Below are positions 1 to 48,527 of a DNA stretch of 48,527 nucleotides, piece after piece. The stretch is from Acidobacteriota bacterium (GTDB lineage: Bacteria; Acidobacteriota; Aminicenantia; Aminicenantales; Saccharicenantaceae). The stretch's first letter is position 1. Each line of letters starts with the position of its first letter. The stretch is taken from the NCBI GenBank assembly GCA_014894455.1, contig JADBLN010000030.1:13547-62073 (forward strand). The letters run 5' to 3'. The notes below the pieces were generated by a model. The model saw only the letters and a list, made by a program, of their open reading frames with translations. It did no database searches and was not told the DNA's origin. Both the position numbers and the translations under genes were made by a program.

Positions 1-883
1 GGTCGCCCTGATGGAGGGACAGGGCGCAGAAGGAGCACCGCCCGACGCATCCCCGATGAGTCTGGACCGAGAAGCGGGCCATGCCCAGTTCGGGGAAGCC
101 CTCCGGGATGCGGCGCGTGAAAGGCAGGCCGTACACCCGGTCGAGGTCCGCCGGCGTGTAATCCGGGGCCGGGTACTGGACGACGAAGCGGTTGGCGTGT
201 TTCTGGGCGATCGCCCGCCGGTTCGACAGGCGCTTCTGCGCATCGCAGAATTTATCCTTGTCCGCCTTGACCTCCTCGAACGAGGGAATGACGAGCGCTC
301 CCTCGGGCGCCTCGGCCCGCATGACGCACGTCCCCCGGATGCCGTCGAGATCTTCGCCCCGGTCGAGCCGCTTGGCGATCTCGACGACCTGGAGCTCGCC
401 CGGCCCGTAGACGAGGATGTCGGCCCGCGTGTCGAGGAGGATCGAACGGCGAACGTCGTCGCCCCAGTAATCGTAGTGGGAGAAGCGCCGGAGCGAGGCC
501 TCGATGCCTCCGAGCACAATACGCGCGCCCTTGTGGAGTTCCCGGATCCGGTTGGCGTAAACGATGACCGCCCTATCCGGCATACGCGACTGGAAGGGCG
601 CGTTCGGGTCGACGGCCCGCTCCCGCTTGAGCGGCGTGTAGTTGACGAGCATGCTGTCGATCGAGCCCGAGGTGACGCCGAAGAAGAGCCGCGGCCGGCC
701 GAGCCTGAGGAAATCCTCTGTCCCCTTCCAATCCGGGCATTCGATGACGCCAACCGCGTATCCTTCGGCGTCGAGCACCCGGGCGATCATCCCGACCGGC
801 GAAAGCGGGTGGTCGGCGTAGGGCTCTCCGCTGACGAGGATGACGTCGAACCCGGTCCCTTTTGTGGCAATCATCGTGGTCAT
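1..883 (-). CDS. ygiQ: YgiQ/UPF0313-family radical SAM protein, 3' truncated by window edge
   Basis: Own translation of the reverse strand from ATG at 883: MTTMIATKGTGFDVILVSGEPYADHPLSPVGMIARVLDAEGYAVGVIECPDW...GGIEASLRRFSHYDYWGDDVRRSILLDTRADILVYGPGE...MARFSVQTHRGCVGRCSFCALSLHQGD, containing a CxxxCxxC radical SAM motif. Not listed in the ORF track because it runs off the window. Confidence 0.93.
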   Translation of the reverse strand, partial: MTTMIATKGTGFDVILVSGEPYADHPLSPVGMIARVLDAEGYAVGVIECPDWKGTEDFLRLGRPRLFFGVTSGSIDSMLVNYTPLKRERAVDPNAPFQSRMPDRAVIVYANRIRELHKGARIVLGGIEASLRRFSHYDYWGDDVRRSILLDTRADILVYGPGELQVVEIAKRLDRGEDLDGIRGTCVMRAEAPEGALVIPSFEEVKADKDKFCDAQKRLSNRRAIAQKHANRFVVQYPAPDYTPADLDRVYGLPFTRRIPEGFPELGMARFSVQTHRGCVGRCSFCALSLHQGD

Positions 884-891
884 TTTACCCT

Positions 892-987
892 AAATCGGGG
901 ACACAATACCCATTTCCGAATTGGGCGAGACTGACATGGCCGGCAAGCTAATGTTTAATTCGGAAATTGGTATTGTGTCCCCGAATT
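892..987. repeat. Inverted repeat, REP-like family 1 (arm CGGGGACACAATACC-ATTTCCGAATT)
   Basis: Arms 896-922 and 957-983 are reverse complements at 26/27 positions, with a 34-nt loop; a single related arm recurs at 44183-44215. Confidence 0.9.
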
Positions 988-1180
988 AATCGCGGGGCAG
1001 GGCGACCAGGCTGAAAGCGGCGTTGCCCAAGAGGATGAGCCCGGCGACGACCATCGGCACGTGGAGACCGGCGCGGAACCCCAGCCAGGAGAATGCCAGC
1101 GAGCCGGCCATGTGGCCGGAAGTTTGCAAGGCGGTCAGGATCCCAGCGCTCCCCCCGATCGTCTTTTTCTCGAAGAGGCG
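986..1180 (-). pseudogene. C-terminal remnant of an MFS-type transporter
   Basis: Reverse frame reads LTRLFEKKTIGGSAGILTALQTSGHMAGSLAFSWLGFRAGLHVPMVVAGLILLGNAAFSLVALPRD*, two hydrophobic helices like an MFS C-terminus. Upstream the frame runs into the antisense frame of the DUF4097 gene, so there is no intact gene. Confidence 0.6.
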
Positions 1181-1182
1181 GG

Positions 1183-2148
1183 TCAGCTCTTCTTCAGCTC
1201 CACGTTGCCGCTGAAGCTCTTGAGCACGACCGTCGCCCCGCCCTTCCCGACCGTGCCGTGGATCTCGCGTGGCGAGATCTTGCCGACGACCTGGATCTCG
1301 AAATCGCTGTCGATGTCGCCGCTGAACGTGTTGGCCTCGAAGTCGAAGGCCGAGTCCGCCGGGATGGTCATTCGAACGTCGCCGCTGTGGGTCTTGAGCT
1401 CGTAGCGGCCGCCCGCCTTGATCTTGCCGGCATAGGTGATGTTGCCGCTGACGTTCTTGGCGCTGACCGTCTGGGCCTCGGAGACGTCCCGGAGGTCGAT
1501 GTCGCCGCTCACGGCCTCGGCTTCGACCGAGCCCTTGACCCGGGTGACGTCGATGTTCCCCGAGACGGTCTTCAGGTAGGCGTCCCCAGCGATATTCTCC
1601 AGAGTCAGCTCGCCGCTGACGAGGTCGACCTCCGCCCCCGCCGCGCCCAGCAGGTCGACGTTCCCGCTGACGCATTTGACGCGGGCGTGCCCGCCGATGG
1701 CCGCGACCCGGACGTCACCGCTCACGGACTTGAGCTCGACGGCCGCCGTGTCCGGGATCCAGAGCTTGTAGTCCACGGAGACGTTGATGGAGTCGCCGCC
1801 CCAGAAGCCGCCGCTGCGCTTGGGGTACTTCGTTTCGACGCGGACGAGGTCGGCGTCCTTGGTCACTTCGATGGTCACCAGGGCCGCGTTCTCCTTGGCC
1901 TTGGCCAGGGAGCCCGCCTTCGACGTCTTGACCGCCTCGATCTTGACCTGGGCTTCCTTCCAGGTCATGATCTCGATCTGGCCGGAGACGTTGCTCAGGT
2001 ACAATTTGCCGTTCTTGGCCAGGGCTTCGGTCTTCTCGAACTTCTCCTGGAACTTTTCCTCGGCCAGGGCCGGGGCAGCCACAAAGGCCAGGACGAAAGC
2101 CGCGCCCATCAGGGCGGCCTGCCATTTTCGGTTCGTTTTTGTCATCAT
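1183..2148 (-). CDS. DUF4097-family beta-strand-repeat secreted protein (putative adhesin)
   Basis: Signal peptide (MMTKTNRKWQAALMGAAFVLAFVAAPALA) and repeated xxVSGDVxx/xxVSGNIxx beta-helix motifs. Confidence 0.88.
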   Translation of the reverse strand: MMTKTNRKWQAALMGAAFVLAFVAAPALAEEKFQEKFEKTEALAKNGKLYLSNVSGQIEIMTWKEAQVKIEAVKTSKAGSLAKAKENAALVTIEVTKDADLVRVETKYPKRSGGFWGGDSINVSVDYKLWIPDTAAVELKSVSGDVRVAAIGGHARVKCVSGNVDLLGAAGAEVDLVSGELTLENIAGDAYLKTVSGNIDVTRVKGSVEAEAVSGDIDLRDVSEAQTVSAKNVSGNITYAGKIKAGGRYELKTHSGDVRMTIPADSAFDFEANTFSGDIDSDFEIQVVGKISPREIHGTVGKGGATVVLKSFSGNVELKKS

Positions 2149-2170
2149 GATGGTCCTCCTTCTCGGTGTC

Positions 2171-2869
2171 TTAAAGTATCTTCTTCCCCTTGCCCACGGC
2201 TTCCCGGCCCTGTCTCTGCAGATCCAGGGCCGAATCGAGCAAGGTCACTTTTTCGGTGTAAGCAGACAGCAGGTAGCTCCTGGCCTGGAGGTCGTCGGGT
2301 TCCTCGAGGACCGCCCGGCGGCAGGCCTGGATCGTGGCGTCGATGACGGACAGGTTGCGGTCGAAGAGTTCCGCGACCTGGGGGACGAGCGCGCCCTTCT
2401 CTGATGCGAAGGCTTCGCTGAGGGATTTGATGGCCGCCTGATAGTGGCCTTCGGCCTCATCGAGCTTGGCCAGAGTGTATTTCTCGCCCCTGTCCGATCC
2501 CACCGGAGTCCCCTGCCGTCTCAGGCGCGTGCCTATGACGACGCCTGAGACGACGAGCACGATGGCCAGCGCGGCGACGCCGGCGTAGCGCAGGGCCGGG
2601 AGGCTCAACCCGAAGAGGGGACCAAGTCCTACGCGCTCCGGTTTCAGGTCCGCGGCGGCGAGCCCGGCCCGGATGCCTTTCCAGACCCTGTCCGACGGCT
2701 CCGGCGCGTCGAGCTTGGCGGCGTCGCCGGCGATCGCCCGGAGATCCTCGAGGAGCGCGCGGCACTCGCCGCACGATGCGAGGTGGCGCTCGAGCCGGGC
2801 CGCCTGCCGCCCGGAGAGCTCGCCGTCGATCAACCGGCTGATGTATTCGTTGGCTTTACGGCATTTCAT
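2171..2869 (-). CDS. Anti-sigma factor with zf-HC2 domain and one TM helix
   Basis: MKCRKANEYISRLIDGELSGRQAARLERHLASCGECRALLEDL (HxxxCxxC zinc finger) plus a hydrophobic segment; directly downstream of an ECF sigma gene. Confidence 0.88.
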   Translation of the reverse strand: MKCRKANEYISRLIDGELSGRQAARLERHLASCGECRALLEDLRAIAGDAAKLDAPEPSDRVWKGIRAGLAAADLKPERVGLGPLFGLSLPALRYAGVAALAIVLVVSGVVIGTRLRRQGTPVGSDRGEKYTLAKLDEAEGHYQAAIKSLSEAFASEKGALVPQVAELFDRNLSVIDATIQACRRAVLEEPDDLQARSYLLSAYTEKVTLLDSALDLQRQGREAVGKGKKIL

Positions 2870-2881
2870 CGTCGTTCTCCC

Positions 2882-3565
2882 TCAGATGGCCTTTTTGGCC
2901 CGTAGGTACTCGCGGACCTTGATCCTGGCCTTGAAGAGCTGGGACTTCGACGTCCCGACCGCGCAGCCAAGCGTCCGCGCGATCTCTTCGTGCTTGAACC
3001 CCTGGACGTCGTGGAGGACAAAAACGCTCCGCAGACGCGGCGCCAGCCCCTGGATGGCCTCGTCCAGGGGCTTCCGGAGGTCACTTTCGACGGGTTCGCC
3101 GCCCCGCTCTTCGAGACGGCCATCTAGGTCGGACAGGGGGACGAGCTTGACGCCCTGGGCCTTTTTCTGGCGGAGGTAGCTGTAGCTGGTGTTGAGGGCG
3201 ATCCGGAAGACCCAGCCGGGGAAGGTCCCGGTGTCGCGGACGTCCCGGAGGTGGGTGAAGATCTTGAGGAAAACATCCTGGAGGAGGTCCTCAGCGACGG
3301 CCTGGTTCTGCGTGTGCCTGTAGATGAGGCCGAAAACCGGCCGCTTAAACATCTCGTAGAGGGATTCCATGGCCGCCAGATCGCCGTCGCGTCCGCGCTT
3401 GACGAGCTCAGCCAGGCGGGCCTTGTCGGCCGTCCCCCAGACGGGTCCCTCCCGGCTCGCCCGCTCCATGTCTAGGGCCGCCTCCAGGAAGGATTCGTAC
3501 TCCGCACGGAGGGTATTATCGCCGATTTGGCCTTGAATCGCCAGGATCAAGCCGGGTGAGTCCAT
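2882..3565 (-). CDS. ECF-type RNA polymerase sigma factor
   Basis: Sigma-70 region 2 (LYEMFKRPVFGLIYRHTQNQAVAEDLLQDVFLKIF) and region 4 (VFVLHDVQGFKHEEIARTLGCAVGTSKSQLFKARIKVREYL). Start at MDSPG (3565) preferred over the track start at 3649 because of a GAGG Shine-Dalgarno. Confidence 0.9.
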   Translation of the reverse strand: MDSPGLILAIQGQIGDNTLRAEYESFLEAALDMERASREGPVWGTADKARLAELVKRGRDGDLAAMESLYEMFKRPVFGLIYRHTQNQAVAEDLLQDVFLKIFTHLRDVRDTGTFPGWVFRIALNTSYSYLRQKKAQGVKLVPLSDLDGRLEERGGEPVESDLRKPLDEAIQGLAPRLRSVFVLHDVQGFKHEEIARTLGCAVGTSKSQLFKARIKVREYLRAKKAI

Positions 3566-3655
3566 TTCTTGCCTCATCCGTATAGATGAAAAAGCCGGGC
3601 AAAAGGTTGCCCCGCCGGGCTTGTTTCCCCTATCCGTTGTTGTTATCATGAGCCC

Positions 3656-4222
3656 GTGGATATCAAAGACGTCCTGACGAAGATCGGCGCGACCGAAGCT
3701 CCCCTCGCCCGCCAGATGCTGATGACCGGTTTGATCACCCGCGTTCTGGAGGACCGGGGCAAGCCGGCGCCGGTCCTCATCGGGGGCTTGGCCCTTTCTT
3801 ATTACACCCGCGAGGTTTATTTCACGGCCGACATCGATCTGGCCTACGTCGACCGCGATGCTCTAGACGCGGCGCTGCGGGAGCTGGGTTTCGTCAAAAA
3901 GGGCCGCTATTGGGTCCATGAGGGACTGGACATGGCCGTTGAGGCTCCCGCTTCCGAGCTCACCGGCGAGGATGCCCCGCGCGAAACCGTCGAGCTCGAA
4001 GGAGGCCTGCGCTGCGTCGTCATCGGCCTCGAAGACCTGATCATCGACCGGATGAACGCGTGCAAACATTGGAAATCCGAGGTTGACTGCGAAATGACGG
4101 AGCTTCTGATCATGCGCTATCGGCAGGAACTCGACTGGGTCTATCTTGAGAAGAGGGCGGCTCTTCCGGTAAACGACACTCTGGCCGAGCTTCGCGCGCT
4201 GAAAGACCGGAAATCCCCATGA
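3656..4222 (+). CDS. Nucleotidyltransferase-like protein (AbiEii/DUF6036-type)
   Basis: VLIGGLALSYYTREVYFTADIDLAYVDRDALDAALRELGF matches a minimal nucleotidyltransferase GG...T-DIDL motif. Confidence 0.65.
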   Translation: MDIKDVLTKIGATEAPLARQMLMTGLITRVLEDRGKPAPVLIGGLALSYYTREVYFTADIDLAYVDRDALDAALRELGFVKKGRYWVHEGLDMAVEAPASELTGEDAPRETVELEGGLRCVVIGLEDLIIDRMNACKHWKSEVDCEMTELLIMRYRQELDWVYLEKRAALPVNDTLAELRALKDRKSP

Positions 4223-4440
4223 GACCGGCAGATAAAACACGGCAACAAGCGTCCGCCACCGAGATGTTGCTTCTCCGCGACCGCCTGGGACTCCGGAAAT
4301 ACAAGAAGACGGCGAAGCGGGACCCGGAGAAGAAAGAGCTCCTTCTGAAGTTGGCCCTGAAGAAGATCGAGAAGGCCGAACGCGATAATTTTATTCCGAT
4401 AGGATTCCGGAAACGCCGCGTCCGATTTCCCGTCGCGTGA
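4219..4440 (+). CDS. Small basic protein overlapping the upstream nucleotidyltransferase gene by 4 bp
   Basis: ATGA overlap with the upstream stop; 73 aa, Lys/Arg-rich, MRPADKTRQQASATEMLLLRDRLGLRKYKKTAKRDPEKKELLLKLALKKIEKAERDN. Confidence 0.6.
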   Translation: MRPADKTRQQASATEMLLLRDRLGLRKYKKTAKRDPEKKELLLKLALKKIEKAERDNFIPIGFRKRRVRFPVA

Positions 4441-4471
4441 CGGATTTTTCGACCGCAGGCGAAATAGTTCG

Positions 4472-4634
4472 CCTCAGGCCGGGCAGGCCAAGGATGCCCA
4501 TCGTGACGCCGGAGGTCGGCAGGACGGGGTTGATGTACTCGGCCAGCTGGAAGGCGAAGACGGAAGTTTGCCGGGTGATGCCGACGAGGTCGCCCAGGGG
4601 AGCCATGATGGGGATGGTCAGGGCCGCCTGGGCA
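4472..4634 (-). pseudogene. Internal/C-terminal fragment of a YfcC-family transporter gene
   Basis: Encodes AQAALTIPIMAPLGDLVGITRQTSVFAFQLAEYINPVLPTSGVTMGILGLPGL, nearly identical in protein and DNA to the intact gene at 9330-10736 (homologous DNA about 9437-9598). Confidence 0.88.
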
Positions 4635-4759
4635 TCTTCGGGAAGTCCGATCTCGATAAGGACAAACTCCTCCCGACGTAGGGGTGAGACCGGGGGCCGG
4701 GCGGTCCGCCGGTGGCTTCCGCCGCCTTTTTCCGTCAAGACGCGCTAATGGTTATTGAC

Positions 4760-5395
4760 CTACAAAATTTTCTGTTCGAGTCTTTTCTTGAGGCTAGCGG
4801 CGCTATAAGTAACATCGACGGAGTAGTCCAGCTTGCCATCCCTGCCCTCGGCGTACCAACATCTGGAGAGATAGACGTTTATGCTATACTTGTCAGAAGT
4901 TCCGCTGTCCGCCAATTCCCAATCAGCAATCGCATACTCAAGCGCTGCGCCGCCGGCTTCCAGCTCCTTCTCATTCGCCCTGTCTTCTTTGGTCTTCGGA
5001 TCCCAGATCCAATGCTTCTGAGGCGGGCCGTATTTTTCACTCAGCATGCTGACGATCCGATCGAAGGTGCTTTGCGGCCCCGGACGATGAGGACCCTTAG
5101 CGCATTCACTAGCCGTGCCCGAATAGAAAGAATTGGCGATCGAATAAAAGCTCAAATAACAGGAAGCCCCGGCGAATTCGCCTTTAAATACCAGCTTGCT
5201 GCCGTAATCGCCCTTGAGTTGCCTGTAGCCCTGTTCTTTCATGGTTTGAATGATTTGATCGCGACTCGCTCCCCAAGGCACTCCCGCGAATCCATCCGGT
5301 ACCTCGCCCGCCCAGGCCATGCAGGAGAACATGACAACCAATACTGCCAATAAAGCTGAAACTGCGACTCGATCGATCGTTTTTGTTTTTCTCAT
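4760..5395 (-). CDS. Secreted hypothetical protein
   Basis: Signal peptide MRKTKTIDRVAVSALLAVLVVMFSCMAWAGEVPDGFAGVPWGAS; start at 5395 preferred. Confidence 0.7.
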   Translation of the reverse strand: MRKTKTIDRVAVSALLAVLVVMFSCMAWAGEVPDGFAGVPWGASRDQIIQTMKEQGYRQLKGDYGSKLVFKGEFAGASCYLSFYSIANSFYSGTASECAKGPHRPGPQSTFDRIVSMLSEKYGPPQKHWIWDPKTKEDRANEKELEAGGAALEYAIADWELADSGTSDKYSINVYLSRCWYAEGRDGKLDYSVDVTYSAASLKKRLEQKIL

Positions 5396-5687
5396 CGTTT
5401 CCTCCTTTTTCGCATAGAGCATGAATGCGCCGGTTCGGTCGACAGGACGGGAGCGTGGCTACTTGGCCTTCGTGATCTTAAGGATAAGAATTTGCTTTTT
5501 CTGAGCGAGCTGAATTCCCCCTCCCGGCATTGAATTTGCCCCCCAGTCCATGGTGGAACTGTACCCCCGGCCGGGCGGCGATGTCAATAACCGCGAAAAC
5601 CGCGCCCGAAGATCCAATAGGGGCGAGAAACCTCGCCGCGACGGCTAAAAGACGATAGACTTCTGTTCCCCCCTGATCACAAAATAC

Positions 5688-5912
5688 TCAACAATATTCC
5701 CCTTTGACCTTTCCCCGGTGGGCGTTGGCGTAGAGTCCATAATAGCGCATCATGACCTGACCCTTATCAGGGATGTGGGAGGTCACCCGGGCGATGAACT
5801 CCAGATAATTCATCGTCTCCTGCTCCACGCCGCCCCGGCCCCGGCGATAACCGAACTTGCCCTCGGGTTCCAGAAACGTCAGCCTCTCCATGGCGAGCAC
5901 CGGTCGAATCAA
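5688..5912 (-). mobile_element. IS91-family transposase remnant
   Basis: AMERLTFLEPEGKFGYRRGRGGVEQETMNYLEFIARVTSHIPDKGQVMMRYYGLYANAHRGKVKGEYC resembles the conserved core of IS91-like Y2 transposases; only 74 aa remain. Confidence 0.75.
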
Positions 5913-6138
5913 AGAACCTGGTTTCTGTTCCTGTGTTTGTTTACGAGGGGAACTGACATCCGGAGAAAGTCCATGATGAGGACGTGGGAGGGCCGAGCCG
6001 AGGGCCTTCGGCCTAGTCCAGGAAGTAAGATTCTCGACGATCTCGTCGCAGAGGCGTGGAGAGACGGGGAAAAAGGGGATTGTATTGTTGTGCTAGCGAG
6101 GATGATATAGAATTGGGCTAGCATCAAGGAGGGCCGAT

Positions 6139-7326
6139 ATGAAAAAACTATTCTGCTTTCTTGTCGGGATAAGTTTCCTAGTTTCCTGCGGGAGCAGACA
6201 ACCTCAGATCGATAAGGTCATCGAAGACGGAGTAGAGGTCGTCCTGAATCATCTTGAGCCGTACACGCTTATAGGAGAACGAGACAATTTAAATCTTGAA
6301 AAACTATTCACCGTAGATTTTGAACGCGATGAATTTGCAAAGATCGGAATCCCAAGGATCGGAGGATTTAACGTTGATTCCGAGGGTAATATCTATGTTT
6401 GGAGCTGGCCAGGCTCAGAGTATTTCATCTTTAAATTCGACAAAAGCGGGGAATATGTGAATTCATTCGGTCGTAAGGGCCAAGGGCCTGGTGAGATCGA
6501 AATGCTTGTATATCTCAGAGTAAACGCAAAGGATGAAGTCATTGTTTTTGATGATACGAGAAAAAAGATAATTATTTTCGATAATGAAGGTTCGCTTATT
6601 GGGGAGATTCAACTTGAGCGCCATATTCTGTATGCAACGCCTCTTGCCAACGGTAAGATACTAGCTTTGTACGAGCGATTCAATCCGGAGGAAGGAATAG
6701 CTGACCTCCCTGTCGTCCTAATGGCATCTGGTTCCGAACAAGACAGAATTCTTCATTCTGGGGAAAGGATTCCTAATTGGTTTAGAGCGCAGAAAATTAA
6801 TGCGATAACTACGGCTCAAAGCTATAGCCAATGGAGCATCACGGATAAACATATTTTTATCGGCAATAAGGTGAGTGGATATCAATTTCTGGTCTATGAT
6901 TTCAATGGGATGCTCGTCAAAAAGATCAGAAAGGAATACCGTCCTGTGCCAGTTCCTGAAGAAATTAAAAAAAGTCTCCTGAAAGTATTCAATAGATCAG
7001 ATCGCGAAAGAACACAAGTGCTGCCAAAGGTATTTTTCCCTGATGCGATGTTTCCTATTCAGTACTTTTTTACGGATGACCACGAGCGGTTATATGTCAT
7101 GACCTTTGAAAAAGGAGATGGGCCAAGGGCTTTCATGTACGATATCTTCAACTCGGAGGGCTTTTTCATTGGCAGGGTTTCCCTGGATAATTCCGGAAAT
7201 GAATCCAATGAGATATGGGGCGGGCCTTTTGATGTGAGAGCAAGAAACGATAATCTTTATTGCATGAGAGCTAAAGACAGCGGCTACCAGGAATTGACTG
7301 TTTACAAGATGGAATGGACAAAATGA
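6139..7326 (+). CDS. 6-bladed beta-propeller lipoprotein
   Basis: Lipobox FLVSC; NHL/propeller-like repeats (GGFNVDSEGNIYVWS, FDKSGEYVNSFGRKGQGPGEI). Confidence 0.82.
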   Translation: MKKLFCFLVGISFLVSCGSRQPQIDKVIEDGVEVVLNHLEPYTLIGERDNLNLEKLFTVDFERDEFAKIGIPRIGGFNVDSEGNIYVWSWPGSEYFIFKFDKSGEYVNSFGRKGQGPGEIEMLVYLRVNAKDEVIVFDDTRKKIIIFDNEGSLIGEIQLERHILYATPLANGKILALYERFNPEEGIADLPVVLMASGSEQDRILHSGERIPNWFRAQKINAITTAQSYSQWSITDKHIFIGNKVSGYQFLVYDFNGMLVKKIRKEYRPVPVPEEIKKSLLKVFNRSDRERTQVLPKVFFPDAMFPIQYFFTDDHERLYVMTFEKGDGPRAFMYDIFNSEGFFIGRVSLDNSGNESNEIWGGPFDVRARNDNLYCMRAKDSGYQELTVYKMEWTK

Positions 7327-7554
7327 ATGTCCCCTGCGCCGACCCTTCCCCGGCCCTCTGTGCTAGGATCAACTTGGCTTTCGTGAGCGGGCCGGGGAAG
7401 CCCCCACCTTTTTGGTTCCCATCATCAACCCCCCTTTTCGGCCCGCACTTCGGGCCATGGCCGAGAGAGGCCAGGAGAGGCGGGGAAAAGGGGAATTATA
7501 TTGTAGTGCCTGCGATGCTGAGGTAGAGTCGAGCTAGCATCAAGGAGGGCCGAT

Positions 7555-8700
7555 ATGAAAAGAGTTTGCTGTTGTCTTCTCGGGATAAGTTTCCTGGTTT
7601 CCTGCGGGGGCAAACAACCTCAGATCGATAAGGTCATCGAAGACGGCGTAGAGGTCGTCCTGAACCACATCAATCCCTATATCGTTAGTGAAAAACCGAT
7701 GTCTTTCCGTCTGGAAGAGGAATTGCGGATCGATTTGGCGACGGAAGAATTTGTTAATCTTGGCATATCCTTTCCAGATCAAGTCCATGTGGATTCCGCA
7801 GGTAACATCTATATTTTTGATCGCCAGAGGAAGTCGGAATATTTCATTTTTAAATTCGATAAGTCAGGTAGGTTTGTGAGGTCTATGGGTCGATTTGGGC
7901 AGGGCCCTGGGGAAATCCAGGGCGTGACGTCGATTGGCATTAATTCCCGTGACGAAATCTGGACTAATAGTTCTGGTACTAGAAAGATAGTTGTTTACAA
8001 CAGAGAAGGGAATTTGATCAGGGAATCGCGATATGCACCCGTCTGGTGGGCTACGACGCTTCTGGAGAACGGAGGCTATATTGTGCTGGGAAACATCAAA
8101 GAAACAAGCCCGGCTGGCACAGGGTTTCACCTTCGGCTCTTCGACGCCGGTTTTCATGAGGTGAAACTTCTAGATTTTTATGATATGTCTCGTCTGAGGT
8201 CCGGGGGCAGAACGACCGGCTTGATTGTTTCTTTACACTGGAAAGTCCATAAAGACAGGATATTTATCGGCAATGATCAGCGTGGTTATGAAATATTGGT
8301 TTACGACCTTGGCGGGCGACTCCTAAGAAAAATCCGCAAGGAGTACGTCCCTGTCCAATATCCTGAGAATTTCAGGAAAGATACAGAAATCATGGCCAAA
8401 CGCAGACCGGAGATTTATGCGCCGGATTATACACCTCCATTCAATTCGTTTTTTATCGATGACAACGGATATCTTTTTGTCATGACTTATGAAAAAGGGG
8501 CTGAACCTGACGAATATCTGCACGACATATTCAATGAAGAGAGCATCTTCGTCGGAAGGGTTAGCCTCGGATTGTCTGGATCGATGGGGAGGGCGCTTAA
8601 CCATATGCACGCCGTTGCCGAAGGCGACCGATATTACCGCATGAGGTTTAAGGAAGACGATTATCCTGAATTGATTGTGTATAGGATGGTCTGGAACTAA
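7555..8700 (+). CDS. 6-bladed beta-propeller lipoprotein, tandem paralog of 6139-7326
   Basis: Same N-terminus (GISFLVSCG..QPQIDKVIEDGVEVVLNH) and FDKSGRFVRSMGRFGQGPGEI motif. Confidence 0.82.
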   Translation: MKRVCCCLLGISFLVSCGGKQPQIDKVIEDGVEVVLNHINPYIVSEKPMSFRLEEELRIDLATEEFVNLGISFPDQVHVDSAGNIYIFDRQRKSEYFIFKFDKSGRFVRSMGRFGQGPGEIQGVTSIGINSRDEIWTNSSGTRKIVVYNREGNLIRESRYAPVWWATTLLENGGYIVLGNIKETSPAGTGFHLRLFDAGFHEVKLLDFYDMSRLRSGGRTTGLIVSLHWKVHKDRIFIGNDQRGYEILVYDLGGRLLRKIRKEYVPVQYPENFRKDTEIMAKRRPEIYAPDYTPPFNSFFIDDNGYLFVMTYEKGAEPDEYLHDIFNEESIFVGRVSLGLSGSMGRALNHMHAVAEGDRYYRMRFKEDDYPELIVYRMVWN

Positions 8701-9170
8701 AGCACGGGGAGCCAGAGGCCCGAGGAGAGGGCATGGCCCCGATTGATCAAAAGGACGCCGGTGACGGCGGATGATCGCGCCTCATAGGGGAAAGTCGCTT
8801 GAAGGGGCGTGGGAGTCTCAGTCAGGTCCGGAATAATTCTTGGGTCTTTAAAAGTCGCAAGCTCTTCAGCGGCTTGGTACCGCACCTTATCGAACTCCGC
8901 CATTCTGCTATCCGTTTTCAAGATCGTAAGCAGGGCGTTCTTAGCATTCTCCGTTTTCAAGCCGGACAGCGCCTTACACAACTTATCTGCTCCATACCAC
9001 CAACTTCCTTTTCCCTTCCCGTCTGCACACTCAAGAAGAGTGGAAAGAATGTGCGGTGATACATCCTCGCCTGCTGAAAGGAGAGCGTCAAACGATTCCT
9101 TGACATCATCCAATTCATACTCTCTTACCAAAACATCTCTGATTGCCGATATGATCTCAGCTTCAGTCAT
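8697..9170 (-). CDS. HEAT-repeat-like hypothetical protein
   Basis: MTEAEIISAIRDVLVREYELDDVKESFDALL...VRYQAAEELATFKDPRIIPDLTETP; start at 9170 preferred over the longer track ORF. Confidence 0.6.
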   Translation of the reverse strand: MTEAEIISAIRDVLVREYELDDVKESFDALLSAGEDVSPHILSTLLECADGKGKGSWWYGADKLCKALSGLKTENAKNALLTILKTDSRMAEFDKVRYQAAEELATFKDPRIIPDLTETPTPLQATFPYEARSSAVTGVLLINRGHALSSGLWLPVL

Positions 9171-9329
9171 GGTTTTCTTCCCCTTTAAAAATAATAGAAT
9201 CTTGCCTATTCCGCGGCGTGGCGAAGAACAGTTTTCGATATAGAATATTTCCCGCTCGACCGTCATGCTCGACGCATGACAAAGAAAAGAGAGGCAGTTT
9301 CCTCCGGAGGAGACGGCCTTCTTTTGTTA

Positions 9330-10736
9330 TCAGTTCGGCCCCCATTTCATGAGGACGGGGGGGACGAGGGATAGGGCCGCGAAAAGGACCCAGAGGACGA
9401 GGAGCGGCACCAGCCACTTGGCCCATTTCTCCCACTTCAGCCCGGCCAGGCCCAGGACGCCCATGGTCACGCCGGAGGTCGGCAGGACGGGGTTGATGTA
9501 CTCGGCCAGCTGGAAGGCGAAGACGGACGTCTGCCGGGTGATGCCGACGAGGTCGCCCAGCGGGGCCATGATGGGGATGGTCAGCGCCGCCTGGGCCGTC
9601 CCCGAATGGACGAAGAAGTTGATGACGCACTGGGAAACGAACATGAGCTCGGCCGAGATGAGCGGGTGGAACTGGGAGATCGTCCCGGCCATGGCCGCCA
9701 GGATCGTGTCCAGGATCCGGCCGTCCTGGGCCACGATCAGGATGGCCCGGGCCGTGCCGATGATCAGGGCCGCGTTGACCATGTCCTTGGCCCCCTCGAC
9801 GAACGATTTCCCCATCTCTTCGTTCTTGAGCTTGCCCGCGACCCCGGCGAAGATCCCCATGGCCAGGAAAACACCGCCGATCTCGTAGATGAACCATTGG
9901 TATTTCAGGATGCCGAAGATCATGACGCCGAAGCCCAGGCCGAAGACCGCCATGACCCGCTTGTGGGCGGCCGTCAGCACGAGCTTCTCGATCATCTGGC
10001 TCCCGACCTGGAGATTTTTCCGCTTCTCGAGGTCCTCTTCGTAGGTCGGGCTCTTCGTCGGGTCCTTGTGGATCCGGCCCGCGTAGCGCATGACGATGGC
10101 GATGACGATGGCCGTCCCGCCGGCCCAGACGATGAGCCTGTAGCCCAGCCCGGAATAGAGGGGCAGGCTGGCGATGCCCTGGGCGATCCCAACCGTAAAC
10201 GGGTTGAAAAAGGCACCGGCGAAGCCGGCCGCCGCGCCCAGGAACGGCAGGGCAACCCCGACGATGGTGTCGTAGCCCAACGACAGGGAGAGCGGGACGA
10301 AGATCAGTATGAAGGGCATGGTCTCCTCGCACATGCCCCAGATGGCGCCTCCCAGGGAAAAAATGATCATGGTCACGGGGATGAAAAGGACCCGGAGAGT
10401 CTTGCTTCGTCCGAACTTCAAGGCCAGATTGTGGATGACCGTCGAAATGGCCCCTGTCTTCTGTATGATGGAGAACGCACCGCCGAAGATAAAGACGATG
10501 ACGATGATGGCCGCGGCGTCGACGAAGCCCTTGGCCGGCGAGACGAAGAGCGCGCCGAGCCCCTGCGGCCGGCTCTCGGTCCGCTGGTAGGACCCGGCCA
10601 CGGGGATAGTCCGGCCGTCCTTCTCCACGCGCTTGTATTGGCCGCCGGGGATGATCCAGGTGGCGACCACGGTCAGGACGACCATGATGTAGATGAGGAC
10701 GAGCGTGTGGGGGAGCTTCAGCTTCTTCAGGCTCAT
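9330..10736 (-). CDS. YfcC/DcuC-like inner-membrane transporter
   Basis: MSLKKLKLPHTLVLIYIMVVLTVVATWIIPGGQYKRVEKDGRTIPVAGSYQ... with many TM helices; ATGA overlap with the upstream gene. The track's 618-aa form starts too far upstream. Confidence 0.88.
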   Translation of the reverse strand: MSLKKLKLPHTLVLIYIMVVLTVVATWIIPGGQYKRVEKDGRTIPVAGSYQRTESRPQGLGALFVSPAKGFVDAAAIIVIVFIFGGAFSIIQKTGAISTVIHNLALKFGRSKTLRVLFIPVTMIIFSLGGAIWGMCEETMPFILIFVPLSLSLGYDTIVGVALPFLGAAAGFAGAFFNPFTVGIAQGIASLPLYSGLGYRLIVWAGGTAIVIAIVMRYAGRIHKDPTKSPTYEEDLEKRKNLQVGSQMIEKLVLTAAHKRVMAVFGLGFGVMIFGILKYQWFIYEIGGVFLAMGIFAGVAGKLKNEEMGKSFVEGAKDMVNAALIIGTARAILIVAQDGRILDTILAAMAGTISQFHPLISAELMFVSQCVINFFVHSGTAQAALTIPIMAPLGDLVGITRQTSVFAFQLAEYINPVLPTSGVTMGVLGLAGLKWEKWAKWLVPLLVLWVLFAALSLVPPVLMKWGPN

Positions 10737-11626
10737 TTCGACGGGCCCTCCGCGCGCCCCTCGACCGGGTCGAAGACGTCGCCGGCGAGGAGGAGGTGCA
10801 GGGCCAGGCCGTGGCCGCCCAGCTTGTTGGACGAGGCCTTGGTAACGACCGCCTTGCGGGCGTCGACCACGAAGACCTGGCTCTCGCCGAGGACCTCCCA
10901 CTTGCCGTCGGGACGGACCAGAATGGCCGTCGATTCGTCGATGCCGGCCCCGATGAGGGCCGGGTTCTCCAGGACGAGGCTGATGAGGCGGTTCTGCCGC
11001 CGCCGGACGAGGAAATGCTGGTCGATGACGGCGTTCTTGACGAAGCCGAAGCCGCGGACGCGGACAACGTTCTCGGCTTCGACCGTCTGCCACAGCTCGT
11101 CTTCGTTCTTGGTCCTCTTCTCGTCGCCGGTGATCATGACCTCGCTCATGACGGCCGCGCCGGCGCTCGTACCCCCGATGAGGCACCCCGCCGCGTAGAG
11201 CTCGAGCATCCGGGCGTGGATGGGCGTGTCGAGGAGCGCGGCGGTCAACCTGGCTTGGTCCCCGCCGGCGAACCAGATGGCGCTCGCACCGTCGAGGATC
11301 TTGGCGCTGTCGGCCCTCATGGCCTGCTCCCGGGAGAGCTGGTAAAAACCGACGTCCTTGACGCCGCGCTTCTGGAATTCGGCGACGAGCTCCGGCCCGA
11401 CTTCGAGCGGGACGCTGCTGGCCATGGTGAAGACGACGACCCGGCCCGTGCCGAATCCCTTGGCCAGCTCGACATAGCGCTTCATCAGGGGCTCGTCGCG
11501 GTCGCCGCCCCCGACGATGAAGAGGTGCCCCTTAGGTCCGGCCGGTACGGCGCGCGCACAGGCCGGAACGAGGGACATGGCCGCAAGGATAAGGACCATG
11601 GAAACGAAGAACGCGCTTTTTTTCAA
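10733..11626 (-). CDS. Secreted cyanophycinase-like S51 peptidase
   Basis: GHLFIVGGGDRDEPLMKRYVELAKG...AIWFAGGDQARL...GTSAGAAVMSEVMI...RGFGFVKNAVIDQHFLVRRRQNRL, with a signal peptide. Confidence 0.88.
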   Translation of the reverse strand: MKKSAFFVSMVLILAAMSLVPACARAVPAGPKGHLFIVGGGDRDEPLMKRYVELAKGFGTGRVVVFTMASSVPLEVGPELVAEFQKRGVKDVGFYQLSREQAMRADSAKILDGASAIWFAGGDQARLTAALLDTPIHARMLELYAAGCLIGGTSAGAAVMSEVMITGDEKRTKNEDELWQTVEAENVVRVRGFGFVKNAVIDQHFLVRRRQNRLISLVLENPALIGAGIDESTAILVRPDGKWEVLGESQVFVVDARKAVVTKASSNKLGGHGLALHLLLAGDVFDPVEGRAEGPSK

Positions 11627-11762
11627 CTCATCCTCCGTCCAGATCAGGGACGTTTCCTATTTGAGTAAAGCACTATACCCCAATCGAGGTCAGAAGAGGA
11701 AGGGCCCCCTCATCGTCCGTCCCCAGATCCAGCCCGAGCTGTGACTTGGACAGCCGTTCCGC

Positions 11763-14438
11763 TTAGAACATGACTTCGAGGGAGACCGGCTTCCCCGCTT
11801 CGACCCGGACGGGCTTGGCCCACTGGACGCGGACGGTGTTCCCTGTCTGACGGAACGAAGGCTTCGCCGCGACGCCGCCGGTGATTCCCCCGATCGAGCG
11901 GACCTTCCTTCCCGCGAGGGAAAGCGGGAGGACCACGGTGAATTCCTTGAGGTCGACCGTTCCGACCCGAGCCTCGAGCCCTAGGACGAGGGCTTTGCCC
12001 GGCTCGGCCTTTTGGGAGAAGACGCCCCAGCCGGACCCGGCCGTCCAGACCGTCCGGAAGTCGTCGGCGTTCATCTTCGGGTCGAAGCCCATCCTCATCT
12101 CGGGTCCCGAGTAGGAAAAGCCCGAGAGCGCCAGCAGGACGCCCCACGAGGACATGGCCCGGGCATAATGGTGTCCGCACTCGACCTCGTCCCATGGGTT
12201 GCGCCGGAAGCCGTCGTAGCGGTCGCGGACGGCCTTGACGACGCTCAGCCCCTCCTCGAGGAGGCCTTCGTAGATGAGATGTGAGGCGACCTGATACTCG
12301 ATCCCGGTCCAAACCTCGTCGGAATAGGGAAAAGGCAGGGGCGGCCGGCCGCCGCGGGGCCAGGAGCAGAGGAGCAGGCCTTTCTCGTCGCCGAGGGCGT
12401 AGGTCCGCTGGACGTTGGAGAAGTTCCGGAAGTCGGTCAGAAAATTATATTTGAAGATCGACCGGAGCGAGGACTGGATGCGTTCGGCCGGGAGGTATCG
12501 GCCGAGGCCCGAGACCATGCCCAACCATTGACCGAGGAGCATGTCGGAGAGGCAGCCCTCGCCGTATTGGTATTTTTTCTCCATGACCTGGGCGTATTTC
12601 TGGACGTAGAACTCGCCGTTCCAGAGGAGCTTGTCGTAGGCCGCGCGGCCCTTGTCGTACGTGGCCAGGTATTCTTTGGCCGAGGCGCGGTCGCCCACGG
12701 CCGTGGCCATGGCCGCGCCCGCTTTGAGCGCGCCGAGATAGAAGGCCCCCATCATGCTGTTCGGGCCGTAGAATTCGATGTCGTAGGTGTTGTGCTGTTC
12801 GCCCTCCATCAGCCCGTCGCGGTCGGCGTCCCACGATGTCCAGGCGTAGTCGAGGGCCTTTTTGGCCTGAGGCCAAAGCTTCCGGAGCCAGCCCGTGTCA
12901 CCCGAGATCTGCCAATCGCGGTAGAGGCTGATGATGCGGCCCATCTGGCCGTCGGCCGCGGACTTGAAGTTCCACAGGACTCCGCTTCCGAGCGGCAGAG
13001 AAGTCCGGAAAACCATGGCCCCGTCGGGCTTGACGTTATTCAGGAAATCCGTCTCGCGCATGGAGCGTTCGAGCGACGGGAAAAGGAAGGCCAGGCTCTG
13101 GGCATAGTTCCAGACGTGGGCGCAGTTGAGGGGGCAACAGCCGCCCTGATCGCCGCAACCCTCGAAGCCGAAATAATTCCCGCCCTCGAGCCAGAGCCCC
13201 GTCGTCGTCCGGATGATCGCGGCCTGACTGGAGACGGCGTCGAGGACGTAGGACGGCAGGGTCGTCGAGAAGAAGGCCTGGTGGAAGACGCGGCTTTCGT
13301 TCTCGAGCCGGCCGAGGTTCGCCTGGAGAAATTCCGCGGCGGCCCAGGCGTCCGGAAAACGCTCGGCGTAGTGGTTCTTGAAGATCCGGCCGCGCTGTTC
13401 CGGGACGATGTCGAAATAATTGAGGACGTTGGGGAAATGCCAGGACAGGATGAACGGCAGGACGACCTCCTCGCCGGGCGCGACCGTGGCCATGAGGCCG
13501 AGCGTCCCGACGTCGGAACGGCCGTCGGGCGAGGGCGAGATTTCGGCCAGGTCCTTGAGCCGGCCGTCGGCGGCGAAGTCGTCCCAGAAGATCTGGAGGT
13601 CGTCCCACCACTCGCCCCGGACCCAATGGGTAAGGGTGGTGATGTCGGGCCAGGAAGTCGCGAGGGCCATCGTTCCGTAGGCCGGCGCTTCGGGCTTGAC
13701 CTTGCGGGAGGACATCGTGAGGCCGCGGAGCGTCGGCGTTTTCCTGATCTCGTTGACGTTTTGGCCGAACTTATCGTGGCCGAGGCCGCCGACCTGGCCT
13801 TCGCCGTCGAAGCCGACCGGGTTGAGGATAGAGCCAGCGATGGTGATCTTGGCGGGGGCGGACCCCGTGTTCTTCACCCGGTAGCGCAGGATGAAGGCGG
13901 GGATCCCGGAATCTTCGGGCTTGAGCGGGACGAGCGGGTTGAAGGCCTCGAGCGTGATCTGGAGCGGGATCTGGCTATCCGAGAGCTCGATCGCGGCGAA
14001 CGGATACTCGCCCTTGAAGCGGGCCTTCTCCATGCGCGGCAGGCCGGGCACGTCCTCGCGGCGGAAGCCGAACCCGGTCGTGAACGGAGGTTCGAGCGGA
14101 CCTTCGAGGACGCGGACGAGCTTGCGCCCGTCCTGCTCGAAATAGAGGGCGAAGAACGTGAACGGCAGGTTGACGCCCTTTCCCGGCCGGTTGAAGATCT
14201 CCCAGTCGCGGAGGTTGCCGCGGCCGCCGAGGGAGATCGTCCCCGTGCCGATGCCGCCGAGCGGGAAGGCGACCTCACGAAGGGCCGCGCCCTCGAACGT
14301 CCGCACGGGCCCGGGCCGGAAGAGCTCATCGCGGCCGTAAGCCGGGGACGCGGCTTGGGACGCTTTCGAATCCTCTGCCGCCGCGACAGCCGGCAGGAAG
14401 AGGGAAGAGATCAGGCCGAGGATCAGGAGCTTTCTCAT
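11763..14438 (-). CDS. GH116-family glycosidase (GBA2-type), secreted
   Basis: FPLGGIGTGTISLGGRGNLRDWEIFNRP; CCPLNCAHVWNYAQSLAFLFPSLERSMRETDF; HNTYDIEFYGPNSMMGAFYLGALKA; WTGIEYQVASHLIYEGL; signal peptide. Confidence 0.9.
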   Translation of the reverse strand: MRKLLILGLISSLFLPAVAAAEDSKASQAASPAYGRDELFRPGPVRTFEGAALREVAFPLGGIGTGTISLGGRGNLRDWEIFNRPGKGVNLPFTFFALYFEQDGRKLVRVLEGPLEPPFTTGFGFRREDVPGLPRMEKARFKGEYPFAAIELSDSQIPLQITLEAFNPLVPLKPEDSGIPAFILRYRVKNTGSAPAKITIAGSILNPVGFDGEGQVGGLGHDKFGQNVNEIRKTPTLRGLTMSSRKVKPEAPAYGTMALATSWPDITTLTHWVRGEWWDDLQIFWDDFAADGRLKDLAEISPSPDGRSDVGTLGLMATVAPGEEVVLPFILSWHFPNVLNYFDIVPEQRGRIFKNHYAERFPDAWAAAEFLQANLGRLENESRVFHQAFFSTTLPSYVLDAVSSQAAIIRTTTGLWLEGGNYFGFEGCGDQGGCCPLNCAHVWNYAQSLAFLFPSLERSMRETDFLNNVKPDGAMVFRTSLPLGSGVLWNFKSAADGQMGRIISLYRDWQISGDTGWLRKLWPQAKKALDYAWTSWDADRDGLMEGEQHNTYDIEFYGPNSMMGAFYLGALKAGAAMATAVGDRASAKEYLATYDKGRAAYDKLLWNGEFYVQKYAQVMEKKYQYGEGCLSDMLLGQWLGMVSGLGRYLPAERIQSSLRSIFKYNFLTDFRNFSNVQRTYALGDEKGLLLCSWPRGGRPPLPFPYSDEVWTGIEYQVASHLIYEGLLEEGLSVVKAVRDRYDGFRRNPWDEVECGHHYARAMSSWGVLLALSGFSYSGPEMRMGFDPKMNADDFRTVWTAGSGWGVFSQKAEPGKALVLGLEARVGTVDLKEFTVVLPLSLAGRKVRSIGGITGGVAAKPSFRQTGNTVRVQWAKPVRVEAGKPVSLEVMF

Positions 14439-14529
14439 GGACGGGCCCTCCTTCGGATCAGAGGATATTCGATGTCGTTCTTTTTCTAACGGATTAAAGC
14501 CGTAAAGTCAAACGCGTCCGGCGAGCGCT

Positions 14530-15009
14530 TCATCCGGTTATCGTTTTCCTTCTCCGCTCGAGAAGCCTCTCGATTTTTCGCTCCATGTCGCCGGTGTGAG
14601 TGCCCTGCCAAAAGACGCGGTCACAGCCCGGGCAGATGGAGAACGACGAGGCGTGCTCCAAGACGTAGGGCGTAACGAGGTTCCGCGCCCGTTCCCTGGC
14701 CACGGGCTTGAGAGGGAGGTTGCATTCGATACAACGCGTGTTCGGCCGGACCTCGTCCCAGAGCCCGAACTCGTCGAGGATCTGGGCGACCTGTTCCTCC
14801 CAATCGTCGCTGCGGACAAACAGGCGGTTCGGCCGCTTGGCCGTCTTCTCGATGAGCCCCGTGTCCCGGGTCAGAAGGACCCGGCCTTCGCGCCACGCGA
14901 TGTCAACGAGGTCTTTGTCTTCCGCCTTGGAGAAATAGAGGACGTCGAAGCCGAGGATCCTGAGCCACTTGGCCAGCCGGCCGAGCATGCAGTCGGCGAC
15001 GAAGGTCAT
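14530..15009 (-). CDS. Mut7-C RNase domain protein
   Basis: MTFVADCMLGRLAKWLRILGFDVLYFSKAEDKDLVDIA...VLLTRDTGL...RCIECNLPL...ICPGCDRVFWQGTH, the typical domain and zinc ribbon. Confidence 0.88.
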   Translation of the reverse strand: MTFVADCMLGRLAKWLRILGFDVLYFSKAEDKDLVDIAWREGRVLLTRDTGLIEKTAKRPNRLFVRSDDWEEQVAQILDEFGLWDEVRPNTRCIECNLPLKPVARERARNLVTPYVLEHASSFSICPGCDRVFWQGTHTGDMERKIERLLERRRKTITG

Positions 15010-15019
15010 GGCCGGCGCC

Positions 15020-15772
15020 TCAAAGGCCGAGGAATTGGACGGCGAGGCCGGAGACGAAGATCATCAGCCCGGCCAGGGCGTGGGAGTACCGCTCGAGCTT
15101 GCCCAGCCGGACGAAGCGCGCCCCCCACGAAGCGGCCGTGATGATAATGAGCATGGTGGCGATGGTGGCTAGGCCGAAGGCCCCGGCGACCAGGGCGACA
15201 CCGGCCGTGCTGTGGCGGGCCGCGGGGTACATGACCAGGGGGATGAGCGGCTCGCAAGGGCCGAAGACGAAAATGGTGAACAGGACCCAGGGAGTGATGT
15301 TGGCCTTCTTCTCTTCGCCGTGGAGGTGGGCGTGCTCGGCTTTCTCGTGCGAATGGACGTGCTCGTGGACGCCGTGCTCCGGGCTATGCGGGTGCTCGTG
15401 GGCCCCGTCGCAGCCGTGGAGGTGGGCATGCGTGTGCGGCTTGCCCTTCCAGGCCCGGCGCATCCCCCAAATGAAATAAGCCAACCCGAAGCCGATGAGG
15501 AGCCAGGCGGCGATCTCGCCCCGGGCCGACTCCACGCCCTCGAGCCGGGCCACGGCGATGCCGAGGGCGATGCCGACGAAGCCGAGGACGACCGAGCTCA
15601 GGATATGGCCGAGACCGGCCAGGAAGGAGACGAAGAGCGTCTTGCGGAGCGTCCAGTTGCGGGCCCGGCTGATGACGATGAACGGCAGGTAGTGGTCGGG
15701 ACCGATGACGGTGTGGATGAGGCCGAGCGAGGCGGCCGTGCCGGCCAGGACCCAGATCTCGCGTTCGATCAT
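15020..15772 (-). CDS. Polytopic metal/sulfite-exporter-like membrane protein with His-rich loop
   Basis: GLIHTVIGPDHYLPFIVISRARNWTLRKTL...SFLAGLGHILSS, and loop HTHAHLHGCDGAHEHPHSPEHGVHEHVHSHEKAEHAHLHG; start at MIERE (15772) chosen from a GAGGAGGAG Shine-Dalgarno. Confidence 0.8.
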   Translation of the reverse strand: MIEREIWVLAGTAASLGLIHTVIGPDHYLPFIVISRARNWTLRKTLFVSFLAGLGHILSSVVLGFVGIALGIAVARLEGVESARGEIAAWLLIGFGLAYFIWGMRRAWKGKPHTHAHLHGCDGAHEHPHSPEHGVHEHVHSHEKAEHAHLHGEEKKANITPWVLFTIFVFGPCEPLIPLVMYPAARHSTAGVALVAGAFGLATIATMLIIITAASWGARFVRLGKLERYSHALAGLMIFVSGLAVQFLGL

Positions 15773-15818
15773 CTCGACTCCTCCTCGAGGCACGCGCCCG
15801 GCCCCGGGGCAAAAAAAA

Positions 15819-15894
15819 TGGTGGACGGTAGGAGACTCGAACTCCCGGCCTCAGCGTTGCGAACGCCGCGCTCTCCCAACTGAGCTAACCGCCC
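15819..15894 (-). tRNA. tRNA-Ala (anticodon CGC), CCA encoded
   Basis: Reverse strand folds as GGGCGGT-TA-GCTC-AGTTGGGA-GAGC-G-CGGCG-TTCGCAA-CGCTG-AGGCC-GGGAG-TTCGAGT-CTCCT-ACCGTCC-A-CCA, a complete cloverleaf with anticodon CGC. Confidence 0.95.
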
Positions 15895-16139
15895 ACACCC
15901 CGGCCTTCAAGGCCTTTGAGCCCTCTAAATTTAGCACGTTTCGGCGATTATTTCTATTCCGATCAGAAAGACGGAGGCTCCACGCGTAAGCGTCCGTGGA
16001 TTTTTTGACTCCGGGCCTTGGAGCCCCGTCCCCGAAGCGGGGAATTCGCTACTCCTCCAGGGGCATACGTCCGCGGGATCCCGCGAAGGGGATTGAAATC
16101 CCGCGCCGACTGGCTTACAATGCCCTCGGGAAAACCGCC

Positions 16140-16484
16140 ATGGCTAAAGCGCTGCTCGTCCTGTTCCTGATCGTCGTGGCCGCATTCTTCATCTACCGGC
16201 AAACCAGCCAGGCGCCTTCGGAAGAAGAGGAGATGGTCGCTTCCTTTCAGGACCGCTACGCCGTCGTCGTCCAAAAGTTCACGAGCGCCGCGGGCCGGGC
16301 CGGCGCGCTGGGACTCGACACGCTCGCCGACTCCGATTCCGCCGCCGACCAAGTCCTCAAGCTCCGGGACGAGCTGGTCCAGCTTCGAAAGACGCTGACC
16401 GAAGAGAAGGCCATCGGCAAGGCCGCCGCGCTCGCGGAAAAGATCGAGTATTTCTGCAAGAAAAACGACATCATCCGGCCTTGA
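16140..16484 (+). CDS. Small membrane-anchored hypothetical protein
   Basis: MAKALLVLFLIVVAAFFIYRQTSQAPSEEEEMVASFQDRYAVVVQKF...; stop overlaps the TTG start of the next gene. Confidence 0.65.
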   Translation: MAKALLVLFLIVVAAFFIYRQTSQAPSEEEEMVASFQDRYAVVVQKFTSAAGRAGALGLDTLADSDSAADQVLKLRDELVQLRKTLTEEKAIGKAAALAEKIEYFCKKNDIIRP

Positions 16485-18292
16485 CAGCCCAACTTCTCGG
16501 AAAACCCATCCGCACCGGGCGACTGGTCCGGCGGCTGGAGAAAGCGCGCATCGAGGCCGGCGTCGAGAGAGCGGCGCACGGATACATCCTCAAGGGCACG
16601 GTTTCTGGCCGCCCCGGACGCCTGGAGATCTTCCGGACACCCGCCCCGCCGGCGTTCCTCCTCAACAACTGGCAGTCCTGGGGCCCGATGGAGCGCATCA
16701 CCCCTTCGACCAGGTTCCCCGAGCTCGAGGCCATCGTCCGTGATAACAGCCCTTATCTTTTCTCGCCGCTGCCGGACGTCCTTTTGCGCGGCCCGGTGAG
16801 CGACTATTTCGCCGCATGGGAGGGCACGGTCGCCGGGTTCCTGACCTCCCGCATCGGCCACCCGTTCTTCACCGTCGAGGGCGGAGACCTCGTCGGCTGG
16901 GTCGATTATTTCGACGCGGAATTCGACGCACCGGTCGCGCTCGAGCCCCTGGCCGTCCTTTCGGGCGGCGCCGTCGAGGATCTTCTCGACGTCTACGGCG
17001 CACTCGTCAAGCGGGCCAATCGCGTCCGCATCAACGCCTGGAACCCCGTCGGCTGGTGCAGCTGGTATCACTATTTCGGGAAGCTCGTCTGGGACGACGT
17101 CCTCGAGAACCTCGACATCGCAGCCCGCAACCGGAAGTCCTTCCCCTTCGACGTTTTCCAGGTCGACGACGGCTACGAAACCGACATCGGCGACTGGATG
17201 TCGCCCAAGTCGGGCTATCCGGACCTCCCCGGTCTGGCCCGGGCCATCGCCCGGAAGGGATTTAAAGCCGGAATCTGGACGGCGCCGTTCAGCGCGGCCG
17301 CGACTTCCGAGTTGTTCGCCAAGCACCCGGACTGGATGATCCAGGAGGACGGCCGGCCCAAGTTCTGCTACCGGGGCTGGGGGAAACCGATCTACGCCCT
17401 CGATACGACCCATCCGGAAGCGAAGACCTGGCTTCATGAGATGGTCACGGGCCTCAGAAAAGCCGGATTCTCATACCTCAAGATCGACTTTCTCTTCGCC
17501 GCGGCCATGCCCGGGACGAGGCGCAAGCGCGTCACCCCGGTCCAGGCCTACCGGGAGGGCTTGGGCGTCGTCCGCCGGGCGGCGGGAAGGGATTTCATCC
17601 TCGCCTGCGGCGCGCCCCTTCTGCCCTCGACCGGGCTCGTGGACGGCATGCGCGTCGGCGAGGACACCGCCCCCTACTGGAAAACCAAGCCTTCGGGCTT
17701 CCAGGGCCCGAACGCCTACTTCGCCCTCAAGAACGCCCTGCTCCGCCAGTTCATGCACCGGGCTTTCTGGCTCAACGACCCGGACTGCCTGCTCCTGCGC
17801 GGCCGGGAAACCGAGCTTACCCGGAACGAGCGGGAGCTTTACGCCCTCGCCGCCGGCGCGCTCGACAATATGGTCATCGCGAGCGACAAGCTCTCTCTCC
17901 TCGGCCCTGAGGAGAAAAATCTTTTTCTGCGCGCTCTCGCCCTCCGGAGCGGCAGGAGCCGGGTTTCAGGGCTGCTCGGGGAGGACGCTTATGTCATTCA
18001 CTCCAGGGGCGGTCCATCGGGTGACGTACGCCTCGGCGTCAATTTATCCGATGAGGAGGCCGTCGTCGGGGGGATTTCCGTGGCCCCCCGGTCCGGGGCG
18101 CTCCTCGAACCGGAATTGGCGGGAGGAGTCAAGGGACGAGCCTTCGCAGCGGACGTGGACCCCCCGTCCTGCCGGCTTCGCCACCGGCTTTGCAGTGCCG
18201 GTGCTGGCAACCGGCAGCACTGCCACCGGCTTGGCAGTGCCGGTGCTGGAGACCGGCAAGGGCGGTGGCAAGGCCGGGGCCCCGGCCGCTGA
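16481..18292 (+). CDS. GH36-like alpha-galactosidase with C-terminus replaced by a repeat element
   Basis: LLNNWQSWGPM; NPVGWCSWYHYFGKLVWDDV; FQVDDGYETDIGDW; KAGIWTAPFSA; YLKIDFLFAAAMPG. The last ~50 codons lie in repeat sequence (18129-18291). Confidence 0.87.
   Translation: MTAQLLGKPIRTGRLVRRLEKARIEAGVERAAHGYILKGTVSGRPGRLEIFRTPAPPAFLLNNWQSWGPMERITPSTRFPELEAIVRDNSPYLFSPLPDVLLRGPVSDYFAAWEGTVAGFLTSRIGHPFFTVEGGDLVGWVDYFDAEFDAPVALEPLAVLSGGAVEDLLDVYGALVKRANRVRINAWNPVGWCSWYHYFGKLVWDDVLENLDIAARNRKSFPFDVFQVDDGYETDIGDWMSPKSGYPDLPGLARAIARKGFKAGIWTAPFSAAATSELFAKHPDWMIQEDGRPKFCYRGWGKPIYALDTTHPEAKTWLHEMVTGLRKAGFSYLKIDFLFAAAMPGTRRKRVTPVQAYREGLGVVRRAAGRDFILACGAPLLPSTGLVDGMRVGEDTAPYWKTKPSGFQGPNAYFALKNALLRQFMHRAFWLNDPDCLLLRGRETELTRNERELYALAAGALDNMVIASDKLSLLGPEEKNLFLRALALRSGRSRVSGLLGEDAYVIHSRGGPSGDVRLGVNLSDEEAVVGGISVAPRSGALLEPELAGGVKGRAFAADVDPPSCRLRHRLCSAGAGNRQHCHRLGSAGAGDRQGRWQGRGPGR
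18129..18291. repeat. Composite GC-rich repeat element (module A flanks, 99-bp module B inside)
   Basis: tcaagggacgagccttcgc.gcgga...gccccggccgctg boundaries shared with 29583-29653; internal 18181-18279 identical to 41629-41727. Confidence 0.88.
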
Positions 18293-18320
18293 GGAAGAAT
18301 AATGGCGGGAAAGGCGGGAA

Positions 18321-18437
18321 CTAGCGCAGGAGAGAAGGGCCCTTGTGCCGGCCGGAGAGCTTGGACAGGCCGAAAATCAGGGCCCCCAAGAGAAGGGCGC
18401 CCAGCCCCCAAAACGTAAAGAGCCCCCTTTGGCTCAT
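18321..18437 (-). CDS. 38-aa single-TM small protein (not in ORF track)
   Basis: Own translation: MSQRGLFTFWGLGALLLGALIFGLSKLSGRHKGPSLLR*; AAGGTGAG Shine-Dalgarno; upstream TTGACT-N16-TATTTT promoter-like sequence. Confidence 0.5.
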   Translation of the reverse strand: MSQRGLFTFWGLGALLLGALIFGLSKLSGRHKGPSLLR

Positions 18438-18593
18438 TTTCTCACCTTGATGGCATCCATGGCCACACCTTGTTGTTCCCTAGATTGTAAAATAACCCAG
18501 CCATTATCAAAGTCAATGGAGTTTGGCCGGATGTCCGATGATGTCAGTCTTTGTCACATCCCGGGGCAGGGCGGACACCCTCGGCAGGGCCCT

Positions 18594-19595
18594 TCAGAGG
18601 AGGACGACTTCGCGCTTGCCGCGGACGACTTCGCCGATGATCCAGGCTTTTTGGCCCCGTTCGGCGAAAAGGGCGACCGTCCGGTCGGCATCCCGGGCCG
18701 AAACGGCCAGGGCCATGCCGATACCCATGTTCAGGGTCCGGAACATCTCCCGCTCATCCACGTTTCCAGCCAGCTGGATCTTACGGAAGATGGGCGGGAT
18801 GGGCCAGGATCCCTTTTCGACCCGTACGCTGTAGCCCTCAGGGATGACCCGGGGGATGTTGTCGTAGAAGCCGCCCCCGGTGATGTGGGCCATGGATTTG
18901 ATCCGGACCTTCTTGAGGACCTCGAGGATGGCCGTGCAGTAGATCCTCGTCGGCCGAAGGAGTTCCCGCCAGAGGCCCGCTTTGATCTCCTTTTCCGAAA
19001 AAATCTTGCGGGCCAGGGAATAGCCGTTGCTGTGGAGGCCGCTCGAGGCCAGCCCGATGACGGCGTCCCCCGCCCGGCAGGCGCGGCCGTCGATGATCTT
19101 CGACTCGTCGACGAGGCCGACGCAGAATCCGGCCAGGTCCCATTTCCCGGGACCGTAAAGGCCGGGGAGCTCGGCGGTCTCGCCGCCGACGAGGGCGCAG
19201 CGGGCCTCGCGGCAGCCCCGAGCGACACCCCGGACGATGTCGACGAGCATGCGCGGTTCGACCTTGCCGACGGCGATGTAATCGAGGAAGAAGAGCGGCT
19301 CGGCGCCGAGGACGACCACGTCGTCGACGGACATGGCCACGAGGTCGACGCCCACCGTATCGTATTTGCCCACCATGGCGGCGATGAGGAGTTTCGTGCC
19401 GACGCCGTCCGTCGAGGAGACGAGGACGGGCCTTTTCATCCCGGCCAAGCGGGGTTTGAAGAGCCCGCTGAAGCCGCCGATCCCCCCGAGGACCTCGGGC
19501 CGGCCGGTCTTCCGGACGAGCGGCTTGATCAGCCGGATGAAGCGGTCCGCCGCGTCGATGTCGACGCCGGCTTTCTTGTAGGTCACGCGGGCCAT
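18594..19595 (-). CDS. purM: Phosphoribosylformylglycinamidine cyclo-ligase (AIR synthase)
   Basis: YKKAGVDIDAADRFIRLIK; SSTDGVGTKLLIA; GVDLVAMSVDDVVVLGAEPLFFLDYIAVGK; GGETAELPGLY; SSGLHSNGYSLAR; HITGGGFYDNIPRV. Confidence 0.96.
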   Translation of the reverse strand: MARVTYKKAGVDIDAADRFIRLIKPLVRKTGRPEVLGGIGGFSGLFKPRLAGMKRPVLVSSTDGVGTKLLIAAMVGKYDTVGVDLVAMSVDDVVVLGAEPLFFLDYIAVGKVEPRMLVDIVRGVARGCREARCALVGGETAELPGLYGPGKWDLAGFCVGLVDESKIIDGRACRAGDAVIGLASSGLHSNGYSLARKIFSEKEIKAGLWRELLRPTRIYCTAILEVLKKVRIKSMAHITGGGFYDNIPRVIPEGYSVRVEKGSWPIPPIFRKIQLAGNVDEREMFRTLNMGIGMALAVSARDADRTVALFAERGQKAWIIGEVVRGKREVVLL

Positions 19596-19657
19596 GAGCG
19601 CTCTCCTAGGATAATTCGTCCTTTTTATAGCACCCGCTTCCCTGCCAAGTCAAACGG

Positions 19658-19826
19658 GAGGGGGTGAAGCCTACTTTCTGCGCGGCTTTTTCGGAGGGGG
19701 TCAAACCTACCTTTTACACCCTATTTGACCCGAAAGGTGTAAAAGGTAGGTTTGACCCCATCTTAGGTTTTCCTCCTCGCCGTTGTCCCCTTGCCGAGGT
19801 GAGCAGAAAGTAAGTTTGACCCCCTC
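19658..19826. repeat. Nested double inverted repeat, REP-like family 2 (GAGGGGGTCAAACCTACCTTTT)
   Basis: Outer arms 19658-19681 / 19803-19826 (21/24 complementary) enclose inner arms 19697-19720 / 19736-19759 (24/24). Confidence 0.93.
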
Positions 19827-19869
19827 TGGCTTCCGGTGTAACCTTTTTCCCGAAGGGCGGTAATTATCC

Positions 19870-20463
19870 ATGAACGCCGATAATCCTGAGCGAGAGAAGA
19901 CCGGACGCATGTCACCGACGGATAACGAGCTGATGGAAAACGTCAGGGACGGCCGGGTCGAGAAGCTGGCCGTCCTCTTCGAAAGATACCAGACGATGCT
20001 TTACAACTTCTTCCTCCGCCTGACGGGAAACAGGGCCGCGAGCGAAGACCTCGTCCAGGAGGTCTTCATGCGGGTCCTGAAATACCGGGCCGGCTACATG
20101 GGCGACAGCCGGTTCAACGTCTGGCTCTTCCAGATCGCCCGCAACGCCCACGTCGACTACCTGAGGAAGCGGAAGAGCACGCTCCCCCTCGACGGGCAGT
20201 ACATCGAAACGCACAGCCGCGAGCCCCTGCCCGAGGCGGCCTATGAGACCAACCGGGAGGCTGAGCTCGTCCGCCGCGCCCTCGACCGCCTGCCCGTCCA
20301 GAAACGGGAGCTCCTCGTCCTCTTCCGCTTCCAGAACCTCAAGCTCCGGGAGATCGCCGAGCTCCTGGGATGCCAGGTGGGCACGGTCAAAGCCCAGGTC
20401 CACCGGGCCCTCAAGGACCTCAGTCGCATCTACCTGGACCTCCGGAAAGGGAACGTGTCATGA
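19870..20463 (+). CDS. ECF-type RNA polymerase sigma factor
   Basis: Region 2 (LFERYQTMLYNFFLRLTGNRAASEDLVQEVFMRVLKYR) and region 4 (LLVLFRFQNLKLREIAELLGCQVGTVKAQVHRALKDL). Confidence 0.93.
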   Translation: MNADNPEREKTGRMSPTDNELMENVRDGRVEKLAVLFERYQTMLYNFFLRLTGNRAASEDLVQEVFMRVLKYRAGYMGDSRFNVWLFQIARNAHVDYLRKRKSTLPLDGQYIETHSREPLPEAAYETNREAELVRRALDRLPVQKRELLVLFRFQNLKLREIAELLGCQVGTVKAQVHRALKDLSRIYLDLRKGNVS

Positions 20464-21284
20464 ACTGCGAAAAAACACAGGAAAAGTTCGCCGATTACCT
20501 GACGGAAGACCTCGAAGAGGGAAGCCGCGGCGAAGTCCAGGAACACATCCTCTCGTGCGCGGCGTGCCGCGAAGACCTCGAGAACCTGACCGTCGTTTGG
20601 GCCAAGCTCGGCGTCCTGCCCGAGGAACAGCCGGGCGGCGGCCTCCGGCACCGCTTTTACGCCATGCTCGAGGAGTACAAAGACGGGCTCGAGGCCAAGG
20701 GAAAGACGGCCCGGCCGTCCGGCCGCGCCGGGCGCCTGGCCGGCTGGAGGGAATGGTTCACGTTCCGGCGGCCCGCCTTCGCCGCCTCGTTCTCGGCCTT
20801 CCTCCTTTTCGTCGGCCTCGGCGCCGGCTGGCTTTTGAACGGCGGCCGCGCGGGAGGCGAACGCCTCACCACGCTGTCCCGCGAGGTCCAGGACATGCGC
20901 CAGCAGGTCGCCCTCTCGCTGCTGGGCAAATCCTCCGCCACGGAGCGGATCCAGGGCATCGGCTACAGCGCCGCTGTCGAAAACCCGAACGACACGACGC
21001 TGGCCGCGCTGACCGACGCGCTCGACAACGACCCCAACCCCAACGTCCGTCTCGCGGCCGTGGACGCGCTCTACCTTTTCCGGAACAAGCCGGGCGTCCG
21101 GGAAAGCCTCGTCCGGTCACTCGCCATCCAAACCTATCCGCTCGTCCAGGTCGCGCTCATCGATTTCCTGGTCGAGGTGCGGGAGGCCCGGGCCGCCGAA
21201 GCCCTCAAGGTCCTCATCGAGCGGAACGAGCTCACGCCGGAAGTCAAAAAGCGAGCCGAGCAGGGCCTGAAGCAGATCGTTTAA
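20460..21284 (+). CDS. Anti-sigma factor: zf-HC2, TM helix and C-terminal HEAT-like domain
   Basis: MNCEKTQEKFADYLTEDLEEGSRGEVQEHILSCAACREDLENL; TM helix; PNPNVRLAAVDALYLFRNKPGVRESLVRSLAIQTYPLVQVALIDFLVEV; ATGA overlap with the sigma gene. Confidence 0.88.
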   Translation: MNCEKTQEKFADYLTEDLEEGSRGEVQEHILSCAACREDLENLTVVWAKLGVLPEEQPGGGLRHRFYAMLEEYKDGLEAKGKTARPSGRAGRLAGWREWFTFRRPAFAASFSAFLLFVGLGAGWLLNGGRAGGERLTTLSREVQDMRQQVALSLLGKSSATERIQGIGYSAAVENPNDTTLAALTDALDNDPNPNVRLAAVDALYLFRNKPGVRESLVRSLAIQTYPLVQVALIDFLVEVREARAAEALKVLIERNELTPEVKKRAEQGLKQIV

Positions 21285-21302
21285 ATCATCAAGGAGAAGA
21301 AC

Positions 21303-22421
21303 ATGCGTAAAAGAATCGCGAACATCGTCATCCTGGCGTTCCTCGTCGCCGGGACGTGCGGCTGGGCCCTGGCCCAGGCCAAGGAAGCGCCGCCCGAACG
21401 GGCCGTCGTTCCGCTCAGCAACCCGGCCAAGCCGGCCAAGATCGAGATCTCGATCATCCGGGGCAGTATCACGGTCAAGGGCTACGAGGGCAAGGAAGTC
21501 ATCGTCGAGGCCCGGGTCAGGGAAAAGGCGCTGTCGAACTTCGGCGGCCTCTATACCACCGGTTACGCTCTCGTCGCGCCTCCGGCCAAGCCGGGTCAGC
21601 CGGCGCCCCCCACGGCTCCGACGCCGGCCCCCTCGGCCCAAGCTGGGCAGCGGGCAGAACAACTCAAGAAGGAGATCGAGGCGGTGACGGCCAAGAATAA
21701 TGCGGCCCTCGCCCAGAGCCTGGACGAGCAGGAAGTCCTGGCCAAGAGACTCACCCAGAGCGACAATGCCCGCAAAGTCTATGGCGAGTATTTCGAGGAC
21801 GACAAAGCGAAGCGCGAAGCGAGAGAGAAGAAGATCGCCGGGATGAAGCTCCTGTCCGGGTCCGCGTCGGGGCTCGAGATCCAGGAGGAGAATAACGTCG
21901 TCCAGGTCAGCACCGAGTCGTGGAAAGCAGCCACGGACCTCGTCATCCAGGTGCCTCGCTCGACCTCGCTCGAGGTCCGATCGACCATGGACGGGGCGGT
22001 CATCGTCGAGGGCGTCAACGGCGAGATCGACATCAACAACATCAACGGGCCGGTGACGCTGAAGAACGTTTCGGGGAACACGCTCGTCCACACCGTCAAC
22101 GGCGACATCGAGGTCACGCTGGCCCGGGTCGCGGCCGACAAGCCGCTGTCGTTCAGCACCATGAACGGCGACATCGACGTCACGCTCCCGGCCGACGTCA
22201 AGGCCAACCTCAAGATGAAGTCCGAGCAGGGCGAGATCTACAGCGACTTCGACATCAACATGACCCGGCAGCCGGCCAAGTCCGAAGCGGCGGAGAAGAC
22301 CGAGCAGGGCAAGTTCCGCATCACATTCGACAAGTCGCTCTACGGTATCGTCAACGGCGGCGGTCAGGAGATCGGCTTCAACACCTTCAGCGGCGACATC
22401 TACATCCGGAAGAAAAAGTAG
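21303..22421 (+). CDS. DUF4097-family beta-strand-repeat secreted protein
   Basis: Signal peptide and INNINGPVTLKNVSGNTLVHTVNGDIEVTLARV...TMNGDIDVTLPADVKANLKMKSEQGEIYSDFDI...NTFSGDIYIRKK. Confidence 0.87.
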   Translation: MRKRIANIVILAFLVAGTCGWALAQAKEAPPERAVVPLSNPAKPAKIEISIIRGSITVKGYEGKEVIVEARVREKALSNFGGLYTTGYALVAPPAKPGQPAPPTAPTPAPSAQAGQRAEQLKKEIEAVTAKNNAALAQSLDEQEVLAKRLTQSDNARKVYGEYFEDDKAKREAREKKIAGMKLLSGSASGLEIQEENNVVQVSTESWKAATDLVIQVPRSTSLEVRSTMDGAVIVEGVNGEIDINNINGPVTLKNVSGNTLVHTVNGDIEVTLARVAADKPLSFSTMNGDIDVTLPADVKANLKMKSEQGEIYSDFDINMTRQPAKSEAAEKTEQGKFRITFDKSLYGIVNGGGQEIGFNTFSGDIYIRKKK

Positions 22422-22571
22422 GCCCGGCTTTACGACAACGGACCAGGGGCGGCCGGGCGGCCGGCAGGGAGCGGATTCTGAGGAGCGACCGGCAGAAGTA
22501 CGGCGGAGTGGCTCGGAGCCGGACTTCTGGTAGATATCTGAAACGAGTCTTGGGGTTATCCGCGGGGTTGG

Positions 22572-23960
22572 CTATTTTCCCCGCGAGCGCTTTCTATTCC
22601 AGTAGAGGTAGGCAGGGATGCCCAGGGCGATGATGGCGAGCCCGGCGAACGAGTTCCAGAACGTTCCGATGAGGGCATTGACCGTAACGAAAAGGGCCGC
22701 CAGGACGAAGAGCCCCGGCGTCACCGGGTAGCCCAGGGCCTTATACGGACGAGGCAGGTCGGGACGCTTCTTGCGCATGACGATGACCGCGGACACAGCC
22801 AGCCCCATGAAGATCCAGTGGCCGAAGACGACATACCGAAGGAGCTGCTCAAAGGTCCCGCTCAGGCTGAGGAGGATGCTCCAGCTCCCCACGACCAGGA
22901 TGGACACGTGCGGGGTCTTGTATTTCGGATGGACGGAGGCCATCTTCCGGAAGAAGAGGCCGTCCTTGGCCATCGCGTAATAGACGCGCGGTCCGGTCAG
23001 GATGTGGCCGTTGGCCGCGCCCATGATCGAGAACAGGATGATGAACGAAACGATCGACGCGCCGAGCGGCCCGACCGCGACGTTCATCGCGTCGGCCGCG
23101 ATCCGGCTCGACCTGGCCATCTCGCCCGCCGGCACTGCGAACAGGTAGGCGGCGTTCGCCATCAGATAGAGGAGCGTAACCAGGCCGCATCCGGCGATGA
23201 TGCCGACGGGCAGGGTCCGGGAAGGATTCCGGGTCTCGCCTGAATTGTACGTGCACGACTCGAAGCCCTTGTAGGCCCAGAGTGCGGCCACCAAAGCCAG
23301 GCCGAACTTCCCGACGATGTCTCCCCCCGTGCCGGAAGCCGGAGGCGTCACGAAATTCGCCCAGTCCCCGCGCGCGAACAGGAAGACGACGACGCTGACG
23401 CCCAGTAACGCCGCAAACTTTAGCGTTGTCAGCAGGTTCTGGAAGAAAGCGCCACGCTTGACGCCGAGATAGTTGATCCCCATCAGGATCAGGATGAACA
23501 GGATGGCCACCGCTTTCTGGACGACCGGCGTCACCTGAAAGAAATGGGGCAGGTATTTCGAGGCGAAGGCCACGGACAGCGCCGCGATGCTCCCCGAATC
23601 GATGACGAGGAACAGCGTCCAGCCGAAGAGGAAACCGGCCAGCGGACCGTAAGCCTCCCGCAAGTAAACGTAGATGCCGCCGGTCTCCGAATAGGCCGCG
23701 GCCAGCTCGGCCAGAGAGAGGGCGCCGAAAACGCTCAAAAGGCCGCCCACGATCCACACGGCGAGCATGATGAGCGGCGCCTTGACCTCAGCGGCCACGG
23801 TGGCCGGCACGATGAAGATGCCCGATCCGATCATCGTGCCAACGACGATGCCGATGATGCTTCCCTTGCCGAGGACCCGGGAGAGCTGAGGGCCGGGCAC
23901 GGAGGCGGTTTCAGCCGCCGCGGTCGGTTTGCCTGTCAAACTTTTATCGTAACTGGACAT
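22572..23960 (-). CDS. APC-superfamily amino acid permease
   Basis: GSIIGIVVGTMIGSGIFIVPATVAAEVKAPLIMLAVWIVGGLLSVFGALSLAELAAAYSETGGIYVYLREAYGPLAGFLFGW. Confidence 0.93.
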   Translation of the reverse strand: MSSYDKSLTGKPTAAAETASVPGPQLSRVLGKGSIIGIVVGTMIGSGIFIVPATVAAEVKAPLIMLAVWIVGGLLSVFGALSLAELAAAYSETGGIYVYLREAYGPLAGFLFGWTLFLVIDSGSIAALSVAFASKYLPHFFQVTPVVQKAVAILFILILMGINYLGVKRGAFFQNLLTTLKFAALLGVSVVVFLFARGDWANFVTPPASGTGGDIVGKFGLALVAALWAYKGFESCTYNSGETRNPSRTLPVGIIAGCGLVTLLYLMANAAYLFAVPAGEMARSSRIAADAMNVAVGPLGASIVSFIILFSIMGAANGHILTGPRVYYAMAKDGLFFRKMASVHPKYKTPHVSILVVGSWSILLSLSGTFEQLLRYVVFGHWIFMGLAVSAVIVMRKKRPDLPRPYKALGYPVTPGLFVLAALFVTVNALIGTFWNSFAGLAIIALGIPAYLYWNRKRSRGK

Positions 23961-24102
23961 GCGGCTATCTTATGCAGGGGACACCGTAAAATCAATCGCT
24001 CAAATCGCGATTTCAACCCCGCCCCGATCTGACCGGAGCCTGAAAATTATCGATATGTGCCTTATAATAAATAAATTGCTGAGGTCCGACCCCGTTTTTT
24101 CC

Positions 24103-24129
24103 TTGACAGGGGCGGTCAGCCGGTATATT
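24103..24129 (+). promoter_or_regulatory. Sigma70-like promoter for the amidohydrolase gene
   Basis: TTGACA at 24103-24108 followed by a TATTTT -10 at about 17-bp spacing, ~40 bp upstream of the ATG. Confidence 0.5.
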
Positions 24130-24165
24130 TTTCGGCCTGATGCCGATTCTGGAGGAGGCTAACTC

Positions 24166-25923
24166 ATGGCTGGATCAGTAATCCCAAAATCGACGGGGCT
24201 GCGGGCCGTCGCTTCCGCCGCCGCGTTTCTATTCATCGCCGGGCTGGCCGCGGCCCTGTTCTCGGCGTCCGCCTGCGTCCCCAGGCCCGAGTCCGCCGAC
24301 CTCGTCCTCATCAACGGGAAGATCGTGACCGTGGACGCGGCCGTCCCCACGGCCTCCTGGGTCGCGGTCCGCGGCGGCCGCATCGCCGCCCTCGGCGCCG
24401 AGCCGAAGGACTACAAGCGCCACGTCGGCGACGGGACCGAGATCATCGACCTCGGCGGCGCGCTCGCCATCCCCGGCCTCATCGAGAGCCACGGCCATTT
24501 CACGGGCCTCGGCTCCTCCAAGATGGTCCTCGATCTGACCAAGGCCCGCTCCTGGGATGACATCGTGGCCCTGGTCGCCGAGGCCGCCGCAACGACCACG
24601 CCCGGCGAGTGGATCCTCGGCCGCGGCTGGCACCAGGACAAGTGGGACCGCGTGCCCGAGCCCAACATCGACGGCCTGCCCCTTCACGCTGCCCTCAGTA
24701 AAGCGACTCCGAACAACCCGGTCCTCCTGACCCACGCCAGCGGCCACTCGTCGCTCGTCAACGCCAAGGCCATGGAGCTCTCCAAGATCACGAGCGCGAC
24801 GACCAATCCCGCCGGGGGCGAGATCATCCGCGATGCCAAGGGGAACGCCATCGGCGCATTCCTCGAAACGGCCCAGGGCCTCGTCCGCTACCAGGCCGGC
24901 CACGATACCCCCGAGGAGGCCCAGGCGCGGGCACGCAAGCAGGTCGAACTCGCTGCGCAAGAATGCCTCGTCCACGGCGTCACGACCTTCCACGACGCCG
25001 GCGCCTCCTTTTCGACGATCGACCTCTACAAGAAGATGGCCGAAGAGGGCGCCCTCCCCGTCCGTCTCTATGTCATGCTCGGCGCCGGCAACAGGGCCCT
25101 GGCCGAGCGCGGCGCATCCTACCGGATGATCGGCGCCGTCGACAACCATCTGACCGTCCGGACCATCAAGCGGCTCATCGACGGCGCGCTCGGCGCCCAC
25201 GGCGCCTGGCTCCTCGAGCCCTACGCCGACCTCCCGGCCTCGACCGGCCTCAACACGGAGTCGATCGAGGAAATGAAGGAAACGACGAAATTCGCCATCG
25301 CAAACGGCTTCCAGCTCGCGACCCACGCCATCGGCGACCGGGGAAACCGCGAGACGCTCGACATCTACGAGGCAGCCTTCAAGGCCCATCCGGAAAAAAC
25401 CGACCTGCGCTGGCGGATCGAGCACGCCCAGCATCTCAGCCTCGACGACATCCCGCGCTTCGGCAAGCTCGGCGTCATCCCGGCCATGCAGGCCATCCAC
25501 TGCACCTCCGACGCACCGTGGATTGCCAAGCGCCTCGGCGAGAAGCGGGCCGGGGAAGGCGCCTACGTCTGGCGGAAGCTCATGGACACGGGAGCCGTCA
25601 TCCCCAACGGGACCGACGTCCCGGTCGAACCCATCGACCCCATGTCCTGCTTCTTCGCCGCGGTGACCCGCAAGCTCAAGGACGGGACGGCGTTTTTCCC
25701 CGACCAGAAGATGACCCGCGAGGAAGCCCTCCGCTCCTACACCATCAACGGCGCCTACGCCGGCTTCGAAGAGGGGACCAAGGGCTCTCTCTCCGTGGGC
25801 AAGCTCGCCGACATCACCGTGCTCGACCGCGACATCCTGACCTGTCCCGATGACGACATCCCGGGGACCGGGGTCCTCTACACCATCATCGGCGGCAAAG
25901 TGCTCTACAAGAAAGGCGGTTGA
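24166..25923 (+). CDS. YtcJ-type amidohydrolase (exported)
   Basis: ADLVLINGKIVTVDAAVPTASWVAVRGGRIAALG; GGALAIPGLIESHGHFTGLG; GWHQDKW; QLATHAIGDRGNRETLDIYEAA; RIEHAQHL; NGTDVPVEPIDP. Confidence 0.92.
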   Translation: MAGSVIPKSTGLRAVASAAAFLFIAGLAAALFSASACVPRPESADLVLINGKIVTVDAAVPTASWVAVRGGRIAALGAEPKDYKRHVGDGTEIIDLGGALAIPGLIESHGHFTGLGSSKMVLDLTKARSWDDIVALVAEAAATTTPGEWILGRGWHQDKWDRVPEPNIDGLPLHAALSKATPNNPVLLTHASGHSSLVNAKAMELSKITSATTNPAGGEIIRDAKGNAIGAFLETAQGLVRYQAGHDTPEEAQARARKQVELAAQECLVHGVTTFHDAGASFSTIDLYKKMAEEGALPVRLYVMLGAGNRALAERGASYRMIGAVDNHLTVRTIKRLIDGALGAHGAWLLEPYADLPASTGLNTESIEEMKETTKFAIANGFQLATHAIGDRGNRETLDIYEAAFKAHPEKTDLRWRIEHAQHLSLDDIPRFGKLGVIPAMQAIHCTSDAPWIAKRLGEKRAGEGAYVWRKLMDTGAVIPNGTDVPVEPIDPMSCFFAAVTRKLKDGTAFFPDQKMTREEALRSYTINGAYAGFEEGTKGSLSVGKLADITVLDRDILTCPDDDIPGTGVLYTIIGGKVLYKKGG

Positions 25924-26021
25924 GCGGCTCTCCGTCAGAATTCGGGGAATCCTCCTTTCGGTTCGGCTCAGGATATCACCCCTAACCCCCCGGCCCCCCG
26001 GGAACCAGTCCCGGCGGTTCC

Positions 26022-26051
26022 CCCGTCCCGCTTCGAGAGAAGCGGGACGGG
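26022..26051. repeat. Perfect 13-bp stem hairpin with GAGA tetraloop
   Basis: CCCGTCCCGCTTC-GAGA-GAAGCGGGACGGG. Confidence 0.85.
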
Positions 26052-26139
26052 CCCCCCTCCGCTACGGGGGTCTTCGGAGTGACATCCATCGCCGCCTCAC
26101 GGAGGACTTCCCAATAGTCGGAGAATAAAATAAAAATAC

Positions 26140-26182
26140 TTGACGCAGCCACCAATATATCGTATATTTACGATATACGATA
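26140..26182 (+). promoter_or_regulatory. Promoter with overlapping palindromic ArsR-type operator
   Basis: TTGACG (26140-26145)-N17-TATATT (26163-26168); TATCGTATAT-TTACG-ATATACGATA perfect inverted repeat at 26158-26182 overlaps the -10. Confidence 0.82.
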
Positions 26183-26199
26183 AAACAAAAGGAGACGCG

Positions 26200-26637
26200 A
26201 TGGCCCAAGCGAAGACCGGCTCGTTCGATCCCGCCCTCGTCCGGACGGCGGGCCTGGCCAAAGCCCTGGCCCACCCCGTCCGCATCCGCATCCTCGAGAT
26301 CCTGGCTTCCCGCCGGGCCTGCATCTGCGGCTGTCTCGTCGACCGTCTTCCCCTCGCCCAGTCGACGGTCTCCCGGCATCTTGGGGAGCTCCGGAACGCC
26401 GGGCTCATCCGGGGGGATGTCGACGGGCCCCGCATATGTTACTGCCTCGACCCGAAGACCGTAGACGAGGCCGGGGCGGCCTTTGCGGACGTGTTCCGTC
26501 GCCTTTGTAAGCCGCCCGGCGACGCCGCGAAAGGCCCGTCACCGGACTCATACCGTCCTCGGCCCGCCGCTCGGGGCGGATCCTACAAAGCGGGCCCCCG
26601 CTCCAAACCGAAGGCCAAGAGTTGCCGAAAGCCATAA
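26200..26637 (+). CDS. ArsR/SmtB-family regulator with CICGC motif
   Basis: LAKALAHPVRIRILEILASRRACICGCLVDRLPLAQSTVSRHLGELRNAGLIRG, start at 26200 after GGAG. Confidence 0.9.
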   Translation: MAQAKTGSFDPALVRTAGLAKALAHPVRIRILEILASRRACICGCLVDRLPLAQSTVSRHLGELRNAGLIRGDVDGPRICYCLDPKTVDEAGAAFADVFRRLCKPPGDAAKGPSPDSYRPRPAARGGSYKAGPRSKPKAKSCRKP

Positions 26638-26653
26638 ATAAAAAGGAGATACC

Positions 26654-27547
26654 ATGACCAGCGACAAGGAAAGAGAAAGCGAACGCCTCAAGGAGCTCGT
26701 CCGCGAGAAATACGCCCAGATCGCCCGGGAGGCGCCCAAGCCCGGAAGCTCCCCCGCCGTCCGGGCCTCGTCCTCATGCTGCGGCCCGGCCGCCAGCCCT
26801 TGCTGCTGCGCTCCCGCGGCCGAGCCGTCGGCCTCAACCTACTACGGCGAGGACATCGCCGGCATCAAAGAGGCCTACGAAAAGCTTGACGGTCACATGG
26901 ACGAGGCCGACCTCGGCCTCGGCTGCGGCCTGCCGACCGAGCACGCCGGGCTCGCCGCGGGCCAGACCGTGGTCGACCTCGGCTCGGGCGCCGGGAACGA
27001 CGTCTTCATCGCCCGCTCCGTCGTCGGCGAGACGGGCCGGGTCATCGGCGTCGACATGACGCCCGAGATGATCGACAAGGCCAGGGCCAACGCCGAGCGC
27101 CGCGGCTTCCGAAACGTCGAGTTCCGCCTCGGCGACATCGAGGCCCTGCCCGTCGACGACGCGGCGGCCGACGTCGTCGTCAGCAACTGCGTCCTCAACC
27201 TCGTCCCCGATAAGCGCCTGGCCTTCGCCGAGATCTTCCGCGTCCTCAAGCCGGGCGGCCGGTTCTGCGTCTCGGACATCGTCCTCCGGGGCGAGCTCCC
27301 GGCCAAGTTCCAGGAGGTGGCCGAGCTCTACGTCGGCTGTGTCGCCGGCGCGCTCGACGCCGAGGAGTACCTGGCGATCGTCCACGAAACGGGATTCACC
27401 GGGATCGACATCAAGGTCGCGAAACGGCTCGACCTCCCTGACGAATACATCCTGAAATATATCAGCGCCGAGGAGCTGGCCGCCTACCGCGCGTCCGGCG
27501 CCGCCGTCCTCAGCATAACCGTCGTCGGGACCCGGCCCTCGAGCTGA
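26654..27547 (+). CDS. arsM: Arsenite methyltransferase with Cys-rich N-terminus
   Basis: YYGEDIAGIKEAYEKLDGHMDEADLGLGCGLPTEHAGLAAGQTVVDLGSGAGNDVFIA...DIEALPVDDAAADVVVSNCVLNLVPDK. Confidence 0.92.
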   Translation: MTSDKERESERLKELVREKYAQIAREAPKPGSSPAVRASSSCCGPAASPCCCAPAAEPSASTYYGEDIAGIKEAYEKLDGHMDEADLGLGCGLPTEHAGLAAGQTVVDLGSGAGNDVFIARSVVGETGRVIGVDMTPEMIDKARANAERRGFRNVEFRLGDIEALPVDDAAADVVVSNCVLNLVPDKRLAFAEIFRVLKPGGRFCVSDIVLRGELPAKFQEVAELYVGCVAGALDAEEYLAIVHETGFTGIDIKVAKRLDLPDEYILKYISAEELAAYRASGAAVLSITVVGTRPSS

Positions 27548-27563
27548 AAAAGAGAACAAAGCA

Positions 27564-28061
27564 ATGACCCGAAAAACGATCGCCTTTATGATCGCGGCGG
27601 GGATGCTCCTCGGGCTGGCGGCGGCGCGGCCGGCCGGGGCCCAGTCCCGGGAGAACGAACGGCCTCTCGGCTTTTATATCAACCTCGGCTACGTCAACCT
27701 CAACGGCTACCCCAAGTGGATCGCGCTCGGTCCTGAGCTCGAACTGCGGCTCGGAAAGATCGTCAGCTTCAACCCGGAACTCTCGGTCTGGCTCCGGGAT
27801 TCCTTCGGGAACTCTGCCCATGTCGTCCCCGGCGTGACCGTGAACTTCAGGCTCCGGCGTTTTTTCTTCGGAGGAGGGGTCGTCCGGCGCATCTCCGACT
27901 GGGCCGAAGACGCCGGCGGCTGGCTCGTCCCCAAATTCCAACTGGGCTACCTGTCGGGCCCGACCAGGCTGTCCTTATCCCTTCACTACCTCAACCGGAC
28001 CGACGATATCGTCCTCGGTCTGAATTTCGGGTTCAGAATCGGTATCCGCCGGAGGGATTGA
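27564..28061 (+). CDS. Secreted/outer-membrane beta-barrel-like hypothetical protein
   Basis: Signal peptide MTRKTIAFMIAAGMLLGLAAARPAGAQS followed by alternating beta-rich sequence. Confidence 0.6.
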   Translation: MTRKTIAFMIAAGMLLGLAAARPAGAQSRENERPLGFYINLGYVNLNGYPKWIALGPELELRLGKIVSFNPELSVWLRDSFGNSAHVVPGVTVNFRLRRFFFGGGVVRRISDWAEDAGGWLVPKFQLGYLSGPTRLSLSLHYLNRTDDIVLGLNFGFRIGIRRRD

Positions 28062-28071
28062 CGCCCGGAGG

Positions 28072-29550
28072 CTAAAGCGCGGCCAGGGCCTTGAGGGCCA
28101 GGCTGTAGAGCCAGCGGTGGGACTTGTTGCCGTTGGTCAGGATGGCGATGCCGGTCCGCTTGTTCAGATTCCCGGCCAGGAAGGCCGTGTAGCCGTTGAC
28201 GCTGCCGCTGTGGGCGATGATCGTCTCGCCGTTGACGGTCGAAATCCACCAGGCCAGGCCGTAGCCGGACGTCTCGTTGAGCCAGCCGCCGTTGATCGGG
28301 CCGGCGAAGCGGTCGTACTGCCGCTTCATCATCTCCCGGAAGGTCGCCTCGCTCAAGAGCCGGCGCCCCTTGTAGACCCCGCCGTTGAGGTTGGCCATGA
28401 GCCAGCGGGCCTGGTCGATGGCCGTTCCATAGACGACGCCGGCCGGCCAGGCGTCGGCCTTGACCCAGTCCACGGGCCGGAAGACGCCGCCGCGCCGCCG
28501 CACGGGCATGTAGGGGATAGCCAGCCGCTCGGCCATGTCGGCCCGCGGCTCGAAGGCGGTGTCGCGCATCTCGACGGGGGTGAAGACGTTCTTCCGCATG
28601 TACTCCTTGAACGGAACGCCCGAGAACTTCTCGACGAGGTGGGCGACGAGGGTGAAGGCGATGTTGGAATAGAGGACGCGCGTCCCCGGCCGCCGGGCCA
28701 GCCGGAGCCGCCCGCGGAGGTAATCGACGAGCGACGGCGGTGCCTGATCCTCCCAGACGGCGTGCCGGCCGAAATCGGTTGGCAGGCCCGAAGTGTGGGT
28801 CAGGAGGTTGCGGAACGTCACGAGGTAGCGCTTGTTCTCGCCCTCGATCTTGAAGTCCGTGAGATAATCGTTGACCCGGTCGTCGAGCTTGAACTTGCCC
28901 TGCTCCATCTGCTGGAGGAGGGCCGTCGCCGACATCGTCTTGAAAGTCGAGGCGATGAGGTAGACGGTGTCGCAGGCGGCCGGGGTCTTGACCCGGACGT
29001 TGGACAGGCCGGCCGACCGCGTCCAGACGATGCGCTCGCCGGAGACGAGGACGACGGCCATGGACGGGATGCGGCCGACCTTGAGCAAGCGCTCGATCTC
29101 GGGGTCGAGGAGGGCGGCGAGGCGCGGGTCGTCGACGGGCGAGAACGGGCGCGCCGCGGCGGGGTCGGAGACGATGGCCGGGCCGAGCATCGGGTCGTCG
29201 TCGACGTCACCCTCGTACTCGTCGGGACCGGTCTCGAGGTCGGCGAACGCTCCCGTCGGACCGGAGTCACCTTCGGGGCCGATGGACGAGGACGGCGCGC
29301 CGACGCCGTTCCCGTTCTTGCCGTTCGGTCCGTTGGTCCCATCGGCCCGTCCGCCGATGATCTTCGTGGCCACGAAGAGGCCGATCGCGACGAGGGCCAG
29401 GACGACGAGGGCGATGTCGGCCGCCCGCCGCAGGCGCGAAAGCGACCGCTCGGTGGGGCGCGGGGAAGGCTCCGGCGCGGCGGGCAGGCCGGCGGCCGGA
29501 CCCGGGCCCTTCTTCGATCTCCGCTTCATAGGCTTGGCCATGCCGCTCAT
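28072..29550 (-). CDS. Serine hydrolase of the beta-lactamase (class C/PBP) family
   Basis: N-terminal TM; YLIASTFKTMSATALLQQMEQGKFKLDDRVNDYLTDFKI (SxxK); RNLLTHTSGLPTDF; GTRVLYSNIAF (YSN). Confidence 0.9.
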   Translation of the reverse strand: MSGMAKPMKRRSKKGPGPAAGLPAAPEPSPRPTERSLSRLRRAADIALVVLALVAIGLFVATKIIGGRADGTNGPNGKNGNGVGAPSSSIGPEGDSGPTGAFADLETGPDEYEGDVDDDPMLGPAIVSDPAAARPFSPVDDPRLAALLDPEIERLLKVGRIPSMAVVLVSGERIVWTRSAGLSNVRVKTPAACDTVYLIASTFKTMSATALLQQMEQGKFKLDDRVNDYLTDFKIEGENKRYLVTFRNLLTHTSGLPTDFGRHAVWEDQAPPSLVDYLRGRLRLARRPGTRVLYSNIAFTLVAHLVEKFSGVPFKEYMRKNVFTPVEMRDTAFEPRADMAERLAIPYMPVRRRGGVFRPVDWVKADAWPAGVVYGTAIDQARWLMANLNGGVYKGRRLLSEATFREMMKRQYDRFAGPINGGWLNETSGYGLAWWISTVNGETIIAHSGSVNGYTAFLAGNLNKRTGIAILTNGNKSHRWLYSLALKALAAL

Positions 29551-29582
29551 GTTGATCTCACGTCCGGTGAAAGATTATACCA

Positions 29583-29653
29583 CAGCGGCCGGGGCGGGCG
29601 GGCCCCCGGGCTTGCCCGGGGATCCGCTTCCGCCGCGAAGGCTCGTCCCTTGA
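29583..29653. repeat. Short copy of composite GC-rich element (module A only)
   Basis: Reverse complement starts tcaagggacgagccttcgcggcgga and ends gccccggccgctg, as in 18129-18291. Confidence 0.8.
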
Positions 29654-29716
29654 TGCCTTGTTTCGGAGGGCTCATCGCGAGTATGCTTCGTGGGCACGGA
29701 CGAAAGAGGTGAAGGC

Positions 29717-30595
29717 ATGCTAACGGCGAACCGCACGGTCTCACTGCTGGCTTTATCCGCCTGGGTCGCGATCGCGATGCCGGCGGAAGGCCAATCCCGC
29801 CCCGGCGGACCCAACCCCGACAAGCGTCTCGGCGCATGGGAAAGACAGCTCGTCCTGGCGCCGCAGCTCTACTCGCGGCTAACCTGGGCTGAGAGACGTC
29901 TCCGTCCCACCGGGCTCCGGAAGCTCGAGAAAATGGGACGGACGCTGGCGCCGGCCGTCGCCGCGGGAACCGGATTCCCTTCGCTCCGCGACCAGGCCGA
30001 GCAGGAGGTCGCCGCGTCTTTCGTGGGGCTCGCGGCCACGGACATCTCGGAAGCCGCTTTCATCGTCCTGTCCATGGCCACCAAGGACATGGACGACGAC
30101 ATCCGCATGATCATGGCCGAGATCAAGGCGACGAGCGCGGCCAAACAGAAGCTGCGGGACCTGATCAAGGAGCTCAACAGCTGGATTTCCCAGGAGATGT
30201 CCAAGCACCCGGGGTCCGAGGACATCGACAACGAAAAGGTGGAGAAGCCGGGAACGACGGCCGGCGCCGCCCGGCCCGCCGCAAAGACACCGGTCCCTCC
30301 CGTCCGCAGGATGACCCTCGAGACCAAGGCCTCGCCCGTGATCCATCTCGAGTATGTCAAAGCGCCCGTCATCCCGCCGCTCCCGCCGCGGAACCCCGGC
30401 TTGACGGTCTCCGGTCTCAAGTTCTTGCTGGACGATCTCCAGGGGAACCTCGACGGCATGAACGAGATGTCGGAGATGACCTCGCTGCGGCTCCAGATGA
30501 CCATGGACCGCCGCTCCAAGTTCATCCAAACGCTCTCCAACATGATGAAGAAAATCGGCACCACCCAAGAAACGCTCGCCCAGAACATCAAGTGA
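29717..30595 (+). CDS. Secreted alpha-helical hypothetical protein
   Basis: Signal peptide MLTANRTVSLLALSAWVAIAMPAEGQS; GAGGTGAAGGC Shine-Dalgarno-like; helical C-terminus MNEMSEMTSLRLQMTMDRRSKFIQTLSNMMKKIGTTQETLAQNIK. Confidence 0.7.
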   Translation: MLTANRTVSLLALSAWVAIAMPAEGQSRPGGPNPDKRLGAWERQLVLAPQLYSRLTWAERRLRPTGLRKLEKMGRTLAPAVAAGTGFPSLRDQAEQEVAASFVGLAATDISEAAFIVLSMATKDMDDDIRMIMAEIKATSAAKQKLRDLIKELNSWISQEMSKHPGSEDIDNEKVEKPGTTAGAARPAAKTPVPPVRRMTLETKASPVIHLEYVKAPVIPPLPPRNPGLTVSGLKFLLDDLQGNLDGMNEMSEMTSLRLQMTMDRRSKFIQTLSNMMKKIGTTQETLAQNIK

Positions 30596-30681
30596 GCGCG
30601 GACCGCATGTCGAGTACAAGGACTACAAGTTCTTCGAAGTCAAGGTCAGGACCGAAGTCCGGAAGGGCGGTTAGGTAGGCC

Positions 30682-30888
30682 TCAATCGTCGGGCAGGCCG
30701 GCCAGCTTGTCCTGGACGCGACGCAGCTCGTCCTGGACTTCCTTGAACAGCTTGGCTTTGAAGGCCAGGGTGTCGAGCGCCTTGGTTTCGTTCATGGTGC
30801 TCTTCAGCCGGTCGATCCGGGTGAGGATCTCCGCTTCGCGCCGGCGCAGCCGGGCGATCTCTTCTTTATTCAAGGGAAACTCAGGCAT
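30682..30888 (-). CDS. Small coiled-coil protein
   Basis: MPEFPLNKEEIARLRRREAEILTRIDRLKSTMNETKALDTLAFKAKLFKEVQDELRRVQDKLAGLPDD. Confidence 0.6.
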   Translation of the reverse strand: MPEFPLNKEEIARLRRREAEILTRIDRLKSTMNETKALDTLAFKAKLFKEVQDELRRVQDKLAGLPDD

Positions 30889-30973
30889 GCGTCGGTCCTA
30901 ACGATGTTTCTATTGTAGAGGGAACGGCCGGCCAGGGCAAGTTTAAGCTGGTACCTTCTTTTTTTCTTTTTCT

Positions 30974-33900
30974 TTATCTCAATAGCCGGACGGTCTGGAT
31001 CTCGAAGGACTTGAGCCGGACGGGGATCGACTCGGCCTCGACGGTTTCACTGCCACCCGTCCGCCTGGTCGTTATACCGAGGAAGAATCCACTTGCCAGC
31101 CGCACATCCGTGGCCCTGCCGGCGATCTCCCGAAGGCGGGCGACGGGTGTTCCGTCGGCGTCGAGCCAGAGCGCCTGGACGATGACGTTGGGCTGGTCGA
31201 CGGACAAGAACGATTCCCCCGCCGTCGTGATCCGGCCTTTGTTCCGGGCCGGGATCCAAGTCGCGATGAGCGGCGTGTGGACATCCCAGCCGAATCGGGA
31301 GGCGGCGACACGGTCCGAAGCGGGGGCCGCGCCGTTACCTGGATCGGCAGGCGGAGCGCTCGTCAGGCTATAGCGGAATTCGATTCGTCCCTCCTGGCTC
31401 GCCTTGAAATTCGTCATCCAATAGTTGTTCATGGCATAGGAAAAAACCCAGGCGTTCGCGAGGTCGAGGCGCGTGAGCCATTTTCCCGTGTTGATGTCGC
31501 CGAACTGGACGAGCGGCGCCTCTACGGGAGACCAGACGACCCGGGCGTCCTTTCCGGAAAACTCGACCCAGTTTTGGACCGTGTGCCAATCGAGGGTCGT
31601 GCCGGAGAGCTGTTCGGCCCCCGGGGCCATGTCGGCGTCGGCGATCTCGAACCGGACGTTCGGCCCGACCTGCCCCGATACGCCCGCCTCCGGCCGCTTT
31701 TCCCTGAGCGGGGAGGAAAGCGGACCGAGCTTGGCGCTGAGCGCGCCGGGCAACCCCGGCCCGACTTCGAACGGAAAGGCGAAATAGACGGCCTCGGGCG
31801 CGAACGTTTCCTCTTTATCGAGAATGTTGACGAGGTCGACGCGCTTGACGTCGTCGTAGAGGATGATGCGTTGCTCGAGTGACGGGCACATCTTCGGCGA
31901 ACTCTTGATGATGAGGCTTGCGGCCACCGGCCCCTGCCAGCCGGCCTCGACCTTGGCCGACTCGGGCGACCAGCGGTTGAACGCCGCCCGCTTGGTCATG
32001 TCGTCCACGGCCTTGCGGCCGCCGACGGGTTGCTCATAGATGTAGGCGTTGAGCGGCCAGGGGCAGGCCTTGTCGACGAGCTCGCGGCCGAGCTCCTTGT
32101 CGTAAAGACTCGAGATGCCTCCCGTCTTCGCGTCCACGGTGACACGGTAGAAGCGGTTTTCGATCGTATTGCCGCGAAACTCGGAGACCGGTCCTGCCGC
32201 TTGAACCGGCGCCCCGGACGCCTCTCCCGCCGTGACCGCGAACACGGCGTAGCCCATCGACGGGACGTTCTGCGCGAGGACCAGCATGGCGTCATCGCCC
32301 AGCATCTGGAACTTCGCGCCGCTGCCGAGGCGCCGGTCGACGACCCGGAGCTTCCCTTTCGCCTCGCGCAGCGGCCCGGCCGGAAGAGTCACGCGGACGA
32401 CGTCCGTCCTCGGCCAGGAGAGCGGGTTGAAGACGGCGAACTCGAATTCGCCGTCGGCGCTGATGAGCCGGACCAGGGCCTCGGTCCCACGCCGCAGGAG
32501 CGTCCGCGAGGCCTCCCGCGCCTCATAAGCGAAGCTCGACTTCGCCGCCCACTGGCCGCGGGCCAGTTCAGACTGCGGTTCGTCGATCGAATTGTAGGCC
32601 CCCCAGGTGTGCTCGTCGTAGAGCATGGCCAGCTCGTGGGCATCCCGGATCTGGCCCTCCGGGAAGCGGAAGGCCTTAGCCGGGTCGAGATTCGCCGCCA
32701 GCGCCGATATTTTTTCGGCCGAGACGAGGTCGCTGTGGGTCATGCGGTTGAGCCCGGTCTCGAAGGACGTCGAGGCGACGCCGTCGGTCCAGTAGTCGGG
32801 CCAGCCGAGCTTGTGGACGGGGAGTGATTTCCCGTAACCCTTCTCTAAGCGACCGAAAAATTCGCTCATCGTGGCCAGCCGGAGGCGCGGCGAGACGTAA
32901 CGCTCGTTCCATTCCTTGACCAGGTCGGAGAGGCCGCGCCCGGGCGGGCAGTTGTCCGTCGTCCAGGCCCCGATGTTGAAGGCGATGATGTCGTAGGGAT
33001 AATCGCCGCGCGCCTCGAGCTTGGCCAGATAGTTCCCGACTTTCGGGGCGCTTTTCGCGACCGGCTCGTGGAGGAGGAGCTCGTAGTTCCCGAACAGGTA
33101 ATGCTCGCCGTTCCAGTGGAGGATGCGGCTGCCGTCGGGCGATTCCCACCAAAAAGCGTTCGGCCGGCGGAGAGGGGCGCGGGAGCGCGTCTCGTTGATG
33201 CCTGTGGCGAAATAGCGGATGCCGGCCTGGGCGAAAACCTGGGGCAGGGCCCAGGAAAAGCCGGTGACGTCGTTGTTCATGGCCGAGCGGACCTCGAAAT
33301 CGTAGGTCCGGGCGTACTCCCGGGCCAGGTCGACGGAGCGTAGGAGTTCTTCGTGGGAGAAGCCGTCGGACTGATTGAGGTAGAGCCCGGACAGCTCGAC
33401 GCGGCCGGCACGGATGAGGTCGGCCAGGGCGCGGACATCGGCCTCGGGACGGGTCCGGATGAAATTCTGGAGGGCCCAGGAGATCTCGATGTTCCAGCGG
33501 AACCTGGCGTCGTCGGGATAGGCGTCAGTTTGCCGGCAATAGTCGATGACGGAGTCGAGGTATTCGACGTGGTTTTGGGCGACCCGCGTCTGAAGCTCGG
33601 TATAGCCGATGTCCGTGTGGGAATGATGGAAGAGATAGACGGACCAGCGGCGCTGGGGGGCAAGGGTGATCTCGCGGCTGAGGACGGTCGTACCGATCCT
33701 GACCTCGAAGCGCGCCCTGACGGGCTTCGCGGCCTCGAGAACGCGCGTCTCCACGACGTTCCTGCCGGGCTCGAGGCTGAGCGAGGTCACGTCCAGGCCG
33801 AGAGGCTTGCCGGCGATCCAAGCCTTGACGGAGGCCGGCGCGCCTGCGGGGCCGGCCTGGTCGATGATGAGTTGGACGACCTGCTTGACCACCGCCCCGT

Positions 33901-34093
33901 CCCTGACCAGGAAAACGGTCGGGACGACGTCGAGCGCGGGTTTCGTGACCTGGTTCACGGAGGGCCCGGACGCCGGCGCCGTCTGGGACGATGTCTCTCC
34001 ATGGGCGGACAGGACCGGCCCAGCGACAAGCGCGGCCAAGAGCAAGGGGACCGCGCAGATAAGGGCGGCTTTCCCGTTGTTTCTTTTTCGCAT
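30974..34093 (-). CDS. GH38-like alpha-mannosidase, secreted
   Basis: VYLFHHSHTDIGYTELQ...RWNIEISWALQNFIRT...SAMNNDVTGFSWALPQVFAQAGIRYFATGIN; signal peptide. Confidence 0.88.
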   Translation of the reverse strand: MRKRNNGKAALICAVPLLLAALVAGPVLSAHGETSSQTAPASGPSVNQVTKPALDVVPTVFLVRDGAVVKQVVQLIIDQAGPAGAPASVKAWIAGKPLGLDVTSLSLEPGRNVVETRVLEAAKPVRARFEVRIGTTVLSREITLAPQRRWSVYLFHHSHTDIGYTELQTRVAQNHVEYLDSVIDYCRQTDAYPDDARFRWNIEISWALQNFIRTRPEADVRALADLIRAGRVELSGLYLNQSDGFSHEELLRSVDLAREYARTYDFEVRSAMNNDVTGFSWALPQVFAQAGIRYFATGINETRSRAPLRRPNAFWWESPDGSRILHWNGEHYLFGNYELLLHEPVAKSAPKVGNYLAKLEARGDYPYDIIAFNIGAWTTDNCPPGRGLSDLVKEWNERYVSPRLRLATMSEFFGRLEKGYGKSLPVHKLGWPDYWTDGVASTSFETGLNRMTHSDLVSAEKISALAANLDPAKAFRFPEGQIRDAHELAMLYDEHTWGAYNSIDEPQSELARGQWAAKSSFAYEAREASRTLLRRGTEALVRLISADGEFEFAVFNPLSWPRTDVVRVTLPAGPLREAKGKLRVVDRRLGSGAKFQMLGDDAMLVLAQNVPSMGYAVFAVTAGEASGAPVQAAGPVSEFRGNTIENRFYRVTVDAKTGGISSLYDKELGRELVDKACPWPLNAYIYEQPVGGRKAVDDMTKRAAFNRWSPESAKVEAGWQGPVAASLIIKSSPKMCPSLEQRIILYDDVKRVDLVNILDKEETFAPEAVYFAFPFEVGPGLPGALSAKLGPLSSPLREKRPEAGVSGQVGPNVRFEIADADMAPGAEQLSGTTLDWHTVQNWVEFSGKDARVVWSPVEAPLVQFGDINTGKWLTRLDLANAWVFSYAMNNYWMTNFKASQEGRIEFRYSLTSAPPADPGNGAAPASDRVAASRFGWDVHTPLIATWIPARNKGRITTAGESFLSVDQPNVIVQALWLDADGTPVARLREIAGRATDVRLASGFFLGITTRRTGGSETVEAESIPVRLKSFEIQTVRLLR

Positions 34094-34214
34094 TTGAGGC
34101 CCTCCTTGGGTTTCAATCTAACATGCCCCGGGACCCGAGGTAAAGGTCCGGCCCAGCGGACCAGCCGTTTGACCGCCTGCGGCGGTTATGCCATCATAGA
34201 ATTTCGAGGACGAT

Positions 34215-35027
34215 ATGATAGCACGCCGAAGCGTCGTCACGACACTGATGGTCCTGACCATGGCCGCCCTGGTCTCGGGATACGCCAACGCGGCCGCTGC
34301 CCGGGCGGGCGACGCCGCGGCCGAGCCCCAGAAGAAGAAAAGCCAGGCCGGCGAAAAAAGCGCCCAGTACCAGTACGAAAAGGGCGCCATCGCCCTTCGT
34401 TACGGTCTCGCCGACGAAGCCATCCGTTACGGGAAGCTGGGCATCTCCCTAGACCCGGAGCACTTCAACTCCTGGAACCTCCTGGGGTCGGCCTATTACA
34501 CCAAGGCCGAGTATGGCCCCGCGGCCGAGGCCTACGGCAAGGCGGCGGCCCTCAAGCCGGACGCCGCGGACGTCCAGAGGAACCTCGGCATGGCCTGGAT
34601 CGAGCTCAAGGAGACAGAAAAGGCCAGCGCCGCCTTGAAAAAGGCTTTCGAGCTCGGCGAAGATGCCGAGGCCGCTTATAATCTGGGACGGCTTTTCTAC
34701 GTCGAAAAGAGGTTCGACGAGGCCCTGGAATACGCCCTCAAGTCCATCCAAAAAAATAGCGGGAGCGCCAAGGCGTACAACCTCAAAGGCGTCATCCTGA
34801 ACCAGATGGGGCGCTACGCCGAGGCCGCCGGGAGCTTCCAGGCCGGCCTCGTCCTGGCCCCCGAGGACATCGGCCTCCAGGTCAACCTGGGCGTCGCCTT
34901 CATCAACGCCAACGAGCCGGCCAAGGCCAAGGCCGTCTTCGAGGCGGTCCTTCCCAGCATCAAGGAACAGGCGTTGAAGGACCAGGTCGAGAACTACCTC
35001 AAGTCCATCAAGGACGCCGGGAACTAG
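34215..35027 (+). CDS. Tetratricopeptide-repeat protein
   Basis: LGISLDPEHFNSWNLLGSAYYTKAEYGPAAEAYGKAAALKPDAADVQRNLGMAWIELKETEKA and further TPR units. Confidence 0.9.
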   Translation: MIARRSVVTTLMVLTMAALVSGYANAAAARAGDAAAEPQKKKSQAGEKSAQYQYEKGAIALRYGLADEAIRYGKLGISLDPEHFNSWNLLGSAYYTKAEYGPAAEAYGKAAALKPDAADVQRNLGMAWIELKETEKASAALKKAFELGEDAEAAYNLGRLFYVEKRFDEALEYALKSIQKNSGSAKAYNLKGVILNQMGRYAEAAGSFQAGLVLAPEDIGLQVNLGVAFINANEPAKAKAVFEAVLPSIKEQALKDQVENYLKSIKDAGN

Positions 35028-35883
35028 CCCCGGAAAAGCGGGCTTCCATGGCTCGCAGGAAGGCCGTCCCTTTTTCGACGAAAGCCCGGCCGTCCGGACA
35101 GAGGTCCTGGAAAATCCCCCGTTCGAAGGCGAAATCCCCGAGGCTCGAATTGTAGGTCTCAAGCCCGACCGTACCGTCGAAGTCGATCTCAGCGAGCGTC
35201 CGAAAAACGACCTCCCAAGGCACGAGCCCGCCGCCGGGCACACCCCGGTCGTTCTCGCAGGCGTGGACGAGGGCGAGGCGCGGGCCGAGGACGCGCAGGC
35301 CCTCGGCGTAGTCGCGAACTTCCGTGATAGCGTGGTAGGTATCGAACGTGGCCTTGATGTTCGGGTGGCCGGCGAAGGCGATGAGCTGGGCGAGCCGGGC
35401 CGGGGTGTTGACAAGATGGGTCCGGAACCGGCTCATCGGCTCGAGGACGACGGCGACGCGCCGCGCGGCCGCATATTCGGCCAGGGCGTGGAGGCCTTCG
35501 GCGGCGCGGGGGAACTCGTCGGCCGGCGGGCGGCGGCGTTTGACGACGCCCGGATGCCCGTAGAGGCAGCCGGCGTACGCGGCGGCGCCTAGCTCGGCGG
35601 CGAGGTCGATCTGCCGCTTGTGCCAGGAGAGGCCGCGGACCCGGTCTCCGGCGTCGTCGGCCGAAAGGTCGCAGTCGAGCGGCCAGAGACCGCCCGGGCC
35701 GACGATGAGCTCGAGGCCGAGAGCGGCGGCGCGCCGGCCGGTCAGCCGCGGACTGAAGACGACGTCGTCGCCGACGGAAAGCTCGAACATGTCCAGACCC
35801 AGCTCCCGGGCGAGGTCGAGAAAACGCAGGTCGGCGTCCGACCAGCTCCGGGTGAAGAGGTAACAGTGGGCTCCGTATTTCAC
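35008..35883 (-). CDS. Sugar phosphate isomerase/epimerase (xylose isomerase-like TIM barrel)
   Basis: LARELGLDMFELSVGDD; VVLEPMSRFRTHLVNTPARLAQLIAFAGHPNIKATFDTYHA; HACENDRGVPGGGLVPWEVVFRTLAEIDFDGTVGLETY. Confidence 0.87.
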   Translation of the reverse strand: MKYGAHCYLFTRSWSDADLRFLDLARELGLDMFELSVGDDVVFSPRLTGRRAAALGLELIVGPGGLWPLDCDLSADDAGDRVRGLSWHKRQIDLAAELGAAAYAGCLYGHPGVVKRRRPPADEFPRAAEGLHALAEYAAARRVAVVLEPMSRFRTHLVNTPARLAQLIAFAGHPNIKATFDTYHAITEVRDYAEGLRVLGPRLALVHACENDRGVPGGGLVPWEVVFRTLAEIDFDGTVGLETYNSSLGDFAFERGIFQDLCPDGRAFVEKGTAFLRAMEARFSGASSRRP

Positions 35884-35948
35884 GGGCCAAAGATACCCCA
35901 GCTCCGCGGCGAGTTCAAGCCGAAGGGCGAAGGTGATATGATAGCCGC

Positions 35949-36173
35949 ATGAACTGGGTCACCGTCCACAAGACCAACGGAGTCACGGACGCGGAGATCC
36001 TCAAAAACATGCTCGAGTCCTTCGGCATTCCCGCCCGGGTGAGTTACGAGTCCGTTGGCAAGATCTACGGCTTGACCATGGACGGGATGGGTGTCGTCGC
36101 CCTTCTCGTGCCCGAAGACAGGGCCCGGGAAGCGCAGGACATCCTGGCCGAGCATTTCACGCCTGAAGCCTGA
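35949..36173 (+). CDS. DUF2007-family putative signal-transducing protein
   Basis: MNWVTVHKTNGVTDAEILKNMLESFGIPARVSYESVGKIYGLTMDGMGVVALLVPEDRAREAQDILAEH. Confidence 0.78.
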   Translation: MNWVTVHKTNGVTDAEILKNMLESFGIPARVSYESVGKIYGLTMDGMGVVALLVPEDRAREAQDILAEHFTPEA

Positions 36174-36189
36174 GAACCTCCTCATCGAT

Positions 36190-36471
36190 ATGGAGACGGG
36201 CCGATACGTTTCGGCCTGCCATACGTCTTATGGGGTGAAGACGGACGAAGACATGACATCCTTCGACGAGCTTTACGACATGTACCACGCGCACATCTGC
36301 CGATTCGCCATCGTCCGCAGCGAGACGCCGGTCAAGCGGCGGGCCGAGGGCGCGGGGGGAAGCGCGGGTCCGGAAAAATGCCCGAGCTGCGGCAAGACCG
36401 TCGAGGGCGGTTGGAAAGCCTGCCCGGCCTGCGGCGCGAGCCTCGACCCCGGGGACATCCGCCAAGCCTGA
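36190..36471 (+). CDS. Zinc-ribbon hypothetical protein
   Basis: C-terminal CPSCGKTVEGGWKACPACGASLDPGD; start at 36190 preferred. Confidence 0.6.
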   Translation: METGRYVSACHTSYGVKTDEDMTSFDELYDMYHAHICRFAIVRSETPVKRRAEGAGGSAGPEKCPSCGKTVEGGWKACPACGASLDPGDIRQA

Positions 36472-36472
36472 C

Positions 36473-36527
36473 CAAGAGGGGGTCAAACCTACCTTTTGCA
36501 GCAAAAGGTAGGTTTGACCCCCTCTTG
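36473..36527. repeat. Perfect 27-bp-arm inverted repeat with 1-nt loop, REP-like family 2
   Basis: CAAGAGGGGGTCAAACCTACCTTTTGC-A-GCAAAAGGTAGGTTTGACCCCCTCTTG, between convergent genes. Confidence 0.95.
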
Positions 36528-36533
36528 CCCTTC

Positions 36534-37640
36534 TTACTTGAAGATCTCCCGGCGGAGCGAGGCCAGGGCGATGCGCGACTCGATCGGGTTGACGCCGATG
36601 CCCGGCCCGTCCGGGACGCGGATCGTGCCCGGCCCGCTGAGCTCGATGAAGGGGTCGATGACGTCCTCTTTGTAATACCTCCGGCTGGCGCTGAGGTCGT
36701 TCGGGTACTTGAAGTTCGGGAGCGTGGCGATGTGGAGGTTGTGCGCCCGTCCGATGCCGCATTCGAGCATGCCACCGCACCAGACCGGCACGCCGCGCGA
36801 CTCGCAGTAGTCGTGGATCTTGCGCGTCTCGACGACCCCGCCGACCCGGCCGACCTTGATGTTGACGACCCGGCAGCTGCCCATCTCCACGGCCGCCCGG
36901 GTCGTGTCGAACGACAGGATGCTCTCGTCGAGGCAGAGCGGCGTTGTCATCTCCCGCTGGAGCTTGGCGTGGTCCCAGAGGTCGTAGGGGGCGAAGGGCT
37001 GCTCGATCATGAGCAGGTTGTAGGCGTCGAGGGCCTTGAGCGTCTCCATGTCCCCCAGGCCATAGGCGCCGTTGGCGTCGGCCTGGAGCATGATGTCCGG
37101 GTATTTCTCGCGGATGGCGGCGCAGGCCGCGGCGTCCCAGCCCGGTTTGATCTTGATCTTGATCCTCTTGTAGCCCTGGTCGAGGTACTGGCCAACCCGG
37201 GCGACGAGGTCCGGGAGTGAATCCTCGATGCCGCAGCTCACGCCGGCCGCGATCTCGGTCCTGACGCCGCCGTAGAGCTTGTGGAGCGGGAGTCCCGCCT
37301 TTTTCGCCTTGAGGTCCCAGAGGGCCAGTTCGATCCCGGCCTTGGCCATCCGGTTGCCCCGGAAGACGGCGGCTTCGCGGGCGTAGTCCTCCGGCTCGAC
37401 GAGGCCCTTGCGGAAAATGAGCGGCACGAGGAACTCCTTCATGACGTGCCGGGCCGTCTCCGTCGTCTCGCCGCTGTAGAGGGGCGCCTCCTCGGCGACG
37501 CACTCGCCCCAGCCGCAAACGCCGCCCTCGAAGACCTTGACCAGGCTGAAGGTCCGGTCGTAGGACCGGCCGAAGCTCGTCTCAAAGAAGTGGACGTAGG
37601 GAAGCTTGAGCAGGTCAATCTCGATCCGTTCGATGGCCAT
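36534..37640 (-). CDS. Enolase-superfamily enzyme (o-succinylbenzoate synthase / N-acylamino-acid racemase / dipeptide epimerase-like)
   Basis: MAIERIEIDLLKLPYVHFFETSFGRSYDRTFSLVKVFEGG; IKIKIKPGWD; MLQADANGAYGLGD; LCLDESILSFD; VNIKVGRVGGVVETRKIHDYCE; GAGGAGGA Shine-Dalgarno before 37640. Confidence 0.9.
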   Translation of the reverse strand: MAIERIEIDLLKLPYVHFFETSFGRSYDRTFSLVKVFEGGVCGWGECVAEEAPLYSGETTETARHVMKEFLVPLIFRKGLVEPEDYAREAAVFRGNRMAKAGIELALWDLKAKKAGLPLHKLYGGVRTEIAAGVSCGIEDSLPDLVARVGQYLDQGYKRIKIKIKPGWDAAACAAIREKYPDIMLQADANGAYGLGDMETLKALDAYNLLMIEQPFAPYDLWDHAKLQREMTTPLCLDESILSFDTTRAAVEMGSCRVVNIKVGRVGGVVETRKIHDYCESRGVPVWCGGMLECGIGRAHNLHIATLPNFKYPNDLSASRRYYKEDVIDPFIELSGPGTIRVPDGPGIGVNPIESRIALASLRREIFK

Positions 37641-37734
37641 GGGCTGTCCTCCTCGTTCTCGATTCCCGCCTAACATAATCCAGGACGACCGCCGAATTCA
37701 AGGAAATCCGCGCCAGGCTTTTTTAAGGATCCGC

Positions 37735-37785
37735 TTGACAAGCCCGGAATTCGTGTTATTATACAAACTAGTTTGTTATACAAAC
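37735..37785 (+). promoter_or_regulatory. Promoter with palindrome and phased direct repeats
   Basis: TTGACA 37735-37740, N16, TATTAT 37757-37762; perfect palindrome ACAAACTAGTTTGT 37763-37776; direct repeats TTATACAAAC at 37759-37768 and 37776-37785. Confidence 0.78.
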
Positions 37786-37802
37786 CATAAAGGAGAAAAG
37801 AT

Positions 37803-38441
37803 ATGGTCGACATCGAAAAGATCGAGAAACGGACGGTCCAGAGCTTCTACAGCGACGGGCTGGCAGAGATCGCCATCGGCCTCATCTTCCTCTTGCTCGG
37901 GGGCTATTTCTTCGCCCAGGCAGTCGTCCCGGAGGGGTCCGCCCTCGGCTCGGCGCTGAGCGTCCTGTTCGTCCTCGTCATCGTCTCCTCCGGCTTTCTC
38001 GTCAGCCGGATCCTCCGCTTCCTCAAGCGCCGCATCACCTACCCCCGGACGGGCTACGTGGCCTTCAAAAAAAAGGAACTGAGTCCGAAGCGCCGCGTCG
38101 CGACCATGATTATCGGCGGGATCATCGGCGGATCTCTTGCCGCGCTCTACGGACTCTCGCCATCGCTCAAGACGCTCTTCCCCGCCTTGAACGGCATCCT
38201 GTTCGCCATCGCCGTCCTCCTCTTCGCCAACAAGGTCGGACTCATCCGCTTCTACATCCTCGCCGCCGTCTCGGCCGTTATCGGCTTCGCCGTCACCGCG
38301 GCCGGGGTTGGCGATACTAAAGGGATCAGCCTCTACTGGGGCCTCTTCGGCGCCGCCGTGATCATCTCCGGTCTGGCGTCTCTCGCCATTTACCTCCGGA
38401 AGTCGGCGCGCGCCGACCGGGAGAATCCCGATGCCGTCTGA
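37803..38441 (+). CDS. Polytopic membrane protein
   Basis: Several hydrophobic segments (IAIGLIFLLLGGYFFAQAVV..., GIIGGSLAALYGL..., LFAIAVLLFANKVG). Confidence 0.75.
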   Translation: MVDIEKIEKRTVQSFYSDGLAEIAIGLIFLLLGGYFFAQAVVPEGSALGSALSVLFVLVIVSSGFLVSRILRFLKRRITYPRTGYVAFKKKELSPKRRVATMIIGGIIGGSLAALYGLSPSLKTLFPALNGILFAIAVLLFANKVGLIRFYILAAVSAVIGFAVTAAGVGDTKGISLYWGLFGAAVIISGLASLAIYLRKSARADRENPDAV

Positions 38442-38739
38442 CCTGCGCGGCCTGGCCGATATCGACCGTCTCATCCACGAGCCGGCCCGGCTGGCCCTGG
38501 CGGCCATCCTTTCGGTCGTCGAAAGCGCCGACTTCCTCTACCTCCAGCGCGAGACCGGCCTGACCAAGGGCAATCTCTCGTCCCACCTGGCCAAACTCGA
38601 GGAGGCCGGCTACATCGCCATCGAAAAGACCTACCGCGGACGCATTCCCCTGACCCTCGTCCGGCTGACCGACGCGGGCGCCGCGGCCTACCGCGCCTAC
38701 CGGGCCCGCTTCAAGAAATTTTTGGAGAAAACCGGCTGA
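38431..38739 (+). CDS. Winged-helix transcriptional regulator (MarR/ArsR-like)
   Basis: HEPARLALAAILSVVESADFLYLQRETGLTKGNLSSHLAKLEEAGYIAIEKTYRGRIPLTLVRLTDAG. Confidence 0.88.
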   Translation: MPSDLRGLADIDRLIHEPARLALAAILSVVESADFLYLQRETGLTKGNLSSHLAKLEEAGYIAIEKTYRGRIPLTLVRLTDAGAAAYRAYRARFKKFLEKTG

Positions 38740-38758
38740 TCTTGGATTGAAGGAGCTG

Positions 38759-39871
38759 TCAGCCGAGCTTGATTCCTTTCCGGTGGGCCCGCCGTTCGTA
38801 GATGCCGATGATGCGGCGGGCCATGGCTTCGGCGGAATATTTCTCGAGAACCGATTCCCGGCCGCGAGCGGCCAGGCGGCCGGCCAGGACCTTGTCCACG
38901 CAGATCTTGAGGATGGCGTCGGCCAGGGCTTTGGCGTTCCGGGCCGGGACGAGGAGGCCGGTCTCGCGATGGGTGATGATGTCCCGGGCCGCCCCGACGT
39001 CCGCGGCGGCGACGGGCAGGCCGCTGGCCATGGCCTCGATGAGGAAGCCGCCGAGCCCGTCGAGATGGGAGAAGATCACAAACATATTCAGAGATGCCAG
39101 GATCCGCGGCGCTTCGTTCCGCCGGCCCAGGAAATAAAGGACGTTGTCCATGGGGCGCCCGACGGCGGGGTCGCCGGATTCGAGGCGCAGGCTTCCCTCG
39201 CCGAGGACGACGATCTTGACCTTCGGGGCCGCCTGGCCGACGATCGCGGCCGCGTCGAGAAGCGCCTGGTGACCCCGCTCGTCCTCGAGCGGGATGACGA
39301 CGCCGGCCAGGAAGTCCTCCGGGTCCAAGCCGAGCTCCCTGCGGACGGAATCGTCCGGGCCGTGGGCGGTGAACGGCGAAAAGTCCAGCCCCGGCGGGAC
39401 GACCTCGACGTTCGCCTCGGCGACGCCGCCGCGGACGAGGATCAAACGGACCCCTTCGGAGCCGGCGACGACGGCGTCGACCGACGCGAGAGGCAGCCGC
39501 CCTTCAAGCGGCGAAGAGTCGGCGGGCCGGGAGAGGATGCGGACGGGGACCTGGGCCGAGACCGCCGCGGGAAGCCCGAGCGCGGCGCCCAGGGTCTCAT
39601 GGAAATGGGCCAGTCGGCAGCCGTGGGCCCGCATGGCCCGGATCAAGCCCTGGCGGACGACCCATTTCATCCGGCCGCGCATGCGCAGGGGGAGCGTCGA
39701 TAACCCCTCCTCGGCTGCTTTCTGGTGAAGAGCGCCGCCTGGCTCGAGGACGAGGTGGGCCGCCCAACCTTTCTCACGGAGTTCGCGGGCTATGCAGAGG
39801 ACCTGCCGTTGGCTCTCGCGCCATTCGCGGCCGGCGTCGACGAGGAAGAGGCTCACCGCGCCTCCCGCCAC
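38759..39871 (-). CDS. GT4-type glycosyltransferase
   Basis: ECREWRESQRQVL-type N-terminus, VVPPGLDFSPF, VVIPLEDERGHQALLDAAAIV, GFLIEAMASGLPVAAADVGAARDIITHRETGLLVP. Confidence 0.87.
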   Translation of the reverse strand: MAGGAVSLFLVDAGREWRESQRQVLCIARELREKGWAAHLVLEPGGALHQKAAEEGLSTLPLRMRGRMKWVVRQGLIRAMRAHGCRLAHFHETLGAALGLPAAVSAQVPVRILSRPADSSPLEGRLPLASVDAVVAGSEGVRLILVRGGVAEANVEVVPPGLDFSPFTAHGPDDSVRRELGLDPEDFLAGVVIPLEDERGHQALLDAAAIVGQAAPKVKIVVLGEGSLRLESGDPAVGRPMDNVLYFLGRRNEAPRILASLNMFVIFSHLDGLGGFLIEAMASGLPVAAADVGAARDIITHRETGLLVPARNAKALADAILKICVDKVLAGRLAARGRESVLEKYSAEAMARRIIGIYERRAHRKGIKLG

Positions 39872-39930
39872 AGGGGTGGGACAACCGCCGGGATATTCAC
39901 ACGGTCATCTTAGCACAGCGAAAATAAATA

Positions 39931-41493
39931 TTAAAAGGTGATGTTGCGGGTCTCGAGGGTCGAGCCGGTCACCTTGGCGATGTTGGCCACGGCCACGTTG
40001 TAATCGACGAGGGCCCGGAGCTCCATCGACCGGGCGCTGGCCAAAGCGTCCTGGTAGGTGAGGACGAAATAATTCGTCGACATCCCCACGGCAAGCTTTT
40101 TCATCTCGGCTTCAAGCTGCCTTGCGGCCAGCTCGCGGGCGATGCGGTAGGCGTCGACGCTCTTGGCCGCGGTTTCGAGGGTCAGGACGGCGTCGCTGAC
40201 CTCGAGGTAGATCTGCTGCTCCTGGTTCTTGAGGCGGGCCTGGGTCTGCTCGAGGTCGAGCCTGGCATAGGTGTAGTTGGCGCGTCCGACGATGTCTCCG
40301 AAGGGGATGGTCAGGGTCAGCCCGGCCGTCCAGTTGTTGTACAGGAACCTGAACGTATCCTTGAACGCCTGCGTGGCGCTGCCCGGGTCGCCTACTGTCG
40401 GCGGCAGGAACGGGTTGGCCGGGTCGTAGATGTATTGCTGGCCGGAGATGCCGGGGCTGGCTTTGACGAGCTGGAGGTCGAGCTGGGGCAGGAGCTGGTT
40501 CTTGGCATAGCGGAAATTGATCCTCTTGGTTTCGATCGTCGATTTCGCCACCTCGAGGTCCGGGCGCCTGGCCATCGCCTTTTCGAAGGCCTCGTCGAGG
40601 GTGATGGCGAACGGTTTGAAGCTGGGCGTGTCGGCGGGACGGAGGTTCTGGCCCTTGGCCGAGGGATCCCCGCCCTGATTGAGGAGGGTCTTCAATTGGT
40701 CCTGGCTGCGCTTGACCACGGCTTCGGCCTGGAGGATATCGGCCTCCCGCCGGGCCACGGTGGCTTCGGCGTTGAGGACCTCGATCGGCGCCTTCGTCCC
40801 GACCTCGACCTCTTTTTTGGTTTTGGCCAGGAGGTCCCGCCCGCTCTGAAGGGCCTGCTGCAGGGTCTTCAGGTTCTCGACGGAATAGACGAGGTTCCAG
40901 TAGGCCGTTTCGACGGAGTAGACCAAGTTGATGAGGACGGTCTTGAACTGATTCCGGGAAACATCGAGGCTGTTCAGGGCCACGATGATCTCCCTCCGGC
41001 TGATCGACCAGCCGAAGTTCCGGAGCAGGGGTTGCGTCAGGGCAAAATTCAGGCGGCTCGTGAAGGACGGATTGTAGCTCTGGAAGAGTTGGTTGTTCTT
41101 CTGATAATCGTAGCTCAAAGAGGCGGTAAAATTTCCCCCGAACGGCATCTGCTGGGCGATGGAGGCGGTCGAGCCCGTGGTCTTTGTGATGTACTTACCC
41201 GAGCCCTGGAGCGACCAGGTCGAGAGCTGTTCCATCCGGTTCCCGGTCAAGTCGACCTGGAACGTCGGCATGAAAAATTGCCGGGCCCGCGAAACCGAGG
41301 CCGAGGCCAGCTCGGGGGTGAGGACCTCGACGGCCACGTTGAGGTTGTTCCTCAGGGCCTGGACGATTGAATCCTCGAGGGTGAGGGAAACGTCTTTCTT
41401 CTCCTGGCCGAGGGCGAAGCCGCTGAGAAGGGCCAGGACGAGGAACACGGCCGAGATTCTTTCTTTAATCATTGCCATCCTCCGATGAAGCAC
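39931..41493 (-). CDS. TolC-family outer membrane efflux protein
   Basis: SLTLEDSIVQALRNNLNVAVE...ALNSLDVSRNQFKTVLINLVYSVETAYWNLVYSVENLKTLQQALQSGRDLLAKTKKEVEVGTKAPIEVLNAEATVARREADILQAE. Confidence 0.92.
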   Translation of the reverse strand: MLHRRMAMIKERISAVFLVLALLSGFALGQEKKDVSLTLEDSIVQALRNNLNVAVEVLTPELASASVSRARQFFMPTFQVDLTGNRMEQLSTWSLQGSGKYITKTTGSTASIAQQMPFGGNFTASLSYDYQKNNQLFQSYNPSFTSRLNFALTQPLLRNFGWSISRREIIVALNSLDVSRNQFKTVLINLVYSVETAYWNLVYSVENLKTLQQALQSGRDLLAKTKKEVEVGTKAPIEVLNAEATVARREADILQAEAVVKRSQDQLKTLLNQGGDPSAKGQNLRPADTPSFKPFAITLDEAFEKAMARRPDLEVAKSTIETKRINFRYAKNQLLPQLDLQLVKASPGISGQQYIYDPANPFLPPTVGDPGSATQAFKDTFRFLYNNWTAGLTLTIPFGDIVGRANYTYARLDLEQTQARLKNQEQQIYLEVSDAVLTLETAAKSVDAYRIARELAARQLEAEMKKLAVGMSTNYFVLTYQDALASARSMELRALVDYNVAVANIAKVTGSTLETRNITF

Positions 41494-41628
41494 ATGAAGC
41501 CATCTTATTATAATACGATTTCGCCGGACTTTCGTTCACGCCGGCCACTGGCTCCCGGGAGTCCTCCTTTTCTCTAACCGGTTATCAACCCATTCGACTC
41601 CCCGGCCTGAAGCCCGGGGCCGGGCTTC

Positions 41629-41727
41629 CCACCGGCTTTGCAGTGCCGGTGCTGGCAACCGGCAGCACTGCCACCGGCTTGGCAGTGCCGGTGCTGGAGA
41701 CCGGCAAGGGCGGTGGCAAGGCCGGGG
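41629..41727. repeat. 99-bp module B repeat, no mismatch to 18181-18279
   Basis: Direct comparison found no mismatch; internal near-duplicate halves CACCGGCTTtGCAGTGCCGGTGCTGG / CACCGGCTTgGCAGTGCCGGTGCTGG with hairpin potential. Confidence 0.95.
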
Positions 41728-41751
41728 TATATACTCAGGGTTAATACTGAG

Positions 41752-41790
41752 CACCACCCACCCCGTTTTAAAAAATCGGTGTGGGTGGTG
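41752..41790. repeat. Stem-loop (CACCACCCACCCCG ... CGGTGTGGGTGGTG)
   Basis: Arms 41752-41765 and 41777-41790 are complementary at 13/14 positions around an A/T-rich loop. Confidence 0.75.
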
Positions 41791-41902
41791 TCGAACGTAT
41801 CAAGGATACAGGAAACCCGGATATTTGTAAAAACCAGGCATAACAAATTTCGATTTGGCACCGTATTTACGTTATGATAGGCCGATAAGTGGAGGCTTGC
41901 CC

Positions 41903-43384
41903 ATGAAAGTCCGTAAACTCGCACCCATCCTGGCCGCGGTCATTCTGACCGTCCTCTCGCTTACCGCGCAAACCCAGGATTCCCAGAGCATGAAGCTCCT
42001 CAAGCTGAAAAGCGCCCAGCTCTCTCTCGAGCTGAAAAAGGCGGATTTCGACCGTTATCTCAAGCTCAAGGAGGACGGCCTGACCTCGGAGGCCGACTTC
42101 GCCCAGAGGCAGACGTCCTATCTCCAGACCCAGGTCGACTATCAGCAGGCCCTGATCAGCTTCATGGGCAGCGAGGCCCGCATCTCGGTCGCCAGCGCCG
42201 TCAAGTTCCAGGACGGAAGCGGCAAGAAATTCGTCCGGGTGGCCTTGCGCTACGCGTCCAAGGAACTCAAGGAGCTGGCCAACCTCAAGATCAGCGCCGA
42301 GGACCTCTTCCCGCTCGACTTCATGAAAGAGATCAAGGACGTCTACGTCTCCCTCCTGACGGAGGGCAAGATCATCTCCGACCCCTACGAGAAGTCTATC
42401 GCCTCGATGCCCATCGAGACCGAGCGCGAGGTGACCTTCCAGCTCCTCAAGGACGTCGAGAGCCTGGACGTCAACGTCTCCTATTCGGGGAAGACGGAGA
42501 AGACGTCCGTTTATCTCCAAAAGGGCGTCAGTGCCAACATCGTCACCGTCAACTCCGCCCAGTTCTCGCAGGAAGCCGACCTCGAGAGCACGGCGACCTA
42601 CGATCTGTCGCTCGAGAAATTCAGCGGCGAGGCCAACATCTTCAAGCTCGAGGCCGTCGCCCTGCCGCAACAGATCACCTACGAATTCAGCGACCCGACG
42701 ACGAGCGCCCGTCTCTCCCAGATCAAATTCAGCGAGGGCATCACCAGCCTGAAGCTCCAGCTCAAGCTCTACCTCCCCAAGAACCCGGACGACCGCGTCG
42801 TTCTCGACAAGCCCCTCGAGTTCTTCGTCCTGGCCCTCGACAACGACCAGACGCTGAAACTCCGCGCCCTCGAGACGGCCGGCGCCGGGATCGGCCCCAA
42901 GGAGATCGAAAGCCTGAAGGCCGGGTCGGCCAAGCTCGAGCTCATCCCTCGGGGCGTGCCCAAGGTTGAAGTCCAGGCCGTCAACCTCTACCACGAGATC
43001 AAGGCGGGCGACAACATCAGCATGGAGGTGACCATCCGCAACACGGGGACCCGCAAGCTCAACAACGTCCGCGTCTACTGCGACCTGCCGCTCAACTGGC
43101 GCGTCGAGATCAAGCCGGACCTCCTGCCAACCCTGGAGCAGAACAAGGACGAGGTCGTCAGCATCAAGTTCCAGCCCCCGGCCGGCGTTTCCGTCGGCGA
43201 TTACGAGCCGAAGATCCGGACCGACGCCGTCGCCGACAACCGGCGCGTCGAGTCAGAGGACAAGATCGTCCGCATCCACATCACCTCGAAGGCCAACGTC
43301 CTCGGCATCGGGGCCCTGGTCCTGCTCCTCGTCGGGCTCCTCGTCGGCATTGTCGTCTTCGGCATCAAGCTGACGCGGCGGTAA
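41903..43384 (+). CDS. Secreted protein with NEW3/CARDB-like Ig domain and C-terminal TM anchor
   Basis: AGDNISMEVTIRNTGTRKLNNVRVYCDLPLNWRVEIKPDLLPTLEQNKDEVVSIKFQPPAGVSVGDYEPKI then VLGIGALVLLLVGLLVGIVVFGIKLTRR; start at 41903. Confidence 0.75.
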   Translation: MKVRKLAPILAAVILTVLSLTAQTQDSQSMKLLKLKSAQLSLELKKADFDRYLKLKEDGLTSEADFAQRQTSYLQTQVDYQQALISFMGSEARISVASAVKFQDGSGKKFVRVALRYASKELKELANLKISAEDLFPLDFMKEIKDVYVSLLTEGKIISDPYEKSIASMPIETEREVTFQLLKDVESLDVNVSYSGKTEKTSVYLQKGVSANIVTVNSAQFSQEADLESTATYDLSLEKFSGEANIFKLEAVALPQQITYEFSDPTTSARLSQIKFSEGITSLKLQLKLYLPKNPDDRVVLDKPLEFFVLALDNDQTLKLRALETAGAGIGPKEIESLKAGSAKLELIPRGVPKVEVQAVNLYHEIKAGDNISMEVTIRNTGTRKLNNVRVYCDLPLNWRVEIKPDLLPTLEQNKDEVVSIKFQPPAGVSVGDYEPKIRTDAVADNRRVESEDKIVRIHITSKANVLGIGALVLLLVGLLVGIVVFGIKLTRR

Positions 43385-43419
43385 CGAAAAAGGGGGACAA
43401 CCCCCTTACGGAGGAGAAG

Positions 43420-44163
43420 ATGACCGATACCAAGCCCATCTTGAAGGCCGATGACCTGTCCAAGCGTTACGAGGACGGCGTCCTTGCAGTAGATCACCTG
43501 AATCTGAATATTTACCCCGGCGAGGTCTACTGCTTGCTCGGCGCCAACGGCGCCGGCAAGACGACGACGATCAACCTCTTCCTGAACTTCATCCCGCCGA
43601 CGACCGGGACCTGCTTCATCAACGGGATCGACGTCACCAAGGACCCGCTCGAGGCCAAGAAATACATCGCCTTCGTCTCCGAGAACGTCATGCTTTACGG
43701 CAACTTCACGGCCCGTCAGAACCTCGACTTCTTCGCCAAGCTCGGCGGCAAGACCGACCTCGCCAAGAACGACTACTACCAGGTCATGCGCCGGGTCTCG
43801 CTCCAGGAGAAGGCCTTCGACCAGCGGGTCAAGAACTTCTCCAAGGGCATGAGGCAGAAGTTGGGCATCGCCATCGCCGTCATCAAGGACGCGCCGGGGA
43901 TCCTCCTCGACGAGCCGACCTCGGGCCTCGACCCCAAGGCGGCGACCGAGTTCCTCGAGATCATGGCCGAGTTGAAGAAAGAGGGCAAGGCCATCCTGAT
44001 GTCCACGCACGACATCTTCCGGGCCAAGGAGATCGGCGACCGCGTCGGGATCATGAGGGAAGGCCGGCTGGTCATGGAGCGGACCCGCGAAGAGCTCCAG
44101 CACGAGGACCTGAACAAGATCTACATCGACTACATGAAGTCCGCGGAGGCGCCGGCGGCATAA
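43420..44163 (+). CDS. ABC transporter ATP-binding protein
   Basis: Walker A GANGAGKTTT; signature NFSKGMRQKLGIA; Walker B GILLDEPTSGLDPKAA. Confidence 0.95.
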   Translation: MTDTKPILKADDLSKRYEDGVLAVDHLNLNIYPGEVYCLLGANGAGKTTTINLFLNFIPPTTGTCFINGIDVTKDPLEAKKYIAFVSENVMLYGNFTARQNLDFFAKLGGKTDLAKNDYYQVMRRVSLQEKAFDQRVKNFSKGMRQKLGIAIAVIKDAPGILLDEPTSGLDPKAATEFLEIMAELKKEGKAILMSTHDIFRAKEIGDRVGIMREGRLVMERTREELQHEDLNKIYIDYMKSAEAPAA

Positions 44164-44182
44164 CGCCGGACCGGGTGGAGCG

Positions 44183-44215
44183 AAATTCGGAAATGAGTAT
44201 TGTGTCCCCCGATTA
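44183..44215. repeat. Single arm of REP-like family 1
   Basis: aaattcggaaatgagtattgtgtcccccgatta resembles the right arm of 892-987; lies between the ABC ATPase and the permease genes. Confidence 0.8.
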
Positions 44216-44226
44216 GGAGCACTGCC

Positions 44227-45471
44227 ATGACCTGGACGATCGTCCGCAAAGAGATCCTGGCGAACCTCCTCAGCTACAAGTTCTACGTCGTCATCCTGCT
44301 CGCGGCCGTCCTTGTCGCCACGAGCTTTTTCATCATGACCAGGGACTATAAGGAGCGGCTGGCGGACTACAGCCTCATCCGGCCCAAGCCCGGCGAGCCC
44401 ATCGCCGTCAATCCGCCGAACCCGCTTTCGATCTTCGCCAAGGGTCTCGACGAGGCCATGGCCCGGTCCTTCGAGGTCGGCCCGACCGGGATCTCCGTCC
44501 GCGCCGGACAGAAATCGGGGAACACCGTCTTCGCTTTCTTCCCGACACCCGATTTCCTCTACATCGTCCGGGTCGTCCTCTCGCTCGTCGCCCTGCTCTT
44601 CGGGTTCGACCAGGTCAGCCGCGAGAAAGAGGCCGGCACTCTCCGCCAGATGCTGGCCAACCAGACCTCCCGCTCCACGATCCTGATCGGCAAATGGGCC
44701 GGCAATTTCCTCAGCCTGGCCGTCCCGTTCCTGCTGGTGACGACGCTCGGCATCGCCGTCCTGGGGCTCGATCCGGACATCCGTTTCTCCTCGGATCAGG
44801 TGCTCAGGCTGGGCCTCATCCTCGCCCTGACGCTCGTCTACATCGCCTTTTTCCTGAGCCTTGGGATCCTTATTTCGACGCTGACCCGGCGGGCGTCGAG
44901 CTCGATCGTCATCCTTCTGTTCATCTGGGCCCTCCTCGTCTTCATCCTGCCCAACCTGGGCACGCTCGTCGCCCGGCAGGTCGTCGACGTCCCTTCGGTC
45001 CGGGCTTTGAGCGAGAAGCGCGAGCAGGTCTGGACGCGGGAGATCCTCCTTCGCATCAAGGGCCAAGGGGACATGCCCTCGCACATCAGGTCGATCAGCG
45101 CCGAAAACGACGCCCTCGAGGCGGATTACAGGGTCAAGTTCGACCGCCTGGTCAACCTTTCGAAGAACATCAACCGTATCTCGCCGGTGGCCAGCTTCGT
45201 CTATGCCGTGACCGAAATTGCCGGCACGGGGATCGGCGAGGAAGGCGCTTTCAAAGGCGAGGTCGTCCGGTATAAAAACGCCGTGCTCGGGAAGAGGCTC
45301 GCCTCCCCGGATCTGAAGAGCTCGGAGTATCCGGCGTTCCTCTACCGTTACCGGCCGCTCGGCCGCGTCCTGGTCAGGGGAGCGCTTTTCGACACGGCCT
45401 GGCTCGCCGCTTTCGGCATCCTCTTTTTCGCCCTGAGCTATCTCGCCTTTGTGAGATACGACGTCCGCTGA
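44227..45471 (+). CDS. ABC-2 type permease subunit
   Basis: MTWTIVRKEILANLLSYKFYVVILLAAVLVATSFFIMTRDYKERLADY...FGFDQVSREKEAGTLRQMLANQTSRSTILIGKWAGNFLSL. Confidence 0.9.
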   Translation: MTWTIVRKEILANLLSYKFYVVILLAAVLVATSFFIMTRDYKERLADYSLIRPKPGEPIAVNPPNPLSIFAKGLDEAMARSFEVGPTGISVRAGQKSGNTVFAFFPTPDFLYIVRVVLSLVALLFGFDQVSREKEAGTLRQMLANQTSRSTILIGKWAGNFLSLAVPFLLVTTLGIAVLGLDPDIRFSSDQVLRLGLILALTLVYIAFFLSLGILISTLTRRASSSIVILLFIWALLVFILPNLGTLVARQVVDVPSVRALSEKREQVWTREILLRIKGQGDMPSHIRSISAENDALEADYRVKFDRLVNLSKNINRISPVASFVYAVTEIAGTGIGEEGAFKGEVVRYKNAVLGKRLASPDLKSSEYPAFLYRYRPLGRVLVRGALFDTAWLAAFGILFFALSYLAFVRYDVR

Positions 45472-45489
45472 GAAGGGGTTGGAGGAGCC

Positions 45490-46917
45490 ATGATCGCAAC
45501 CATCGTCAAAAAAGAGGTCCTGGGGCACATCCTCTCCTTCCGTTTCATCGTCACCCTGGCCCTGCTCCTGGTCGTCGTGCCGGTGACGACTTTCGTCCTG
45601 ACCAACGATTACCTGAAGAGAATCGACGATGCCTCGCTCCGCCAGGCCGAAATCGAAACCTACCTGAGGAGCTACGCCCACTTCAACCGGATCGGCAACA
45701 TCCTCCAGGCGACGCCGACCCCCATCCCCTTCCACGCCCTCGTCCGGGGCCTCGCGCCGGACATCAACCTGGGGGAGTTCGACAACGACCCCCTGCCTGT
45801 CATGTTTCCGCTTGTCGACCTCGTCTTCATCGTCACCATCCTCATGAGCCTCGTTGCCCTGATCTTCGCCTATGACGCGGTCAGCGGCGAAAAGGAGGAC
45901 GGCACCCTGAAGCTCGCGCTGGCCAACGGCCTCGCCCGGCCCAAGGTTATCCTGGCCAAGGTGGCCGGCGGCGGGCTGACGCTTCTCGTCCCCTTCCTGC
46001 TGTCGCTCATCCTCGGACTGCTCGTCATCCTCGTCCACCCGGGCGTTGACTGGAAGGGGCCGGACTGGGTCGCCCTGGCCCTGGTCACGCTGGGCACGGC
46101 GCTCTACGTCATGCTCTTCTACGGCCTCGGCGTCTTCATCTCCTCCCGCCACCACTCGAGCTCAGCCTCGATCATGACCTCGCTCCTCGTCTGGGTCCTC
46201 CTCGTCCTCGTCGTCCCGAGCCTGAGTCCTTACATCGCCTCTTTCCTCTCGCCGACGCCGTCCCGGATCCAAGTCGACAGGGAGGCCGAGCGGCTGGGGG
46301 ACACGGAGAGGGACGACCTCGGCCGGAAGCTCCAGGCGGAACGGATGCGCGAACTTGTCGCGAAATACCCGGTCCTGAACGAGCGCCTGTCCGAGGCCGA
46401 CAAGAAACGGCTGATGGAGCGGGACCCGGCCGCGAGGGAGGCCTTCGAGGCGGCCAGGAAGGCGACGCAGGGTGCGTGGGATGAGGCCAACCGGGTTCAG
46501 GGGGAAAAGATCGACACCGTCAGGAGGGCCGCGGCCCAACAGGAAGAGGCCCAAACGGGATTGGCCCGGACGATTTCCATGGTTTCGCCGCTCTCCGTAT
46601 TCACCTATTTAGCCACAGACCTCAGCTCGACGGGTTTGCGGAACGAAGCCTACTTCGGCCGGGTAAGCGACGTCTGGGACCGGGCTTTCTGGGACTACGC
46701 GCAGAAAAGGATCGCCGAGCTGCAGGCCAAAGACCCGGCGACGGACTGGTGGAACACGCCGGTGGACATGAGCGATCGGCCCCGGTTCGTCTACACCGCG
46801 GAGGCGCTCGGCGGCAGGGTCGAGGCGGCACTGCCGGGTTTCCTGCTGCTTTTCGGCTACGGGCTCGTCTTCTTCGTCCTGGCCTATGTCTCGTTTCTCA
46901 AGTACGACGTACGTTAG
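45490..46917 (+). CDS. ABC-2 type permease subunit with charged extracytoplasmic insert
   Basis: MIATIVKKEVLGHILSFRFIVTLALLLVVVPVTTFVLTNDYLKR...FAYDAVSGEKEDGTLKLALANGLARPKVILAKV. Confidence 0.9.
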   Translation: MIATIVKKEVLGHILSFRFIVTLALLLVVVPVTTFVLTNDYLKRIDDASLRQAEIETYLRSYAHFNRIGNILQATPTPIPFHALVRGLAPDINLGEFDNDPLPVMFPLVDLVFIVTILMSLVALIFAYDAVSGEKEDGTLKLALANGLARPKVILAKVAGGGLTLLVPFLLSLILGLLVILVHPGVDWKGPDWVALALVTLGTALYVMLFYGLGVFISSRHHSSSASIMTSLLVWVLLVLVVPSLSPYIASFLSPTPSRIQVDREAERLGDTERDDLGRKLQAERMRELVAKYPVLNERLSEADKKRLMERDPAAREAFEAARKATQGAWDEANRVQGEKIDTVRRAAAQQEEAQTGLARTISMVSPLSVFTYLATDLSSTGLRNEAYFGRVSDVWDRAFWDYAQKRIAELQAKDPATDWWNTPVDMSDRPRFVYTAEALGGRVEAALPGFLLLFGYGLVFFVLAYVSFLKYDVR

Positions 46918-46927
46918 GCGGATCCCG

Positions 46928-47095
46928 CTATCGCGGCTTGTTTCCTTCGGACTCTACAGTCTCAAGTTCCGAAATTCTCTCCAGAAATTGTGTCGCTTCT
47001 TCAGCCGTCCAGACGCCGCAGAATTCGGCAAACTGATCTCTGTTATCTTTTCCCCTGACCTTATTGCTCTTGATTGATTCTTTCTTTGTGGACAC
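46928..47095 (-). CDS. Antitoxin-like 55-aa protein, apparently orphan (GTG start; not in ORF track)
   Basis: Own translation: (V/M)STKKESIKSNKVRGKDNRDQFAEFCGVWTAEEATQFLERISELETVESEGNKPR*; GGGGGAGA Shine-Dalgarno; resembles small antitoxins paired with PIN toxins. Confidence 0.6.
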   Translation of the reverse strand: MSTKKESIKSNKVRGKDNRDQFAEFCGVWTAEEATQFLERISELETVESEGNKPR

Positions 47096-47118
47096 TTTAA
47101 TCTCCCCCTGTCGATGAC

Positions 47119-48192
47119 CTAGGCTCGGGCGTAGGCGTCGAGATCGAGGTCGGTGGCCGGGTCGGGGCGGCGGGCGAACTTCTTGAGGGCTAGGGCGCCG
47201 ACCATGGCCGCGTTGTCCGTGCAGAGTTTCGGGGAAGGAATATAGGCGGGAAGGCCGGCGTCTCGGGCGAAGTCCTGGAAGCGCGCCCGCAGTCTCGTAT
47301 TGCGGGCCACGCCGCCGCAGAGGACGAGCGACCGGGGTTGGACCGCATCGGCGGCACGGCGAAGGTTATCGACAAGGGTCCGGGCGACAACCTCCTCGAA
47401 GCTGGCCAGGAAATCGGGGAGGCGCGCGTCATCCTTGACGATCCCGTGCTCCCGGATGTGTTTGAGGGCCGCCGTCTTGAGGCCGCTGAAGCTGAAATCG
47501 AGGCTCCGGTCTTTCGTCCGCGGCACGGCGAAAGGAAACGCCTTGGGGTCGCCGCCGCGGCCGAGCTTCTCGATGACCGGCCCGCCGGGATAACCGAGGC
47601 CGAGGAACTTGGCGATCTTGTCCAAGGCCTCCCCCGCCGCGTCGTCGCGCGTCCTCCCCAGGAGCTTATATGAAAGCGGCTCCTCCATCAGATAGAGGGC
47701 CGTGTGCCCGCCGGAGACGAGGAGCCCCAGGACGGGATACTCGATGCCGGGGTTTTCGAGAAAACACGCTTCGAGATGGGCCTCGAGGTGGTCGACGCCG
47801 ACGAGCGGTTTCTTGTGATAGTAGGCCAGCCCCTTGGCGAAGGACAGGCCGATGAGAAGCGAGCCGATGAGCCCGGGGCCCTGGGTCACGGCGTAGAGGT
47901 CGATTTTCTCGAGCGCGACGCCGGCCCGGCTCAGTCCTTCGCTCACGATGACCGCGATCGTCTTGATGTGCTGGCGCGAGGCGAGCTCCGGCACGACCCC
48001 GCCGTACGGCGCGTGGACTTCGTCCTGGGAGAGAACGATGTTGCTGAGGACGTCCGGAGCGGCCGCGGGCTCGGGGACAAGTGCCGGAGGTACAAAAAGC
48101 ACCTCCGGCGCGTGTCCCCTTTCTTGCGCGGCAGTCCGCAGCACGGCCGCGGACGTCTCGTCGCACGAAGTTTCGATGGCTAATACCAGCAC
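47119..48192 (-). CDS. tsaD: tRNA N6-adenosine threonylcarbamoyltransferase
   Basis: LAIETSCDETSAAVL; APYGGVVPELASRQHIKTI; VTQGPGLIGSLLIGLSFAKGLAY; LVSGGHTALYLME; DDAAGEALDKIAKFLGLGYPGGPVIEKL; CGGVARNTRLR. Confidence 0.97.
   Translation of the reverse strand: MLVLAIETSCDETSAAVLRTAAQERGHAPEVLFVPPALVPEPAAAPDVLSNIVLSQDEVHAPYGGVVPELASRQHIKTIAVIVSEGLSRAGVALEKIDLYAVTQGPGLIGSLLIGLSFAKGLAYYHKKPLVGVDHLEAHLEACFLENPGIEYPVLGLLVSGGHTALYLMEEPLSYKLLGRTRDDAAGEALDKIAKFLGLGYPGGPVIEKLGRGGDPKAFPFAVPRTKDRSLDFSFSGLKTAALKHIREHGIVKDDARLPDFLASFEEVVARTLVDNLRRAADAVQPRSLVLCGGVARNTRLRARFQDFARDAGLPAYIPSPKLCTDNAAMVGALALKKFARRPDPATDLDLDAYARA
48073..48119. repeat. Palindromic element within tsaD
   Basis: GGGGACAAGTGCCGGAGGT-ACAAAAAGC-ACCTCCGGCGCGTGTCCCC; arms 17/19 complementary. 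Confidence 0.88.
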
Positions 48193-48527
48193 GGAGCAGA
48201 GACCTTTCCCCCGTATTTTAACAGAAAAGGGATTGTTGCTCGAATCCCACGCAACATCCTCGGCCGGCCCGGCGTATTAATTTCGAATGCCGTGGGAATT
48301 TTTCGCCTTTTCAGCTGTCTTATTTTTTGGTGGTTTTGTTGACAAAATGGCCCGAAAGTTGCTTATTGTAGGCTAAGATAGCAAGGTTAGTTCAGCACTC
48401 GGGTTCCCAGCGCTCGATGCGTCCTCTTTTTAACATAATTAGGAGGTGGGCGATGCGCATCCCCAAAGCCGCCCTAGCCTGACCTATTCATAAACATTCA
48501 TGACGGCGCCAAAATTGAGAGGAATCG

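Follow-up and report, generated by a model that had tools for sequence, protein, structure and literature searches.

The C-terminal tail of a GH36-type (alpha-galactosidase-like) gene of this uncultured Aminicenantes bacterium very probably arose when a non-autonomous palindromic element of modular build recently inserted into the gene. In this element a member of a dispersed repeat family (family A) carries a second repeat (B) nested within it. The gene lies in the window, i.e. the whole 48,527-nucleotide stretch that was analysed; its ORF (16481-18292) encodes 603 amino acids with Pfam matches to GalA_N (2.5e-40) and Melibiase (1.1e-13), and its translation ends ...LLEPELAGG followed by VKGRAFAADVDPPSCRLRHRLCSAGAGNRQHCHRLGSAGAGDRQGRWQGRGPGR and a stop. 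The first-pass annotation had the ORF running into a GC-rich repeat after LLEPELAGG, and the translation agrees; the repeat is dispersed genome-wide, the tail DNA having 58 matches in the 2.95-Mb genome. The insert, at 18128-18290, is a composite of A with nested B and not one palindrome. The features concerned are as follows, with the evidence for each in brackets; G000 is this genome, G004 its sister genome and G010 another genome of the class.

16481..18127, plus strand: native portion of the GH36 gene, up to ...LLEPELAGG (Pfam GalA_N and Melibiase; 94% identity to the G004 ortholog as far as 18127)
18128..18290, plus strand: composite insert of 163 nt, B nested in A (empty site in G004; exact excision gives LLEPELAGGEEE and a stop; A boundaries the same at other empty sites)
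18128..18164, plus strand: A head, which reads VKGRAFAADVDP in the usual family frame (26 head copies in the genome; same frame within other genes)
18174..18279, plus strand: nested B repeat, two units spaced 42 nt (99% identity to the A-less copy at 41623-41727; direct repeat)
18270..18290, plus strand: A tail with the GGGGCCCCGGCCGCT end, overlapping the end of B (3' end common to A copies)
18290..18292, plus strand: new stop TGA, spanning the 3' junction (sequence and translation)
18291..18302, plus strand: displaced native end GAG GAA GAA TAA, its stop at 18300-18302 now out of frame (translation of the joined flanks; colinear with G004)
29584..29654, minus strand: the other A copy in the window, 71 nt long and intergenic (G000:C58:43176-43200; site empty in G010, with about 200 nt at it in G004)
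41623..41727, plus strand: B repeat without A, adjoining family C sequence (repeat matches; motif scan)

The insertion in GH36 is carried by one genome only. The G004 ortholog (94% amino acid identity) is insert-free and ends LLEPELGDGTGE before its stop, followed by a 3' flank colinear with that of the window. Removal of the 163 bp at 18128-18290 from the window joins the flanks to read LLEPELAGGEEE up to the TAA at 18300-18302, matching the G004 end; excision thus restores a G004-like terminus and puts the insertion point four codons short of the native stop of GH36. About 54 amino acids encoded by the insert have taken the place of the natural end. The tail had also been described as unlike GH36 C-termini, a claim that survived the refutation test proposed along with it: none of 17 orthologs gathered from the genus and order has a homologous tail, all ending at or shortly past the ...PRSGA-like strand. 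The stop codon had been attributed to the element's own terminal motif, which the empty-site alignment bears out for the T of the TGA (18290-18292) and not for the GA, which comes from the flank. The first 12 codons of the tail give the usual peptide of family A, VKGRAFAADVDP; the nested B makes the insert 163 nt long (3n+1), so that the remainder is read outside the family frame and ends at the junction TGA. AFAADVDPPSCR is an example of a peptide within this conceptual tail, and the DNA fold z-score is -2.6.

Family A, the outer part of the composite, starts GTCAAGGGACGAGCC and ends GCCGC(C/T). Its 25-bp head occurs 18 times in the genome with three mismatches or fewer and its 19-bp head (GTCAAGGGACGAGCCTTCG) 26 times with at most one, versus none for the reversed control in either search. 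The main forms in other Aminicenantes measure 63 nt, the commonest short form, and 102 nt, which includes one more hairpin module of 39 nt; both fold into strong successive hairpins. The second A site of the window (29584-29654) holds 71 nt here, about 200 nt in G004 and nothing in G010, so the interiors of A are remodelled while the site stays fixed. Locus L099, with the same flanks, contains A together with the 39-nt module and B. At another site (L083 in G004, L070 in G000), A is complete in G004 and only its head is present in G000, an internal deletion, and the few A-tail bases that remain at the L014 site in G004 look like a deletion remnant. Tandem A heads at 27-nt spacing (GTCAAGG...GGAAGTCAAGG...) were seen in L095 (position 2431), L135 (3466) and L157 (7631), i.e. 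A inside A, and the tandem in L095 remains in frame with an Era GTPase. As for B, Tandem Repeats Finder gave nothing above threshold, although the repeat search shows the 42-nt-spaced units. Positions 41589-41801 belong to a third family of dispersed palindromes, C (CCCATTCGACTCCCCGG...CAGGGTTAATACTGAGC...GGTGTCGAACGTATC), with the B repeat within it; C has copies at several more loci of the genome.

That the composite was built in two steps is a real possibility, although one to which we give somewhat less than even weight: a 63-nt-type A would have inserted first, in frame and with the native stop kept (VKGRAF...GAPAA-EEE, then stop), and B would have arrived later, causing the frameshift and the new stop. 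The prevalence of the 63-nt form and the different interiors at one fixed site among G000, G004 and G010 fit such a history, but A+B composites also exist at other loci (L079, L099), so A and B could have come as a whole.

Within the class, the A head (at most one mismatch) was found in 10 of 143 genomes and the reversed control in none. The copies number 163 in G054, 79 in G049, 30 in G090, 26 in this genome, 19 in G004 and 11 in G010, with 1-4 in each of four further genomes. A wider scan, using one genome per species and exact matches, gave more than 100 matches as a lower bound; among the matches listed, all were labelled Candidatus Aminicenantes except for one "bacterium" and one Spirochaetes. 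The left flank of the copy in the Spirochaetes-labelled MAG (L130, position 857) is the same as that of an Aminicenantes contig (L128), and L130 is thus probably a misplaced (misbinned) contig. We found no published account of family A in the open-access literature, which leaves most subscription journals outside coverage.

Exact A-empty alleles, in which the element starts and stops at identical bases, are available for RibBA and for loci L030, L068 and L026, and no target base is visibly duplicated or lost at any of these four; the empty site of L065 was left out as it differs by small gaps. The bases 3' of A match GT(C/G)GA exactly or nearly, in filled and empty alleles alike and in nearly all copies counted; their presence in both kinds of allele looks like a target preference of A. 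Of the five motif bases, the GH36 target (GAGGA) has only four. We also weighed a target duplication of GTC and discarded it, since the L030 and L068 empty sites show none. Family A thus inserts directly 5' of a GT(C/G)GA-like pentamer, and the target bases are neither visibly duplicated nor lost. We infer that it is mobilised in trans by an enzyme that remains unidentified, possibly a single-strand HUH/Y1-type transposase, an idea suggested by the hairpin-rich ends and by a target that is one-sided and not duplicated.

A more specific proposal, that A is a REP moved by a resident REP-associated tyrosine transposase (RAYT), seems to us improbable and was rejected. A is indeed short, palindromic and without transposase coding, the genome does have a Y1_Tnp gene, and a one-sided target without duplication is usual in single-strand Y1 transposition (ISDra2; PMC2806898). 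But this gene, the only Y1 gene of the genome (locus L089, G000:C69), has no A motif at its locus, the palindromes on either side of it being unrelated GGTTTGACCCC ones, and the numbers of Y1 genes do not track A, ranging from 1 to 3 in genomes with 26-163 A copies and reaching 4 in genomes without A. The Y1 matches of G000 and G049 are all weak and RAYT-like. Palindromes like those flanking the Y1 gene (GGGGGTCAAACC/GGTTTGACCCCC) also occur in the window at 19696-19824 and 36478-36522, and are likely the REPs of the Y1 gene itself. A canonical IS200 TnpA was likewise discarded as the partner of A since its end hairpins differ, and no partner IS with A-matching ends was found, the IS200-like TnpA of G054 having another end hairpin. 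Loci L216, L218 and L219 carry canonical IS200-like tnpA genes with a TGCCCCGCGGCTTGCCGCGGGG hairpin on both sides; the ATTGAC on the right side of L218 and L219 resembles the TTGAC end of A on the other strand, which may be chance.

Family A is also found inside genes. The element is mostly open in one of its sense frames (VKGRAFAAEVDPRAKPGAPAA) and in one antisense frame, internal stops being rarest in sense frame 0 (13/113 copies) and one antisense frame (19/113), against 24-107 in the other frames. Sense insertions read VKGRAF(GSPLARGLYPRAST)AAEVDPRAKPGAPAA, with variants (VKGRAF...GAPAA), and lie in frame in LigA, NagA, an ABC ATPase, a DPP-IV-like peptidase, GH28, RibBA and others, while antisense insertions, reading AAGAPGFARGSTSA..., were found, likewise in frame, in UvrD-like, 3-keto-disaccharide hydrolase and glycosyltransferase-9 (GT9) genes. 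Several Pfam domain matches span A; LigA, compared with the solved ligase 2owo, has 61 extra residues between positions 159 and 164 of the latter, and in NagA the extra residues split the match to 2vhl into two parts. Both flanks were coding in one shared frame for nine copies in sense frame 0, six in the open antisense frame and four in other frames. These calls rest on posteriors above 0.95 from a seven-class model trained on 229 ORFs and are still rough; a codon-usage score from 23 window ORFs was discarded as it could not separate a gene from its mirror frame. Since the canonical lengths of A (63 and 102 nt) are multiples of three and one sense and one antisense frame are mostly free of stops, it can land in genes as an in-frame peptide. 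The simplest reading of the in-frame copies is that they survive because out-of-frame copies are purged, without any need for coding design. Genes whose 3' ends run into A as in GH36, which the first-pass annotation had suggested looking for, do exist: a Peptidase_C26 gene (L029) and an MsrB (MsrB/SelR) gene (L122).

As regards the protein, the tail comes after the last native strand, of which residue 542 is the end, and has pLDDT values of 24-31 in the structure prediction, i.e. it is predicted to be disordered; the model is modest overall (mean pLDDT 65.6, 17 sequences). The tail may thus be a tolerated disordered extension and not an adapted part, an inference made with its translation unproven. 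We think it very unlikely that it is instead a functional extension under selection, such as a domain or a secretion/attachment tail: although the ORF is open across the 163 nt and the rest of the gene is intact, no ortholog has such a tail, which is mostly outside the family frame and predicted to be disordered. A repeat misjoined into the GH36 gene during assembly can practically be dismissed, for although this is a MAG assembly and contigs of copy-rich genomes frequently terminate in an A repeat, G004 is colinear with both unique flanks, which join to the base once the element is removed, and other A copies have equally exact empty sites. The earlier reading of the GH36 tail as a repeat insertion was therefore largely right, leaving aside its translation and usefulness.

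Rickettsia and Wolbachia supply the best-known coding palindromes. Rickettsia palindromic elements (RPEs) are short hairpin-forming repeats, either intergenic or fused in frame in conserved protein genes where they encode a conserved peptide (PMC2229807; PMC10969869), and an RPE-bearing guanylate kinase of Rickettsia is translated and active (PMC2229807). Family A resembles RPEs and the Wolbachia coding palindromes in being a hairpin repeat that is both intergenic and in frame in genes, with a conserved peptide frame. RPEs measure 105-146 bp, however, and have 12-bp terminal inverted repeats (PMC2229807), neither of which is met by A, with its 63- and 102-nt forms and its ends (GTCAAGGG and GCCGCC) that are not inverted repeats. 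A is furthermore modular, built on a 63-nt core, GC-rich, from another phylum and adjacent to a GT(C/G)GA-like site, and it is also used in frame in antisense; its sequence would likewise differ from that of RPEs. Family A thus behaves like RPEs yet lacks their size and terminal-repeat features.

REPs of the GTAG and CGTC types are, like A, short palindromes, some of them in genes; GTAG REPs often give stop codons to adjacent ORFs, and CGTC REPs lack a dedicated transposase (PMC3733652). REPs measure only 20-40 bp, whereas A is longer, multi-hairpin, often in frame in genes and unlinked to a RAYT gene here; GACG (CGTC on the other strand) occurs near the A head, not as a clear REP tag. IS200/IS605-type elements such as ISDra2 have a one-sided short target and subterminal hairpins (PMC2806898); A shares the one-sided target motif without visible duplication, and differs in having no transposase gene and no partner IS found with matching ends. 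MITEs (Correia, ERIC, RUP, QMITE) are, like A, non-autonomous repeats of small size, and fusion with ORFs may occur (PMC10969869), but they have terminal inverted repeats and target duplication not seen for A. The suggestion that the element is a route to new C-termini thus has precedents in RPEs and REPs, and is supported here at the sequence level only.

We propose, tentatively and with well under even confidence, that family A represents a new protein-inserting palindrome family outside the Rickettsiales, made of hairpin modules in multiples of three bases that are readable in frame on either strand, inserted precisely before GT(C/G)GA (Val-Glu/Asp) by an unidentified single-strand transposase, and shaped to pass through proteins, many intragenic landings leaving an in-frame peptide. 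The high copy number of A in a distant phylum, together with its exact empty alleles and its target motif, makes the entry of selfish DNA into proteins testable, as well as the gain and loss of modules at a fixed site and the origin of new C-termini.

Follow-up and report, generated by a model that had tools for sequence, protein, structure and literature searches.

Why does a 99-bp block recur without a single mismatch at two sites of one bacterial contig? The block lies in the window, by which we mean the whole stretch of 48,527 nucleotides that was analysed, taken from a Candidatus Aminicenantes genome (G000; a MAG draft of 2.95 Mb in 125 contigs, 96% complete). Its two copies, at 41629-41727 and 18181-18279, both on the forward strand, agree at 99/99 bases, as a first-pass annotation had claimed, and the exact match stops at both edges; with an E value of 2.5e-53 within the window, the match is not due to chance. 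The same annotation had described two near-identical halves of about 42 bp in each copy, each able to fold, and this description holds, as the halves share 36 nt at 92% identity with a spacing of 42, and the single-strand DNA fold calculated for 41617-41727 (-41 kcal/mol, z = -4.0) was matched by 0/200 shuffles. Judged from sequence comparison, the block is probably a copy of a mobile repeat, non-autonomous and able to form hairpins, here termed B, which is nested in further units termed P, A and C and has recently spread in a clade of three Candidatus Aminicenantes species.

As a correction to the first reading, the 99-bp block is not itself the mobile unit: it sits within P or C, which may in turn sit within A; mobility as such stood. 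It is made of two consecutive B units, spaced by 42 bp, together with the right end of P. B is a 33-bp core nested in P after CTTCCCA. P is 36 bp long (CCGGGCTTCCCAGTCCCGGTCCTGGCAAGGCCGGGG), and in most copies the hairpin at its centre has a constant 21 bp. One consistent set of P ends (CCGGGCTTCCC...GGCCGGGG) accounts for four junctions, and ends put at CCGGG and CCGGGG fit all four junctions that have both empty and filled forms; this placement derives from alignments and is probably correct to within the few bases that can slide at GC-rich junctions. P junctions have 2 to 8 bp of shared sequence, varying with the site. A spans about 105 bp (TCAACCCATTCGACT...GTCGAACGTATCA), and in its fold (z = -5.8) an outer stem encloses three hairpins, the third of which occurs as 44 distinct sequences among 50 copies with pairing kept (paired fraction 0.73, vs 0.61 in chimeras of two copies and 0.48 in shuffles). 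About 30 further A loci were listed in G000, a list that, like the one for P, depends on similarity thresholds. Some A copies (L067, L071, L075, L209, L215) have longer flanks (GGCGTGAAGAAT...CACCGCAGCG) in common, so that A appears nested in yet another repeat. C is a composite of 70-200 bp with fixed ends (GTCAAGGGACGAGCC...GGGGCCCCGGCCGCTG) and a variable centre, which may be a minimal hairpin, P, P+B, or another cassette found in both orientations; the inner cassette has opposite orientations, for example, in the copies at L163 7314 and 19180 (G000:C85). An Rfam search of the window returned one tRNA and no other family.

Compared with the rest of the window's own genome, the stretch 41600-41760 has 49 matches, a total that includes those to B as well as those to the adjoining part of A, which identifies a dispersed repeat. 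Among 40 genomes searched (its own and 39 relatives; MAG drafts, with few close genomes among them), B has 20 matches in G000, 13 in G004 and 4 in G010, and no match in the 37 other relatives. These three, the sole species with the repeat in this set, belong to the same genus of Candidatus Aminicenantes, G004 being the nearest relative compared (92.6% DNA identity to the window over 40 kb). In GTDB r220, where records of the window's own genome are possibly absent, the exact 26-mer CACCGGCTTTGCAGTGCCGGTGCTGG was found only in the Candidatus Aminicenantes MAGs LacPavin_0419_WC70L_MAG_62_11 and RBG_13_64_14. The copy count proposed as a check thus gave about 20 copies with unrelated flanks, not two. 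By a simple hexamer gene model, 16-17 of the 20 copies in G000 and 10 of the 13 in G004 are intergenic, although 0.86 of the window is coding; overall, about 80% of B copies lie between genes. Those in coding sequence are found at the end of a gene or, in frame, directly after a signal peptide. Like REP and REPIN sequences, the units are dispersed, mostly extragenic and hairpin-forming. A long ORF over A+B at G000:C64 was judged to be a start-site artefact of the gene model.

Both window sites are occupied in G000 and empty of the sequence at the orthologous place in G004, and this presence/absence polymorphism supports the recent mobility or gene conversion suggested in the first-pass annotation. 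The genes at both sites are of ordinary kinds. The copy at 41629 is intergenic, as reported there, lying in the divergent spacer between a TolC-type outer membrane efflux protein gene (39931-41478, minus strand, from a gene model; PF02321, E 1.6e-40) and a gene at 41903-43384 (plus strand). The spacer holds an A element (41585-41802, plus strand) split by an inserted P+B of 108 bp, or 36 codons (41620-41727, plus strand); in G004, A is at the same place, P+B is missing and CCCGGGG runs straight into TATA. This P+B insert probably has no protein role. G010 carries an extra 2.6 kb beside tolC, in which neither A nor B was seen; an insertion sequence between tolC and its neighbour was considered there and rejected, as the extra DNA holds a two-component system.

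The copy at 18181 lies inside a coding frame near the ORF end, as had also been noted, so that the described identity in non-coding DNA applies to the tolC copy and not fully to this one, which is partly coding. It is part of a C element (18128-18291, plus strand; GTCAAGGGACGAGCC...GGCCGCTG), and the clean empty site in G004 spans window positions 18122-18293, the entire C+B being missing. By comparison with G004, G009 and G003, C+B lengthened the 3' end of an alpha-galactosidase/GH36-like ORF (16481-18292, plus strand; PF22676, PF02065), taking over its last codons and stop; the G004 protein ends LLEPELGDGTGE* at the insertion point, and the G000 ORF gains a tail of about 50 residues, encoded in another reading of the repeat.

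At a third place in the window (29583-29654, minus strand), C is present in both species, in G000 as a short form that lacks B and has only a minimal hairpin at its centre, in G004 with a long centre that bears B. Elsewhere in G000, A elements at C114 and C112 are missing from G004, and at C108 a P+B within a further repeat is absent there. Hence outer elements stay in place, and internal hairpin cassettes vary between species or copies. The same 99 bp also occurs elsewhere in G004 at 100% identity, vs 92.6% for DNA common to both species. The direction of gain or loss is mostly unpolarised, and some absences in G004 could be losses; polarity is clearest at the in-frame sites described below, where several congeners have no insert.

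The window holds other repeats and length differences as well. Palindromes of another repeat family (GAGGGGGTCAAACCTACCTTTT) occur at 19658-19833 and 36473-36527, and a 174-bp stretch at the former is missing in G004, as is a 74-bp palindrome at 900-975 (GGGGACACAATACC...GGTATTGTGTCCCC). Within a long ORF (30974-33958), about 87 bp at 31675-31756 are extra relative to G004, a multiple of three and thus in frame. Two 160-bp stretches (4474-4633 and 9437-9596) are 93% identical, the latter in a membrane transporter gene of which the former looks like a fragment, and two 202-bp stretches (6050-6251 and 7466-7667; 86% identical) lie at the starts of two neighbouring lipoprotein-like genes.

In three gene families, copies lie in frame at the end of an apparent signal peptide (judged by eye), that is, in unrelated genes and with no counterpart in the orthologues of relatives, which is RPE-like behaviour. 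For a DUF2961 protein and a second secreted protein, all three clade species carry units in differing combinations, and the insert is absent from the orthologues of other congeners with recovered N-termini. The DUF2961 protein reads SAG|AQDDKK with no insert in G011, has P (PALPGPGLGSP) in G010, P+B in G004, and B with part of P lost in G000. The second protein reads QAGL|ADVDS with no insert in G011, has P+B in both G000 and G004, and two P-like units in G010. The third, a beta-propeller protein, has a 35-residue insert in G004 only; its G000 counterpart has no added length but carries GGGCTTCCCACCGG, possibly a remnant of excision or deletion. In the secreted proteins, the inserts probably form a short, unstructured N-terminal linker. 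P, B and the 99 bp contain zero stop codons in six frames. Selection for stop-free frames was considered and rejected, as about half of equally GC-rich dinucleotide shuffles are also stop-free, and the property is therefore not evidence for selection.

Dispersal, recurring ends, presence/absence, nesting and in-frame tolerance of the units are thus documented at the level of compared genomes, and their mobility is well supported. As to how they spread, the units may be moved or copied in the form of single-stranded hairpins. The agent would be either an enzyme acting in trans or template switching and gene conversion, by which one repeat is copied from another while DNA is replicated or repaired. 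Perfect identity between copies would then be a sign of youth or recent copying, and that of the two window copies is compatible with both agents alike. No Y1 protein was found in G000 or G010, and A, B, C and P do not flank the RAYTs examined, for which reason trans mobilisation and inter-repeat copying are both kept as rivals.

Copying without a dedicated enzyme is a serious possibility, if one of somewhat less than even chance. Here, P and B would be copied between palindromic repeats by gene conversion or template switching via short GC-rich homology (CCGGGG, GGCC), which would also homogenise them. Several insertions lie within other repeats or at 2-8 bp of homology to unit ends (CCGGGG at tolC, GGGCC in the DUF2961 gene, GCCGGGYT in the second secreted gene), interiors vary and ends are constant, and no linked transposase was found. 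However, the clean insertion of a whole C+B at the 3' end of the alpha-galactosidase gene is hard to explain in this way, as is A at unrelated ATCA/GTCA sites, the empty forms of which show no repeat.

It is rather unlikely that the units are REP/REPIN-like and owe their movement to a trans-acting RAYT (Y1 tyrosine transposase), either lost from G000 or missing in the assembly. The units are hairpin-rich, nested and mostly intergenic, Y1 proteins occur in 10 of the 13 genomes of the genus, G004 included, and the minus strand next to A reads TGA(T)/TTGAT, which recalls the targets of IS200/605-type elements. The search for a linked transposase that the first-pass annotation had called for nevertheless yielded none tied to A, B, C or P at the loci examined in G000 and its relatives, and PF01797 was found neither in G000 nor in G010 (71% complete). 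As G000 is a MAG split into 125 contigs, its assembly may lack an autonomous partner. At the eight Y1 loci examined (from G004, G006, G009 and G002, with flanking hairpins sought by an exact 11-bp stem), two are bordered by palindromes that belong to other families and the remaining six lack a flanking pair, A, B, C or P never being the flanking hairpin, so that RAYT as the linked enzyme is unsupported at these loci. Nor was a GTAG tag seen by eye at the hairpin foot in the copies of P, B, A or C that were inspected. The two bordered loci are RAYT-like genes with perfect palindromes on both sides, GGTACCAGGTCTACGCAATGCC at G004:C15 (L235 2119-3262) and GGGGACACACAC at G006:C57 (L238 2257-2973).

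A still less probable reading treats A and its relatives as classical MITEs that stem from a DDE transposon, have short inverted ends and duplicate 3 bp (TCA) of the target. Read from the sequences, A has imperfect inverted ends (ACCCATTCG / CGAACGTA), ATCA or TCA flanks it on both sides and is single where A is missing (including a single TCA at the empty sites of C114 and C112), and tandem A copies have one TCAA in common. However, the inverted ends match at only about 9/12 bases, P and B have no clear inverted ends, TCA flanking A would also be expected from an IS200/605-like insertion, and the surroundings of the A loci inspected showed no full-length DDE element with A-type ends. A hairpin-cassette system lacking a dedicated transposase is an equally improbable, speculative proposal, in which fixed-end outer elements would serve as landing sites and inner cassettes would be exchanged by copying; in secreted proteins, the cassettes would provide species-variable in-frame N-terminal linkers that are tolerated at the signal-peptide cleavage site, so that codon-multiple lengths (36, 33, 42 bp) would be selected. 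Segmental duplication or an assembly artefact, which the first-pass annotation had named as what would overturn its reading and to which some copies near contig ends might point, has practically no chance given many copies (about 20 of B, not two) with unrelated flanks and clean empty sites in two independent MAGs, and is excluded for the window copies.

The best-known examples of folding mobile repeats with in-frame insertion into genes come from Rickettsia, and the mobile repeat B with its host units would represent an independent case, in an uncultured phylum. Three sister species with differing unit combinations at the same two signal-peptide sites, and empty orthologous sites nearby, constitute a natural experiment that addresses the gain, nesting and tolerance of such elements, and the defined ends and junctions allow testing of what moves transposase-less palindromes.

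Among known systems, BIMEs and pneumococcal BOX elements are mosaics in which short modules, variable in number, stand between two end modules, and the Aminicenantes elements are modular in a similar way, a likeness of description; we know of no in-frame behaviour of BIME or BOX behind signal peptides. Bacterial MITEs are likewise short non-autonomous repeats, and A resembles them in being flanked by TCA and having short inverted ends, but no parent transposon was noticed at A loci, and P and B differ in their ends. With REP/REPIN sequences and their RAYTs, the units share dispersed extragenic hairpins, possible movement in trans and the presence of RAYTs in the genus; however, no GTAG tag was seen, the RAYTs examined have other palindromes or none beside them, and the tests made thus place the repeat outside the RAYT-linked REPIN families. 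By analogy, the units appear to work most like Rickettsia palindromic elements (RPE) and the CGTC-tagged palindromic repeats, for which no dedicated transposase is known (PMC3733652). The likeness to the latter is one of resemblance only, in that C is sometimes preceded by a C and then reads CGTCAAGGG and that a transposase is known for neither; CGTC repeats are described as single stems, 8-9 bp long and with a loop of 4-5 bases (PMC3733652), in contrast to the composite C of 70-200 bp. RPE are short hairpin-forming repeats found both between genes and in frame within unrelated protein genes (PMC10969869), and the Aminicenantes units are similarly short, folded, intergenic and in frame in unrelated genes. 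They are likened to RPE by behaviour; their host belongs to an unrelated phylum, and they differ in being smaller and nested (33 and 36 bp), with cassette-like interiors that vary between sister species, and in having their coding copies behind signal peptides or at a gene end.
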